NCBI GenBank assembly: GCA_012976225.1
Contig: JAAVVG010000018.1
Location: 310,001-374,000 of the forward strand
DNA length: 64,000 bases
Direction of reading: 5' to 3'
From: Golubevia sp. BC0850
Taxonomy: Eukaryota; Basidiomycota; Exobasidiomycetes; Golubeviales; Golubeviaceae
The notes beneath the pieces are model-generated. The model worked only from the letters and a program-made list of their open reading frames with translations. It searched no databases and had not been told where the DNA came from. The translations under genes and the position numbers were made by a program. Numbering within the stretch: position 1 is the stretch's first letter; each line of letters starts with the position of its first letter. Below, in pieces: positions 1-64,000 of this stretch.

Positions 1-94
1 AACTGGGAACCGAAAAAGTGAAGCTACTGAGATGACGCAGGGAGAAAGGGGTTGCTTGTTCTGCCCAGCGTTAAAGGTCCGAACCGAGATACAA

Positions 95-688
95 TCAGAA
101 CTTATTCCATCCAGCAGAGTGACGGATCTTGTTGAGATCTCCGTCTCCGAGTTGGTCTTGTCCACCGCAGTTGGTCGCATCAGAAGTACCGAAGTGCTTC
201 TTGCTGTAGAGAGCGCAGGTCTGAGACATGGTAAGTGATGAAAGAAGTTAGTGATGGTGTTCAAATTTGAGTCGAGAAAAAGATTGAGAAAGGAAGCAGT
301 CTACTCACAATTCCATCTTCCTTGGCCGAGTTGAAGTCGAGGTAGGTGTTGACGAACTGGCACCCTGAGACAGAAGCTGTGGAGGCCGCGAAAGGGAACA
401 AACAACTTCTGTTAGCAGATTATCAAGAATAAGATCGGATCTCAGTATCTCGACTCCTTTGATCCTCTGTCGCCGTCACCGCCTCTACTCACAACAGAAC
501 TTCCAGCACTCTGCAAGTGAGTCCTTGATGGAATAGGTCAAGTAGTCCGGGGCTTGAGTAGCACAAGTCTTCTCAAGGAAGGAAAAGGCGTAGATCTCGG
601 TGCGTTCTTCCAGGGCTGGCGCAGCGGAGACCAAGCTGGAGGAGGTGGCGATCAAGAGGAGAGAGGCGAGGGTGGCGGTGAATTGCAT
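95..688 (-). CDS. Small secreted cysteine-rich protein, family copy A
   Basis: Three exons (688-493, 376-309, 220-95) give 129 residues. A signal peptide occupies about residues 1-22 (hydrophobic core, then VSAAPALEER). The mature part has a CWKFC pair, an SVSGC-x-FVN motif, a TCALYSKKHFG segment and one more cysteine in a TNCGGQDQ motif. This layout resembles the PAN/apple-like small secreted proteins that basidiomycetes carry in multiple copies ('fruit-body-specific' type); that link is from memory of the pattern. Molecular function is unknown; it should be extracellular or in the cell wall. Exon lengths (196, 68, 126) equal those of copies B, C and D, which fixes the model. Promoter and exon 1 are almost identical to B and D, but introns and exons 2-3 have diverged (about 8-15% in the exons), so the gene is a mosaic. 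Residue 31 is E and residue 49 is L, where the other copies have G and M. Confidence 0.88.
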
Positions 689-976
689 CTTGACAGTTGT
701 CGATGGTTTGAAGGTTGGTTAAGAGAGGAGAGTAGAGGTAAATTGAGATGAGAGAAGATTGTTGGAGTGAGGAAATTGAAAAGAATGGGACATTTGACGC
801 TGCTTTTATACCCTTTCCCGTCGAGAAGGAACTGCTCCCAACGCAGAGTACAGACGACCCAAAGAAGGTTAGTCAAGGTGAGATCTGGCTCCTCCAATCG
901 CTGACTATTGGACATCCAAGACAGGGGAGAGAGTGAGGCGAGGAGGCGAGAGGATCAAGAAGCCCAGGCACGTCGT
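493..976. repeat. 5' segment of copy A nearly identical to copies B and D
   Basis: About 480 bases covering exon 1, the leader and the promoter match the corresponding parts of copies B (26.0-26.5 kb) and D (45.9-46.4 kb) with only a few substitutions. At the four promoter sites where B and D differ, A has the B state. Similarity falls sharply at the exon 1/intron 1 junction (493/492) and again near 976, beyond which only a short TTGCGGAT element is shared. Confidence 0.8.
804..912 (-). promoter_or_regulatory. Copy A promoter: TATA box and inverted CCAAT pair
   Basis: On the minus strand a TATAAAA box lies at 810-804, about 115 bases before the ATG. Further upstream TCCAAT and ATTGGA face each other 8 bases apart (912-907 and 898-893). 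The arrangement is the same as in copies B and D. CCAAT boxes are bound by the HAP/NF-Y complex in fungi; occupancy here is inference. Confidence 0.6.
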
Positions 977-1256
977 CGACGACTGCCCTTGAAATCCGCA
1001 AGTGGGTGGGTATCGCTTGCACTGCATTTGAAAAGTGTTATTATACTCTGATCGGCTATCTCCTCAAACCTTCGCAAAACATTTGATATCTCTCAACCCA
1101 GTTCGAAGACCCATTCGCAGGCAAAGAAAGAGTGGTGTGGGTTCACTCATTTGACATCCAGCCTGTATTATCTTGACAACAAAGGGTCACTCAGCTTCCT
1201 AAGATTGCCCATCCCCAATCTCTCCTTTCTTTTGAGTTACAAAGTCTTTTATCTGA

Positions 1257-3365
1257 TCACCTCCTTCTCCTCTCAACCGCTTTCTTTAACCCTTCCACCT
1301 CCTCAAACTTCTCAATACATAATCCAGCTTTCAATCTTGTTCCATCATTCTTAGAATTCAATTCCATAGCCTTCCTAACTTGATTTTCCAACTGACCGGT
1401 TTCTTTTTCTTCTCCGTCTTTTTCCAATTCAACCTTCTCAGAGCTGTATGAATCTGAAGGAACAGCACCTCCAGCTTGACTCAATAAAGGACCAACACTT
1501 AATTCTTTCCAACCTTTCCAAATGTTTTCTACTCCCATTCTATTCTCTTCTTCCCCGCCTTCAGCTTCGTGAGGATCTATTAAATAAAGTAAGTAGAGAG
1601 CATCAAATCCTCCAGCTCCAGGAACCCCACCTCCAAGAATTCCGTTTTCACCTTCTATACTTGCTTTTAAAATCCTACCCATTTCATCAGGTTCGATCTC
1701 AGCTTTGGATCTTTGACCTAGTTCTCTCATTCCAGCTCTGATAGACCTTAAAGAATTTCGAAGATCAACTAAAAGACTTCCAACTTCAGTCTTGACTTCT
1801 TCTTTTAGTTTGGAATCCCAATTCATGCTCTTGACTTTCGAAAACTTAGAGATCATCGCCTTATACTCTTGAGGGTCTTCCACGAAGGAAATCGAGAGTC
1901 CCAGTAGATTGTCCGCCAAACTCTGATTTGAGATAGAAAGGATGTGGAACAATTGCTTTGACCATTCTGGCTTTGATGACTTCCATTCATTGACTTTGGA
2001 GACTAGAGACGGGGTGTTACTACCAGTGTCTACATCTGCTAGAACTAGCTTGATAAAGGGTGGTAGCTCCAAGGGTGCAGGTCGAGGTGTCTTACGAGAG
2101 TTTGAAGGAGAGGAAGAAGAGATTACAGCTAGACCTTCAGCTGCGGTTGGAGTAGAAGTGGAAGTTGAAGAAGAGAGTGGGGATGGATGCCAGAGTGGAT
2201 TCGAAGGGTCTAGGAAAGGCAAGAGCTCGAGAGATGTGGTCGAGCCCTGCCGCAAAGGAAGGGAGAATCAGAGATCAGGCGAGAAATCAAATCGAAGCTG
2301 TTGTTTATTGCGAGACTCACTTGCTTTTGACCTTCGCCTTCTACTGTAACTTCTGCTCCATCTTCCAGTAGAGTTTTCAAGACTTTAGGATCGAATCTTC
2401 TGAAAAGTTGACTTCCCCAAATAGCAGAAGAAACATCGAAACCGGATCCAACTTTCCCCTGAGCAGCACAGTGAGCCAATTGAGCTAGATTGTGAATCAG
2501 AGCTAAGTCTTGTTCCGAGAGAGCCGAGGTTTGAGTCGGAGTGCCAGAAGCTGAAGGAGTAGAATCTTGAGGTTGAGGTGAGACTCCTTCGAGATGCAGC
2601 ATCAAAGCTCCAACTACCGAAGTAGTCATAGCTGCCGAAGAACCTAGACCAGTCTTGTGAACCTGCCTGATAGCACACTGTTGAGATTCGAAAGGGTCCA
2701 GACTTTTCAGGTAGGAAGTTGTTGGTGCAGGAGCTGGTTTGGAAGACTAGAGGATGAAGAGGGTGAGATGGAAATGAGAAGACGTTCGACTGTAAGGCCC
2801 TACCCTATCTTAGACTTACCTGTTGAGAAGAATCATGGACTCTTTGCGAATAAAAGTCATTATCTCCTACCACTACGATCTTGAGACCCTTTCTGAGTAG
2901 AAGGTTCTCTAGATGAGAAGATCCTTTCAATTCTGAGATCAATCGAAGAGAGTAGAGGATGGCCAAGGATAAGAAAGGGTTCTGACCAGCTTCTGGAGAG
3001 GAATATGTTTCTCTGAGAAGGGCAAGAGAGATGGAAAGAGTCAGTAAAAGAAGGCAAAGGCGAAGAGAACTTCCTTCCTTCTATGCGACTCACCGTGTCT
3101 GTTCCACGAACCAATCTGTTTTCTCTTGACGGCTGTCAATCTTTCTCACTTTGTAATGCCATCTTGCACCAATGAATTGAGGAGATTCCACCAAGATAGT
3201 AGACTGAGGGACTTGATTCGAATCCTCTTCGTCGGTGATGAAAGTGTAGAACCTTGAATCAGTTGCGATGACTAGGCCGGGATAAGCTGGATCTAAAACC
3301 AGATATCCTCCAGCTATGAGTACCTTTCCAGGCGCAGATACCACCGTCGTCTTGGAAGAACTCAT
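1257..3365 (-). CDS. ERG8: Phosphomevalonate kinase
   Basis: GHMP-family kinase converting 5-phosphomevalonate to 5-diphosphomevalonate with ATP, in the mevalonate pathway to isoprenoids and ergosterol. Four exons (3365-3094, 3012-2820, 2746-2321, 2246-1257) give 626 residues. The N-terminus carries the SAPGKVLIAGGYLVLDP signature. The ATP-binding loop KTGLGSSA lies at about 186-193, and the C-terminal GGVPGAGGFDAL motif is typical of this enzyme rather than of mevalonate kinase. The protein is longer than yeast Erg8 (451); the extra length lies in Ser/Thr/Glu-rich loops. The start at MSSSKTT was chosen because it directly precedes the conserved beta strand; an in-frame ATG 75 bases upstream (3440) would add residues without conservation. 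Its start faces DAD3 across 96 bases. Confidence 0.93.
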
Positions 3366-3461
3366 TTTGACGAAAGAAGTGGGTTGGGCAAGAAGAAGGA
3401 AAATCACGCTGCGTCCTTCTGTTGAAAGCAACACCATCATCGAAACGGAATATATCTCAAA
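3366..3461. promoter_or_regulatory. Shared ERG8/DAD3 divergent promoter
   Basis: Only 96 bases separate the start codons of two divergent genes, so both leaders and promoters must sit here or overlap the coding exons. No TATA box is visible. Confidence 0.5.
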
Positions 3462-4089
3462 ATGGAAACTTCGAATCAGAATAGGAATTCAACGAATTGG
3501 TCTAATGAAAACAAGGAGAAGAACGACCATCAGAATCAACTGCAAGATGGGAGTTCTCTAGCCACCTCTTCAGCTGCAGCTCAATCCTTCATCAACCCAT
3601 ATCAAGGTCATAGAGCTCTCACTCCAGTAGAACAAGATTTATTGGGTGAATATGCCAGATTAGCTGCCACTATCAAAAGAGTCAGTATCATGTCAACGTC
3701 GCGTTACTTTCTCTCCCACTCCTCCCACTTCCCTATCTCTATCTAAATGGCTGCCTATCCTCTCCTTCTCCCCTCAGATCACCTCCCTATCGCGACCTTT
3801 GTCCTCATCAACAACTCATTCTGCTCTACTCTCTCAATTGAGAGTCCTCGAAAGGAAGATGGGTTTAGTCTTAACTCTGTTCAAAGCTAGTGTTTGGGCT
3901 ATCGTAGTACAACAACAAGATGAAGCCGAGGAAGCTAGGTTGGCTGAAGAAGCTAGGTTGAATGCTCAGGATTATCAGGATGGTTATGGAAATGGAAATG
4001 GAGGTTATGGTGGATATGATGATGGAGATGATACTATGAGAGGCAAAGGAGGGAATGCTAGGTTTAGCACTGCAAGTGGGTATTATTAA
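3462..4089 (+). CDS. DAD3: DASH complex subunit Dad3
   Basis: Subunit of the fungal DASH/Dam1 complex, which couples kinetochores to spindle microtubules. Two exons (3462-3680, 3778-4089) give 176 residues; the donor is the unusual GTCAGT. The conserved core is the LTPVEQDLLGEYARLA helix (about residues 53-68) followed, in exon 2, by an ERKMGLVLTLFKASVW helix. This matches the yeast Dad3 pattern (E-x-KIGLVGTLLKGSVYSLILQ). The family is usually about 90-100 residues. Here the core is flanked by an N/S-rich N-terminus of about 50 residues and a Gly/Tyr/Asp-rich tail, both probably disordered. Identification rests on the two helices and is firm. Confidence 0.88.
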
Positions 4090-4711
4090 ATGAGATCTGA
4101 ATAAGCTGGATAGAATTAGGTGGAAACTGGAAGGTGAAAGGGAAGGGTTGATAGAGGGTGATCAATTGAGAAGAAGAGCTTGCAACTAGCACTTTCATCG
4201 GAACCTCTGATCTCCAGATAATCTTCCATCTTCCGTCTAAGGATCTACTACTCCCTTATTCTTTATTCAAGATCAACTCGGATTCAAGACCCAACATAAG
4301 GGAGAGCTCTGATCGTTCATCCTTCCTTCCAGTTCCGCCCATACAGGTCCTAATCTCTTTTCCAATGCTTCTTCAACCAATCAGAGCTCACTTAAGAATT
4401 CTTTCGTGTATTCGTCTTCCCGTTATTGCTCTTTCGAGCGCTTCCAAACCTTGAGCCACGACTTTCAGCTGTGTCTCTCTTCTTTCTTCTCTCCCTACTT
4501 TTGTTACCCTATGATTGTCTCCCTGCTGCCAATTTTTTTTTGTATTTGTACTTTCCATTTAATCTCGCATTCTCTGTTGCACTTCAACCGAACGATGTCG
4601 AGTGCTGTGTGACCTCTAATCAGCTAATCAGCCCCCCCCCCTCGGGGCGATAACCTTTTTGGTCCTTACCCCAACATCTATAGAAAGGTTATCATCTGCT
4701 CATCAATCAAC
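4090..4711. other. Intergenic: DAD3 3' end and AMS1 promoter/leader
   Basis: 622 bases with no credible gene; short open frames here lack coding character. It holds a C10 run (4632-4641) and an inverted GATA element just before the AMS1 start. Confidence 0.6.
4649..4693. promoter_or_regulatory. Inverted GATA-site pair upstream of AMS1
   Basis: GATAACCTTT (4649-4658) and its perfect reverse complement AAAGGTTATC (4684-4693) flank a 25-base loop ending 18 bases before the AMS1 ATG. Each arm holds a GATAA core, the site of fungal nitrogen-regulatory GATA factors. A C10 run ending in CCCCT lies just upstream. Regulation by nitrogen is inference; the arms could instead form an RNA hairpin in the leader. 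Confidence 0.45.
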
Positions 4712-7700
4712 ATGAGCGCCAACAGCTGTTCTTCTTATCCATTGTTAGCTTCTTCTGAATCTCGTCCCGTCAGACCTTTAATTATCAGATCTGTACGAGG
4801 TAAGTAACATCTTCCAAGAAGCTTCGCTATCTATCAGCCTGCTCTCGATCTCGCTACTCACCTCCCCTGCCGTGCCTCTCTTCTCGCTCTACCTCATTCC
4901 ATTATCTCAGAACGTAGATTGAATGAATTCATAGGAGGTCAATATGGCAATTACAACTTAGGTTCGATGCTCTTTGAAGCGAAGACTCATAACTATCCTC
5001 AAGAAGAGTTCAAAGCCATCTTCAAGCTAGAAAAGTGGAGTCCTGCTGTTGGAGCTAAGCCAATTTGGAAAGAGGCTAAAGATCAGAAATACGTTGAGTG
5101 TAAGAAGGGGGATTCTTTTGGTCCTAGTTGGTAAGTAAAAGCAACAAAGTGTGTGGGTGGTCGCTGCAGAGAACGTTTTGGTCAAGCTGGGGCAAGATGG
5201 GATGAAGAGAGAGAGGTCAATCTTTTGAAAGATCACTTGGTCTGTAAAAAACAGCAGAGTGGAAGCAGAGGGTTCTATAGGGATATGATAGGGTACCCAG
5301 AATAATGGAATTGGCAGGTCAAGACATGTCAGGTTGAACCCCTTTCCCTTAGCTCCCAAGTATGTACTAATTCTCCGGCTCCTTTTTTTCCGTTTCATAT
5401 AGGACCAATCACTGGATGAAGCTCCACATCAAAGTTCCCCCCGCCTGGAAGAAGAAAGAGTGGTTACAGTTGGAATTCGATCCAAGTTGTGAAGCTTTGA
5501 TCTTCAACGAGAAAGGAGAAGCCGTCCAAGGAATTACTGGAGGTTTTGGAGGAGATAGAAGAGTCGATCTACCCATCAAGAAGGAATGGTTGAAGAAAGA
5601 TGAGATTCTGCTCTACGTAGAAATCTCTTGCAATGGCATGTTCGGAGTGGACTCTACAGGAAATGGTTCGGATCCAGATCCAAACCGATACTTCTCTCTT
5701 AATTCTTGTGATCTAGTCATCAAACGTCCTTCGGTCTGGGGGTTAATGTATGATTATCGTACACTCCTTCAAATGGTTCAACAACTCCCTAAAGACTCAG
5801 TCCTTCAGAATAAAGCTCTTTGGGTGGCTAATGAAATTCAGAACGTTTTCAGAAAGGATGATTTGGAGAGCGTTGAGAAAGGAAGAGAACTAGCTCAAGA
5901 AGTTCTCGGGAAAGATTGGGAGAAAGAGATCAAAGAGAATGTCGAGATCGATGATGATACTGATAGAGAAATGACTTTGGTACACAGTATCGGTCATACT
6001 CATATCGATACCGCTTGGTTATGGCCTTTCTGTGGGTATCTATTCAGGAAAGTAAGGTTAGAGCAAGCCAAGTCATACTGACGAAGATGTCCCTCTCTCT
6101 CCCTTCCAGCTGTGACTCAACAGAAAGTAGCTCGCTCTTGGTCCACTCAACTTTCTTTGATGGATCGCTATCCAGAACACCAGTTCGTCGCTTCCACGGC
6201 GCAACAGTATCAATGGTTGGAGCAGCTCTATCCAGAGCTTTTTGCCAGAGTACAAGCAAAGGTGAAGGAGGGACGGTTCGAAGTTACAGGAGGAGCTTGG
6301 GTCGAGTGTGACGCTAAGTGAGTTATGATTCCGATAGCGAGTTCCGTCAAGCAGAAGCACTTAGTCTTGGCGCCAGCCCCTTTTGAGCGTATCGCGGGAT
6401 CCTTCAGATCCATCGTCTCTGACGCGCTCGTTCGGTTTGACACACAAACTAAGAAGCACTGACCTTTGCTGTGTCTCTTTCTTTCAGTCTTCCCTCTGGA
6501 GAAGCTTTCACTCGCCAATTCCTCTACGGCCAGAGATACTTCCTCTCTCGCTTCGGGAAGAGAACCAAGGTCTTCTGGCTGCCCGACACCTTTGGTTATA
6601 ACAGTCAAATCCCTCAGCTAGCAAGGTCAAGTGGAATGGATTACTTCTTCACTCAAAAGCTCTCCTGGTCTAACATCAACAGATTCCCTCATCACTCCTT
6701 CCAGTGGGTTGGAATCGACGGAACTCAGATCATTTCCCATATGACTCCGGTTAACAACTACGACTCTCAATGCGGGATCGATGATATTCTGAGAGCTGTG
6801 AGGAACAACAACAATCTAGACGTTCAGCCCACTGCTCTACATCTTTTCGGATTCGGAGACGGAGGAGGTGGTCCAACTGATCAGATGCTAGAGGCTCTGA
6901 GGAGAGTTAGAGCTGTCAATAAGAATGGTGGAAAGGAGATTCCAAAATTGCGAATCACCAAGTCGTCAGTAACTCGATTTTCTTCGCTTGCGATCACATT
7001 CACTTCGCGACGCTGACAGAAATTTCCTCACTTCTCCTCTCTCCAGAGTCGTCGACTTCTTCGAGAATCTGAAAAAAATTACGAAGAATGGGTCGAGGCT
7101 AACTTCATTTGAAGGCGAGATCTACCTTGAGTTCCACAGAGGAGTCTTCACCTCTCACGGATCCATCAAGAGATGGAACAGGAAGCTGGAAATCTTAATG
7201 CACAACCTAGAATGGGTAGCAACTTTCGCTTCGATCCAGACTCCTGATTATGAGTTCCCCAAGAAGGAGATCGACGAGCTATGGGAACCTCTCTTGAAGT
7301 GTCAGTTCCACGACGTACTTCCAGGATCATCGATTCATAAGGTCTACGAAGACGCTGAGAGAATCTACTCAGAAATCGCCAAGAGAGGCATGAAGCTTTT
7401 AGCTGGAGCTACTCGTGCAATGAGCTCTTCCACCTCTGGTTCCGAAGTTCAAGATCTAGCCTCCCTATCTCTCATCAACACTCTCGACATTCCTCGTAGA
7501 GAGCTGGTCGAAGTCTCTCTGGATCGTGCAGGCATCAGTAGCAACGAAGAACACGCACTTCAACAAAGAGCTGTTCAAACTCTGGACTCAGGAAAGAAAG
7601 CGCTGCTCCTCTTCGACGATTCACTCTCGACTGGAATCGCCAAATGCGTACAGCCAATCGAAGCAAGCTCGGTCATGAGGAAGTTGGAAGCTGTCTCGGT

Positions 7701-9069
7701 CACGGAGGAAAGTCACAATGTCTTCTCCCTTCAGAACTCGATGGTTCACTTCAGAGTCTCGAATGGAAGGATCACGTCCATCTTCGACAGACAGTCCAAC
7801 AGAGAGATTCTGCAAGAGGGAAAGACGGCAGGGCTGACTATCTGTGAGGACTACCCTCCGCAGTTCGATGCGTGGGAAGTGGAAATGACCTCTTTGGAGA
7901 CTGAGGAGGAATTGAAATTCGATAGAGTCAGGATCTCGCAGAGTGGACCTTGGAGATCTTCGTTGACGCTCATCTCCACGTTTGGTAAAAGTCAAGTCGA
8001 GATGACTGTCAGCTTGGACGCTATCCCAGCTAGTCTGAATGCTGCTAAAGGGAATGCCAGATCTTATCTCAGGTTTGACGCTAATATCGACTGGCAGGTA
8101 AGTTTTTGAGAGCACTCTCGACTGAAAATGAATGCTCAACTCACTCTCTCCTCTCTCCCTTCTCCCCGATCACTTTTGAATTCAATTATTTCTACTTGAC
8201 TTTTGCAGGAAAAGCATCGATTCCTTCGTTTCGCCATGCCGACCAATCTTAGGTCAGACTTCGCCTCCTACGAAACCCAGTTCGGAATCACTCAGAGACC
8301 TACTTCTCGCAACACCTCCTGGGAAGCCGCTAAATTCGAAGTCTGTGGTCATCGTTTCTTAGATTTATCAGAAGGATCTGGTCACTATGGGGTCTCTATT
8401 CTCTCTGACTCGAAGTATGGATACAGTACTGAAGGAGGCCTGATGAGACTTTCGTTGCTCAAAGCACCAACCTACCCTGATGCTCATACAGACGAAGGAA
8501 ACCACCGATTCAGTTTTGGGGTCTACCCTCATCCAAACGGATTAGCGGGAAGCGACGTCGTTTCTGCGGCAAGACTGTTCAACAACCCCCTCGAAATGTA
8601 TCCAAGCTTGAGTCACGGATTCGATGCACTTCATCAAGATGAACACTCCAACTCTTTCTCCGAAGCCGCTAGATCTTTGGGTCAATTGAACAAGTTCGAG
8701 AATCCCATCTCCCTCAAGACTGGAACCAACCCCAACGGAAACGGAATTTCGAACAACACTGTCATTCTGGATACTATCAAGAGAGGAGAACAAGACTTCC
8801 CTTATCATAACACCAAAGCTGTCTCAGGAAAGACGGTGGTCGTCAGGTTGTACGAATCCCTGGGAGCTGTAACGACGGCTCAATTGAGTACGAGTTTGCC
8901 AATCAAGAGCGTCTCCCTTTGCAACCTGCTAGAAGACGACCTACCACAGGAGGAACAGGTTCTGAAGATCCAATCGGTCAGCACTCCTCAAGCTGGAAAA
9001 CAAATGAGCATCATCTCCCTCAAGTTCAGAGGATTCGAGATCAAGACAGTGAAGTTGTATCTGAAGTAG
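4712..9069 (+). CDS. AMS1: Alpha-mannosidase, GH38 (vacuolar Ams1 type)
   Basis: Class II alpha-mannosidase that trims free oligosaccharides; in yeast Ams1 is imported into the vacuole by the Cvt/autophagy route. Seven exons (4712-4799, 4911-5130, 5403-6031, 6110-6317, 6488-6964, 7047-8097, 8209-9069) sum to 1177 residues, close to the family length. The zinc-binding GHTHIDTAWLWPF motif ends at residue 312 (H303, D305). The expected nucleophile lies in WLPDTFGY (D415). A further zinc His is in CQFHDVLPG (about H629). There is no signal peptide, as expected for cytosol-to-vacuole targeting. Two donors are non-consensus (GTGGGT at 6032, GTCAGT at 6965), but both restore conserved sequence in frame. 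The gene converges with the RNase P-like gene, stop to stop 93 bases. Confidence 0.95.
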
Positions 9070-9162
9070 GAAATTGGGTCTAATGCGACGATGATTGATT
9101 GATGCTATGTATATGTATGTAATTTACGTTCTTGACAAATTTTAATGACATGAAAGTTCTTT

Positions 9163-10907
9163 TCAACTCCATCTCGACTGCCGGGTGCTACTTCTAGAAG
9201 ATTCGCGCTTGCCGACGGTATTCCCTAGTTCCATGAGAGCTCTCTTGACCTCCAATTTGATCTCTTCTTTGGAAGTCGAGTAGACTGCAGGAGACGGACT
9301 GAGAACGTGGAGTTGGTCTGCGAGAGCAGCAAAGGAACGAAGGTAGTTGATGTTAGCTCAAGTCCACCTTCATTCAGATCGAGCGCCTCTCAACTATTTC
9401 CGAAACTCACCCAGTCTCAACTTCCAGCCCTTCTGACCATCCCCCTCAGAGATATCCATCTCTAGTTCCCTCTCTTTGACCACCTCCCTTAGCGCATCGA
9501 CCAATTTGGTTCTGACTCGATTCCTATCACTTGCTAGCTTCGAGATCTTCTTTTTGGCCACAAAGACTATGAAATAGAGAGTCTTGTTTCTCATTCTGGT
9601 CACCTTTTCTCTTTCTAAGTCCGAAATTAGGTTGCTATTAGAAGACAAAGATGAACGAAGCGAAAGAGGAGAGAAGAAATGCTTTTTGGTATGAGTTGCT
9701 CTTGAAGGTGGAAAGGGAAGATAAGGTGCTGTGACTCTGTTGGTGGAAAACAGGTTCCTGTGTCTCTTCTCAAAGGCTTTGATATCAGATCCTTTGGAAT
9801 CTCCAAATCGCGGGTCTGATTCCGAGTCGAAATCTTGACGTTCGGGTTGAGGTTGATTTTGGACTTTGCAGGCGGAGGAGATCGAAGTGGGGTAAGGTGT
9901 CCAAGCAGATGATGCAGCTTCTTTAACCTGAGAGTTTAGTAGGTTGATAGAAAGTAAAGGATCGAGAGCTGAAGATACGCCATAGCTGCTTAGAGGTTTT
10001 AACCCGATGCTGAACAGGTTGGAGGTCGCTTTCTGAGTGTTGAAGTTGCTTTTGCTCTCATCCTTTTCTGGTTCCTTCCGACGCCTAGATTTGTCAGGAC
10101 TGAGACTTGACATCTCCTCCTTCTGCCTTGCTCTTGCTGAGGCTAAGAACCTTTGCCGACTAGAATTTGCATATTGATTGGGAGAGCTGTAAAGCGAGTG
10201 AGGGAAGGGAAGAACCTAGATCCCATAAAAGTTCAACCAGATTGAATTCGACATAGTCCACAAAGTAAGCAAGGGAGGTAGTGTCCGGAGGAAAGGAAGT
10301 AAAAAAGGGAGAGATTGGAGAGAGGTTGCGGTAGTCAGCATTGGATTCTCTTCGATCTCTTCCTTCGTCTTTCTGATACAAATCTTACCTTGATTCGATT
10401 CTTGAAATGTACCTCTGATTGTTTCTTTCTCGTAGGAGCCAAAGTCGTGCTTCCGTCTTCTTCCGTCTCCGCTGTCCGGATCACTTCTCCATGTGTCTGG
10501 GGCTCTTTGCCACAAGATCCTGTGACTCTGCGAGTCTGAAACAGTGCTTTGATGGATCCTGATGGTAGAACCGAAGTCGAAGACGAGTCTTGAAGACGCA
10601 GAGAAGGTCGAGAAGTAGGAGGTGAAGAACGAAGAATTTTTCTGTTCGTCTTGCTTTTCGAAGCCTTCGTCGACATCGAGATTGACCTGGTGCAGTGTCG
10701 ATGTTCGGAAGACATTGCATCTAATCCAATACCTGGAGGTAGTCGAGTTCCAGGGGAGAGAGTAGTGATTAGCCGATTTCTTGCGCTTGCTGGCTTGGTG
10801 GAACTGCAGCTGTTTGAGGCTGCCAGACTCGATTGTCTGTTCCCAATCACCCGATTGCATGCGATACAAATCTTTGATGACCATGAACTGCTACTGCCAG
10901 AAGCCAT
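9163..10907 (-). CDS. Mitochondrial RNase P protein (RnpA)-like protein, 5' end uncertain
   Basis: The secure part is a long exon (10186-9411) spliced to a last exon (9317-9163), ending RQSRWS. Near the end of the long exon a segment reads LYFIVFVAKKKISKLASDRN, then RVRTKLVDALREVV. This resembles the FVVSKK-x-GKAVxRNRVKRxLRE core of bacterial RnpA, the protein subunit of RNase P, with the RNR motif kept. After it comes DQLHVLSPSPAVY and a short helix. The upstream 300 or so residues are Ser/Arg/Lys-rich. An open frame from 10907 (MASGSSSSW...) could encode a mitochondrial presequence, but it joins the long exon in frame only through a minor acceptor, so the 5' structure is unresolved. A role in mitochondrial RNA processing is inference. 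It diverges from PKR1. Confidence 0.5.
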
Positions 10908-11038
10908 TCCCTTTCGAAGAACGTTTCGGTGAACGTCGAGCGCAGTGGTGGTTCGAAAAGAAGACGATTTTTAAGAGAGCAAATCTTTCTCTTCCCAACC
11001 ATCGCAAGCTCTCATCTTATCCCCTCTAACTTCTGATA

Positions 11039-11430
11039 ATGGCATCCATAGTTCAATCAGTCCTAGACTCCCTTCAGCAGCCCGGTCTCAATGCGCCCAT
11101 GCAGAATGCGATGCATCTCTCGTTCTTGGGGTTGTTCATGACTCTGTTCGCGATGCTCTTCATGACCAATGGGAACGTTCATTTATGGGCTCTAATAGCT
11201 ATAACAGCTGGATTGTATGCAAGTGTAAATTGGTGAGTAACTTGCTCCGGCACAGTCGATTGTACTAGAATTGCTTCTATCTGACACCGACTTCTTCGCT
11301 CTCTTCGTACTCTAGGTTTCTTAAAGAGCTCTCAAAGCTGCCGCCTTCAGTTACTCAGATACAGCAAATGCCACAACCAGAGACTCCTTCGAGCGGGCAA
11401 GATCAGGTGGAAGAGAAGAAAGACAGGTAG
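11039..11430 (+). CDS. PKR1: V-ATPase assembly factor Pkr1
   Basis: Small ER membrane protein needed for V-ATPase assembly in yeast. Two exons (11039-11232, 11316-11430) give 102 residues. Two hydrophobic segments lie at about 25-42 (MHLSFLGLFMTLFAMLF) and 46-62 (HLWALIAITAGLYASV), separated by TNGN; the second ends in W and is followed by a short basic/polar tail with EEKK. Topology, size and the 'x-W-F-KEL' end match the Pkr1 family. The tail is Pro/Gln-rich and poorly conserved. Confidence 0.82.
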
Positions 11431-11931
11431 AGAATAATGGGAAGGTGGAGCACCATTTTGTCCTCCAGAAGCCTCAAGTAATCATTCATCCAAAATCGAC
11501 TGTCAAGGGAGAATGAGCCTGTGAAATAATCAATCGATCAGCAATTGTAACTCAATGCAACCTCGAGTTGTGAGCAGTGGACAGCCGAAACTTCTCGATT
11601 TCACTCCGTCTACCTCTCTGCTGGAGGTTGAAGACTATCCGCCAAACAACTCAGAAATTGAATGAGAGGTTCGAAAGCTTTGATCTTTCTCCTCCATTTG
11701 GGGATTGTAGTTCTTGACTCATCTTTCACTCGCACGCCCCTTCCTCCCTCATCAATTCCCATTCCGTTCAACCCGATTTCGAGTTGAACGAGAAAGTTGA
11801 ATCTTCAGTCATCTATTTTCTCTGTGATTCAATTTCTCCAGCTTCGTGAAGAAGCTGTTCCATCAAATTTGCAAAAGCATTACATTGAAATCCCCAAGAA
11901 TCGTTATTCATCATCGTAGACCCCTGATCCT
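11431..11931. other. Intergenic, PKR1 3' side to GPI-protein 3' side
   Basis: About 500 bases between two convergent genes. I see no open frame of substance and no RNA gene. Confidence 0.6.
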
Positions 11932-12653
11932 TTAGACCAAGACCACCCAAGCACCAGCAATCAAGGTGAAAGATAGTGGTAGAAAATTAGGGATGGAAAA
12001 GTGGGCAGCTGAGTCGGTATCGACAGAATCGACAGAAGTGACCTTTGCGATGGCAGCGGAGAGGGATGAGACGATTGAAGCGGTAGCAGCAGCTCCTTTA
12101 CTTTGGTAGACAGCAGAGTCACTGCGGACAAGTGCAAAAAAGAAGGAAGTGAAGGTCAGTGAAGTGAATCGAATTGAAAGCGAGAATGGTTGGGACTAGA
12201 AAGCGAGTGGAGTTCATCTTCACTCACGTCTCAGTGGCGATGCTTGCTAACTCAGAGTAAAGAGAGTACCCTTCTTGCATGTAGCTGCTAGTTTCTTGAG
12301 CATCAAATGAGCTCACGAACTCGATGGAAGCTAGTTGTTGAGAGAGTTGTTCTGAGGCTCGACTTGAAGCGTACGAGGTGACGTCTTCTCCAGCATCGGC
12401 AACGCTCTTCAATTCTCCGATGGGATCGAGAGTGAGGTAGATTGTTGCACCTCCGACTCTGAGTCCAGTATCGACTGCAAGAAGTTAGGGAGAGGGAGGG
12501 ATCAGAAAAGTGAATGAGTGGTCGTGGAGGGCGGATGGACTTACCAAGGCTGCGAGCATCTAAAGCCGCAGCTGGGGTGAATTGAGGTTGAGGGGCCGCG
12601 AATGCTAAAGTAGCCAAGATTAAGACAGATGATAGAGTGAAAAAAGGCGTCAT
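11932..12653 (-). CDS. Putative small GPI-anchored cell-surface protein
   Basis: Three exons (12653-12545, 12474-12228, 12121-11932) give 181 residues in one continuous frame. The N-terminus is a signal peptide (MTPFFTLSSVLILATLAFAA, then PQPQF). The middle is Ser/Ala/Glu-rich and probably helical. The C-terminus has a Ser/Asp spacer, then a hydrophobic stretch (FLPLSFTLIAGAWVVLV) ending at the stop, as GPI-anchor signals do. I recognise no domain. It is likely a wall or plasma-membrane protein. The last exon has no alternative frame that keeps a hydrophobic end, which supports the splice model. Confidence 0.65.
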
Positions 12654-13906
12654 GTTGGAAAGATGGGAGAGGACAAGGGAAGAAGAAGCAAAATCGACCG
12701 CCCTCTTTTAAGCTTTTCTCCTGCGCTCGAACCCCAACAGAGCGGGTCTCCAACGACTGTCGCAATGTGTTCCAGATCGATAGCAAACTTCGCAAAAACA
12801 GATAATGGTGAGTCAAGGCTTCATGAGCTTCATTTCGGTTCAATGGAAATGACGCCGTCCCTCGTGGAGCACAATATCTGTGCCTTCTTGGCTTTTTACA
12901 TCATGCATCATGACCATGACGGTATGACGTTGCTTCCAAATGTCGATGATAAGGCAATAAGGGCAAAATCCGAAATCGCATCTTTACATACATCAAGCAC
13001 CATGCATCATGCATCATGAGTTCATGACCTTGCTTCAGTACTGACAGACTTGAGATAGTTTGGGTTGCAAACCTACCGCGGGAGAGGCTGGAAGCAAGAC
13101 GCAGTTCAATACGTGTTGTCGGCCGACGGGGACAGACGGATTCTCTAATTCGTAGAATCTCGAGGAATGATTGGTGTTGGAATTCCTCGCTGACTGATTT
13201 GTAGACCAAGCTTTGATCTTCTTAATCTCTAGCTGCATCTATTGAGCTCATTTAGAGAGCGAGGGGAGCGTTCTGAAATTCATTTTAATACCTTAATCAA
13301 AGAGGGAAGAGTCGAGGGCAACAGTGTGAGGTTCAGAGCGCGGAGAGAAAGAAGGGAACGAGTCAGATTTTGCAATTTGTACTATAAGAGGACAAGTTGA
13401 GGTGGAAAGATAGGTAAGCCTTGACGGAAACACTCTCTCAGCTCGAGAAGTCACCGATCGACTTCACTTTTGCTTCCCACTAGAACCCCTTTTCTCTTTT
13501 CCTTGATAAAAATGACATCCGGAAAATGAGATTTCGAAGGAAGGCCTTCGGAATGAAATTGCCACTTTAGTCGGAAAATTGAAGGGTGATTGCAAGAGAT
13601 AGTTGAGCGAGAAGCGAATTGAGCTTCATCGAGTAGAACTGTAGAAGAGGAGACAAAGCTTGAACTAGAAGTAGAAGAATGATTCGGACATTTGAAGTTC
13701 CAAATTAAAGAAGAATTCTCAGATATTAGAATCGAGACTCCCTGGCGCTTTCAGCTAAGAGCAGAAGAGAAGGCAGATGAGAAGGCAGATGAGAAGGATT
13801 GATCAGTGGGAGTGTAAAACATCAAAGACACGAGACACGAACTTTAGGTGGATGAGTTTGCAAATTATTACTCCAACTTACTAAAATAGAGCAATATCTC
13901 TCTCAC
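12654..13906. other. Gene-poor stretch
   Basis: About 1.25 kb without a convincing gene; the open frames here lack splice or domain support. It includes an imperfect direct repeat around CATGCATCATG at 12901-13030. Confidence 0.55.
12901..13035. repeat. Imperfect direct repeat with CATGCATCATG core
   Basis: CATGCATCATG followed by CATGAC and then TTGCTTC occurs at about 12903-12936 and again at about 13001-13036, where the core is extended by another CATCATG unit. No function is evident. Confidence 0.5.
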
Positions 13907-14532
13907 TCAAATCTCAACTTCCCATAACTGTGGTTCGGGATCCCAGTCCACCACTTCTCCCACCAATTCCCTGCACTCCTCCAGCGTCTCGGCAGAGTAC
14001 TCTTTGAAGGGGATCACCAGCTTCTTTAATGGTTCCATCCTGACGTTATCTACCTCTAGTCCACTTTCCACATTTTCCCTTCTTGCTCTGAGGAGAGTTA
14101 GTAAATCGTCCTTCCGTGACCTTGTCTGCGGTGAGGTTCGGAACATTAAAACCTGAAGATTTGGACATTGAGTTGATAGCTCGCCCGAATTCCTTCTACT
14201 TCTTCATCCCACTCCGTCACGAATGAAACTTCTTGTAAAGCTGACCCACTCTTCTCATCGAATCGTATCGTGGCTTCGACCAAAGCCTTTAGAGTACTTT
14301 TTTCAAGGTTGACGTTCTTCCATAACTTTACGTTCTCATTCGATATCGCCGACCAAAGCTTGCAGACCCGTCCAGCTTTAACCATCTCCTTCGCTTCCAG
14401 CCTCTTGAACGTAGCGAGAAGATTCTCTGGGGGGAGGACCATATTGATACACATCTTATCGGTTGGCTGAGTGGGAGAATTCATTCTGGAAATGGACTGA
14501 AAGAGGAGGGAGGCGGAGTTCAGAGGATTCAT
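13907..14532 (-). CDS. F-box protein with an apparent one-base frameshift
   Basis: The first part (from 14532) has a clear F-box: LPPENLLATFKRL, then VKAGRVCKLWSAISNENVKLW. Such proteins recruit substrates to SCF ubiquitin ligases through Skp1. After TEWDEEVEGIR the frame changes: in the next frame the text reads ELSTQCPNLQVLMFRTSPQT and continues to the stop at 13907. Both sides look coding and abut directly, leaving no room for an intron. The shift falls at a CCC run on the plus strand (14184-14186), where one extra base would restore one frame. This is either a sequencing error in a homopolymer or a recently broken gene. Later positions (LKKLVIPFKEY, WDPEPQLW) look like the leucine-rich half of fungal F-box proteins. 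The substrate is unknown. Confidence 0.6.
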
Positions 14533-15068
14533 AAAGAGGAGGAAATCGATTGATTGAATTGTGATCCCGTATCTTCAAACTCACCTCTCAGAAAGCGAAA
14601 GAAAGAGAGAGAGAGAACGATCCTCGATCGGAACAAAAACAGAGATCCAAGGCGAATCCTTCTTATGCGACAGCCCGACTCCATCTCTGGAAACGAAGTG
14701 ACTGATTTGAAAGATAAACTAAGAAAGAGATAGAGGGGTAGGTAGAGGAAGTCAGTGAGGGCTGTCGCAGCAACAGCATGACTCACGAGGCTAGATCCAA
14801 AGCCTATCGACTCTTTCGACTCACCTCCAAGTCGCTGACCTTCAAAGTGTTTCTGAAAGCTTTTCTTGATGAGAACTGCTTGCATTTAAGCTTTTGGTGG
14901 AATACATGCAAAAGAAGGGAATTTGTATTGATGGTTCGAGAAGGAAGAAGAAGAGGAGGTCTTTCTCCATTTTATAGAGCGCGCGCTCGAATGAACCCCT
15001 TCTTATGACGCTAACTCTAGGTCTTCCTTCCCTTCCCCAGCAATCTCTATCTTTACTTCATCTCATGA
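14533..15068. other. Intergenic, F-box gene promoter side
   Basis: About 540 bases upstream of the F-box gene and before the unresolved region on the plus strand. Nothing recognisable. Confidence 0.5.
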
Positions 15069-16874
15069 TCCTTTCAAGCAATATCAAGAGCTACTAGACA
15101 TCCATGGCCTCGAAGAGAACGAGCAGAATCCAGTCATCAAAGTGATTCGAGCAGTCCTCAGGATTTAGAGCTGGATCCAGATGAGTCTTCCTCCATTGAG
15201 CTGGGAGTATGCCACTGCTACGAAGTCAACTCTATCCAAGAGCAAAAGGTGGTTGCTACGAGTTCGGCCATTCAAGAACTGGGTTGGAAGGAAGGCGACA
15301 CTTTCTTCGTGAAGAGAACAGAGATGGTGGAGAGGGAGCAAGAGCAGACAAGAGAGCAGAGAACGGGAGATGTTGAGTCAAGATGGGCGAGTGTGAGTGA
15401 GATCATGGGTTTCACCAGTCTTCTCTGTGGTTTTCTCTGTCGTCAGGAGGGATGCAGAGCGAGAGATCTAAAGAGGCGACCTCCTTTGAAGAGCAAGTAG
15501 AAAGTGGCGCTCAGAGGAGATGGTCCTCGATTGAAGGCATGAGCTCTTGGGAAGATCTTTGGGTTCTACTTGTAAGAACTATATATTAAGAAGAACTAGA
15601 TAACAAGAGCTGTGCTATTTTGCATCTTGCTTCTTTTGCTCCCTCGAGAATGATTCGACCAGGCTTTGACGGTTTGACCCTATGTTTCCCCTCTGTTTGT
15701 TCCTTCCGATGATAACAGGGATTCCACCTTCCGAGTCGTTCGATGTCCGTAAATCAGGAGATGAAGATTGCATCGCTTCTCCAGTTCCCCGCTATACTGT
15801 CGAACAACGAGTCTCGGTAGACCTCGCAGACAGAGCTAAATCCCTGGCCGGCTCTATCTCAGCTTTACTTGGAGGCAGTGCTTGGATAAATCAATCAACA
15901 GGCGACCTCGGTCTAATCCGAACCAAGCCTGAAAAGGCTTTACGAGTGTTGAGAGGATTGGTCAATGCTTCGATGAAACCAAGTGATGAAAGAAATGGAC
16001 TCTTCAGTTCTAGGCTCGTAGATGCCCTCACTCAAAGCTATCAAGAACGCCGTCTCTACCTGAGGGATCGTAATCTTGCCCTTGGGAAAGTGGATTACAT
16101 CAACGCTCGCAAGTTGTTTTCAGGGGAACACAATGAGTGATGCTCGTACGGATCGGCATACATTCCTTCGGGCTTCAAAGTTGATGAAACCAACAGCTGA
16201 CCTGCTTTTCTCCCTCTTCTCGATGCATCTTACAGAGCAAGCTGCCGCAGAGAGGTTCCCTCTAGCAAGAAGTGGTCTCACTGGTGAAGCTCTACGGGCT
16301 GCCAGACACATCTCCAGATGTTGGAAGAGCGAAGAGTGGCTGGTTACAGACCTCTTCCTGGTTTATTCCCAATCAAGCTCAAAAACAGGAACACTCTAAG
16401 CAAGATCTGTCACCCAGCAAGTATCACGAAAATCAAACCTGGCGATTCCATTCCAGATGGACAAGGGTCCCCTTCAGTAGCTCTGAGAGTGATCAGGGAA
16501 GCAGTTCAGAGCTCCTGTGATGATTCTCAAAACCCTCAACTCAGATTTTCTTCGAATTGGGATCAGACAGAATGCCTTTCAATGGCACTCCACCTTCTCA
16601 AGACTGGCCTGGCTCTTCTACAAGTCAAAGTCAAATTCTACGCTCGTCAGGAGAAGTCTATTCCAGAACGGATGTAGAGGACGATGATGAGCCTCTTCTC
16701 TCTGAAGGTGAGGAGGATTCAGAAATGGCATCGGCTACTTTCTACCCGATAGATCTTTCTGGATCTTCGAATACTCCAACTGCCTCGAGGATTCTCACTT
16801 TCAAGATCAAATTGCGAGAATCTCTGGCTCTGACCGGAGAAGGTTCTTTCAACAGAGCTACCAGACGAAACTAG
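15069..16874 (+). CDS. Unresolved multi-exon gene or gene relic, unknown function
   Basis: Several blocks have coding character, but I could not join them into one frame. Block 1 (about 15069-15396) is acidic and reads LGVCHCYEVNSIQEQKV and ELGWKEGDTFFV. A second block ends SSIEGMSSWEDLWVLL at about 15570. Block 3 (15720-16137, after an ACAG acceptor) includes YTVEQRVSVDLADRAKSLAG and SYQERRLYLRDRNLALGKVD. Block 4 (16266-16874) runs in another frame from EVVSLVKLYGLPDTSPDVG to an acidic DDDEPLLSEGEEDSE segment and is interrupted by a TGATGA at 16518-16523. Codon choice in these blocks resembles that of neighbouring genes. I do not recognise the family. Either unusual introns or decay would explain the picture. 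Confidence 0.3.
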
Positions 16875-17901
16875 GAAGATGGTGACTTTGCTGCGTATCA
16901 ATGTGAGTCTAGTCGAAAGATCCTCGGATCCCTGCCTGCTTTATTTGAGATGATCTCCCACTTATCACCTTGCCTCCTCCTCCTTTCTCTTTTGTCTTTT
17001 CCAGAAAATACCTCGGGACAAAGCTCGAAGGATCTCGGTTTTGTTTTCAGACCTTGCATTTAGTCGGCTTTCAGATCTTCTCTTTCTGTTTCATCGCTTT
17101 AATGGCGGGAATTCAGAGATCTCAAAGCTTTCACATACTGCCCATCCACGAGTTTGTTTACCTTTATTTTACTGTCGATGGAACAAGAGTACAAAAGCAG
17201 AAACACCAAACTTTTCTCTTCACTTCTTCAGATCAGCTTTCCCAAACACCTTCGTTCCCTAACTTCAACTTGCTTCTCCTTCTTGAATCACCTCGTTTCC
17301 CTTTCCTTCAATCAGATCTAGAGTTTTGGTCAATCTGCTGATATTTTGAATTCTAGAACGCTCTATCTTGAGGGGTTGTTGTGATAGAGAATGGTTGTGA
17401 TGAAAGGTAGATGGCGACGAGATGAAACTTGAAATCGAAGTAGAGGACCTTGTTCGATTAGTTGAGAGTTGAGGAGAGATATCTCTGCTTTAACATTCAA
17501 ATCGGAGAAACAAATTTATGTAGTTCAAAAACCTTGGACCCTCATTTTCACAGAACCACTTTCCCAACTCACCATTCATCAAGCTCAGACCAACGAACGA
17601 AAAAGAAGGTTACTTTCCTAATGATTTACAAAGAAGAGAAAAGAAAGGAGTAGAATCGACGAGAAGAAGAGATGGCAAGAGAGGGTAAAAGGGAGAAGAG
17701 AGAAGCAAGTAGTTCTTGGGTTTATGTTGATAGAGAGCGGATTACAACGAGAATTAACGGATTTTCGAGGAGTACAAGGAACGATAAAATTCTAGACGAC
17801 GTCGGAACGTAGTGATTGAGGATTATAAATTGGAGTATGGCGTGAGATTTACTGGTTTGGATGAAAGAGAAAGAAATGGAAGAGAGAGAGAGAGAGAGAG
17901 A
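16875..17901. other. No clear gene
   Basis: About 1 kb. A short frame after the CCAG at 17002-17005 could extend the unresolved gene upstream, but it is weak. A (GA)10 microsatellite lies at 17881-17900, next to the WW-gene stop codon. Confidence 0.45.
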
Positions 17902-19214
17902 TCAGCTTTCCCATCGGTAGGTGACATCTCTTGAAAACCTCTGACAAAAAGGATTCAAAAGCCAAGGGCATTATAGATGAAAAACAAGACAAGAACAACT
18001 CACCTCTCCTCCTCCATCATCACCTCCTCCAAAGTCATCTCCTCCTCCTCCATCATCGTAACCTTGCTCGTAGGCATTATCCTGCATGTTGTCTGAAAGA
18101 AGAGAAGGGAAATGAAATTCAAAGGGAAAAGGGGGTGGAAGGAAAGAGTAAGTTTAGAACCCTTTCGATTATAAGATCCTTCCAAGAGAGATTGAGACTT
18201 TTTGGCTAGCTTCTCGGGTGTTCCGAGCTACTTCAGAGGCCGAAATTATTTGAGAAGAAGCAGAAATCATTCTCGCCAGTACTGGAGGGACGACCAGAAG
18301 AGATGAAAAAGGTCTGGAGGAGATGAAATGTTTCTTTCTGCTACAAACTCCCTCTCGTCCCTTTGACCTCTGTTCTTCTTCCTGAAAGATAGAGAAATTC
18401 CTAGTATTCTTTCTTCAAGCCAAGTAGGAAGAAACCAGCCCATCTCTCTGCTCTACCCTATGGCTCTGTTTCTAACTCACCCATTCCATTAGCCAACAAC
18501 ATTCCACCCAACAAACCTCCTCCCAACCCAAGAGCTGCACCACCTCCTGCTCCCATTCCACCTCCAGGTCGTCTCCCTCCTCCACCAAACATGCCACCTC
18601 CCATTCTACCCTGTTGCTGCATCATAGGAGGTTGTTGCTGATACATCGGCTGTTGACCATACCCTCCCTGTTGAGGGTAACCTCCCATTCCCATCTGTTG
18701 CTGTTGTGGAGGATAAGGCCCTTGTTGATAATTCTGGGGAGGATAAGGTTGTTGTTGTCCGTAACCATTGTCATTGCCTCGATTGTCAGATGGTGGTGGA
18801 CCACTTGGAGGTGCATAACTACTTGAGTTATTACCTGGTTCATCAGCTGGATGGGTCCAAATTGAACGTTCTGGTTTTACGTTGGTGTCTACGTAGAAAT
18901 GACGTGAGTACCTGAAAGAGGGAGAGGTGGAGATAAGAGTCAGTGGGCTGTGTGTGAGTGACTGCGACTCTCTACAATTGAACTGACTCTGAATTCCATT
19001 GTTTTACCCAACCTGGAGGTAAAGGTCTATCGTCTCCAGTTTTTCCATCGTACGATTGAGATTGGGATGGATTAGGTGAGGATGGATAACCTTGATTCTG
19101 TTGAGGGTAACCACCCCCACCATAGCCGCCTCCTCCGTAAGATGATTGCTGATTTTGTTGAGGATAGGATTGTTGAGATTGAGGTTTCCCACTAAGTTTA
19201 TCTAAAAAACCCAT
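17902..19214 (-). CDS. WW-domain, Gly/Pro/Gln-rich protein
   Basis: Four exons (19214-18988, 18911-18481, 18092-18004, 17940-17902) give about 261 residues. After MGFLDKLSGK and a QQ/GGGY repeat tract comes a WW domain: LPPGWVKQWNSE, split by an intron with a GTCAGT donor, then HFYVDTNVKPERSIWTHP. WW domains bind proline-rich or phospho-Ser/Pro ligands. The rest is YPQQ/PPQ repeats, a Gly-rich stretch, a hydrophobic glycine helix (LGLGGGLLGGMLLANGM), and an acidic glycine tail (YDDGGGGDDFGGG). Fungi have several such WW proteins of unknown role; the glycine helix suggests membrane contact. The last short exon is the least certain part. Confidence 0.75.
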
Positions 19215-19659
19215 GACAGTAGAAATGGAGATATGGTCCAGATGGAATGAAATAGAATCTGCAGAGACGTGGAAGAGTGGAGAAGGTCCAAGCTTGGCGT
19301 ACTTCGTTCAGGCTGGTGTTCGATCATCTCACTCTCCTCTTGATTTCAGTTGAAATGGATTCAGAGCTCTTTTTCATGAAAGACTTAAGTGTCATTCACG
19401 GCTCATCACAGAGTCTGACGTTCTGATGGAGACGCCATCCTTTCCCCCCCTTCCTTCTTGTGAGTCGCTCTCTTCTTCCAGCAACTAATCTTTATCCGAG
19501 AAATAGAGAACAGAAAACCCAAGACAAAGAACGGAAGAAACAAGACATAGGAATCAAGACTTGGTAGGGAAGAAGAAGAAGATACAAAGGGTTACGTAGA
19601 GAAGTAGAGCCGCAGAGATGCTTCGATCGACAAATTTGGGAGACCTTTTCTTTCTGTTC
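19215..19659. other. Intergenic
   Basis: About 445 bases upstream of the WW gene. Nothing recognisable. Confidence 0.5.
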
Positions 19660-20131
19660 TCACGGCCCTTCTCTCCATCTACAGAGAACAGACTTCACTG
19701 AGAGTGTATGGTATCTATCATCCAAGGAGTGCTCAGAAGGGGGGGGGGGAGGAGTCAAAGTCAGGGAAGGGCCAGTCAATATCAAGCTGGTTCTTCTCTT
19801 CCTCTCTTTGAGTTCACAAATTGTGGGTGGGTCCATCGTCTGGTTCATAGTAGATGTAAACACTTTCCTAATTACATACTTGGAGCTGTGTCAAGATCAT
19901 CCCTGAAAACAGATCGGTTGACTCCGTTAACGTCTTTTTTTTTCTTCTCGCGGCTTGATCGAATTCTTCCGACGTTGTGAAGTGACTCTGATAGGCATCT
20001 TCTTCATCTTCTTCTCTTTCAAATCTGGCAGTCACAGCTAAAACTCTAAGCATAGCTTTCAGTTCAATCAAAGTCAGGAGGATAGCAACTTCTCTCTCTG
20101 GTTTCAAGTCGTAAGAGCGAGCTCTCCTCAT
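19660..20131 (-). CDS. Doubtful small hypothetical protein
   Basis: An open frame from 20131 (MRRARSYDLKPEREVAILL...) has normal codon use and an acidic EREEDEEDAY segment. It could splice at a GTATGT donor (CAA|GTATGT, near 19881) to an in-frame exon ending at 19660, but that intron would be only about 40 bases and the second exon contains an 11-base homopolymer run. Its start would lie 36 bases from the CPA2 start on the other strand. It matches no family I know. It may be real but is poorly supported. Confidence 0.25.
19739..19749. repeat. G11 homopolymer
   Basis: One of five G/C runs of 10-11 bases in the window (also at 4632-4641, 25429-25439, 39957-39967 and 60114-60123). Confidence 0.8.
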
Positions 20132-20167
20132 CCCTCATCTCACCTCCATCCAATCAACCACATCTCA

Positions 20168-23100
20168 ATGATGCATCGAACTGTCCTCTCTTCCTCCTTG
20201 CGTTCTCGTACTTTCAGCTCAATCCCATCAAGATCTTCAACTTCAGCTTCAACTTCCAGACTCACTTCAACTAATTCCATTCGATCTTCTTACTTTCACT
20301 CTTGTTCCTCAAATCTCAATCCAAAATCATCGAAACCAATTCTAGCAACTCATTCTGAAGAGATCAGGCCTGTTTCTACTGGTTTACAGAAATGGACTAG
20401 CTTCTTACCAAAGGTGAGTGGAGTCGCAGAGAGAAGGCCAAGGGAAGGCAAGGGGAGTCATTCAGAAGATTGCCTGCCAGCTTCTTCTCATTCCAATCTT
20501 GGTTGATAGCCTATTTTGAGCAATACATCTAATTTTACTGATTTTGTTTCTATCATTTGCCTACTCGTGATCTTATTCTCAATCAGGTTGAGAGATCAGA
20601 CGTGAAAAAGGTGTTACTAGTTGGTTCAGGTGGATTGAGTATCGGTCAAGCTGGTGAATTTGATTACTCTGGGTGAGTCTAGTCTCCCATCCTTTTGATG
20701 AACAGAATTAGGGAATCTGGATTGATTCTTCGCATGCATGGCATGATTCAAAATGGGACTTGGGAAAAGGAGGGCCATCTCTTCTTGGGAGAGGTCTAAG
20801 CAACACAGATGGAAAGAAGAAGGAAAAAAAGATATCTTCCGATTAGCTTCTGCTCTGGAGTTATCCTGAGCTCCCTCGTGGTCTTAAGATCAGAGTGAGG
20901 ATTCTTGCACTCGATACGGAAGATTGAGAAGCTGAACAGAGCGTCTCAGAAGAAGGACGTAGATGGAGGAAGGCTTGCGCTGCCCCCACTTACTGTGTAG
21001 CTGATAAGGGGATTCCTCCCTCAAAGCTCCCCTCTATCCCTCCAAGAAGAAGCTGATTCTTATTCAATCAATTCAGATCAACATTCGCTGCTGCATATGG
21101 AAACTTGAGCTGACGTGCCTTTCCCACCATCTTCACCCTCCAGATCTCAAGCCATCAAAGCTCTGAGAGAAAGTGGAATTGAAACAATTCTCGTAAGTCT
21201 CTCTACTCTCTCTCGCCAGCTCAGGATCCTCATCTCTGTTTAATTTTCCTAACGCATTTGTCCTCTCTTCTTTTCAGATCAATCCAAACATTGCAACGAT
21301 TCAAACCTCTCATCATCTAGCCTCTCAAATCTATTTCCTACCAATCTCACCAGATTACGTGGCTTACGTTTTAGAGAAGGAAAGACCAGATGGAGTTCTA
21401 TTGACTTTCGGAGGTCAATCAGCTTTGAATGTTGGAGTGAAATTGGATGAAATGGGAGTCTTTGATAGATTAGGAGTCAAGGTTTTAGGAAGTCAAGTCG
21501 ATGTTCTTAGAATGTGTGAAGATAGAGAACTTTTCGTCAAGGCTTTGGATGGTTAGTAATTTGCTTCTGTTTCAAAAGAGATGTTTCCCCAAGAGAAGAA
21601 GCAGCACTGATTCTCTCCCTCTTCTTCCCAACAGAAATCAACATTCCAGTAGCTCGTTCAGAAGCCGTCTCTTCAGTCCCAGCGGCTCTTAAAGCGGCTA
21701 AAGCCATTGGATATCCAGTCATTATTAGAGCTGCTTACGCTCTTGGAGGTTTAGGATCCGGTTTCGCTGATAATGAAGACGAATTGAGAGATCTTTCTGC
21801 TAGGTCTTTGAGTTTGAGTCCTCAGATCTTGGTCGAGAAAAGTTTGAAAGGTTGGAAGGAAAGTGAATACGAGGTTTTGAGAGATCAGGAAGATAATGCT
21901 ATTATTTGCTGTGAGTGCTTTTTTGAAGGCGAGAAGTAGTCTTCGAGGATTGTAAGAAACTTGCCGAACAAAGCTTTCGCTTTCCCTTTTCAACCTCCTA
22001 CTACAGGTAATATGGAGAACTTTGATCCTCTGGGAATTCACACTGGAGATTCTATCGTCGTTGCTCCTTCTCAGACTCTATCTGATGATAACTATCATAT
22101 GTTGAGAACTGCTGCTCTTAAAGTCATCAGGCATTTGGGAATCGTTGGAGAGTGTAACATCCAGTACGCTTTGTCTCCGGATAGTAGGGAATACAGAGTC
22201 ATTGAAGTGAACCCTCGTCTCAGTAGATCTAGGTGGGTATCGATCTTGGGAGAGTTGACTAAACAGCGTCTCGAAGTGAAGTTCACTCATCTTTCCCTCC
22301 TCTTACTCAAACTTACAGTGCTCTCGCTTCCAAAGCCACCGGATACCCTCTAGCCTACACTGCCGCCAAGCTAGCCCTTGGTCACACCCTTCCAGAGCTT
22401 CCGAACGCAGTGACGAAATCTACCACCGCTTGTTTCGAACCTGCTCTCGACTACATTGTCACCAAGATTCCGAAATGGGATCTCTCTAAGTTCCAATACG
22501 TCAACAGGGAAGTCGGATCGTCGATGAAATCGGTAGGAGAAGTCATGGCCATCGGAAGGACCTTTGAAGAATCTCTTCAGAAAGCTATCAGACAAGTAGC
22601 TCCAAACTACGATGGATTCGCCGCCTATATCGAACCTGAAGATTTGGACAAGGCTCTTTCAGTTCCAGAAGATACCAGGCTGTTCGCCATCGCTCATGCC
22701 ATGCTCAACAAGGGATACGATGTCGAGAAGCTACACGACTTGACCAAGATCGATAGGTGGTTCTTATACAAGTTGGACAACATCGTTCAGATCAACAAGC
22801 AACTTAGGGAAATCGGTGACATCAAGGCTGTCGATAGAGAGACCATTCTTTTAGCTAAACAAAGAGGTTTTTCTGATAGACAAATCGCTCAATTGACTTC
22901 AAGTACCGAAGATGTCGTCAGGAAACATCGTAAAGATCTAGGAATCACACCTTTCGTCAAGAGAATCGATACTGTCGCAGCTGAATATCCAGCTCACACC
23001 AACTACCTCTACACTACCTACAATGCTACAACTCACGATGTCGAATTCGATGATAATGGAACTATGGTCTTAGGATCCGGAGTCTACAGAATTGGTTCTT

Positions 23101-25283
23101 CGGTAGAATTCGATTGGTGCGCTGTCACCTGTGCTAGAAGAGTTAGAGATATGGGACACAAGACAATCATGATCAATTACAATCCAGAAACCGTTTCAAC
23201 TGATTTCGATGAAGCTGATAGACTTTACTTCGAAGAACTAGGATTCGAAAGAGTCATGGATATCTATGAATTGGAAGGAGCTTCTGGTGTGGTCGTATCA
23301 GTTGGTGGACAATTACCTCAGAATATCGCTTTGAGGTTGAAGAATAATGAGGTCAATGTTCTTGGAACTGATCCTCTTATGATCGATTCTGCTGAAGATA
23401 GACATAAGTTCTCTCAGATTTTAGATGACATTAATGTTGATCAACCAGCTTGGGTAGAAGCTACTTCTGTAGCTACTGCTAAGGAATTCGCTGCCAAGGT
23501 TTCTTATCCGGTTTTAGTTAGGCCTAGTTACGTTCTTTCTGGTGCTGCTATGAACGTCATTTGGGATGAGAGTACTCTTGAACATCATCTGACTGCTGCT
23601 GCTGAGGTTAACACTGATTACCCTGTCGTTTTAACCAAAGTGAGTTGACTTCTTGTCTCGGCAATCTCTGTCGCTTCTCTACTTTTTTTTCTCTATTCCT
23701 ATTCTGACGCTCTGTTTTCCCTATCTATCTCATCTCCCTCTCTTCTTTCATTCTCCCAGTTCATCGACAACGCTCAGGAAATTGATATCGACGCTGTCGC
23801 TCATGATGGAAAGCTCCTAATTCACGCCGTCTCTGAGCATGTCGAGAACGCTGGTGTTCACTCTGGTGATGCCACTCTCGTCCTACCACCATTCTCACTC
23901 GATCCAAACGATCTAGCTAGACTGAAGGTCATCGCTCAGAAAGTCGCAAAAGCTTTCAAGATTTCTGGACCTTTCAACATGCAAATCATTAGGAAACCAG
24001 CTGAAGGTGGTGAACAGGAAGCTAGCTTGAAGGTTATCGAATGTAATCTCAGGGCTAGTAGGTCTTTCCCTTTCGTAAGCAAGGTCTTGGGCACCAAGTG
24101 AGTTTGAGCCTCAATTTCTCGCGATTCCGATCACCATTTTGCTGATCTTCTTCTTTCACCTCCGCTCTCTCAGCTTCATCGACATTGCCACTTGCGCCAT
24201 TGTCGGAGAGAATGTTCCAGAACCAGTCGATTTGATGCTTGAGAAGAGAGATTACGTTGCTATCAAGGTTCCACAATTCTCTTGGACTAGACTGGCTGGT
24301 GCCGATCCTTTCTTAGGTGTAGGTGAGTAACTTTTTCTTCTTCGAGATTATTTCCTGTCCTCCACGGGTCATTATTCAGCAGTGATGCTCGGAGGCATTT
24401 GGCTGTACGATTTTCTATGTTTCATGCTCTATGCTCAGACCCGTTTCTGAGGTAAGAAATAGAAAGTAAGATTTGATATGCCGAGAATCATTCCGCTACC
24501 TAACTTTTTAAAGATTATCTGAGCTTTATATGAAACCAAGGAGGAGAATGAGAAAAGGGGGGTGGGAAAGAGGATCAAGTGAAAGATAAGAGTGATCTCG
24601 TTTCTAACCCTTCTTTGATTTGACTTTGTTTCCCTGTTGACAGAAATGGCTTCTACTGGAGAAGTTGCTTCTTTCGGAAAGGATCTTCATGAAGCTTATT
24701 GGGCCTCGATAGCTTCTACTACTGGATTCAGAGTTCCTGAAGCTGGAAAGGGAGTTCTTCTAGGAGGAGACATCACCAAGCCTCAATTCCAGCCGATTGC
24801 TAGAAAACTATACGATCGTGAGTAGAGACTCCTAATGTCTTTCTGAGCCCTGTGCGATTTGAGAAGTTGTATCTCATCATCTCTTTCCTCTGCTTCTACC
24901 TAACAGTCGGATTCAAGCTTTACTGCACGTCGCCGGAGGTCGAGAAGTTCCTCAACGAAATCCCATACGTCACAGCCAAGCGAATCTTCTTCCCAGTCAA
25001 AGACAAGAGAAAGTTGAGAGAAGTCTTCGATGATCATGAAATCCAATTCGTCATCAACCTCGCTAAGTTCAGAGGTAGAGATCTTGTCGATGAAGATTAC
25101 GTCGCAAGAAGAAATGCTGTGGACTTCGGTTTACCTCTGATTAATGAAGCTAGATGTGGTCTGTTATTCGTCGAAGCTTTGGAAAAGAAGATGCCTAAAG
25201 GTTGTTTAGAACCTTATCACGAAGGTAGAATTCCGGAGGAGGTCAGATCGTGGAAGGAGTGGGTTCCTCATACTACTGCTTGA
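20168..25283 (+). CDS. CPA2: Carbamoyl-phosphate synthase, arginine-specific large chain
   Basis: Makes carbamoyl phosphate from ammonia (from the small-chain glutaminase), bicarbonate and two ATP, for arginine synthesis. Eleven exons (20168-20413, 20587-20672, 21144-21192, 21278-21551, 21635-21910, 22007-22232, 22319-23639, 23760-24097, 24174-24322, 24644-24817, 24907-25283) give 1171 residues. Visible parts in order: a Ser/Arg-rich presequence of about 80 residues, [19 protein letters not shown], the first ATP-grasp half ([35 protein letters not shown]), an oligomerisation region, the second ATP-grasp half ([13 protein letters not shown]), and a C-terminal allosteric domain. It lacks a glutaminase or aspartate transcarbamylase domain, so it is not the pyrimidine enzyme Ura2. 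The presequence suggests mitochondria, unlike cytosolic yeast Cpa2. Intron 2 (471 bases) is long for this genome. Confidence 0.96.
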
Positions 25284-26026
25284 GGGAGATCAAATAGTTA
25301 AAGAGAATTAAGCTAGAAGGGAAGAGTGAATGAGAGCGAAGAGAAGTTTCATTCGATGGGGAGAGAAGAAGTAGAATTCGTTAAGTTTGTAATCATCACC
25401 CAAACTCCCCTTTCACCGTGTTGTAAGACCCCCCCCCCCAAAAAAAGGTACCAGATTCATTACAGACTCAACTAATCATTTTAAACTTACCCTCGAAAAA
25501 ACTTTAAACGAAATGCTATAGATGCTTTACTTACAAAATAGTTCATGTTTGAGATTTCGGGGAAGAGAACTTCATTTTGTGAAGTCTGGATCCCTGGCAG
25601 CTGGCTGCTCAGTACGTTGGCTGTAGTATTCCATCCTTTGTTTCTGAATTGTGAAGCATGACATTCATTCTATGCACTTGGCGGAAGAAGTCTCCTCCTG
25701 ATGCGGTTTGCGTAGTGGAGCCTGCAAACAAGCAGCGTCAACATTTGTTCGGAATACACGCATCCAGAAGTGAGGAGGAACAAGGCAAGATAGGGAAGAA
25801 GAGTGGGACTGAAACAGAAGTCTTGCTCTCTTCACCTTCTTTGATTGGCCCTGAAGGGAGATTTGGGCGGCTGTTGAGAAGGGATGGTGCTGGGAAGAGG
25901 GAGGCTGAGAGAGAAAGATTTGAATCATGTGTTCTAACAAAAACTTTGCCGGAAAATAAAGTTGCACTTTGATCTGTTGACTTATGATCAAACGAAGAAC
26001 GTAAGCAGGCGAGAGACTCGCCTTCC
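25284..26026. other. Intergenic, CPA2 3' side
   Basis: About 740 bases with a C11 run followed by A7 (25429-25446). No credible gene. Confidence 0.55.
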
Positions 26027-26128
26027 ACCTTCCACTTGCGGATTGGTTTCACAATTCACAGTCGACGACGTGCCTGGGCTTCTTGATCCTCTCGCCTCCT
26101 CGCCTCACTCTCTCCCCTGTCTTGGATG

Positions 26129-26237
26129 TCCAATAGTCAGCGATTGGAGGAGCCAGATCTCACCTTGACTAACCTTCTTTGGGTCGTCTGTACTCTGCGT
26201 TGGGAGCAGTTCCTTCTCGACGGGAAAGGGTATAAAA
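26129..26237 (+). promoter_or_regulatory. Copy B promoter: inverted CCAAT pair and TATA box
   Basis: TCCAAT (26129-26134) and ATTGGA (26143-26148) form an inverted pair; TATAAAA is at 26231-26237, 116 bases before the ATG. This is an unusually complete promoter for this window. Confidence 0.6.
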
Positions 26238-26352
26238 GCAGCGTCAAATGTCCCATTCTTTTCAATTTCCTCACTCCAACAATCTTCTCTCATCTCAATT
26301 TACCTCTACTCTCCTCTCTTAACCAACCTTCAAACCATCGACAACTCTCAAG

Positions 26353-26946
26353 ATGCAATTCACCGCCACCCTCGCCTCTCTCCTCTTGATCGCCACCTCC
26401 TCCAGCTTGGTCTCCGCTGCGCCAGCCCTGGAAGAACGCACCGGGATCTACGCCTTTTCCTTCCTTGAGAAGACTTGTGCTACTCAAGCCCCGGACTACA
26501 TGACCTATTCCATCAAGGACTCACTTGCAGAGTGCTGGAAGTTCTGTTGTGAGTAGAGGTGCTGATGACGAAGTATCAGAGGGGTCGCGATGTTGAGATT
26601 GCATCTCGTCTGTGACCTAATTCTAACCAAGTACATCTCTTTCCTTCTTCACCCTTACAGCCTCGGTCTCAGGTTGCAACTTCGTCAACACTTACGTCGA
26701 CTTCAACTCGGCCAAGCAAGACGGAATCGTGAGTAGACGCTCCCACTGTCATCTTATCATCAGCTTGACTTTGAATCTCGATACTGACTATTTTTCCTCT
26801 TCTCTCCTCCTATGTCACAGACCTGCGCTCTATACAGCAAGAAACACTTTGGCACCTCTGATGTGACCAACTGCGGCGGACAAGATCAACTCGGAGATGG
26901 AGACCTCAACAAGATCCGTCACTCTGCTGGATGGAACAAGTTTTGA
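26353..26946 (+). CDS. Small secreted cysteine-rich protein, family copy B
   Basis: Exons 26353-26548, 26661-26728 and 26821-26946 encode 129 residues. The signal peptide is about residues 1-22, followed by ALEERTGIYAFSFLEKTC, the CWKFC pair, SSVSGCNFVNTYVDFN and the C-terminal HSAGWNKF. The protein is predicted to be identical to copy D and differs from copy C only at the last residue (F versus L). The repeated cysteine pattern suggests a disulfide-bonded secreted domain of PAN/apple-like type; function is unknown. The protein is small enough to be a surface or effector-like protein, but nothing here shows interaction with a host. It lies between CPA2 and CBP80 and is transcribed toward CBP80. 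Confidence 0.92.
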
Positions 26947-26947
26947 T

Positions 26948-27279
26948 CGAAAAGATACCCAAATTCCTCGCTTGTCCTCATTACTCAGTTTCAGTTCTCA
27001 ATCGGCCCCCAGTCTGTCGTCACATCGGTTTCTCCCCAAGTCACTCTCCTCCATTCGATTCATTGTATTTGCTCTGCGTAATCTGTTCCATTCTCAATCA
27101 GGACTTATCTTCATCAGTTCATGTTGGAAACGAGCTGATGATTCCCATTGACTGTAGAAAGGAGGAAGAGAGGGCTGCCAGATATCGAAGCACACGACAT
27201 GAAGAACCGGAAAACAAAGTATATTATGTTGCACATAACGTAGTTCAATTTCGTTACAGGTATTGAGTTGATTCTTCTA
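26948..27279. other. Intergenic between convergent copy B and CBP80
   Basis: About 330 bases, the 3' flanks of two convergent genes. This flank is unrelated to that of copy D. Confidence 0.5.
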
Positions 27280-30200
27280 TCACTCGTCAGCGAATTGACA
27301 AGCCCTAACAAAAATGTCGCGAGCTGGATCTCCCTCTCCTTCATCTGGGAACACACTAGCTTCGATTGTTACTTGATGAGCTGCTAGATGTTTCGAGAAC
27401 TGTAGAAGGAAAGGATTCAGCAGAGAGCGTAAGTCGATTTGTTTTTCGAGACAACACTTCAGCGCCTCGAGACTCACCAATCTAGCGAATTCACGATACC
27501 AAGCTCTAGCCCACCAAGCCTGCCAAGCGAGTTCATCTCTCTCATCTTCTACAGGGATAGATTCAAAAGCTCTAGCATCTCTCACTAGCTTGACGAATCC
27601 AGAGGTAGTACCAACCAAGACCTTTCTCTGTTCGAGCTTGATGGCTTCCAATGAGACCTTGGTTTCCTCACTCGTAGCTTTCTTCTTCTCATTATCGTTA
27701 TCCTCCGGAGCAGGAGCAGGTTTGGAAGGAAGAGAAGCGCTGGTTGGAAAGACACTTGGAGCTGGAGTTGGATCGACATCGATTTGATCGTTCTTGCCAT
27801 CATTTTCTCCAGCGGCTTCTTGTGCTTCCTTCCTTTCTCTTGCTTCAGCTTCTTCTCTCTCAAGCTTTGCTAGACGTCTCCTGACTTGATCCACACGTCC
27901 ATTGACTTTCTCCACACAAAGGCGAATGATATCCCACCAGGTGAAGGCACTCCAGTCTCTGACCACAGCTCCATCGCGAAGACGAGAGAAGCTAGAAAGA
28001 GCGTCGTCTCCGGTTCCCATCATGACGACTGCAGGAGCAGAACGAGAAGGCGAGAAGACGAAGTCGACGACGTCTGTCGGCTCCACAATCTTGTACTGGA
28101 GGAGCTTGTCGAAGACGATCATGACCCAGTGAGGAGACTTGGCCCAGAAACGAGTGGCGCCAGCCAAGATCGCTCCACGCATGATCGGAGAAGAGGAGAA
28201 GTGACGCAGGAGAGCGTAGTATCTGGAAGACGGGACAGTAAAGCGAGTGTAGAGAGTTCAGCATCCGTGCGCCTTGGCTCAACGGTAGCTCGTTGGAGCG
28301 CTTCACTCACCTCTCCACTACGTTGAGGAAATGGGAGAAACTTCTACTTCCAACCTGCATCATGCATTGAATGACGAAATCTCTGATGACAAGTTCAGCA
28401 GTGGCTTCGTCTGGGACTTGACCAGGAACTTCAGCATCATCCGGAAGGTCATCTCCACCTTTTGGTGCTATGATTTCACGTTTGAAGCCTTCGAGCTCAG
28501 CCATGAGTACGGTCGGTGACGCCTTAGCACGGATAGAGAGGATCAATTGAGCAGCTCTGGCATGATAAGGGTGTTCTGTCAGGAAAATAGAGAAGGCGAA
28601 GAAAGGATTAGGATGGGGAGCAAGGAACAAACCTCTCGCAGATTGAGGAAACACACACCTGGGGATTCGTAGGTAAAGAACGGATTCGGCTCTTCAGCTA
28701 CCAGAGCACCTTCTTGAAGTTCAACTGGAAGAGTTCCTTTGATACGATCGTAGTAAGCCAAGCGAACTTCCAACTCGACGATACGACGAGCGAAAGCGCG
28801 ACGTGGATGAGCCATCGGCAGTTCCATATCCGGAATCCTGTAAGAAGAAAAAGATTGGGATTCTCAGCATCTCTGGAGATCAAAGCAATGCGACTTCGGA
28901 GAGTCAAACTCACCACTCTTTCCATCCCCAACTGAAATTGAAGTTACTAAGATGGACACTGAACCAATCTGCAAATCTTCTAACGACCTCTCCATCTGGC
29001 TTTCCCACTCCCATAGCTCCATAAATACGACGAACAGTCTTTCCTAGAGAGGGAGCGATGGTTTGAGGGCTGAGAGCTACAATCTCTCGAAGTAGAGAGG
29101 TGTAGTAAAGTGGCTTGTGAGGTGGAGCAGGAAGCAGAAGGGTAGTAGAGACGATGCACTGCGAATTGGATAGAAACGAAGTGATTAGAAGACCTCGACG
29201 AAGGCAGCTAACGAGCAATCGGAACTCACCTCAACGATCATGTCGTCCAATGACCAGCCACCTACTGGCTCTCCTTCATCGCGATTCGTCCAATCCTCCT
29301 CTTCTTCTCCAAAGAGACCGATTTCCAAAGCGACTCTGCCAGCAAAAGTTCCTCGTCTTAGCCAACGAGGGAGGTCGAGAAGAATCCTAGCACACTCTTT
29401 CCTGTTGACTTCGTAAATGTCGATCAGGTCTGCGAAGAGAGAACGAAGAACGACACCAGCTGGGGAAGGAGCAGATGGAACCGACTGTGATCAGATAACA
29501 AAGTAATTGAAGAGTGTCAGCAGGGAAGGGTACAAGTATTGAGCGGCACTTGAGGTTTGTTCTGGTCTGTCTCGAAGCACTCACATCAGAGAACCACCTC
29601 CCGTATCTTCCGACTCGAAGAGGACCAGCGCCAGCTCTCTTGGCATCAGCTTCGCCCTTTCCGGTCTTCACCTGACCGGTGCTAGAGCTCGCGACTCCCA
29701 TCCCAACTCCCAAAGCCTCTTCTTCCTCTTCAGGGGGTACCAGAAGGTCCGGAAGAGAGATCAAACGAGACCGATCCAAGAGTTTCGCCTTGTTGACGAT
29801 CGCTGGAGGGAGTAAATCTAAAGGAGATGGAAGGAAAACGGATCTCTGGTAGGAGTTCGCCTGAAGTGAGGAGAGTGCAGCGACTGTTGTTTCGAAGGAC
29901 TGCAAAAAAGAATGAGAACGAAAAAAGGTTCAGCTGGAAGTTGGTAGAAGCTACTACTGACATGTGTCTAGCTGCTTTCTGATCCTTACCTCTTCTTTCA
30001 AGAGGTCTTCTTCTTGACTCTCTTCAGCAATTCCTCCCCAAGGTTTGACCAAATCAACCTCGACCTTCCTTCCCTTCTCGTAAGTTTCAACAGCAGCAAC
30101 TAGCGAATCTAGTTCTTCTTTGCCTTGCTCATCTTCAGGCCCGCCTAGAAGATCGGTTCCAGCTCTACAAAGAGTCTCGATGATGCAAATCGCAGCTCGA

Positions 30201-31276
30201 TCTCCACGAGCGACAGGGACCCCAGGTTCATCTAGAACAGCGGCAAAGGAAGATAGAAGCTTTCTGAGCGAAGCTGGTGATATGACACCCAAAGGCAAAA
30301 GAGATACAAAGAGATGGAGCTGAGGGAGGGAGAATAGGATGAGACGGTTAGAATCAGAGTGGCGAGAGAGAGGATTCGACTGGGAGCTTAGACTCACACT
30401 CAACCTTGTATTCCTCCATAGCCTAGTGTCTAGATACGATTTGAAGCTCTTGACCAGGTCTTTGACTAGCAGAGCTCCAACTGAATTGCTTCCTCCTTCA
30501 TCCATCTCGACGTCATTTGAGGTTCTGATTTCGTAGGTGTCCTCTTTGTGAGGAGAGATCACGAGGAATCCGAGTAGAGCAGCAGTAAGAGGTAATTTCT
30601 GAGGTTGTTCAGTCACCCTAATTAGATGAACCCAAGCATTTTAGATGTGAAGGAGGGAGGTTGGGTGGTTCAGGCATCAGCTCCTTCCTCTTCCTTCAAG
30701 TCTCAATCCCCCCAAGCTGCTGTTGTCCTGCCCTCCGCATCTCTAGATTGTTACTCACATGGCTCTGAAAGCTTTCTCGATAGCCTCCTTCCTGGCATCA
30801 CTCTCATGCCAAGTATCTTGGACCCAATTGGCCAAAGTGAACAAATCTGATTGACTGTGGAAATGATCATTCTCTCCCATCTTTAAGAGAACTTCTCTGA
30901 CTTGTTTCCAAGCAAGTTCTTCTGGATTATCAGCTAATCTTTGAGTATTGTTGTAATCATCGTAGCCATAGCTAGATCCATAACCTCTATTTCCACCACC
31001 ACCATAGTTAGAAGATCCTCCTCCTCCTCCTGATCCATAGGACTTTCTTCCCCCTCCACCCCTCTTCCAATTTCCTCCTTGATTGTAGCCGCTGTTGTTG
31101 TTGTAGTTTGACTTTCCATATCCGCTGCTGCCTTGATTATGGTTGGAGTAACTTCCTCCTCCTCCTCCTCCTCCTCCTCCTCCTCCATTCGATCCAGAAT
31201 TTTGATTCCCACCACCTGAATTGCTGTTGGAATCATCCGAATAGAGATTCGTGTGATAGTTCCCGTAGTCTGCCAT
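27280..31276 (-). CDS. Nuclear cap-binding complex large subunit (CBP80)
   Basis: Large subunit of the nuclear mRNA cap-binding complex (yeast Sto1/Cbc1, human NCBP1), which with Cbp20 binds the m7G cap and helps splicing, export and decay. Ten exons (31276-30759, 30617-30398, 30319-29990, 29899-29585, 29484-29230, 29158-28914, 28837-28659, 28575-28311, 28222-27478, 27399-27280) sum to 1063 residues. The body is an array of MIF4G-like helices, with RLADNPEELAWKQVREVLLK near residues 113-132 and HPRRAFARRIVELEVRLAYYD in the middle, then SHFLNVVERYYALLRHFSSS and SPHWVMIVFDKLLQYKIVEP near the C-terminus. An unusual N-terminal tract of about 100 residues is rich in Gly, Asn, Tyr and Ser, with runs of glycine. 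A Lys/Glu-rich coiled segment follows RVDQVRRRLAKLEREEAEAR. Confidence 0.93.
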
Positions 31277-31604
31277 CTTCAGAGGCTAAATCGATTGAGG
31301 AGTTGAATCAAAGTCGAGGTTTGGATGGGACGTGAGATGTGAGAGAAGAAGAGCAGCTCGATTCTCTCCAGTCTTCGACAGGTCGATCTCGAGGGGAAGC
31401 ATTTTTTTTGAAGTAAATGCAATTGCAAAGAGCGGCTGATGTTACATTTAAGTGATTGGATTGAATGAACAACGGAAGGCAAAACAACATAGAAAGGAAA
31501 AGTTTGAACCAAAAAAGAAGCAGAGAAGGCAGAAGAATGAAGAGCTGGAAAAGAAACCGAAAAGACGACGATGATGGTTAGACAGTGAAAGTGATAGATT
31601 CAGG

Positions 31605-34318
31605 TTATCTTCCACCATTCCATTGATTTGGATTTTGGCTGTAACCTTGCTGCTGATAACCTCTCATCATCGCATTCATATCGATGCCTCCTCCCTGTCC
31701 ATTCGAATTAGCGTTATTCATACTGTTCATTTGCTGAGCCATTTGCTGCTGTAGATAAGGCGGAAGAGATTGAAAGTTATTCATGAATTGTCTTTGTTGC
31801 TGTTGAGCGTAAATTGGATTCCCATTTCCATTTCCACCTCCGTTGAAATTCATTCCCATCATAGCTTGAGGATTGAAAGTCTGAGGCTGATAACCTTGAT
31901 GTTGCTGTTGCTGATAACTCTGTTGATGATCTCCATTCATCATTGGACTTCCACTTGAAACACTCCCATTGCCCATCATATCTGAACTTCCTTGTCTTCC
32001 ATGATTTCTCTGCATCCCATTCGGAAGTCCCATATTCATTCCAAGAGAAGGAGTGAGATGACCAGAGCTTCCAGGAGTTCCAGCCATACCAGGGGTTGAA
32101 GGTCTACTTCCATCGTGATGAAGACCAGCTGGTCTACTCATGTTTAAATTCGAGAAAGCTGGACTTCCAGATCCAGATCCAGGTCCAGAACCAGAGCCTC
32201 CCATCAATTCACTAGGATTGACACTTCCTGATTGAACTGGAGCTCGAGACCCTGGAGAGCCTTGAGCAGCTGGACTTCCAATCCCTCCTCCCATCGAGCC
32301 TGAACGGTGATGAGGACCCATAGGACTAGGTTGTTGAATTGGAGATTGGTTGTGAGGGGAGTTTGAACTTTGACTTTGACGTTGACGAGCTCGGTTGGCA
32401 CCATCTTGAGCCATCTGTGAGAAGGACGGGAGAAGATGACGAAAGTCAGCAAGTGGGTTGGAGAGGGAATGAGTAAGGATCAATGTGAAAGCTCACTCAC
32501 GATCATCTGTTGAAGCTGAGTCTGAACGCCAGAACCTCTGAATCCTGGAACGTTGTTCTCCATATGAGCAACGAAGGGATTGTGGACTCCACGAGCATGG
32601 GCTTGAAGGGCCTGTAAATGACCAACAGCACTAGAACCATAAGCAGATACGAGAGCTTGGGCTTGCTGAGGATTCAACGCTGGACCAGAGTTTGACTGTT
32701 GAGGAGCTGGAGTTCCAGAATTTGGAGAAGTTGGAGCTGAAGCGAGAAGACTGTTCAAAGAAGAAGGTGCATTCTGAACTAGACCATTTCCTATGACAGC
32801 CGCTATTGGATCCGAAGCTGGGGTAGAGGCTGTTGGATTTGAGCTAGAGATTATACTAGTTGTTGAAGGATCTTCAATTGCAACTTTTTTCCTGTTTTCT
32901 TCTCCAACCTCGCCGCTGTCTTCTCTTTCTCGTTTTTTGCTTTCGGTAGATGCAGCTTGCGTTTCTGACTTCTTGCTTTCTACTTCTATCTTGAAAGCAT
33001 CAGCTAAGGAAGCGTATAATTCGATGAGAGGACTTTCTGGAGGAAGTGAGGTCGAGGGGAAAGGATCTAGACGAGGTAGTGACGAGATTGCCTTTCGGTT
33101 GGGACCCTTGTTAAATTGTTCGGCTAAGCTTGCTAGATAAGATAGATTGGATTGTAATCTGGAAGTGACGCTGTTAGGGATAGATAGACAGGGAGTATTG
33201 GGTCAGACTCGAGACGTCGATCGAGTGGCGAAAGAGGAAAGATCGCACTCACTCTGAAAAGACCGCTTGATCACCTTTGCCTTCTGTCTGAAGAGAGACG
33301 CATAGTCTAAAGAGGAAGCGAGAGAAGGCAACAGAAATGCGAGTCAGCAAACTGCAGTTCAAACTAAACCCTTCATTAGTTCATCAACTCACCTAATCAA
33401 CTCTTGATTCAACTTCAAGATCATCGACACCCTCTCATTAGAAGCAGGGTTAATGATCGGTTCCGATAAATTCGAAGGTGTTGTAGCAGCGACCGTCGAA
33501 TCACCAGAGATTGTGGCTGATCCAGAAGTTGTGGTGGAAGGATCAGACTTCGCATCGCTCCCCTCTCCTTTCTCTTCGTCCTTTTGATCTTGAGTTGTCT
33601 CCTCTTCATTCAAAGTAGCCCTCGCTTGCTGATCATCAGCAGGAGTTGGCTGAGATTTCGTCTCATCCTTGAAGGTAGGTTCCTCCTGCTGCTCCTTCTC
33701 TTGAGTCTCCAAGTCTTCATCGACCTTCTCGTCTTTGTCCTCCTCTTTAGAATGGAGCTCAGTTAAAGGTTCTGTAATTTCCACAGTATCTTCCTGAGCG
33801 TTCTTACTTCGACTTGAGGAGGAACCTTCTACTTGCTTCTCAGGCTCAGAGGCCTCTACCACCTCTTCCTCTTCTTCTTCTTCCCTCTCATTCGCGTCTC
33901 CTTCCTCCTTAGATTGGTCTTCCACTTGTTTTTCGCCATTCTCTTCTTTCGAACCAGAAGGGACTGCATCCCCAGCCCGATCCTCTATGTGTCCTTCACC
34001 AACCTTGGTCTGACTCGCAGCATCCTTGTCCTCCTCTTGATGCTCTCCATTCTCTTCCAACTTCCCCACTCCTTGCTCTTGCTGATCAGCATTCAGCAGC
34101 TGTTGTTCATCAGAATCCTCTTGCTTATCTTCAGCGGCTTCCGGTTGAAGATCTTCTTGGATTGAGTTGTCTTGTTGTAGATTGTCTGTGCTCCGACTTG
34201 AAGAGTTGGTAGCTGCTGTCTGATCTTGAGGAGAATCTTTTGGTTCAGGAGGTGGAGGAGATAAAGACGAAGAAGATGGAGTATCCGAAGCTTCTCCGGC
34301 GATCTTAGAATTCGACAT
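31605..34318 (-). CDS. Nuclear low-complexity protein with SS18/SSXT-like motif
   Basis: Four exons (34318-33393, 33306-33253, 33158-32501, 32414-31605) give 815 residues. Residues 1 to about 290 are very acidic (Glu/Gln/Asp-rich). Then comes a short conserved-looking segment across three exons: RVSMILKLNQELIRLCVSLQ, TEGKGDQAVFSE, LQSNLSYLASLAEQF. This resembles the SSXT helix of SS18 proteins (NxxLIxxI...GK...LHRNLxYLAxIAD), which join SWI/SNF remodellers; the match is by eye. A Lys/Arg cluster (SKKRERD, NRKKV) may be a nuclear signal. The last 270 residues are Gly/Gln/Asn/Met/Pro-rich. A transcription or chromatin role is inference. Confidence 0.7.
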
Positions 34319-34947
34319 TCAATTTCACGGTTATTACCGGATGACCTTGGGAAGAGGAATTCAAGATAGAAGGTGCTGGACCTCGAACACTTTGCTTTCC
34401 GTTTCCGACAATTTGATCCGTGAAACGATCTTTGCCTTACTTCAATCCCATCTTCAGTTAGCTGCGAAGTATCTAGTAACAGGTTACACATGTCAGTACT
34501 CAGATGTGAGCACCCAACACCCAATATTCACAGGAGGAGGTCCATTCAAGGCCGAGGCTCTTGGGAACTTCGTAGAGGTAGATAGACTTAGAGCCTCGAA
34601 ATCTCTTCTTTTAATGACAGTTACGGGTCTAAGCTTGGGTAACGTAGAGTAACTCAAAGTGGTTTTTCCAAGTCGAGCAGTCGTGGCCTACAAGGTTTTG
34701 CTAGCGTTGAGTTGCGCTCTTCAGACAGAGTATCAAATTGATGTTGAAATGAGATGCAACCACAATTGAAGACAAGATCTAAATGGAGTAGAACGCTACA
34801 AATGTGAAGGAAGAACGAAGCGGTGACTTGGGAGAGAGGTGACAATAATTGGGGGAACCGATTGAGAAAGTGTAGCTACAGAGATGACACAGGAAGAAAA
34901 GGGATACTCCTTCTGCCCAGTGTTAGGGATGACGGATCTAAATTCCA
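34319..34947. other. Intergenic; 3' end carries sequence shared with copy A's 3' flank
   Basis: About 630 bases. From about 34848 to 34950 it aligns, with many differences, to positions 1-97 (AGCTAC..GAGATGAC and CT(G)CCCAG elements), showing that copies A and C have related 3' flanks. No other gene is seen. Confidence 0.55.
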
Positions 34948-35541
34948 TCAAAGCTTGTTCCATCCAGCAGAGTGACGGATCTTGTTGAGGTCTCCATCTC
35001 CGAGTTGGTCTTGTCCGCCGCAGTTGGTCACATCAGAGGTGCCGAAGTGTTTCTTGCTGTATAGAGCGCAGGTCTGTGACATAGGAGGAGAGAAGAGGAA
35101 AAATAGTCAGTATCGAGATTCAAAGTCAAGCTGATGATAAGATGACAGTGGGAGCGTCTACTCACGATTCCGTCTTGCTTGGCCGAGTTGAAGTCGACGT
35201 AAGTGTTGACGAAGTTGCAACCTGAGACCGAGGCTGTAAGGGTGAAGAAGGAAAGAGATGTACTTGGTTAGAATTAGGTCACAGACGAGATGCAATCTCA
35301 ACATCGCGACCCCTCTGATACTTCGTCATCAGCACCTCTACTCACAACAGAACTTCCAGCACTCTGCAAGTGAGTCCTTGATGGAATAGGTCATGTAGTC
35401 CGGGGCTTGAGTAGCACAAGTCTTCTCAAGGAAGGAAAAGGCGTAGATCCCGGTGCGTTCTTCCAGGGCTGGCGCAGCGGAGACCAAGCTGGAGGAGGTG
35501 GCGATCAAGAGGAGAGAGGCGAGGGTGGCGGTGAATTGCAT
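34948..35541 (-). CDS. Small secreted cysteine-rich protein, family copy C
   Basis: Exons 35541-35346, 35233-35166 and 35073-34948 encode 129 residues, identical to copies B and D except for a final Leu. Introns are also the same as in B and D. At the two exon 3 sites where B and D differ, C carries the D state. The upstream region has diverged: on the minus strand the TATA box has become TACAAAA (35663-35657), the paired CCAAT boxes are gone, and only a distal element with CACTTGCGGATTGGTTTCAC and CAGTCGACGACGTTCCTGGG remains. The coding region is intact, but expression may differ from that of the sister copies. Confidence 0.9.
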
Positions 35542-35640
35542 CTTGAGAGTTGTCGATGGTTCGAAGGTTGGTTAAGAGAGGAGAGTAGAGGTAAATTGAG
35601 GTGAGAGAAGATTGTTGGAGTGAGGAATTTGAAAAGAGTG
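34951..35640. repeat. Copy C segment nearly identical to copies B and D
   Basis: Gene body, introns and about 95 bases of leader match B and D with a handful of changes. Similarity drops about 100 bases upstream of the ATG and at the stop codon. Confidence 0.85.
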
Positions 35641-35641
35641 A

Positions 35642-36460
35642 CAGATTCTGCTCTGCTTTTGTACCATTTCGAGCTTCGAAGGGAGGGGTCGACCGATCCA
35701 GAAACAGAGGAAGAAAAGACGACTCGTGTCTCTAAGACAGAATACAAGATAGAAGGCGATGAGATGAGATTCGCTTCCTGTAATCACTGAGTAAAGAGGG
35801 TTCAGCCCCGGAAAATGGAGCGAAACGAGGAGACGAGAGAATCAAGAAGCCCAGGAACGTCGTCGACTGTGAAAGTGAAACCAATCCGCAAGTGGAAATC
35901 GGAAGAAGGTCCATTCTTCCTACCTTTGCAGTTCAAAGATCCAATCGAAATCAAATTTTCTCATCCGAACAGAAGTCCTCTTCCTATAACGAGCAGACAC
36001 ACCTCCATCTCGATGCAGCAAATTTCCTCCCCGTCCAAGTCCACAGAATCAGGAGTAAGAGAAATCGATTATTGGCATTGGGCAAAGAAACAAAGAACAC
36101 CGACTAGCGGTAAAAGAAAAAAGTGTTCTAAAGAGTTCAAAAACAGGAAAGAGAATTGGAATAAATAAGGTATTGTATGAGAAATAGATAGTGATGAGGA
36201 CAAGGTGTTCGTTCAAGCTCAATGAGAGAGAGAGACTAAAGGAAAATGAGGAATCAAAACGTCGAATATGAGATGAGGTAGATGAGATGAAATTGGATCA
36301 GAAGTTTTAAATGATGCCGAGAAAGATAATGAAAGTTTTATGAGATGAGCTGACTTCGAACTGACTGAAGGTTACTGTTCTTCAAGTCTTGGGATTCTAT
36401 GAAATGAGAATGATGTGTTGAGAGACGAAGCAAATGAAATTTACTATTTCTTCAATTTTC
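35642..36460. other. Intergenic, diverged copy C promoter and flank
   Basis: About 820 bases. 35825-35900 keeps the distal upstream element seen before copies B and D. The remainder, toward the GPI glycoprotein gene, shows no gene. Confidence 0.55.
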
Positions 36461-38575
36461 TTAAAGTATAGCAGCGGCACCAATCAAACTTCCAGCGATT
36501 GCCAAAAAGGTGATTGGGAGTTGAAGAGAAGAAGCGCCAGAGGCACCTCCGCTTGAAGAACCAGAACTTGAACCTGAAGACCCCCCTGAACCTGTGTGAG
36601 CGGCTTCCTTGGTAGCAGAGCTGCTCATAGTGGAAGCGGTTTGAGCCAAAGAGGCGATTCCGTTTCCGATTGAGCTGGTGGTGGTACACTTGCTAGTGGC
36701 TGGGATCGAATAGGCAGCAGAGGGAGTAGCTTGATCTGGAGAACCGTTTACGAAGGTGACTGGGTTTCCATCTCCACCAGTGTAGACACTGCTGAAGTAC
36801 TGTCGAGAGGAAACAGATGGATGGGTTAGTGAAGGGGAGGAGGGCTGCTGGAGAGAAGAAAGCTCGGAGGAGGCTGGTCAAGAAGAACACTTACTTGGTG
36901 GAAAGTTGAAGTGGATCCGTCTCCTTGTGGGCTGAAGAGGGAGAAAAGAAAGGGGGAAGGGGGCAAGGGGTAAGCCCGAGGGTGAAGGCCACCGTCACCC
37001 ACTTGCTGAAAGGTACTCACAAAATTCCAGGTGGGTAGGCTGAGTCACCGTCACAGGAATCGAACACATTATCAACATAACTACCTGGCATAACCTGGCA
37101 TAATCCGAAAGCAGAGAAGAAGAGTGTTAGAGAGGTCCGTCACAACCAACATCGATGGGATCGCGTCCACTTCCATCTATTCTCACCCAATTACATCCTA
37201 GTTCATCAATCTCGTGTTGACATTCCAAAGGAGTTGGAGCTAGATCAGATCCAGCAATGCAAACTCTGAAGCAGACTTAAAGAGCGAAAGAGGGGGAGAA
37301 ATAGAGTCAGGAAAAAGGAGAGAAGAGCTACAAATCTTACCGCTTCAAAATTACTTTCTTTCCTCTTCGTTTACTCACCTTGGTTATAACTGATGTAATT
37401 CATCCATTCTTCATAGAAGACATCTTCACCAGTAATGTTTGAAGTGACATTTCCTCCAACTGGGTTACCCATGTTGGTAGCTCCATGAGGATCTAATTCT
37501 CCTCTGAAAGAAGGGAGGAGAGAAAGATTGAAATGAATTCAATGAACAATGTTCAGAGTGGGAAAGAGAGAAGAGAGGGAGAAGTAGAGTCAGAAACCAA
37601 GAGTCGGTGCCTTCGAAAGACCCGTCCTTTTCACCATAACATCCTTCTCTTTCCTCACTCTTTCCAGCAGAGTTTCAAAACTCACCCTTCGTCTCCGGCC
37701 ATTACATCAATTTTAGTAAAATCTCCCAAAGCCATGACTTGAAGGTAAAGAGGAGACTTGACGAAGTGAACAGCAGTTAGAGTACCGTCGGGCTTTTGGG
37801 ATGAAAAGAGGACATGAGAAGTTAGCATTGACAAAGGCGAAGAGGAGAACCGATCTCTGGTCGAAGAAGTAGAGCTTCAAGACACCAATGTTTGACGGTG
37901 AGGGTAGGACAAAGCAAACTCACAATAACACGAGCATTGTTCCTTGGCTTAGTACACCAAGCAACGGTCTCTCCTTCAATGTTACCAATAGGTTGGTTCT
38001 TGACATTAGGTCCGAAGGTACACCAATCATCGATCTGTAAAAGGTGAGAAGAGGAGAGGGGAGGTAAGGTGTGAGTCAGACACTGAAGATGACCAAGCTC
38101 CACTCCAACTCCAAGTGTGCACTTACAGAGTTGATGGTTCTATTGAAGATATGATAAGGAAGGTAAAGGAAAGGAAACAAAGAGGAGTCAGAGATCATTC
38201 TGACCTCAAATGATGGGAACTGTCCAACCGTAGGCCCCCTCCTCCAAACCGTAGGCGCCACCACCACTCTCCACCAAGTGAAACGCCTGTGAAAACCATC
38301 CTTCCACTTGGCCCAGCTTCTCCTTCCCTCTGAAATATCCCTCTCAATTGTGTTTCAACTCACGCAAGACGAGCGTCGGAAGTTTGATTGATAGGGGTAT
38401 TCATTTGAGGACCATCTGGGTTGGTTGGGCCATTGCTGTTCCTCGATACAACTCCAAATGCGTTTGGATCAGCTTTTCCAAAGTCGAATTTGGGAGGATT
38501 GGCATCTTGAGCGACTACGTTAGTTGAAGTAAGAGCTATGGAAGCCAGTAGGACAGTTGTCAGTTTGGAGAACAT
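36461..38575 (-). CDS. GPI-anchored secreted glycoprotein (macrophage-activating-glycoprotein-like family)
   Basis: Signal peptide MFSKLTTVLLASIALTSTNV, then a conserved secreted domain with recognisable family motifs: TINSIDDWCTFGP, VAWCTKPRNNARVIPDGTL, VHFVKSPLYLQVMALGDFT, GGELDPHGATNMGNPVGGNV, VFYEEWMNYISYNQVC, LECQHEIDELGCNWVMPGSY. A Ser/Gly-rich linker and a hydrophobic end (LPITFLAIAGSLIGAAAIL) indicate a GPI anchor. The family is widespread in fungi and is named after a Cryptococcus glycoprotein; its biochemical role is unsettled. At least eight exons are needed, including a 13-base microexon (38139-38127) that supplies ATINS between the first exon (38575-38364) and the third (38034-37924). 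Upstream of VMPG the sequence TTATGCCAGG is repeated in tandem, giving two possible acceptors; only the first keeps the family sequence. Confidence 0.85.
38127..38139 (-). other. 13-base microexon in the glycoprotein gene
   Basis: Between an AATAG acceptor and a GTAAGT donor. It encodes the ATINS junction that the family has directly before IDDWC. Confidence 0.7.
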
Positions 38576-38991
38576 GGTGGGTGGTGGTGGTCGTCGTGGC
38601 TTGAAATTGAGATCTGAAAATGAATGTAAAGTAGTTAGAAAGGTTTTTAAGCAGTTGAATCAATCGACTGGAAGGCTTTTTAAGAGTTCGTAAAGGTGTT
38701 TTGTGAGATGTTGCAATGGAAGGGAAGAAGGGGGAGTTCCAAAAGAGGAAGAAGTTGTTAGTGCGACATGAACCAAATTAGAAGTCAACGTCACTCCCTC
38801 TGACATTGGAAACAGTCGTATTGCATATTGAAAGAAGCGGGAAAGATCAACATGTTCTGAGTTGAAAGAATCTTATGAGATGAGAGCAAAAGGGAAAGGT
38901 GGCACGAAGGAGGTAACAATTGGAGCACAAGTTAAGAGAAATCTTCAATTTTGTTAAAATGGGTATCAAGAAAACTTTGCTAGTGAGTGGT
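38576..38991. other. Intergenic, glycoprotein promoter side
   Basis: About 415 bases between two minus-strand genes. No gene seen. Confidence 0.5.
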
Positions 38992-40811
38992 TTAGTTTTT
39001 TTCTTTCTTGCTCTGATGAAATTTAGAAGTAGAGAGAGAGAAAAGAAAAGACAACAGTCAGAATCTCATCCGTCCCACCAAAAAGTTCCCCTCCACTTCA
39101 ACTCACCTTCTTAGCAGAACTACCTTCATTGTCTTTCTTGTCCTTCCTCTTCTTACTTTTCGTCTCCGATTTTGAAGTTTCAGCAGCTACAGGAGTAGCA
39201 ATTGAGGTATTACCAGCTGATTTCTTCTTTGGAGTGGCAGTAGTGATAGTTTCATTCTCAGTAGAAGATTTCTTACTCTTAGAAGAAGCAGGAGGTGGAG
39301 CAGCCGCAACAGGTGGAGGTGTAGATTCGATTTGATCGGTTTCAGATTCTACTTCACTTTCATCTGAGTCACTGGAGGAATCTTCGGAAGAATCAGAGGA
39401 AGAATCTGAATCTTCAGTCTCTTCTGGAGATTCCTTGGTAGCTGGAGCTGATGAAGTGGTAGCAGGGGCAGGGGCAGTTGGTTTCTTGGTAGCTGGTTTG
39501 CTTGCCTTCTCTTTCTTGGATTCTGGAGCTGGGGTTCTGAGGGAAAGAGGGGTATGGAAGGGAGGTAGGAGGGGAGAGGTCAGGTTGAATGCTCTCGTGG
39601 TAGATTTTTTTTTCCGTTTGTTGAAGCTTTGATGAGGATCAAACCAGTTGCGATAGCAAGTTTCATTGGGCTCCTTGACTTGGTGGCGAAAGTCAAACCA
39701 AGAGAGACTAAAACACTCCACTCACTGAGCGGTAGAACTACTGCCTTCAGGACCCCCTGAAGCTTCGTCGTAGACCTTCTTTTCCTCGTTCCAGACGGCC
39801 ATCTTGGCGGTCACTTCGTCGAGGTATCCCTTGTTGTAGAAGAGGGAGGTGGCGTGGGAGAGGAGAGGAAAAGGAATAGGTCGGCGTCTGACCCCTTACT
39901 TGTCGTCTTGCAACCTTCTTTTGAGATTGATGTAGTCCTATTTCTTGAACTTTCTTGGGGGGGGGGGTCGAAAGCTGAGAGGCTGGATGGAAAGGAGGCA
40001 TCCCTTCCAGAGAATGAGGAGCTCCTTCATACCCTACCCTCCTTCCAAAATCTCCTTCACTGAAACACGAACTACAAAAAGATCTTCGTCTTCGAATTCG
40101 GCATCACGATCCCCCAAATGAATGGAGCCTGCAAGTCTATCCTCCACGCTCCAACCTTCTCAAATCCCTTATCTCCCAATCCTCAATCTCCCCTCCACAA
40201 CTCACCTTCTTCTCCTCCTCTCCCATTTCTTTCCAAATGTCAGCGATCTTAGACACAATCTCTTGATAAGTTGAATCCGGATTCTCAGCTTTAACCTTTT
40301 CTCTAATCTTGTTCTGGAAAATCAAATAGGCAGAAGCAGGTCTTTTTGGAGCGTTTGGATCTTTGATCTTCTTCTCTTTCTTAGTGGTCTCTTTCTTAGG
40401 GTTTTCTTTAGAAGTTGAAGTAGAAGTTGGAATTGGGATTGAAGAAGCATCAGCCCCATTTACTAGAGCAACGTATCTTTCGGTGGCTTCTGCTGCCATT
40501 CTGAGATGAGAAGCAAGGCGGGAACAAGAATCGGTCATCTGAAGGTGAAGGAGGAGATGAGGAAGTAGAAGGGAAGCGAATATGAGATAGGAGTGATAAA
40601 TTAGTATGTGATCAGGCTGAGAGAGTAGCACAGAGCTCAAGGTGGATGGATGGGAAGAAGGTGGATGGCTACTGTAGCTGTAACCAACAGAGCAGATTGA
40701 GCGTGAATCCAATACAATCCTTTAATTTAGACTGACCTGATTTCTAGCCATGATGATTTCTTCCTGTTGTTGTTGTTGTTGAGTTGAAGTTGAACCATTA
40801 GCCTTGGACAT
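38992..40811 (-). CDS. HMG-box chromatin protein
   Basis: Five exons (40811-40737, 40538-40206, 39829-39726, 39536-39107, 39012-38992) give about 320 residues. An N-terminal polyglutamine stretch is followed by a helical region (SRLASHLRMAAEATERYVAL), then an HMG box: DPNAPKRPASAYLIFQNKIR, KVKAENPDSTYQEIVSKIAD, IWKEMGEEEKK, and after an intron KMAVWNEEKKVYDEA. HMG boxes bend DNA. The C-terminal half alternates Ser/Asp/Glu acidic tracts with Lys-rich patches and ends KSKKEKN. The layout resembles Hmo1/HMGB-type proteins of fungi. The first donor is GTCAGT. Intron 3's acceptor (AACAAG) is inferred from conservation, so the box is slightly uncertain there. Confidence 0.85.
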
Positions 40812-41538
40812 TGTTGGATTAACAACTATTTCTAATGCTGCTTAGACAAAGAATCAAAGACAGGATAACAAAATTTTCAAAGCCCCTTGAAAAATTCTGG
40901 TTAGCACCTTTCAAGGCTTCTTAAGGTTAGTTGACCCCATCTCGCGCTCTCGCCCAACAGCCTTTTCGCTCGCCAATTCTTGCTCCCAAACCCCATCGTA
41001 CCTTCTTCCGCATCTCACCACAGAATTCCCTTCAATCCCCAACTGAAGCTGCTAGACTTTGAAATCTTAACTTTTAGTCAAAAGCATCTTCTCTCATCTA
41101 TCAACCTAGTCTCTAACAGGTAGCGCGCGCAGCCATCTGCCAAGCTCGAAAAAAAGTCGAAAGAAGACTTCAAACATCATCCAAAAAGGATCTTCTTATC
41201 CCCGTTTTTTTCTTTCTCCTTCTCGAAGTGAGAGCTCATCTTTCTGTCGTCTGCGCTTTCTTTGTCAGAACAGAGTCAGAGGGATCTCATAGTTTTTAGT
41301 TGTCTTTTGAACATTCTTCCACCACCTTCCACGAATCTTCAAAGTTCTCGCTCCTGTCACTTCGAACCTCCGTCTTCTCTTCAATCTTGTGTTGTAGGCA
41401 AATAGTCTAGTAGATACTTGTCTTTACCTACATTCGATAGCTCTTAGAAGCAAAGTCTACAAGAAGGGTCTCGACGGATCAGGCTTCCTCAGCCAATCCG
41501 TGTTCTCTCAGAATCAAGCCCCCTGCTCCTTCGGCGTT
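40812..41538. other. Divergent intergenic region, HMG gene and PNUTS-like gene
   Basis: About 730 bases, probably holding both promoters and a long leader of the PNUTS-like gene. No RNA gene or further ORF recognised. Confidence 0.5.
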
Positions 41539-44500
41539 ATGAGGTAAGTCCCTATGAATCTCTATTCTCTTTCTCTTCATGTTTCTTCATTCTGACTCTC
41601 CTTTCCCATCCCTTCTTTCTCTGGTGCCATTCCTGCGCTCTGTTCTTCCCCTTCCTCCTCTCCCTCCTCCACCCGATCCTTCCCTTTTAGTTCAATCGAA
41701 CACTCTGAGTTCGAGGAAGCCTTTGGTGGCATGGAAAATGGTAACTTGATGAATCAAGAAGGTAAGCAATCTTGTTTCGAACCCCAACTGATTCCCCTTC
41801 CTTTCTCCAAAGTACGAACTTGTCCAAAAAAAAGCAATCTATCCTTTTTCTTTCGAAAAACATTGAATTCCGAGAAAGGTCGTAGAATGAAGAGAACAAC
41901 TGAGTTCTCCTCTCTTCTGGACCACTGAATCAGAATCTTCTGAACTTCCTAGAAAAATGAGAAAGAAGGTAGTGGAGAAGAAGACCCCAGGGGAGAGATC
42001 ATGTTGCTTTTTCCTTCAAAGGGCGTCGTCGCCCTTCCGACGACTACCCGAGATCTCTGCTCCCCTCTCGGATCTTCTTCTTCTTCAGTTGCATAGAGTT
42101 TCCCTCTCATTACTGTAGACCATTCAGATATTCTTACATACCACTTGAGAGACAAAAAACAACCTGGGTTTCATTCAATGATGGCTGTTACTGATCTCGG
42201 CTTTTCTCCTCCCACTCTCCCCACCACCTTTCTTATCCCTTTCTTTCAGATCCATGGACTGGAGATACCGCTTCCTTCATTCAAGATTTAGAGATGAACG
42301 ATTTGGATTCCTCCAATTCATTTAGGTCTTTGGAGTCTCCACATCGTTCTTGGGAAGCAAATCAAGACGTTGCAATGAACGTCGATCCACCCACCAATGG
42401 ATCTTCAGAAGGTAACCTCGAACAAGCCATCATGAGAAATTTTTATTCTTCCATTCCAGAAAATTCAAACTTAGTTCCTCGTTCCACTTCAACTCCATCT
42501 GAACCTTCAAGCGCAGCTTCAAATACTCTTCCAAGTACCTCAACTGCCCCTACTCCCGTCGAAAAACAACCTTTAACCTCAAATCAACCAAAAGCAATTA
42601 CTACTCAACCCACTATTCCCATTTCTCATCCTAAACCCACAACGACCTCAACTACTTCAACTTCCAGAAGATCTTCTCTCTCTGCCATCGACATTCTATC
42701 AAAGTTTGGAAAGAACAATCCTTCTCCCCATAACAACGTTAATGATCTCATGTCTAGATTGGAAATCTCAACTCCGACTTCATCGACAGATTCGACTCCT
42801 CTAAATATAACCACACCTTTAGAGAGAAAAGCTCTGTTGGACAAGCTTAACAAATTAGATAGTCAACCGTATTTCAAAGCTTTGTTGAATGATCCTAGAG
42901 CTATAGCTCTTCTTTCAAGTTGGATCACTGATGTCATTCCTCCCAAAGGAGATGATACAGTCACCAATCCTGAATGGACACCAACTTTGATGCCATTGTT
43001 GAGAGTGAGTCTTCGTCGAGCTTGTCTCCTTTTCTCCGAATCTCAGTAATTGGACACTAAAGTTGATTTTGCTCGTTCTTACTCGTTCCACTCACACACA
43101 CACACTCACACACACTCTCTCTCTATCTCTCTCTCTCTATCACTCATTTTTCAGCTGCTTCATACTCTTCCCTTCACTATAGGCCAAATTATGGATGGTA
43201 AACTTGGGAGGAAAATCAAGGTTTTCGGACAACGTTCAACTAAGAACGAGGGTGAGTACAATTCGAATAACGAGTCGTAGAGGGTCTTGAGATTTCCAAA
43301 ACACGTTATCTCAGCTGAGTGCTGATCGTCTCTCTTCTTCATTTTCTTCTCCTCAATCATTCAACCCTTCTTTTCTCTCGTACCAGCCGCTTCGAATCTG
43401 ACCAAGATGATCATGGCTAAGTGGGCAAAGCTGAACGGAATAGAAGTTGACACTTCTGAGGAGAAAAATCTAGCTGGAAAAAGACCAGCTGGTGTTGAAG
43501 AAGGTAAGAACGCCCATTTTGATTCTTCGAAGGGAGAGCTCTGGCATACAGTCAAGGGTCAAAGTTGACTGACTAATCTTTCTTCCAAATCCCATCTCTT
43601 CCTCTGATTCCATATCTGCTCAGCTCCATCAAAGAAACCGAAATTGACAAAAGCTCCATCCCTCGAAGGACCTGCCATCAAGAAAGGATCTCCAATTCCA
43701 GATACCAAACCTAAAGTCGGAACTTCAAAAGTAGCTTCTAAAGTAACTGCTAAACCAGCAACAGTCAAAACTGATACCTCCTTCTTTGGATCAGCCTCTA
43801 CTTCGAAAGCTACCTCGAAAGCTAGTTCTTCAAAGCGTTTAGCACCTGATTCAAAGAAAGTGGCTCCTGCGAAGAAATCAACCTTCAGTCTCGACAGCTT
43901 GTTTGACGAAACTCCTAAACGTAAGCCATCTCCGGCTCCAGTGCCAGTACCTGAAGTAAAAAAACCAGTCTCGGATGGGAAGAAGAAGAAGAAGTCGGTT
44001 AGGTGGAAATCGGATGATGAATTGGAAATGATCAAGATCTTCACTAGCGAAATTGATGTGGATGCTAATATGGTGAGTTGGTTGGGACAGAAAGAAAGCT
44101 AACGAATCGACTTGAACAAACTCTGAGCAGAACTGAAACGAAAACGAAAATGAACCTGAAACTGAAACGACACCGAAAGAGACTGAAATAAACCGAATTG
44201 AACCGCATCTCACATCGAGAGAGAAAGATACTGTGCCTAAAGAAACTGAGCCCCCTTTCCTCTCCCCCTTTTTTTTCTTTTTCTCCCTCCTCCTTTTCAG
44301 CATGCTGCTTTGGCTGAGCATGGGAGCTTGCGTGGAGCGGAATCGAAAGAAGGTCAACTCTTGAAGGAGTCTAGATTTGACATGGTGGAAGAGCTAGATT
44401 GGGAGGAGCCGATCGGTGAGTACAGTAACTGACATTTCAAGTCCCCTCAAATCTTTTGCGCTCGATCACTGATCCAGTCTCCTGCTACTCTCCCTTTTCG

Positions 44501-45457
44501 TCTCACAGAAATCATCATCGAAGACGATCCAAATCCACCCAGAGGAAAAGAAAGTCTCGAGATCAGGATCCAGGAGGAAAGAGAATCTCAAATCTTAGCA
44601 GCGTCTTATCCCTCGGACGATCAAATTCCAATGAGACCAAGAAGTCCTGAATACGAAGCTATGTCTCTCTATCAGACGGAAGAAGATGCTCCACCTCTCG
44701 AAATTCCTTTGGGTCTTGGTATCGCTGCTTTCAGGGATGAGGATCTAGTCATGAAGAACCCAAGAGAAACCCCATCAAACGCAGATATCTCCAGGATCCT
44801 CGGTGTTCTAGGTGCTGCTGATGGTCCAGCAGCTACAGTCAGAGATCAGGAAGCAGCCACCAATCTCATGAACAGCTTGTCTCCAAACATTCAGCAGCAA
44901 GTAGATTCAATTAGAGCTCATCAACATCAACAGCAATTGCCAACTTCACACCCAGCCAACCCGTCAGGTTCTGCCACTACCTCCAACACTGCTGCTTTTG
45001 GTTCTGGAGGTCTCTCTCTTGAGACTTTGGGAATCAGCTCTACAGCTCTGGCAGGTCTAGCTTCTCTGTTAGGTTCTGGCCAGCAGAGCTCACCTCAACC
45101 TCCAGCCGAGTCTCATCAATGGCCTCCCCAAAATCCCGGATGGCAACAGCAACAGCATCAGGAGCAACCTCAACAGTGGTACCCTCCTGCCGCTCCTGCT
45201 CCACAGCACGTCGCTCCTCAAGGCATTGCTCCGTATCCAACTAGAGCAGCGAGAGGTGGAGGGAGAGGCGGTGGAAGCCGTGGACGTGGAAAAGTCTGCA
45301 AATTCTTCAACACGAGGGGGTGAGTAGAAAGCGACGAGAACGAGAATTCGATAGGTCGTTTGATCCTCACTCACTCTTCTCTCTCTTCCACATCGACTCT
45401 TTTACGTCTCGCAGATGTCACAAGGCGAATTGTGAATTTCGTCACGAGCGGGAATGA
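41539..45457 (+). CDS. PNUTS-like PP1-targeting protein (TFIIS-N domain and CCCH finger)
   Basis: Nine exons (41539-41543, 41691-41761, 42250-43004, 43155-43251, 43387-43503, 43624-44072, 44301-44415, 44509-45319, 45415-45457) sum to 820 residues. A TFIIS N-terminal (LW) domain spans about 220-340 (LERKALLDKLNKLDSQPYF, LPFTIGQIMDGKLGRKI, NLTKMIMAKWAKL). Near residue 480 lies KKKKSVRWKSDDELE, whose KSVRW fits the RVxF motif that docks protein phosphatase 1. The C-terminus has Gln/Pro-rich and RGG-like stretches and a CCCH zinc finger (CKFFNTRGCHKANCEFRH). This order equals that of animal PNUTS (PPP1R10), which directs PP1 to RNA polymerase II termination factors. The first coding exon holds only ATGAG. 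Orthology is inferred from architecture. Confidence 0.8.
43091..43142. repeat. (CA)n/(CT)n microsatellite
   Basis: Alternating CACACA then CTCTCT runs inside the third intron of the PNUTS-like gene, just before its acceptor. Confidence 0.8.
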
Positions 45458-45919
45458 TGCGGTTCCACCTTCTGTTTGATCTTTGTCCTTTTCATTAGAC
45501 TCTCTTCTTTTCATTTGTGAAGTCGAAGCGCTCGATTTCTCTCAATGTACTACTATCAAAAGCATATCTTTCCTCTTTCCTTTCCAAACTACGTGCTGAC
45601 GTTCCGAAACGCAGTCCTCTCAAAGAGAGAGAAACACTTCGTCAGCCACCAAACTTTTGAAACCTTTCCTTTCTTCTGTACTTTTTTCCCTCAATACTGT
45701 TTTGACACTTCTCCTCTCGACAGTGTCTTTCTCTCCGAGATCTCTCCAGACAAAGAAAAACCTGTCTTTAGAATCCGTTTGATAAGCCAATACGAATGCG
45801 TGAATCATCATGCTTCCTGAAACTCTCTCTGTGACCGAGAGATATGTGTTTGATTCGAAGGAGTTGTTGTGGATAGATTTGTCCTCTCCCAAATGCATGG
45901 GGGAAGACGAGTCGTCTTC
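45458..45919. other. Intergenic, upstream of block D
   Basis: About 460 bases, the 3' flank of the PNUTS-like gene. No gene seen. Confidence 0.5.
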
Positions 45920-46021
45920 ACCTTCCACTTGCGGATTGGTTTCACAATTCACAGTCGACGACGTTCCTGGGCCTCTTGATCCTCTCGCCTCCTCGCCTCA
46001 CTCTCTCCCCTGTCTTGGATG

Positions 46022-46130
46022 TCCAATAGTCAGCGATTGGAGGAGCCAGATCTCACCTTGACTAACCCTTTTTGGGTCGTCTGTACTCTGCGTTGGGAGC
46101 AGTTCCTTCTCGACGGGAAAGGGTATAAAA
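46022..46130 (+). promoter_or_regulatory. Copy D promoter: inverted CCAAT pair and TATA box
   Basis: TCCAAT 46022-46027, ATTGGA 46036-46041 and TATAAAA 46124-46130, all placed exactly as in copy B. Confidence 0.6.
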
Positions 46131-46245
46131 GCAGCGTCAAATGTCCCATTCTTTTCAATTTCCTCACTCCAACAATCTTCTCTCATCTCAATTTACCTCT
46201 ACTCTCCTCTCTTAACCAACCTTCAAACCATCGACAACTCTCAAG

Positions 46246-46839
46246 ATGCAATTCACCGCCACCCTCGCCTCTCTCCTCTTGATCGCCACCTCCTCCAGCT
46301 TGGTCTCCGCTGCGCCAGCCCTGGAAGAACGCACCGGGATCTACGCCTTTTCCTTCCTTGAGAAGACTTGTGCTACTCAAGCCCCGGACTACATGACCTA
46401 TTCCATCAAGGACTCACTTGCAGAGTGCTGGAAGTTCTGTTGTGAGTAGAGGTGCTGATGACGAAGTATCAGAGGGGTCGCGATGTTGAGATTGCATCTC
46501 GTCTGTGACCTAATTCTAACCAAGTACATCTCTTTCCTTCTTCACCCTTACAGCCTCGGTCTCAGGTTGCAACTTCGTCAACACTTACGTCGACTTCAAC
46601 TCGGCCAAGCAAGACGGAATCGTGAGTAGACGCTCCCACTGTCATCTTATCATCAGCTTGACTTTGAATCTCGATACTGACTATTTTTCCTCTTCTCTCC
46701 TCCTATGTCACAGACCTGCGCTCTATACAGCAAGAAACACTTCGGCACCTCTGATGTGACCAACTGCGGCGGACAAGACCAACTCGGAGATGGAGACCTC
46801 AACAAGATCCGTCACTCTGCTGGATGGAACAAGTTTTGA
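46246..46839 (+). CDS. Small secreted cysteine-rich protein, family copy D
   Basis: Exons 46246-46441, 46554-46621 and 46714-46839 encode 129 residues, predicted identical to copy B; the two exon 3 differences are silent (CACTTT/CACTTC and CAAGAT/CAAGAC). The signal peptide and cysteine pattern are as described for copies A and B. The 3' flank differs from that of B immediately after the stop codon, which shows that the duplicated unit was promoter plus gene without a terminator region. Confidence 0.92.
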
Positions 46840-46840
46840 T

Positions 46841-47345
46841 GGAATCTATGTGGATTCTTAACTGATGTAAAGAAACTTTTACTATATCTCTGTATTCTGT
46901 ATTCTCTTTGTAGCTTCACATTCTCACGGGTCCCCCAAAGATGGTCACCTTTCTCCATCAAGTCGCCATCTCGTTTCTCCTTCTCTTCTATAGCATTTGG
47001 ACTAGAATGATTATTTTCTGACCTGTCCAACTCCATTTTACTTCGCATTCAAAAGATCCCTTTCACTATCTATCCTTCGTTCAGCGATGAGTCCAACCAC
47101 TCAAAATCACATCTCATCTTCTTCGGCTCACAAGTTCACACGTCTCAACCGAGTGATTTGGACACTTGTGGTTTATTGCGGAGCTTTTGTGAGGTTTGTG
47201 ATGATGTACTACAATGAAAGGCATGGATGTTCTCTAAAAAGTTCTAAAAAGTTGCAAGCAAGACGGGAGGGGAGGCGACTATTCAAAGATCTCTTTCGAC
47301 TCTTCTTTTACGAGAAGTGAGAGAGACCTTCATTTCCTTTCTTTT
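46841..47345. other. Intergenic, convergent 3' flanks
   Basis: About 505 bases between copy D and the flavodoxin-like gene. No gene seen. Confidence 0.5.
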
Positions 47346-48663
47346 TTAAGAAGAAGCAGCTCCACGAACGAATTGATTGAGGACTGTAAAAGAAAAGGTA
47401 AAACGAGAGGTGAGTCAATCGAGGCTTTGAAAAGGTAAGAGATGCAAACGTCGAGGGCAAGAACATCTCTACTCACTCTTTCCGAAGGCAGCTCCTTGTT
47501 GTTTAGCAACGCTCAAATCGTTGGCAGAAGGTTGTCTGGATCCATCACCACCGGCAATAGTTGATGCTCCCCAGGCAGAGCTTCCGATGATCTCTTCGTT
47601 GACTGAGAGTTCTTTGAATTGATATCCGATTGGGACGTAGTTGATTCCGTCTGTTAATGATCGGAAAAGAGGAGACAGAAAAGAGAACGAAGAGAGGTGA
47701 TTAGATGAGGTGACCGACCGACGAAGAGAAGAGGTGGAGATGGGTTGTCGCTTCTGATTACTCACGATGAGCCAAAAATGGAAGAGTGGTCAAGATGGTA
47801 GTCTCAATACCTCCGTGTTGAGTACCACAAGAGCTGAGAAGACAAAGACAACAAGATGAAAGGGGTTAGAAGCTTGGAAAAGGGGGAAAACTCTCTGTCG
47901 TCTTCGAAAAGACTTACGTGAAAAGACCTGCGAACTTGCCGACTAGCTTTCCTTGACCCCAGAGACCTCCAGTTTGATCGAAGAAGGTGCTCACTTGAGC
48001 TGGAGCTCTTCCATATCTGTTGTGATGGGATGAAGGGAGGGTGTCAGCACCCGACTCCTCTCAAAATAGCAACCGTCAATTCAATTCAATCCTGCAAGCT
48101 CGTTCAATCTGAATCTCACCTGGTTGGGAAACCCAATAGAAATCCATCGAACTGATCGAAACACCAGAAAGAGTTGTGTCAGGAGAGAGGAGAGTGCATA
48201 CAGGAAATGCCAGGCGGAAGAAAGATCTTCATCAAGCAGATGACGTAGTTAGTATCCCTCTTCCCCTCTTTTCACCTTCAACTTACCTCAGCTAATTTAG
48301 CAGGAGTAATGACTGGGAACTTGGAGATCGGAGCCTTGTTGGCGTGCATCTTACCCAAGACCTCCTCAGACAAGGTCTCTTCGAATTGGAAAACCTCGAC
48401 TGAAGCTCCAGTAGATTTGACTCCTTCTGCGATTTGCTCCGCTAGAGTGGCGATGTGTCCATAGGTACTGTACTGTAGAACCGCGATCTTGGCTGGAGTG
48501 GTGGAAGTCATTTTGGTTTGAGATTGTTCAGATGAGGATGACTGAGGTTGAAGAGAAAAAGGAGAGGTTAGAATGAGAAGAGACCAGAAGATTGTGCGAA
48601 GGGAAACTCGATACTCACTTTGGTAGAAGATTTCTTGGTGAGTTTGTTGAGAAGGGAGGACAT
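47346..48663 (-). CDS. Flavodoxin-like NAD(P)H:quinone reductase (WrbA/Pst2/Ycp4 type)
   Basis: Seven exons (48663-48619, 48541-48287, 48151-48120, 48016-47918, 47833-47766, 47650-47477, 47383-47346) give 236 residues. A Ser/Lys-rich N-terminal leader precedes the flavodoxin fold. [20 protein letters not shown] is the FMN phosphate loop; [20 protein letters not shown] and [20 protein letters not shown] are WrbA-family motifs; GINYVPIGY and [15 protein letters not shown] close the fold. The family reduces quinones by two electrons and protects against oxidative stress; yeast members sit at eisosomes of the plasma membrane. The upstream ATG in the first short exon was preferred because the splice joins in frame; a start at MTSTTPAK is also possible. 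Confidence 0.9.
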
Positions 48664-49273
48664 CTGGTTGGGAGAGAAGGAAAGGAAAGGATGAAGAAAA
48701 TGAATCGAAGAGTATTAAGTACGAGCATACGGATGTAACGAACGAACCCTCTCACCGAGGTCAACCTGACCGAGGCCCCTTTTCTCTTTCTCTCTTTTCT
48801 CCCTCTTGCTTCTAAGTTAATTGGTAAAGTGAGAAAAGAGAAAGGAACTGATGTATGTAATGACCGAAGAAGAGGTGGGCAGGTAGGCGGGAGGGCAGAG
48901 GGACTGCATCGAAGGAAGAAGAATCAGAGGGGCCATGGCTTTGATTCCGGGTTTGATTCTTTTGAAAATCTTTCGTAATCTAAACTCAGGCAGCCACTCA
49001 GGTGATGAACGTATCTAGGAGTTAATAACGGAGGAACAACTACAAATATGTAGAAAGAGTTCCTCATTCGACCCCCTCCCCCGTCTCTCCCTTTTCTCCC
49101 TACTTCTCTTCTCGAATCTTCCACTGTTCTTCAACTTTGATGAGTTGATCCAGTGCGTACCAAGAACGCAGAAGAGCACAAAACGAGAGAACTAAAAAAA
49201 GAGAAAACATTGTGTGACTGTTTCAAAACAAAAATGACGATGATGATATACTATTGATACAAAGAACGATTCA
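48664..49273. other. Intergenic, promoter of the quinone reductase and 3' side of SIR2
   Basis: About 610 bases. No gene seen. Confidence 0.5.
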
Positions 49274-51570
49274 CTATTCAACTCTACTACGTTTAAAAGC
49301 TTTAGGAGGACCATCTGACGGTTCCTCGTCTCTCTCTTCTCCCCCATCTCCTTCGTCATCAGCATCCACACCAAAGCCCTCTGGAAAAATTGAAGGTGGC
49401 AAGAGCGGAACGATAGAAGAGTCTGTCTGTAGGACCTCAGCAAACTGTTCTTCATTTTCGTTTGTGTTCTCTTCTTCGTGAGAAGGTCCAAAATCGTCCT
49501 GTCCTTCTTCTTCCTCCTCTTCGAAGTCATCGACGGCTGCTTGAAGCAAAAGACCTTCGGTATCTGCTCCTGGGAAAAGCCAAGCGTGACTATAGATGGA
49601 AATGAAAGAGAGGTGATAATGAAGAGAGAGAGAGAAAAGCATTAAAAATTGATCCCACTAGTGAAGGAAGGGATAGTCTTGAGTACTGACCTTTCACCAA
49701 CTCTCTCTGGTATCCAATCCGAAACCGATTCCAATCCTGATGGTGGCTGACTTGAAGATTCGCTTGCTTTCCCCTCTGTCTCAGATTCTTTTTCCCTGGC
49801 TTTCGACTTGGCAGGAGGTAAATTCCATCCTAACTTGTGACAAAGGTATTGAACGATGAAATCTGCGTCTCCCAATAGTTGAATATCCATCGACATGTGA
49901 AGGATCGGAGTTCGATTTATGAGAACCACCGGAGTATCATGAGGTAAATGAGCTACTAATTCTGAAACAGGAGCGACTTTCAAAGAAGTTCCCATTACGA
50001 TTAAGAGATCTACTGATTCTCTATCTTCGAATAGATCTGCGAAGAGATGATCCAAACACAATAAGCATCAAAAGACAAACGTCGTAGCGACTCTAGAATT
50101 CAGGAATAAAGACTTACATTTATCAAAATCGTCCGCCAAAGGTTCTCCGAAGAAGGTGATACTAGGTTTGAGACAGGGAGCCTTTAGAGCTTGAGGTAAA
50201 TCGAAAACTTGATCTTCATCTGAATCATTTTCACCTCCAGGTCCCCACCCTGAATTCTTCTTGTTCTTTTTTTTCGTCTTCTGTTCAGCTGTCTTTGATT
50301 CTTCTTCGTTGGGAACTGCATTACATCTAGGACAAAGTGGAACTCTTCTTTCAAAGATAGCCTCTCTGATTTCAGAACCATGACAAGTGTACCCACATTT
50401 AGGATTGATACAAGCAGCCTTAGAAAAACTTCCATGACATTGTAAAACCTTTGTAATCCCAGCTTCTTGTTCCAAAGTATCAATATTTTGAGTGAAGTTC
50501 CTCCGTAGAATTTCCTTGTCTTCCAAAAGTTTAATGAATCTATGACTTGGAGAAGGAATGAAATTACTAGGATAAATTGAATGAGCAAAAGAATAAAAGC
50601 AACTTGGGTTATTCAAAAAGTACTCTTTATCAAACATATCTTGAGGATCATCTAAATCGTAAAGACCTTCTCTTTGAAGTTGGGAATAGATTCCATCTGT
50701 AGATCTGAAATCTGGAATACCACAACTGACTGAGATTCCAGCACCAGATAAGACTATGATGTTTTTTGAAGATTTGATTAAGGAGATAGCATCTTCTACA
50801 GTGTTGTATTGTTCTAGTTTAGGTCTTCGACGAAGAATTCTTGAGAGTGCCGTTTTGAGAATTGGAAGCAGTGCCATCTCCGGCAAGTCATCATCTCTTA
50901 AAGATTTGGGTAAGAGAACTCCTAGAGAAGTTAACATATGCTTGATCTGTCGAAAAGGAAAAGATAAAAGAGTGAAGGAGATGGCTCAATCAATCGGGTC
51001 AGACCTCTGAATGAAGTGTAGCATTTAACTCACAGAAACCTCCTTCCCCAAGACATGATCCTTCAGAAAGTTGACGAGCCCATCTCTCTTCAAGTCCAGG
51101 ATGAGTTGATCGACCACGCTCGGAGGATATTCCACCGCAGCTGTTATAAAGGCATTGGAGAAAGTTGGGAGTAGGAAAGTTAGTTAACTTCTCGTTGGAC
51201 CGAAGCCACTTCACTTTGATAGCTCACCCTCTTGGATTAACTTTTCCATTCCTTCCTGATCATCTTGCTCCTTCCGGACGAAATTGTAATGGATCGAGAG
51301 AGAGAGAGAGAGAAAAAAAAAGGGAAGGATGAGCTCATCGATTCCTATTCGTTTGTGCTGAATTGGGTGTCTCTTGGAGGATCAGGATGAGTTCTAAGTC
51401 ACCTCTTCAGCTACTTCTTCTAACTGTTCTAACTCTTCAGAATCAACATCTTGAATGTGAAATGGATCAGAAGCTGGCCTAGAATAAGGAAACTCCTCTG
51501 CTGCACTGCTAGAATGTTGAAGTGGTCGTACTTCATGATTGCTGATCTCTTGCTTCTCTAATTCTTCCAT
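49274..51570 (-). CDS. Sir2-family NAD-dependent protein deacetylase (Sir2/Hst1/SIRT1 class)
   Basis: Removes acetyl groups from histone or other lysines using NAD; in fungi it acts in silencing. Before the catalytic domain, IKHMLTSLGVLLPKSL and ILKTALSRILRRRPKLEQYN match the Sir2/Hst1 pre-domain. Catalytic motifs follow: LSGAGISVSCGIPDFRS, FTQNIDTLE, the HGSF histidine, a zinc module with CINPKC and CPRC, ITFFGEPL, and after an intron LIVMGTSLKVAPV and INRTP. A Lys/Gly/Asp insertion of about 45 residues (EEESKTAEQKTKKKNKK onward) sits after the second zinc pair. The C-terminus is a long acidic tail ending FKRSRVE. The given start is MEELEKQ (51570). An upstream exon starting at 51814 (MSSKQKESDK...) could splice in frame through a GTTTAC donor and add about 30 residues. 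Confidence 0.9.
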
Positions 51571-52006
51571 GCTCGGCGAGGATGAAGGGTCTATAGGAGT
51601 ATGAGTAGGGAGAGGAAGGGAAAGATTTCCCGAGACCCCAAAAAGTCAAATTAAGGGGATCAAAGGTTCTGGAAGGTCTTTGAAGGAAGAGGCGTAACAG
51701 TAAATAGTGAGATTCTGAAACAGCAATCAATTTTAAGGGTAAACCTCTGTCTCTGTCCTCTTCCCTATTCTTTCCCCTTGAATTCTTATCCGATTCTTTC
51801 TGTTTACTTGACATTTGCAATCTTCTCTTCTCTCTCCTCTCTTTCATTTCTTCAAACTTGCTCTTACACTTTCAATCTTTGTGGCTATCCACTACAGTAT
51901 CCTATCCTATCCTCTACCCTCCTATCTTCTCGATTCCTACCCTCTCTCTCTTCAAACTTGAAACTTCAACAATTGAAAAGAATCAATTCCTCCAATCTAT
52001 TCCTCA
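51571..52006. promoter_or_regulatory. Divergent SIR2/Zn2Cys6 promoter region
   Basis: About 435 bases between divergent starts, pyrimidine-rich on the plus strand with a TATCC repeat at about 51898-51910. It may include the first exon of the SIR2-like gene (51814-51745). Confidence 0.4.
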
Positions 52007-55000
52007 ATGGAGTGGACCTCCCAAACTCCAGTCTCCATCCCTCAGCAAGTCATTCGAACAACTTCCTCAGACCAGCAGCAACAGCAGCAACAGCATCAGG
52101 ATGAACCTTCCAAGAACTCTAATGTTGAGAAGAAGGGAAAGTTCATTCAGAGAATCAAGCAGGCTTGTGTAATGTGTGGTTCAAGGAGGGTTAAGGTGGG
52201 TCTCTGAATAGTCTAAGTGGTTTGGAAAGCTCAGAAGGAAGTCCTATTGAGTACTCAAGTGGCCGGCTGGGGCTGTGGCAAGGCGATTCGATCAACGGCA
52301 TGAAGGAATGGAGTACGAAGGGACTAGATATTGTAATGAGAAAGGAGAAAGAGTTTCTAGGCTGCTTCATGGCAGGGTCAAGTCTAGGATGAACTGATAG
52401 TGGAATCAGTAGCTTCTCAAGCCGGAAGTGGGCCTCCTACCTCTTCTGACACTTCTCATCCCTTTGATCTTCCCTCTATCTAGTGTGATGGATTACAGCC
52501 TTGCAACAACTGCGTCAGGTCCAATTTTGACTGCACCTACAAGGAACCCAAGAAGAGGTGAGTTTTTCCTTTCAGCTGTTTCTCCCTCTCACACTGCATG
52601 CAGTTCACCTACCATTGACTTTTTTTTCAATCTTCTCCTTATCCCTCGCTTCTTTCTTTCAGAGGTCCAGCCAAAGGCTCAGTCAGAAATAGTTCCTCAA
52701 AACGAGCTTCTGGAACTCAAGATCAAGAACAAGATGCTAAGAAACTCCAACGGCGATCCAGTTCAGACGTTCATTCTCAATCTTTCAATTCTCATTCTCA
52801 ACTACCCCTTCATCTAAGACCTCAAAGTGGAGGTTCTCAATCCGATTACGCTCAAAGTACTTCAAGTAGTCCTATGAACGCCGTAGATGGATTCGCTCAT
52901 GGGCGATCGCCACAGGAAAGAGTAGGACAGCAAAGAGATTACTTGTCTCTGGAAACCTCCCAATCTCCAGCATCTCTTTCTACAGGTAGATTCGATGGGA
53001 ATAGAGTTCAGCTGCAACCTCCATCCTACATTTCTCCTGATCTACCAAGGGAAAGAGATCCAAGAAGTGGGTTCTCGACGATGCATCCCTCAGGAACTGT
53101 GACGGATTCTCGTTATTCAAATTCAATTCCTCTGGCTATTCAGACCCAAACAGCTCCTCTAATCGACCAAAGTTCTTCCAGGCTCTACTACTCCGCCGGG
53201 GTCAACTCCGGAGAAGTCCAACAGCGTATGGCTCAATCCTATCCAGTTCATCAAGCTCCATCTCATCTTCAACCTCAGACTCAACCTCAAGCCCAATTCC
53301 CTCTCTCCCGGCCAATCGACATACATCCCACGAGAAACGAATCGAACCTCCGACAACAATCCGGAGAGAACCATCAACCATCCCATCATCTCCTTAATCG
53401 ATCACTGGAAGCGGAAAACGTGGAGACAAAGAGAGCGTTCGCTGCTGGTTCGACCTGGCAACCAGCTACTCGTTCTATGCCTGGACCTCTTCCAGTTGCT
53501 TCCTCAAATTCTTCGAACAGCCCTTCTTCTACATCTCAGGCACCTTCTGCTGGCAGAGGTCCTCTCTACTCTCACTACCGAGGAGGAACAAGTGGTCTAG
53601 GATTCTTCGACAACGCGAAGAAAAGGAGACAGTTACCTCCACTTGACTTTGAGAGAGAGTCAACTCCTGGAGGAAGTCTGCGAGGAGGAGGAGTCTCCCT
53701 GGATTCAAATCCTCAACTAGCTCCAATCTTAGGGGATTCGAATTCGGAAAGTCGACCTTCAACATCCACTTTCAAATCCCCTTCTTCTTCTTGGAAACCG
53801 CCGATTCTTGGAGGAGCTCCTGGTTCAGTTTCTCTTCCTTCTCCTCTAGGTTCTACTTCTAGATTCTCCTCCAACTCAGATGACAATGTTCTGGAATCTT
53901 ATGATGCTCCAGAAAACATTCGGTTCGGAAATGGTTGTCTTCGTGCTATAGCTCAAGAAAGAAGAAGAGAATCAAGCAAATTAATCATGGGAAATATGGT
54001 TAAGAACTTTGTTGAAAGAACTCCTAACATGTCCGAGAGTTCAATTAGTAATTCTAGAGCTGGCAGTGAAAATTTCGGGAAAGAGGCTTCTACTTTCACT
54101 TCTGGAGAACAAGATTCCCCGGCTTCGGCTGGTCAGACTAGTACCAAAGGGAAGGAGAAAGCTAATGAAGAATTGACGAGAACGACAGGTGGGAGATCTA
54201 ATGTTAGGAGGAGAGAGAATAGTCCTGATGAAGAGGAAGCTCCGCTGGCTTTGTTGGATATGGGAGGTCTTCTTGCTGATGAGATTAGTCCTCTTGTCAT
54301 CACTGCTTCTCAACCGAGAGTCCCGACAGTTGTGGTAGATCAGTGAGTTATCGTAAGAGTCTCACCTCGGTCCTCTGTCACGATGAGTTTACTCAGCTTT
54401 TTCTCCCTTTCGTTCACTTCTTCCTCCCACTCTTTTCTGCAGTCTTTGGAAGATCTTCACGTGAGTAGAAACCTAATTTCCAATCTCATTTTGATCTGCC
54501 GCTGACCAAACTCCTTCCGTTCCTTTGCCTCTTCCAGCTCAATCATCCATATCCATTGGCCTGTACTCTATCGACCTTCCCTCGGAGTACACGACGGACG
54601 GTATCGAATCGACCCAGAACGTCAACCTCTTCTATTCAATTCGATCGGAGCCATCGCAGCAGCTACCTGGGAAGGTAACATCGACGCTCCTCCGGAGATT
54701 CGAAAGGCTAGCGAGATGAACTCTAACACTCGACCTGCTGGAATGACGGACAAGGAAGCAGACGATCTGGAGGACGCAAGAATCATCATGAGGCTCAACG
54801 GAGCTCAACTTAGTACTGTCTTCTTCGTCAGAGCCAGGTACTATCTTCTCAGAGCTATGTTAGAGCCAACGCTTGAAGTGATTCAATCTCTGATTTTCAT
54901 GGCTCTATGTGAGAATGGTATCGGCAGAGCTGTCGCTGCTGATCAGTTCTCTTCGCTGGCTTGTAGAATGTGCCTGGATTTAGGTCTTCATCGTTACTCT

Positions 55001-56554
55001 GATGTTTCAAAGGCCATGGGAGATGAACTCTCGCATGAAGAAGATCAAGCTCATCGTAGAACTTTTTACTGCTGCTATGTTCTAGACAAGCACTCGGCAG
55101 GTGAGTTAGCAAGCCTTTGAGCTCTCGCTTGCACTCTTAAGCTCACCCTACCTCTGACCTCTTCCATCCCTTTCTTACGCCCAGCCATGCTTGGTCGACC
55201 TCCTGTTCTTCGCTGGGTGGAAACCGACTGTCCATTCCCTTCGACCGAAGAGCACGACGAGTTCGAGAACTGGGGTGAACAAGCTGTGAGTTTGAAAGCT
55301 TGGTTCAGTCTCTGATTGTCTTTGACACTTACTGATTCCCATTTTATCTTTCAATTTCGCTCTACTGCTGTTTTCCAAGGCCGCTGTTCTAAGACCGGAG
55401 ACTGCTCTCGCTTTCCGCTTCTCTCCAATTCGCTCCATCTCTGCCTCCGTAGCCACAGTTAAGCTTTCTACTATCGTGGAGCGTATTCTCTCGCAATACA
55501 ACACTGTCAAGGAGAAGCTCGATCCTGAGCTGAGAGCAGAGACTTGGGAAGGACCCGCTCTTCGTCATCAACTTCTTCTAGAACAATGGGACAAGGAGCT
55601 TCCAGACGGTCTTCGATGGGAGTTTCCAGCCAATCAACTTCCGCACGTCTTACTCCTCCATCTCTGGTTTCAAATCACTAGAATCATTCTTCATCGTCCT
55701 TTCATTCTCAAGCAACCGACTCTACCTCAACTTCCTTCCTCTCATCAAGAGTGCACTCACGCCGTTTCTCGAATCTGTCAAATTCTGGATCTCTACGAAA
55801 GCATGTTCAGTCTTCGTAAACTTTCTAGTACCTTCGTCTTCATTCTCTTTACTGCCTCTACCGTAGCTTTGGCGAATCTGACAAGCAATGATGTCATCGT
55901 TGCTCAAACGGCGAAACGTCATCTTCGTCAATTCATGAGATGGCTAGCAATCATCTCGGAGACTTGGCCGTCTGCTGGTCACCATTTGAAGATACTCGAA
56001 AATGTGAGTCTAGATTGGTAGATGGTCTAAAGAAAATCAGAACTGAAAATCACTTACTGAGATCCTTCTTTCCTTTCACTTTTCCCTCTTTCTCCTCACA
56101 GCTTGGACAAGGAATTGATGCCAATCTAGCCGGAACTGGTTTGGACCCCGTAGCTGAAGCCAACATGAATTCACAACCTCTAGAAGGAGAAGTCGATGAA
56201 CAAGAATTCGTTAGAGTTCACGATGCTTCTTTCTGGGAAGCTATGCCTTTGAGCTCTCAAGAAAGTGTGTGGAACAATTTCACAAACTCTTATCTGGAAG
56301 CTATCAATTCACTGCGGCCAATGGTCGAGCAGCATGACGCACAGTCAGCTACTGTAAATCAACCTCTTCCTCAAGATCAGCTTGAATCAAACAATTTACA
56401 ACTTCAAGATCATCAGACAAACAATCATCAACTTCAGCACGGTGCTCAAAGTTCTCTGACACCATTTCAGCCTCCTGTGCGTCAAGTTCGTCGTCGACAC
56501 ACTCAATCTTCTTCAACGCTGGACCATGCTCTCGCTCCTCCTCGATTTCATTAA
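52007..56554 (+). CDS. Zn2Cys6 transcription factor with fungal-specific TF domain
   Basis: Eight exons (52007-52195, 52484-52557, 52663-54342, 54443-54460, 54538-55100, 55185-55285, 55380-56003, 56102-56554) sum to 1233 residues. The binuclear zinc cluster has cysteines at 54, 57, 64, 70, 73 and 80 (spacing 2-6-5-2-6), followed by basic KEPKKRG. A long Ser/Pro/Gln-rich region follows. The fungal_trans domain begins around HLWKIFTSIIHIHWPVLYRP and includes QPLLFNSIGAIAAATWEG, YLLRAMLEPTLEVIQSLIFM and ACRMCLDLGLHRY, as in sugar and catabolic regulators. Exon 4 is an 18-base microexon that completes the HLWKIF helix. The target pathway cannot be told from sequence. A nuclear role is expected. 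Confidence 0.9.
54443..54460 (+). other. 18-base microexon in the Zn2Cys6 gene
   Basis: Bordered by CTGCAG and GTGAGT. It supplies the codons for LWKIF plus the split flanking codons and is needed to keep the conserved start of the fungal_trans domain in frame. Confidence 0.7.
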
Positions 56555-57357
56555 TTGCTGAACAAGCTTTTTCAAGATCTTGTAATGGGCTCTCGGCGTC
56601 ATTCGGTTCCGCTTTCCCTAACATCGTCTTTTGATTTCCTCCCGTCACTTGATCCCCTCTTCTACCTTCTGCTCTACTAACCCTTGTTCTCTATCATGCT
56701 TCCGTGGTCCCCTTTGTTCACCTTCACTGTACACTACAAATCAACGATCAAATTCAAATTCGAAAACCAATGATTCTCATTCTCGCATTTCTGTGCTCTC
56801 TTTCTAGCCAAATTGAATCTGAGCCCTCGTTTGGGAATCGAGGAACCCCCTTCGCTATCATATATCACATCACTGGTTTCAACGTTGTTTTGTTTTCAGA
56901 TAGCACACCGAGAATTGAGAAGGCGTATTTGCATACAAGAGAAAGAGAAAGTGAAGAGAAAAAATGTTTGATTTTTGGGTTGTGCGTTGGGGGTTGAGTT
57001 GAGAGAACAAATTATTTTGGGTTTTAGAAAAAACAAAAGGGCGAAGATTCATAGAGGAACATATCTTCTCATCTCCTGAAAAATGAGCTGACAGAAGGAA
57101 GGTAAGGGGATAGCTTTCTAGATTAAGGAAAAGATTGGCTTGATTCTCTAGATGAAAGCTGAATTTAACATTTTGTGCAAAGGAAATGATACTTGAGAGA
57201 ACAGGAAAAAAAGAAGATGAAAGGGAGAACTTGAGAATAAATAGGAGAGACTTGAGGTTTCCGCTGATCTCGATCCCCAATTCTTCCCCACTCCAACCAA
57301 TTTGACCACCTTTCTCTTGAGTAGAATTCCCAAAGCTGATTGAACGGATTGAAACAT
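56555..57357. other. Intergenic, convergent 3' flanks
   Basis: About 800 bases between the regulator and the ribosomal protein gene. No convincing gene. Confidence 0.5.
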
Positions 57358-59107
57358 TTAAGCCTCGCGCTTGAAGACGGTACCTCTGATAAGACCGGAT
57401 CTTCTGGCAGCGATAAGACCAGACTGATTGGGAGAAGGTGAGAAAGAAGTTGAAAGTCAGCACAACAGTTCTCTCCAACATAAAGTCTTTCGAATTCCCC
57501 CTCTAAACTCACCTTCTGTCCGGGAACCGAAGATCTCTTGACGGTAGAACTGTGACCGATATGTTGGTGATTTCCTCCTCCGTGAGAATGGTCTACAGGG
57601 TTCATAGCAACACCACGAGTTCTTGGCCAAGAATTTCTCTTGACTCTGAATTTGTGATGAGCTCTTCCAGCCTTAAGTAGAGGTTTATCAATTCTTCCAC
57701 CACCAGCAACGATTCCAACGGTAGCTCTCGAAAGTCCAGAGACAGTCTTCTTAGCACCAGATGGCAGACGAATACGAGAGACGGTTCCATCAGCATCGTG
57801 TCCAATAACGGTAGCGTAGTTTCCTGAGGTACGAGCTAAAGTACCACGATCTCCAACTTTCTCTTCAACGTTGCAAACGATGGTTCCTTCTGGAACTTGG
57901 TTGATTGGGAGAACGTTTCCGACGTTTAGAACGGCCTTCTTTCCACAGTAGACAAATTGTCCAGTGGATAGTCCTTCAGTTGCAATGAAGGTTTCGGTAC
58001 GTAGCTTGTAACGGTATGGGTCACGGAAAGCAATACGAGCTAGAGGGGCACCACTGGAGGAGGGAGGGAAGGTGGGGAAGGAGATGAGACGCTCATGTCA
58101 ATTGACTTGCCTCAAATCTCTTGAATTGTTATGAGATATAAATTCTTGGCTTTGATGTCTTTGAGAGAATGGACGAGAGAAAGCATCGATCGTGACTGGG
58201 CAGATTTAGACCATGACTTCCAGTCAAGATCTCCCAACCTTGCATCTTCCGATCTGCCCTTCCCAATTCCTCTCTTGGTCATCAGCTGATATCGTCTTGT
58301 TTCATTCACTTCCTCTAAACAGCTCGTGCCTTCCCACGTCCGACTAGCAGCACCACCCTGTCCCACCCATCACCACTCTGCAACTCCACCTGCCGTCCTC
58401 CTTACTTCGCATCCCTCCAACCTTCTTTTACACTAGCTAGAAACTCACCGACCAGCATCGTGAATGATCTCCTTGACTAAACCTCTGACGTATCCAGACT
58501 TCTCAGCGTAATCAAGAGCACGTAGCTTGGCTGGGTTCTTGTTGTGCTTGGTGTGGGAAGTGAAGATTCCTCCGGACTTTCTTTGTGGCCTTGTGACTGA
58601 AAGTGAGAAAAGGGAAAGAGAAGAAGGGAATGTGAGACATGGATTGATGGTTTGAGCTTTTGGCAGAGAGGTTCGGAGAGGAGCATGAGAGCGCTTGATG
58701 TGAGTTTGAAGATGACGTCTTGAAGAGTTGCATTGAAGTTCAGTTTTGCTCTTGATGTTGAATTGAAGTTGAAGTTGATGTCAAGAGAGAGTAGTACACC
58801 TCCTTCTGAGCGTTGGTGTTGTCCCATTCTTGCTCCAGATCTCCATCACCCGAACCTAGCCCTCGCCCAGATCCTTCCAACATGGAAACTGAATTACAAA
58901 GCGATTTTGGAGATTCACAGCTCTCTTGAAGGAGGTGAATTGAGTTCGAATTCATCTTGAAGGTCTCTTTTCCAATTTTTCAAGTTTCTTCTTGCTCCCA
59001 TCTTCCTCTCCTCTCCTCTTGTCTCCAGCTCAATCTCACCACGTTCTTTCGACAGCTGTGTTGATCCTTCTCAATCCTTGAATCTTCTGATGCTTACCTC
59101 TTCCCAT
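57358..59107 (-). CDS. RPL2: 60S ribosomal protein uL2 (L2/L8)
   Basis: Universal large-subunit protein near the peptidyl-transferase centre. Four exons (59107-59098, 58596-58449, 58053-57513, 57423-57358) give 254 residues, the same length as yeast Rpl2. Exon 1 is only ATGGGAAGAG. Conserved motifs: [79 protein letters not shown] (the universal uL2 signature, with the functional His), and [14 protein letters not shown]. Introns 1 (501 bases) and 2 (395 bases) are long for this genome, as is common in fungal ribosomal protein genes, where they often serve regulation. Confidence 0.96.
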
Positions 59108-61398
59108 TTTGACTTCTTGTGAATGTGTGCGAAAGGTGGGAGATCTTCGGCTGGATGAAAATCGAAACTTGGGCGAACAGCGAACGGCGAAGCGAACGTT
59201 GACATTTTGACACAGTGTGAAGCGAACGTTCACCAATTCACCTCGAATCGCTCCCTTCCTGAAACTTTTACTGAAAGTCTGAATATGAAAGTGTTATCAC
59301 AAGGTCTTGTGGTAGCCTTGCCGCACTGCCGCTGCAACTTGGAGCCTATCAAGCTAGATCACTGCCACTCTTTGTCGACCAGAAAGATTCAAGCCGGTAA
59401 AGAAGAATTATTGTACCATCCGATACGTTAAATGCTCAAAAAATAATCAGTAGATATAAATCAGGCGAGACAGGGGACCAGCAGGTTTGAAAGGGAGAAG
59501 GACCAGGTTGGCTGCTGGACTAGAGACACAAGTTCAGACGAGCAGATCTCGAGTGAGATGCGGATTTGAAAAACTCTTCGTGTTTAGATGAGATTTGAGA
59601 TCTGCACAAGAATGGACTTATCAAAGCTGAAGGTCGAAACAGGATGGGGATCAGAAAATCACTCTGCCTTTGCGCATGGCCAGTTCGTTAACTTCACATT
59701 TCAATGAGAAGTTGAGTAGTACTGTGTCCTTTGAAAGAATGTGTTGACCTTATCATTCGGCTTCAGGTCTTGAGCTGAATGGCTTCTAGCAGTCAGATGC
59801 AGAAAACTTTGTAGAGACCAACGTAGCCTCTTCTGATCTCTCGATGTCTCAACTCCGTGATTTCGAGACTTCCACTCGCAGCTGGAGGAACCGCATCTGC
59901 ATATCCAAGAGGTTTAAAAAGAGGCAAAAATGGACAAGCCGAAGCCTAAGTCGTTGTAAATTTAGGAAGAGGTTCAAGCAAGACGCCTTCACCCCTGATT
60001 TCCTCCCTAGCCCAGTTCTCCTTCTGACCCGAGCACACAAACTTCTAGAGAAGAAGTTCATCGAAGATTGTACTATACGAGCCTTAGAAGGGGAAGAAAA
60101 AAATTGGACAACTGGGGGGGGGGAGTAGAACTCTGACGAAAGTTGAGGACGTTAAGGTACTCCCCACACGGGACTCCCTCATTCCCTTCAATGTGTGGAC
60201 GCGGGCGATCGGGAAGCTTCTGCCATCTTTGACCTTGTGACCGAAATCTTAAACTACTTTATAACGGAATCATGTTCATTCTGGCTGCTTCCGGAAACGG
60301 GACCGTCGGACTTTAAATCTGGGGCGCAGCAGCTGGGAGTCCTCTGACTCTCTGAGCAAAAAAGCAAGGTCCACTTCGTTCAATGTGAATCTGCTAACGG
60401 AAGACAAGTCGATCTCCCTCCTTCTCTCACGTCGTCAAATAGATGTATCAAACTGGAGAGTGAGTGGCAGGGAATAGAAATAGCCATCTGCTGAGCAGAT
60501 CTGAACTCGAGGGTTCACACGGAGTAGCTCGTGTTCAGTTTAGAGGCGGGGTCGGCCTTCAGGTTTCAGATTCAAATATCCGGATCTTCAGAATTGTTTG
60601 AGATTCAGACTCGTGGAGAAGGAGGGGAAACTTCTGTTGAACTCCTTGGCGTACGAGAAGGTGGCAAAGACGGGCAAAAAAGGCATGAGAAACGGTCCCG
60701 AGAAGGATAGAGACGGGACGTAGCATGTACTACACTCCAGCCAACATTCTTTTATCATTTGATTCCGACATTCAATCGAGACCACGATGGATAGAGTGGG
60801 CGACGATCTTGTGGTGGATGGCCATAACTGGTTGTGTCTTCAGAGATCCGAGACAAGACGAACGAAAATGAAGCAAATGGGATACATAGAAGCAGCCCTG
60901 AAAATACATAGTGTTGAACGTCGATCCTTCGAACGGGGGAGCATTCTCGAAAGTGGGAGCAATGGGACGATTTGCACTTGAAAGCAAAACGACGCACAGA
61001 ACCGTCACATCGGGCCAGATCATCCAAGGAAAGAAGGAAACCTTACTTTGAGTTTCAAATAATCAACGGAATCTACAAAACGTGTTCCAGGTATGTTACT
61101 AGAATGCCTGCATGGTGATGTTAAGGTGTTGAAACTCCTACTCACGGGACACAAGCAGGCTACTGATTCAACTGAAAGAGCTCAGACTCATTTCCACTCT
61201 ACTCTATTACTCAGTAGATATATCATGGATGCATGCAGCCAGTAGAGTCCCGTTCTCGAGTCCCGTTCTCCTACTTAAGGAGGCCTCTCTCGACATCTGT
61301 TTCCTCTCTCCCTCATCTCCTCAAGTCTCTCTCAACTCTTTCTCATACTCTAACTTCCTCTTCTTTCTCAGCTACTAACTCTCTTAAACTCCTTCAAC
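59108..61398. other. 2.3 kb gene-poor stretch
   Basis: The longest gap in the window. Open frames are short, basic and lack splice or domain support. A G10 run is at 60114-60123. I found no tRNA or 5S rRNA box pattern. The part next to 59108 should hold the ribosomal protein promoter, and the part before 61398 the secreted-protein promoter. Confidence 0.5.
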
Positions 61399-62356
61399 AT
61401 GCAACTATCTGCTTCCATCCTGTAAGTGGACGAAAGGTGAATCGCGGCCTCGACTCTCAGACTCTGACCTCTTGTCCTCCCCTCTATCTCCTGTCAAAAG
61501 TGCTCTCTCCTTCGCCGCTGCTGCTGTCTCCGCTGCCTCAATCGAGAGCAGGGCTTCCAGCATCACCTGCTATCCAGCTTACAACACCACTGGTTTCTTG
61601 GGCTTCACCAACAACGACGATGAGGGCGAGGTCTTCAACATCTCTACCAAAGCTGGAATCAAGAAGAATGGAAACACTGTCTTGACCTCTCTCCTGGGAC
61701 CAAAGAAGGCCCCAGTCGATGGTCAAACCTGGATGTTCACTCCATGTGACTCAAGTGAGTAGCGGCGATAGCTTCTTTCGTAGTCCTTGGTCTCTGTTGC
61801 TGACGTACTTCGATCTTCTCCATCTTCTCTCCTTCTTCTCTCACCAGCCTACATGGCCTTCGCCAATTTTCCAGTCGCGGATTTCACCAACAGATTAGCT
61901 GCCCCAGCTGAAGAGATCAACAGCCTCCAGTTCGGTCTTCTCTCCTTGGAATCTTCAACTAAGCGCTGTCTTCAAACCAGCAGTGGTTCAGTCAAGACTG
62001 CTGATCAAGTTCTCGTTAACGGTATCTGCAGTTCTGCAGAGGACAAGAAGCTCATTCAGCAGTACGTCATCTACGACTCTGACAACAACGCAATCTACTT
62101 CAATCAAGGACGTTACCAAAAGAACCAATACCCTACCGGTAAGTCAGATCTGGACTGGAAGGAAAAGGCTTCTACTTGGAGAACCGACTTGATTTATGAC
62201 CTCATCTCATCTCATTCCACAGGGTTTGTCCTTTCATCTTCCAACTCCAAGGCTCTCAAGTTGGTCAACCAACAAAATGAGAACTACCTCACTCTAGCTC
62301 AACCAGTAGTCGCTGAAGACGACGGAGAAGAAGAAGTACAAGTCATCCAGGCTTAA
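61399..62356 (+). CDS. Secreted protein of unknown function
   Basis: Four exons (61399-61421, 61501-61754, 61848-62138, 62223-62356) join in frame to about 233 residues. The first exon plus the start of exon 2 form a signal peptide (MQLSASILLALSFAAAAVSA), then SIESRASSITCYPAY. The mature protein has an NNDDEGEVFNISTKAGI segment, a few cysteines (TPCDSS, KRCLQTSSG, NGICSS), and a C-terminal half with repeated short strands (QYVIYDSDNNAIYF, FVLSSSNSKALKLVNQQNEN). The spacing suggests beta-strand repeats, possibly a lectin-like trefoil, but this is a guess. The tail is acidic. No family was recognised. Confidence 0.75.
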
Positions 62357-62908
62357 GCGAGTAGCATTCCCCTTCACACTCTCTCACTCTCACTGCTTAT
62401 CTCTTTCTTCTAACTTTTTCATCTTGGCCTCCCTTTTATGTCTCTCTCACTGTCTCTCGGCGACTCGTTCTTACAGCTCTGCTTCTTTTTTATATCCGCT
62501 TTGTATCTTTTCTTATCCGAGCCGCTGTAAAGCGTAATCGACTCTTTTGATCTCTTTGCGTCTCCATTTCGACCTGATTCAAAGGGAGCTAGACCTCTTG
62601 TGGTCGAGAGTGATTAGTTTGAATCGACGAAGATCACGTTGTTATAGCGAATAATCGACGTTTTCGTGGATGCTCGCGCGCTCGGTACAAACAACCAACG
62701 ACGACAAGATTGCCCCATCACTGAGCGCAATAGTTTCTGCTTCTCCTTGAAATCAATAAAAACTTGAGATTGCAATCGAACGATGTTGTTGGTGACGAAG
62801 ACATGGAATAGCTGGCAGTGGACTGATGTATGATGATGAAATAGGTGACCGATAAAATACAGTATCTTCCTTTCCTCCCTTTCCTACCCTCCTTTTTTAC
62901 TCTTCCCA
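62357..62908. other. Intergenic, convergent 3' flanks
   Basis: About 550 bases. No gene seen. Confidence 0.5.
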
Positions 62909-64000
62909 CTACTTCAACGACCCCTTAGAGTAGGGATAGTACATGCTTGCAGTAGGTTTGTCTAGCCTTCCCAGTTCCAGATTGAAGTCGAAAGTCCCGT
63001 CCGATTGGATTGACTCGGCTGGAGAGTTTGGAGCTACTTCAAGGGAAGGACGAGGAGCCAGGTTGCTTGAGCACTCATTCGAACATGATGGCGAAGCTAG
63101 AGGAATGTATTCTGAGTAGTCTTTGCTGAAAGCGTTGGCTTGCGCTTGGTAGCTTGAATGTCGAGAGTTGGAAGCCGAAAGTTGATCGGGAGGAGTCTCG
63201 TTAGATTGAGAATCTTGTCTGACATCAGAATTGAGGTGGTCGTCTTGGTTGAAGGAATCGTTCTTGAGTCCCTGTTGAACGGAAGAGAAGTCATCGATTT
63301 GGAATTGAGGTTTTGCTCTGTGTCTGGCGTCTTCTGATTCAACTCCTCTGTGCTGTGGAGAGCTGCATGGCAGATTTGAAACAGTTGGATATGTTGATGC
63401 TGAAGGTGAAGTGCGATGGAAGGGTTTGGGTGAGAACGTAGGGATAATCGGGCTTCTTCCTTCAGCAGAGTCGGAGAAGGCATGAGTGCTTTGACTATAA
63501 GCACTTCCAACACTTAATCTGACCACGTTCTCAGAGAAGTTTTCGATTGAGGGTGCCTGGCGACGATGGGTAGGACCAGTGTCGCTGCTGCTGGCTGTTG
63601 ATTCCTTTCTGCTGATGCTGCGAAGGTTGGAGTTTGATCTTGAGAGTGTCTTCTGGTCGGAGTGACGTTGAAGAAGCATCCTAGATTCAGCTTCGTCCAG
63701 CTGCTGAATATAGTACTCTCGCGAGAAGTGATCTGGAGGCATGGACTCGACGGAGACAGAGGAATGGGGAGGTGTTGCTTTGGTTCTGCTCTGCAGACGA
63801 GGCTTCTGAACCTGATTCTCCTTGTCCATCTCTAGATTCTGAGATCTGGAACGGTCTGAAAGTCTTGACACTCTGCTATCTCCAAGTCCATACAGCTGAG
63901 ATTCACTTCTCGAACTTTTCAGAATGGGAGCGAGAGACCTAGTCGACTCTTCTTCTGCTAGTCCTTGAAGTTCAGGATGAGCGTAAGCTAGACGGCCCAG
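62909..64000 (-). CDS. Serine-rich protein of unknown function, 5' part beyond window
   Basis: One open frame runs from the window edge to the stop at 62909, giving 363 residues with no start inside the window that is clearly the true one. It is rich in Ser, Gln, Asn, Pro and Arg and probably disordered. Short notable stretches are RLAYAHPELQGLAEEESTRS at the edge, MPPDHFSREYYIQQLDEAES and the C-terminal FDFNLELGRLDKPTASMYYP. Many S/T-P and R-x-x-S sites suggest phosphorylation. I do not recognise a domain; the missing N-terminal part may hold one. Confidence 0.7.
   Translation of the reverse strand: MGRLAYAHPELQGLAEEESTRSLAPILKSSRSESQLYGLGDSRVSRLSDRSRSQNLEMDKENQVQKPRLQSRTKATPPHSSVSVESMPPDHFSREYYIQQLDEAESRMLLQRHSDQKTLSRSNSNLRSISRKESTASSSDTGPTHRRQAPSIENFSENVVRLSVGSAYSQSTHAFSDSAEGRSPIIPTFSPKPFHRTSPSASTYPTVSNLPCSSPQHRGVESEDARHRAKPQFQIDDFSSVQQGLKNDSFNQDDHLNSDVRQDSQSNETPPDQLSASNSRHSSYQAQANAFSKDYSEYIPLASPSCSNECSSNLAPRPSLEVAPNSPAESIQSDGTFDFNLELGRLDKPTASMYYPYSKGSLK

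Follow-up and report, generated by a model that had tools for sequence, protein, structure and literature searches.

Probable gene conversion across the promoter and first exon of one member of a nine-copy secreted-protein gene family

Gene conversion is a well-known copy-and-paste process that keeps scattered gene copies alike. Interlocus tracts in yeast had an average minimum length of about 500 bp in one study and of 200–300 bp in most of the follow-up work, and re-estimates of yeast tracts run from about 50 to several hundred bp, according to the available portions of PMC3924818. We have examined a window of 64,000 nucleotides (C9:310001-374000) from a genome of 25.77 Mb in 64 contigs whose gene structure, in our judgement, looks fungal, with particular attention to a small gene near its start, referred to here as copy A. 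It is very likely that copy A is a separate member of its family and that a copy resembling B (below) on the same contig recently replaced its promoter and exon 1 (455–499 bp) through interlocus gene conversion, presumably non-reciprocal; the remainder, from intron 1 to exon 3 together with the outermost edge of the promoter, would have kept other sequence, closest to that of the copy P90.

Copy A lies on the minus strand, from the start codon to the stop codon at 95..688, and encodes 129 amino acids in three exons (688-493, 376-309 and 220-95) separated by introns at 492-377 and 308-221, all on the minus strand; the protein contains six cysteines and an N-terminus that, judged by eye, resembles a signal peptide. 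Contig C9 carries nine copies of this small secreted-protein gene, spanning about 344 kb and in both orientations. Comparison of the window with itself by BLAST places B (+), C (-) and D (+) at approximately 26, 35 and 46 kb, and five further copies lie outside the window, namely E, at 433 kb, and P90, P164, P217 and P229 (named by position in kb). No repeat emerged when the first 20 kb of the window was searched against itself, because the other copies sit beyond it. Copy B (26032..26946, plus strand, from CCACTTGCGGATT to the stop) is the nearest match to A in the tract and represents the putative donor lineage. The unit of copy D (45925..46839, plus strand) is 98.9% like B in a 937 bp alignment, although their 3′ flanks are unlike, with no match at z > 4. 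Copy C (34948..35895, minus strand) is a reverse mosaic, of B/D type from about the 5′UTR to the end of exon 3 and with a promoter of C/E type. We note that P90 (C9 90132-90716, within C9:88500-93000) is without the usual acceptor dinucleotide of intron 1 and donor dinucleotide of intron 2, which may reflect alternative splicing or decay.

More distant relatives of the family are present on other contigs. Equal-scoring related genes occur in four pairs, on C44, C4, C15 and C62, the two members of a pair lying about 11 to 106 kb from one another on a single contig; with two of the four pairs compared, this hints at close exchange or duplication confined to one chromosome. The two copies on C44 are 99.5% identical over 1032 bp, and one of them has an upstream flank in common with a third copy; conversion and fresh insertion would both fit this pair. 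As to the identity of the protein, the Pfam PAN/apple model PAN_4 (cut-off 27 bits) scored 14.3 bits with B and gave no match with A, and among three pieces of distant paralogs it scored 14.8 bits with one and did not match the other two. None of the four copies scanned matched an NCBIfam model, a single PDB match (E = 0.22) was taken as chance, and the nine-copy family is not named in the titles and abstract openings through which we searched the literature.

Our alignment of the nine copies reaches from 800 bases 5′ of the start codon to 450 bases 3′ of the stop codon. Over 482..980 on the minus strand, the widest extent of the tract, A is identical to B at 496 of 499 positions, with mismatches at 694, 597 and 541 and the nearest differences outside at 981 and 481; A differs from D at seven positions in the same interval. 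The outermost sites within it at which A agrees with B, and P90, P164 and P217 all differ, are 969 and 515; the tract is therefore between 455 bp (515-969) and 499 bp long, and its 3′ switch falls within some 34 bases (481-515). Diverged homologous sequence flanks the tract on both sides (edges 969-981 and 481-515), along the whole of the 3′ side but, towards the promoter, for only some 25 bases, on which the placement of that edge depends. Taken by segment, A matches B at 183 of 192 positions in the distal promoter (the nine mismatches and a single gap are all at the outer edge), 124 of 125 in the TATA/5′UTR segment and 194 of 196 in exon 1, and then at 63% in intron 1, 58 of 68 (85%) in exon 2, 66% in intron 2 and 115 of 127 (91%, in a range counted one base too long) in exon 3. 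The near-identity reaches non-coding sites, with one difference in the 292 bases of the promoter and 5′UTR portion of the tract; this portion includes the sequence TATAAAA (804..810, minus strand), common to A, B and D, which we take to be a candidate TATA box of copy A. The introns of A align best to those of P90 (75% in intron 1 and 84% in intron 2), and intron 1 of both A and P90 is 58–63% like that of B. Four promoter sites distinguish B from D (969, 961, 866 and 864), and A has the B base at all of them, although they are of unequal weight: 969 is a clear change shared by A and B, 961 is private to D, the base at 866 is common to P90 and P164, and 864 is ambiguous. Two sites in exon 3 also distinguish B from D (191 and 155), and at both of these A has the D base.

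These measurements bear out most of what had been proposed for copy A. The original prediction, of a conversion tract of about 480 bases, is well supported, with both measured ends inside the homologous unit, and its range of 95-976 fits a gene whose stop codon ends at 95, a tract that begins at 969-980 and a unit homologous from about 1005. The predicted likeness of about 99% to B and D, the divergence of exons 2 and 3 by about 8–15% and the B state of the promoter sites are likewise found. The sharp switch placed at 493 is real, but it can be located only within 481-515 and is not fixed at 493, and the introns of A, which were said not to align, do so with P90 and less closely with B.

We have compared the alignment with the expectations of a single history. 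In our own GENECONV-style test (378 polymorphic positions among 871 ungapped columns, 36 pairs, 2000 column shuffles), the score of the 499 bp A-B fragment with its three mismatches was not reached in any shuffle across the 36 pairs tested. Twenty-two of the 36 pairs have a global p < 0.05 when no mismatches are allowed, and 28 when they are, but we do not claim each as an event because rate differences along the gene can raise such values; P217-P229, which are identical, and B-D are beyond the judgement of column shuffling. Single-tree simulations of eight copies, with separate rates for promoter, exons and introns and gamma shapes of 0.3, 0.8 and 2.0, reproduced the observed scores for A-B, A-D, B-C, B-E and C-E in none of 500 replicates at each shape (P229, identical to P217 in the unit, was left out of the simulations and of the trees of the tract and the remainder). 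The tract tree joins A with B (85), adjoining D (99), whereas in the tree of the remainder B, C, D and E form one group (100) and a split separates A and P90 from the other copies (100); the two topologies are discordant, and each part rejects the tree of the other (AU p = 0.0002 and 1e-174). Neither a uniform substitution rate along the alignment nor a common topology for its two halves, the two observations named in advance as telling against conversion, was thus encountered.

Copy A is not special in this regard: sharing on a comparable scale, of part of a gene or of the whole unit, is seen in C, E, P217/P229 and B/D. No difference separates B, C, D and E between the start of exon 1 and the end of intron 2 (467 bases including the introns). 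In the distal promoter, C and E agree at 90% with each other but at 68–70% with B and D, and they are thus reverse mosaics with a B-type gene body and another promoter. In the alignment, where the start codon is at column 1058, their B/D-type stretches begin at about columns 962 (C) and 1025 (E) and end at columns 1659 (C) and 1620 (E), short of the stop. P217 (C9:216537-217554) and P229 (228175-229192), which lie about 11 kb from each other in inverted orientation, agree at every position of 1018 bp and differ in the sequence beyond. Reading polarity from promoter breaks was dropped, as the C and E tracts exclude the promoter.

The sequence of A beyond 981 resembles that of the P90-type copies. 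The 5′ edge of the unit, outside the tract at 981..1005 on the minus strand, consists of CCACTTGCGGATT (993-1005) followed by TCAAGGGCAG, as in P90, P217 and P229 and unlike B, C and D. CCACTTGCGGATT is found at the 5′ edge of seven of the nine C9 units, with a one-base variant in E and no clear match in P164; it has eight matches in the genome, one of them outside the family on C43, and may mark a former border of the unit or serve in upstream control. Flanks were scored as matching at z > 4 against 200 block shuffles. Within the 450 bases 5′ of the unit this holds for four of 36 pairs (P90-P217, P90-P229, P217-P229 and, at some distance, P164-B), and within the 300 bases 3′ of the stop for 26 of 36 (A-B, 73/92), these being diverged but homologous, which argues for old loci. 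We considered the unit as a mobile element in view of its sharp-looking 5′ edge, but the homologous 3′ flanks argue against this. A stretch 280-390 bases 5′ of the B unit is 78% (83/106) like one upstream of P164, a trace of an older shared flank. The flank tree groups C, D and E (99) and separates P90, P164 and P217 from all the other copies (100), with A, B and P229 poorly placed (65 and 45).

The flanks also bear on the opposite course of events, in which A was once B-like throughout and its segment from intron 1 to exon 3 was replaced from a P90-like copy. The introns of A are indeed closest to those of P90, and its 3′ flank is not P90-like, being homologous to B and also to C (59/69). However, differences of 25% and 16% between the introns of A and P90 are too great for a recent transfer, while the 5′ match to B is nearly complete, and at its outermost promoter edge A does not resemble B; we thus regard such a replacement as very unlikely. 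Near the stop the 3′ flank of A is most like that of C, and at greater distance it is most like that of P229 (46/49) and not that of P90 (33/40), so that it does not follow the introns, and the P90-like introns are therefore possibly the product of an older exchange. This mismatch between flank and introns is the main misfit to a single simple event, and it leaves the recent A-B tract untouched.

A second alternative is that assembly or polishing placed reads from B into the 5′ part of A; near-identical repeats of 1 kb are easily confused, and the analysis drew on the assembled sequence. Three bases of the tract in A are nonetheless found in neither B nor D, and mosaics with other ends are present in other copies, which makes an artefact of this kind highly improbable. 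Unequal crossing-over, or a chimeric duplication fusing the 5′ half of a B-like copy to a 3′ half of other origin, predicts a single sharp switch within the gene, but two are present (969-981 and 481-515); moreover, A and B face in opposite directions at a distance of about 25 kb, such that one crossover would invert the interval, and the 450 bases upstream of their units do not match at z > 4. The chance that either process made copy A is accordingly slight in the extreme. Least credible, with a probability close to nil, is that purifying selection on the promoter and exon 1 alone has held the 5′ part alike: the two parts presumably both have a function, and most comparisons give a dN lower than dS, but A and B have no synonymous differences at about 46 sites in exon 1 against 17 at about 41 in exons 2 and 3 (Fisher 3e-7), so protein selection is not the cause of the likeness, and for P90-P164 and P164-P217 the exon 1 dS is 0.20-0.75 (signal and mature parts taken apart), with distal promoters 50–51% and proximal promoters 68–72% alike. 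Since both ends of the tract lie within the homologous unit, gene conversion from a B-like donor is the best explanation.

It had also been proposed that conversion kept the secretion signal and promoter alike while the C-terminal half varied, and this our results do not support. Ten pairs were drawn from the copies A, B, P90, P164 and P217; mature exon 1 exceeds exons 2-3 in dN in nine of them, and in five of the six without P90, whose splice sites look damaged. For example, values for mature exon 1 are 0.067 for P90-P164, 0.166 for P90-B and 0.106 for P164-B, against 0.041 in exons 2-3. The half taken to be variable is therefore the more conserved one in the family. The sole exception is A-B (0.020 in mature exon 1 and 0.034 in exons 2-3, with two residue differences in exon 1 and four in exons 2-3), whose exon 1 was exchanged. 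Copies C and E have the opposite layout, a homogenised body and an unlike promoter. We thus see no sign, in dN among the five copies or in the layout of C and E, that conversion works in such a way as to protect the secretion signal.

Under the conversion we favor, a break in A would have been repaired by strand invasion of a B-like paralog, leaving a tract of about half a kilobase that ends where donor and resident are too unlike, in intron 1 and at the outer edge of the unit. The direction, as read from one genome, would be from B to A; B and D are the likelier donor side because they hold the whole haplotype and A, C and E only parts of it, and the reverse path, of an A-type promoter into the ancestor of B and D, seems to need more events. 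Copy A would then now be driven by the B/D promoter, a consequence deduced from sequence. A broader proposal, that promoter and coding modules are exchanged independently between copies across the family, the B/D haplotype donating repeatedly, we hold to be rather unlikely; if true, expression and protein sequence would be reassorted among loci, through the promoter and exon 1 in A and the body in C and E. The family represents concerted evolution without tandem arrangement, with sub-gene tracts common to copies tens to hundreds of kilobases apart and in both orientations. Trees of the nine copies are misleading unless split by segment, and orthology assigned from the promoter and exon 1 of A would conflict with that assigned from its introns.

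The copy A mosaic is a further case of known ectopic gene conversion. Its tract of 455–499 bp is like the interlocus tracts of yeast in measuring hundreds of bases, although those described in the available portions of the yeast account come from marked experimental constructs and that of copy A is an evolutionary reconstruction (PMC3924818). The paralogs of Aspergillus flavus and A. oryzae, in the parts of that report at hand, likewise show repeated conversion among homologs of one fungal chromosome region; that study covers two species and reports gene splitting and loss, whereas ours draws on one genome (PMC12844118). In the GOT1 paralogs of Tigriopus californicus, as far as the accessible text describes them, conversion has produced mosaics of high and low divergence within genes and hence new combinations, as in A, although that case concerns an animal and made use of population data (PMC3728101).
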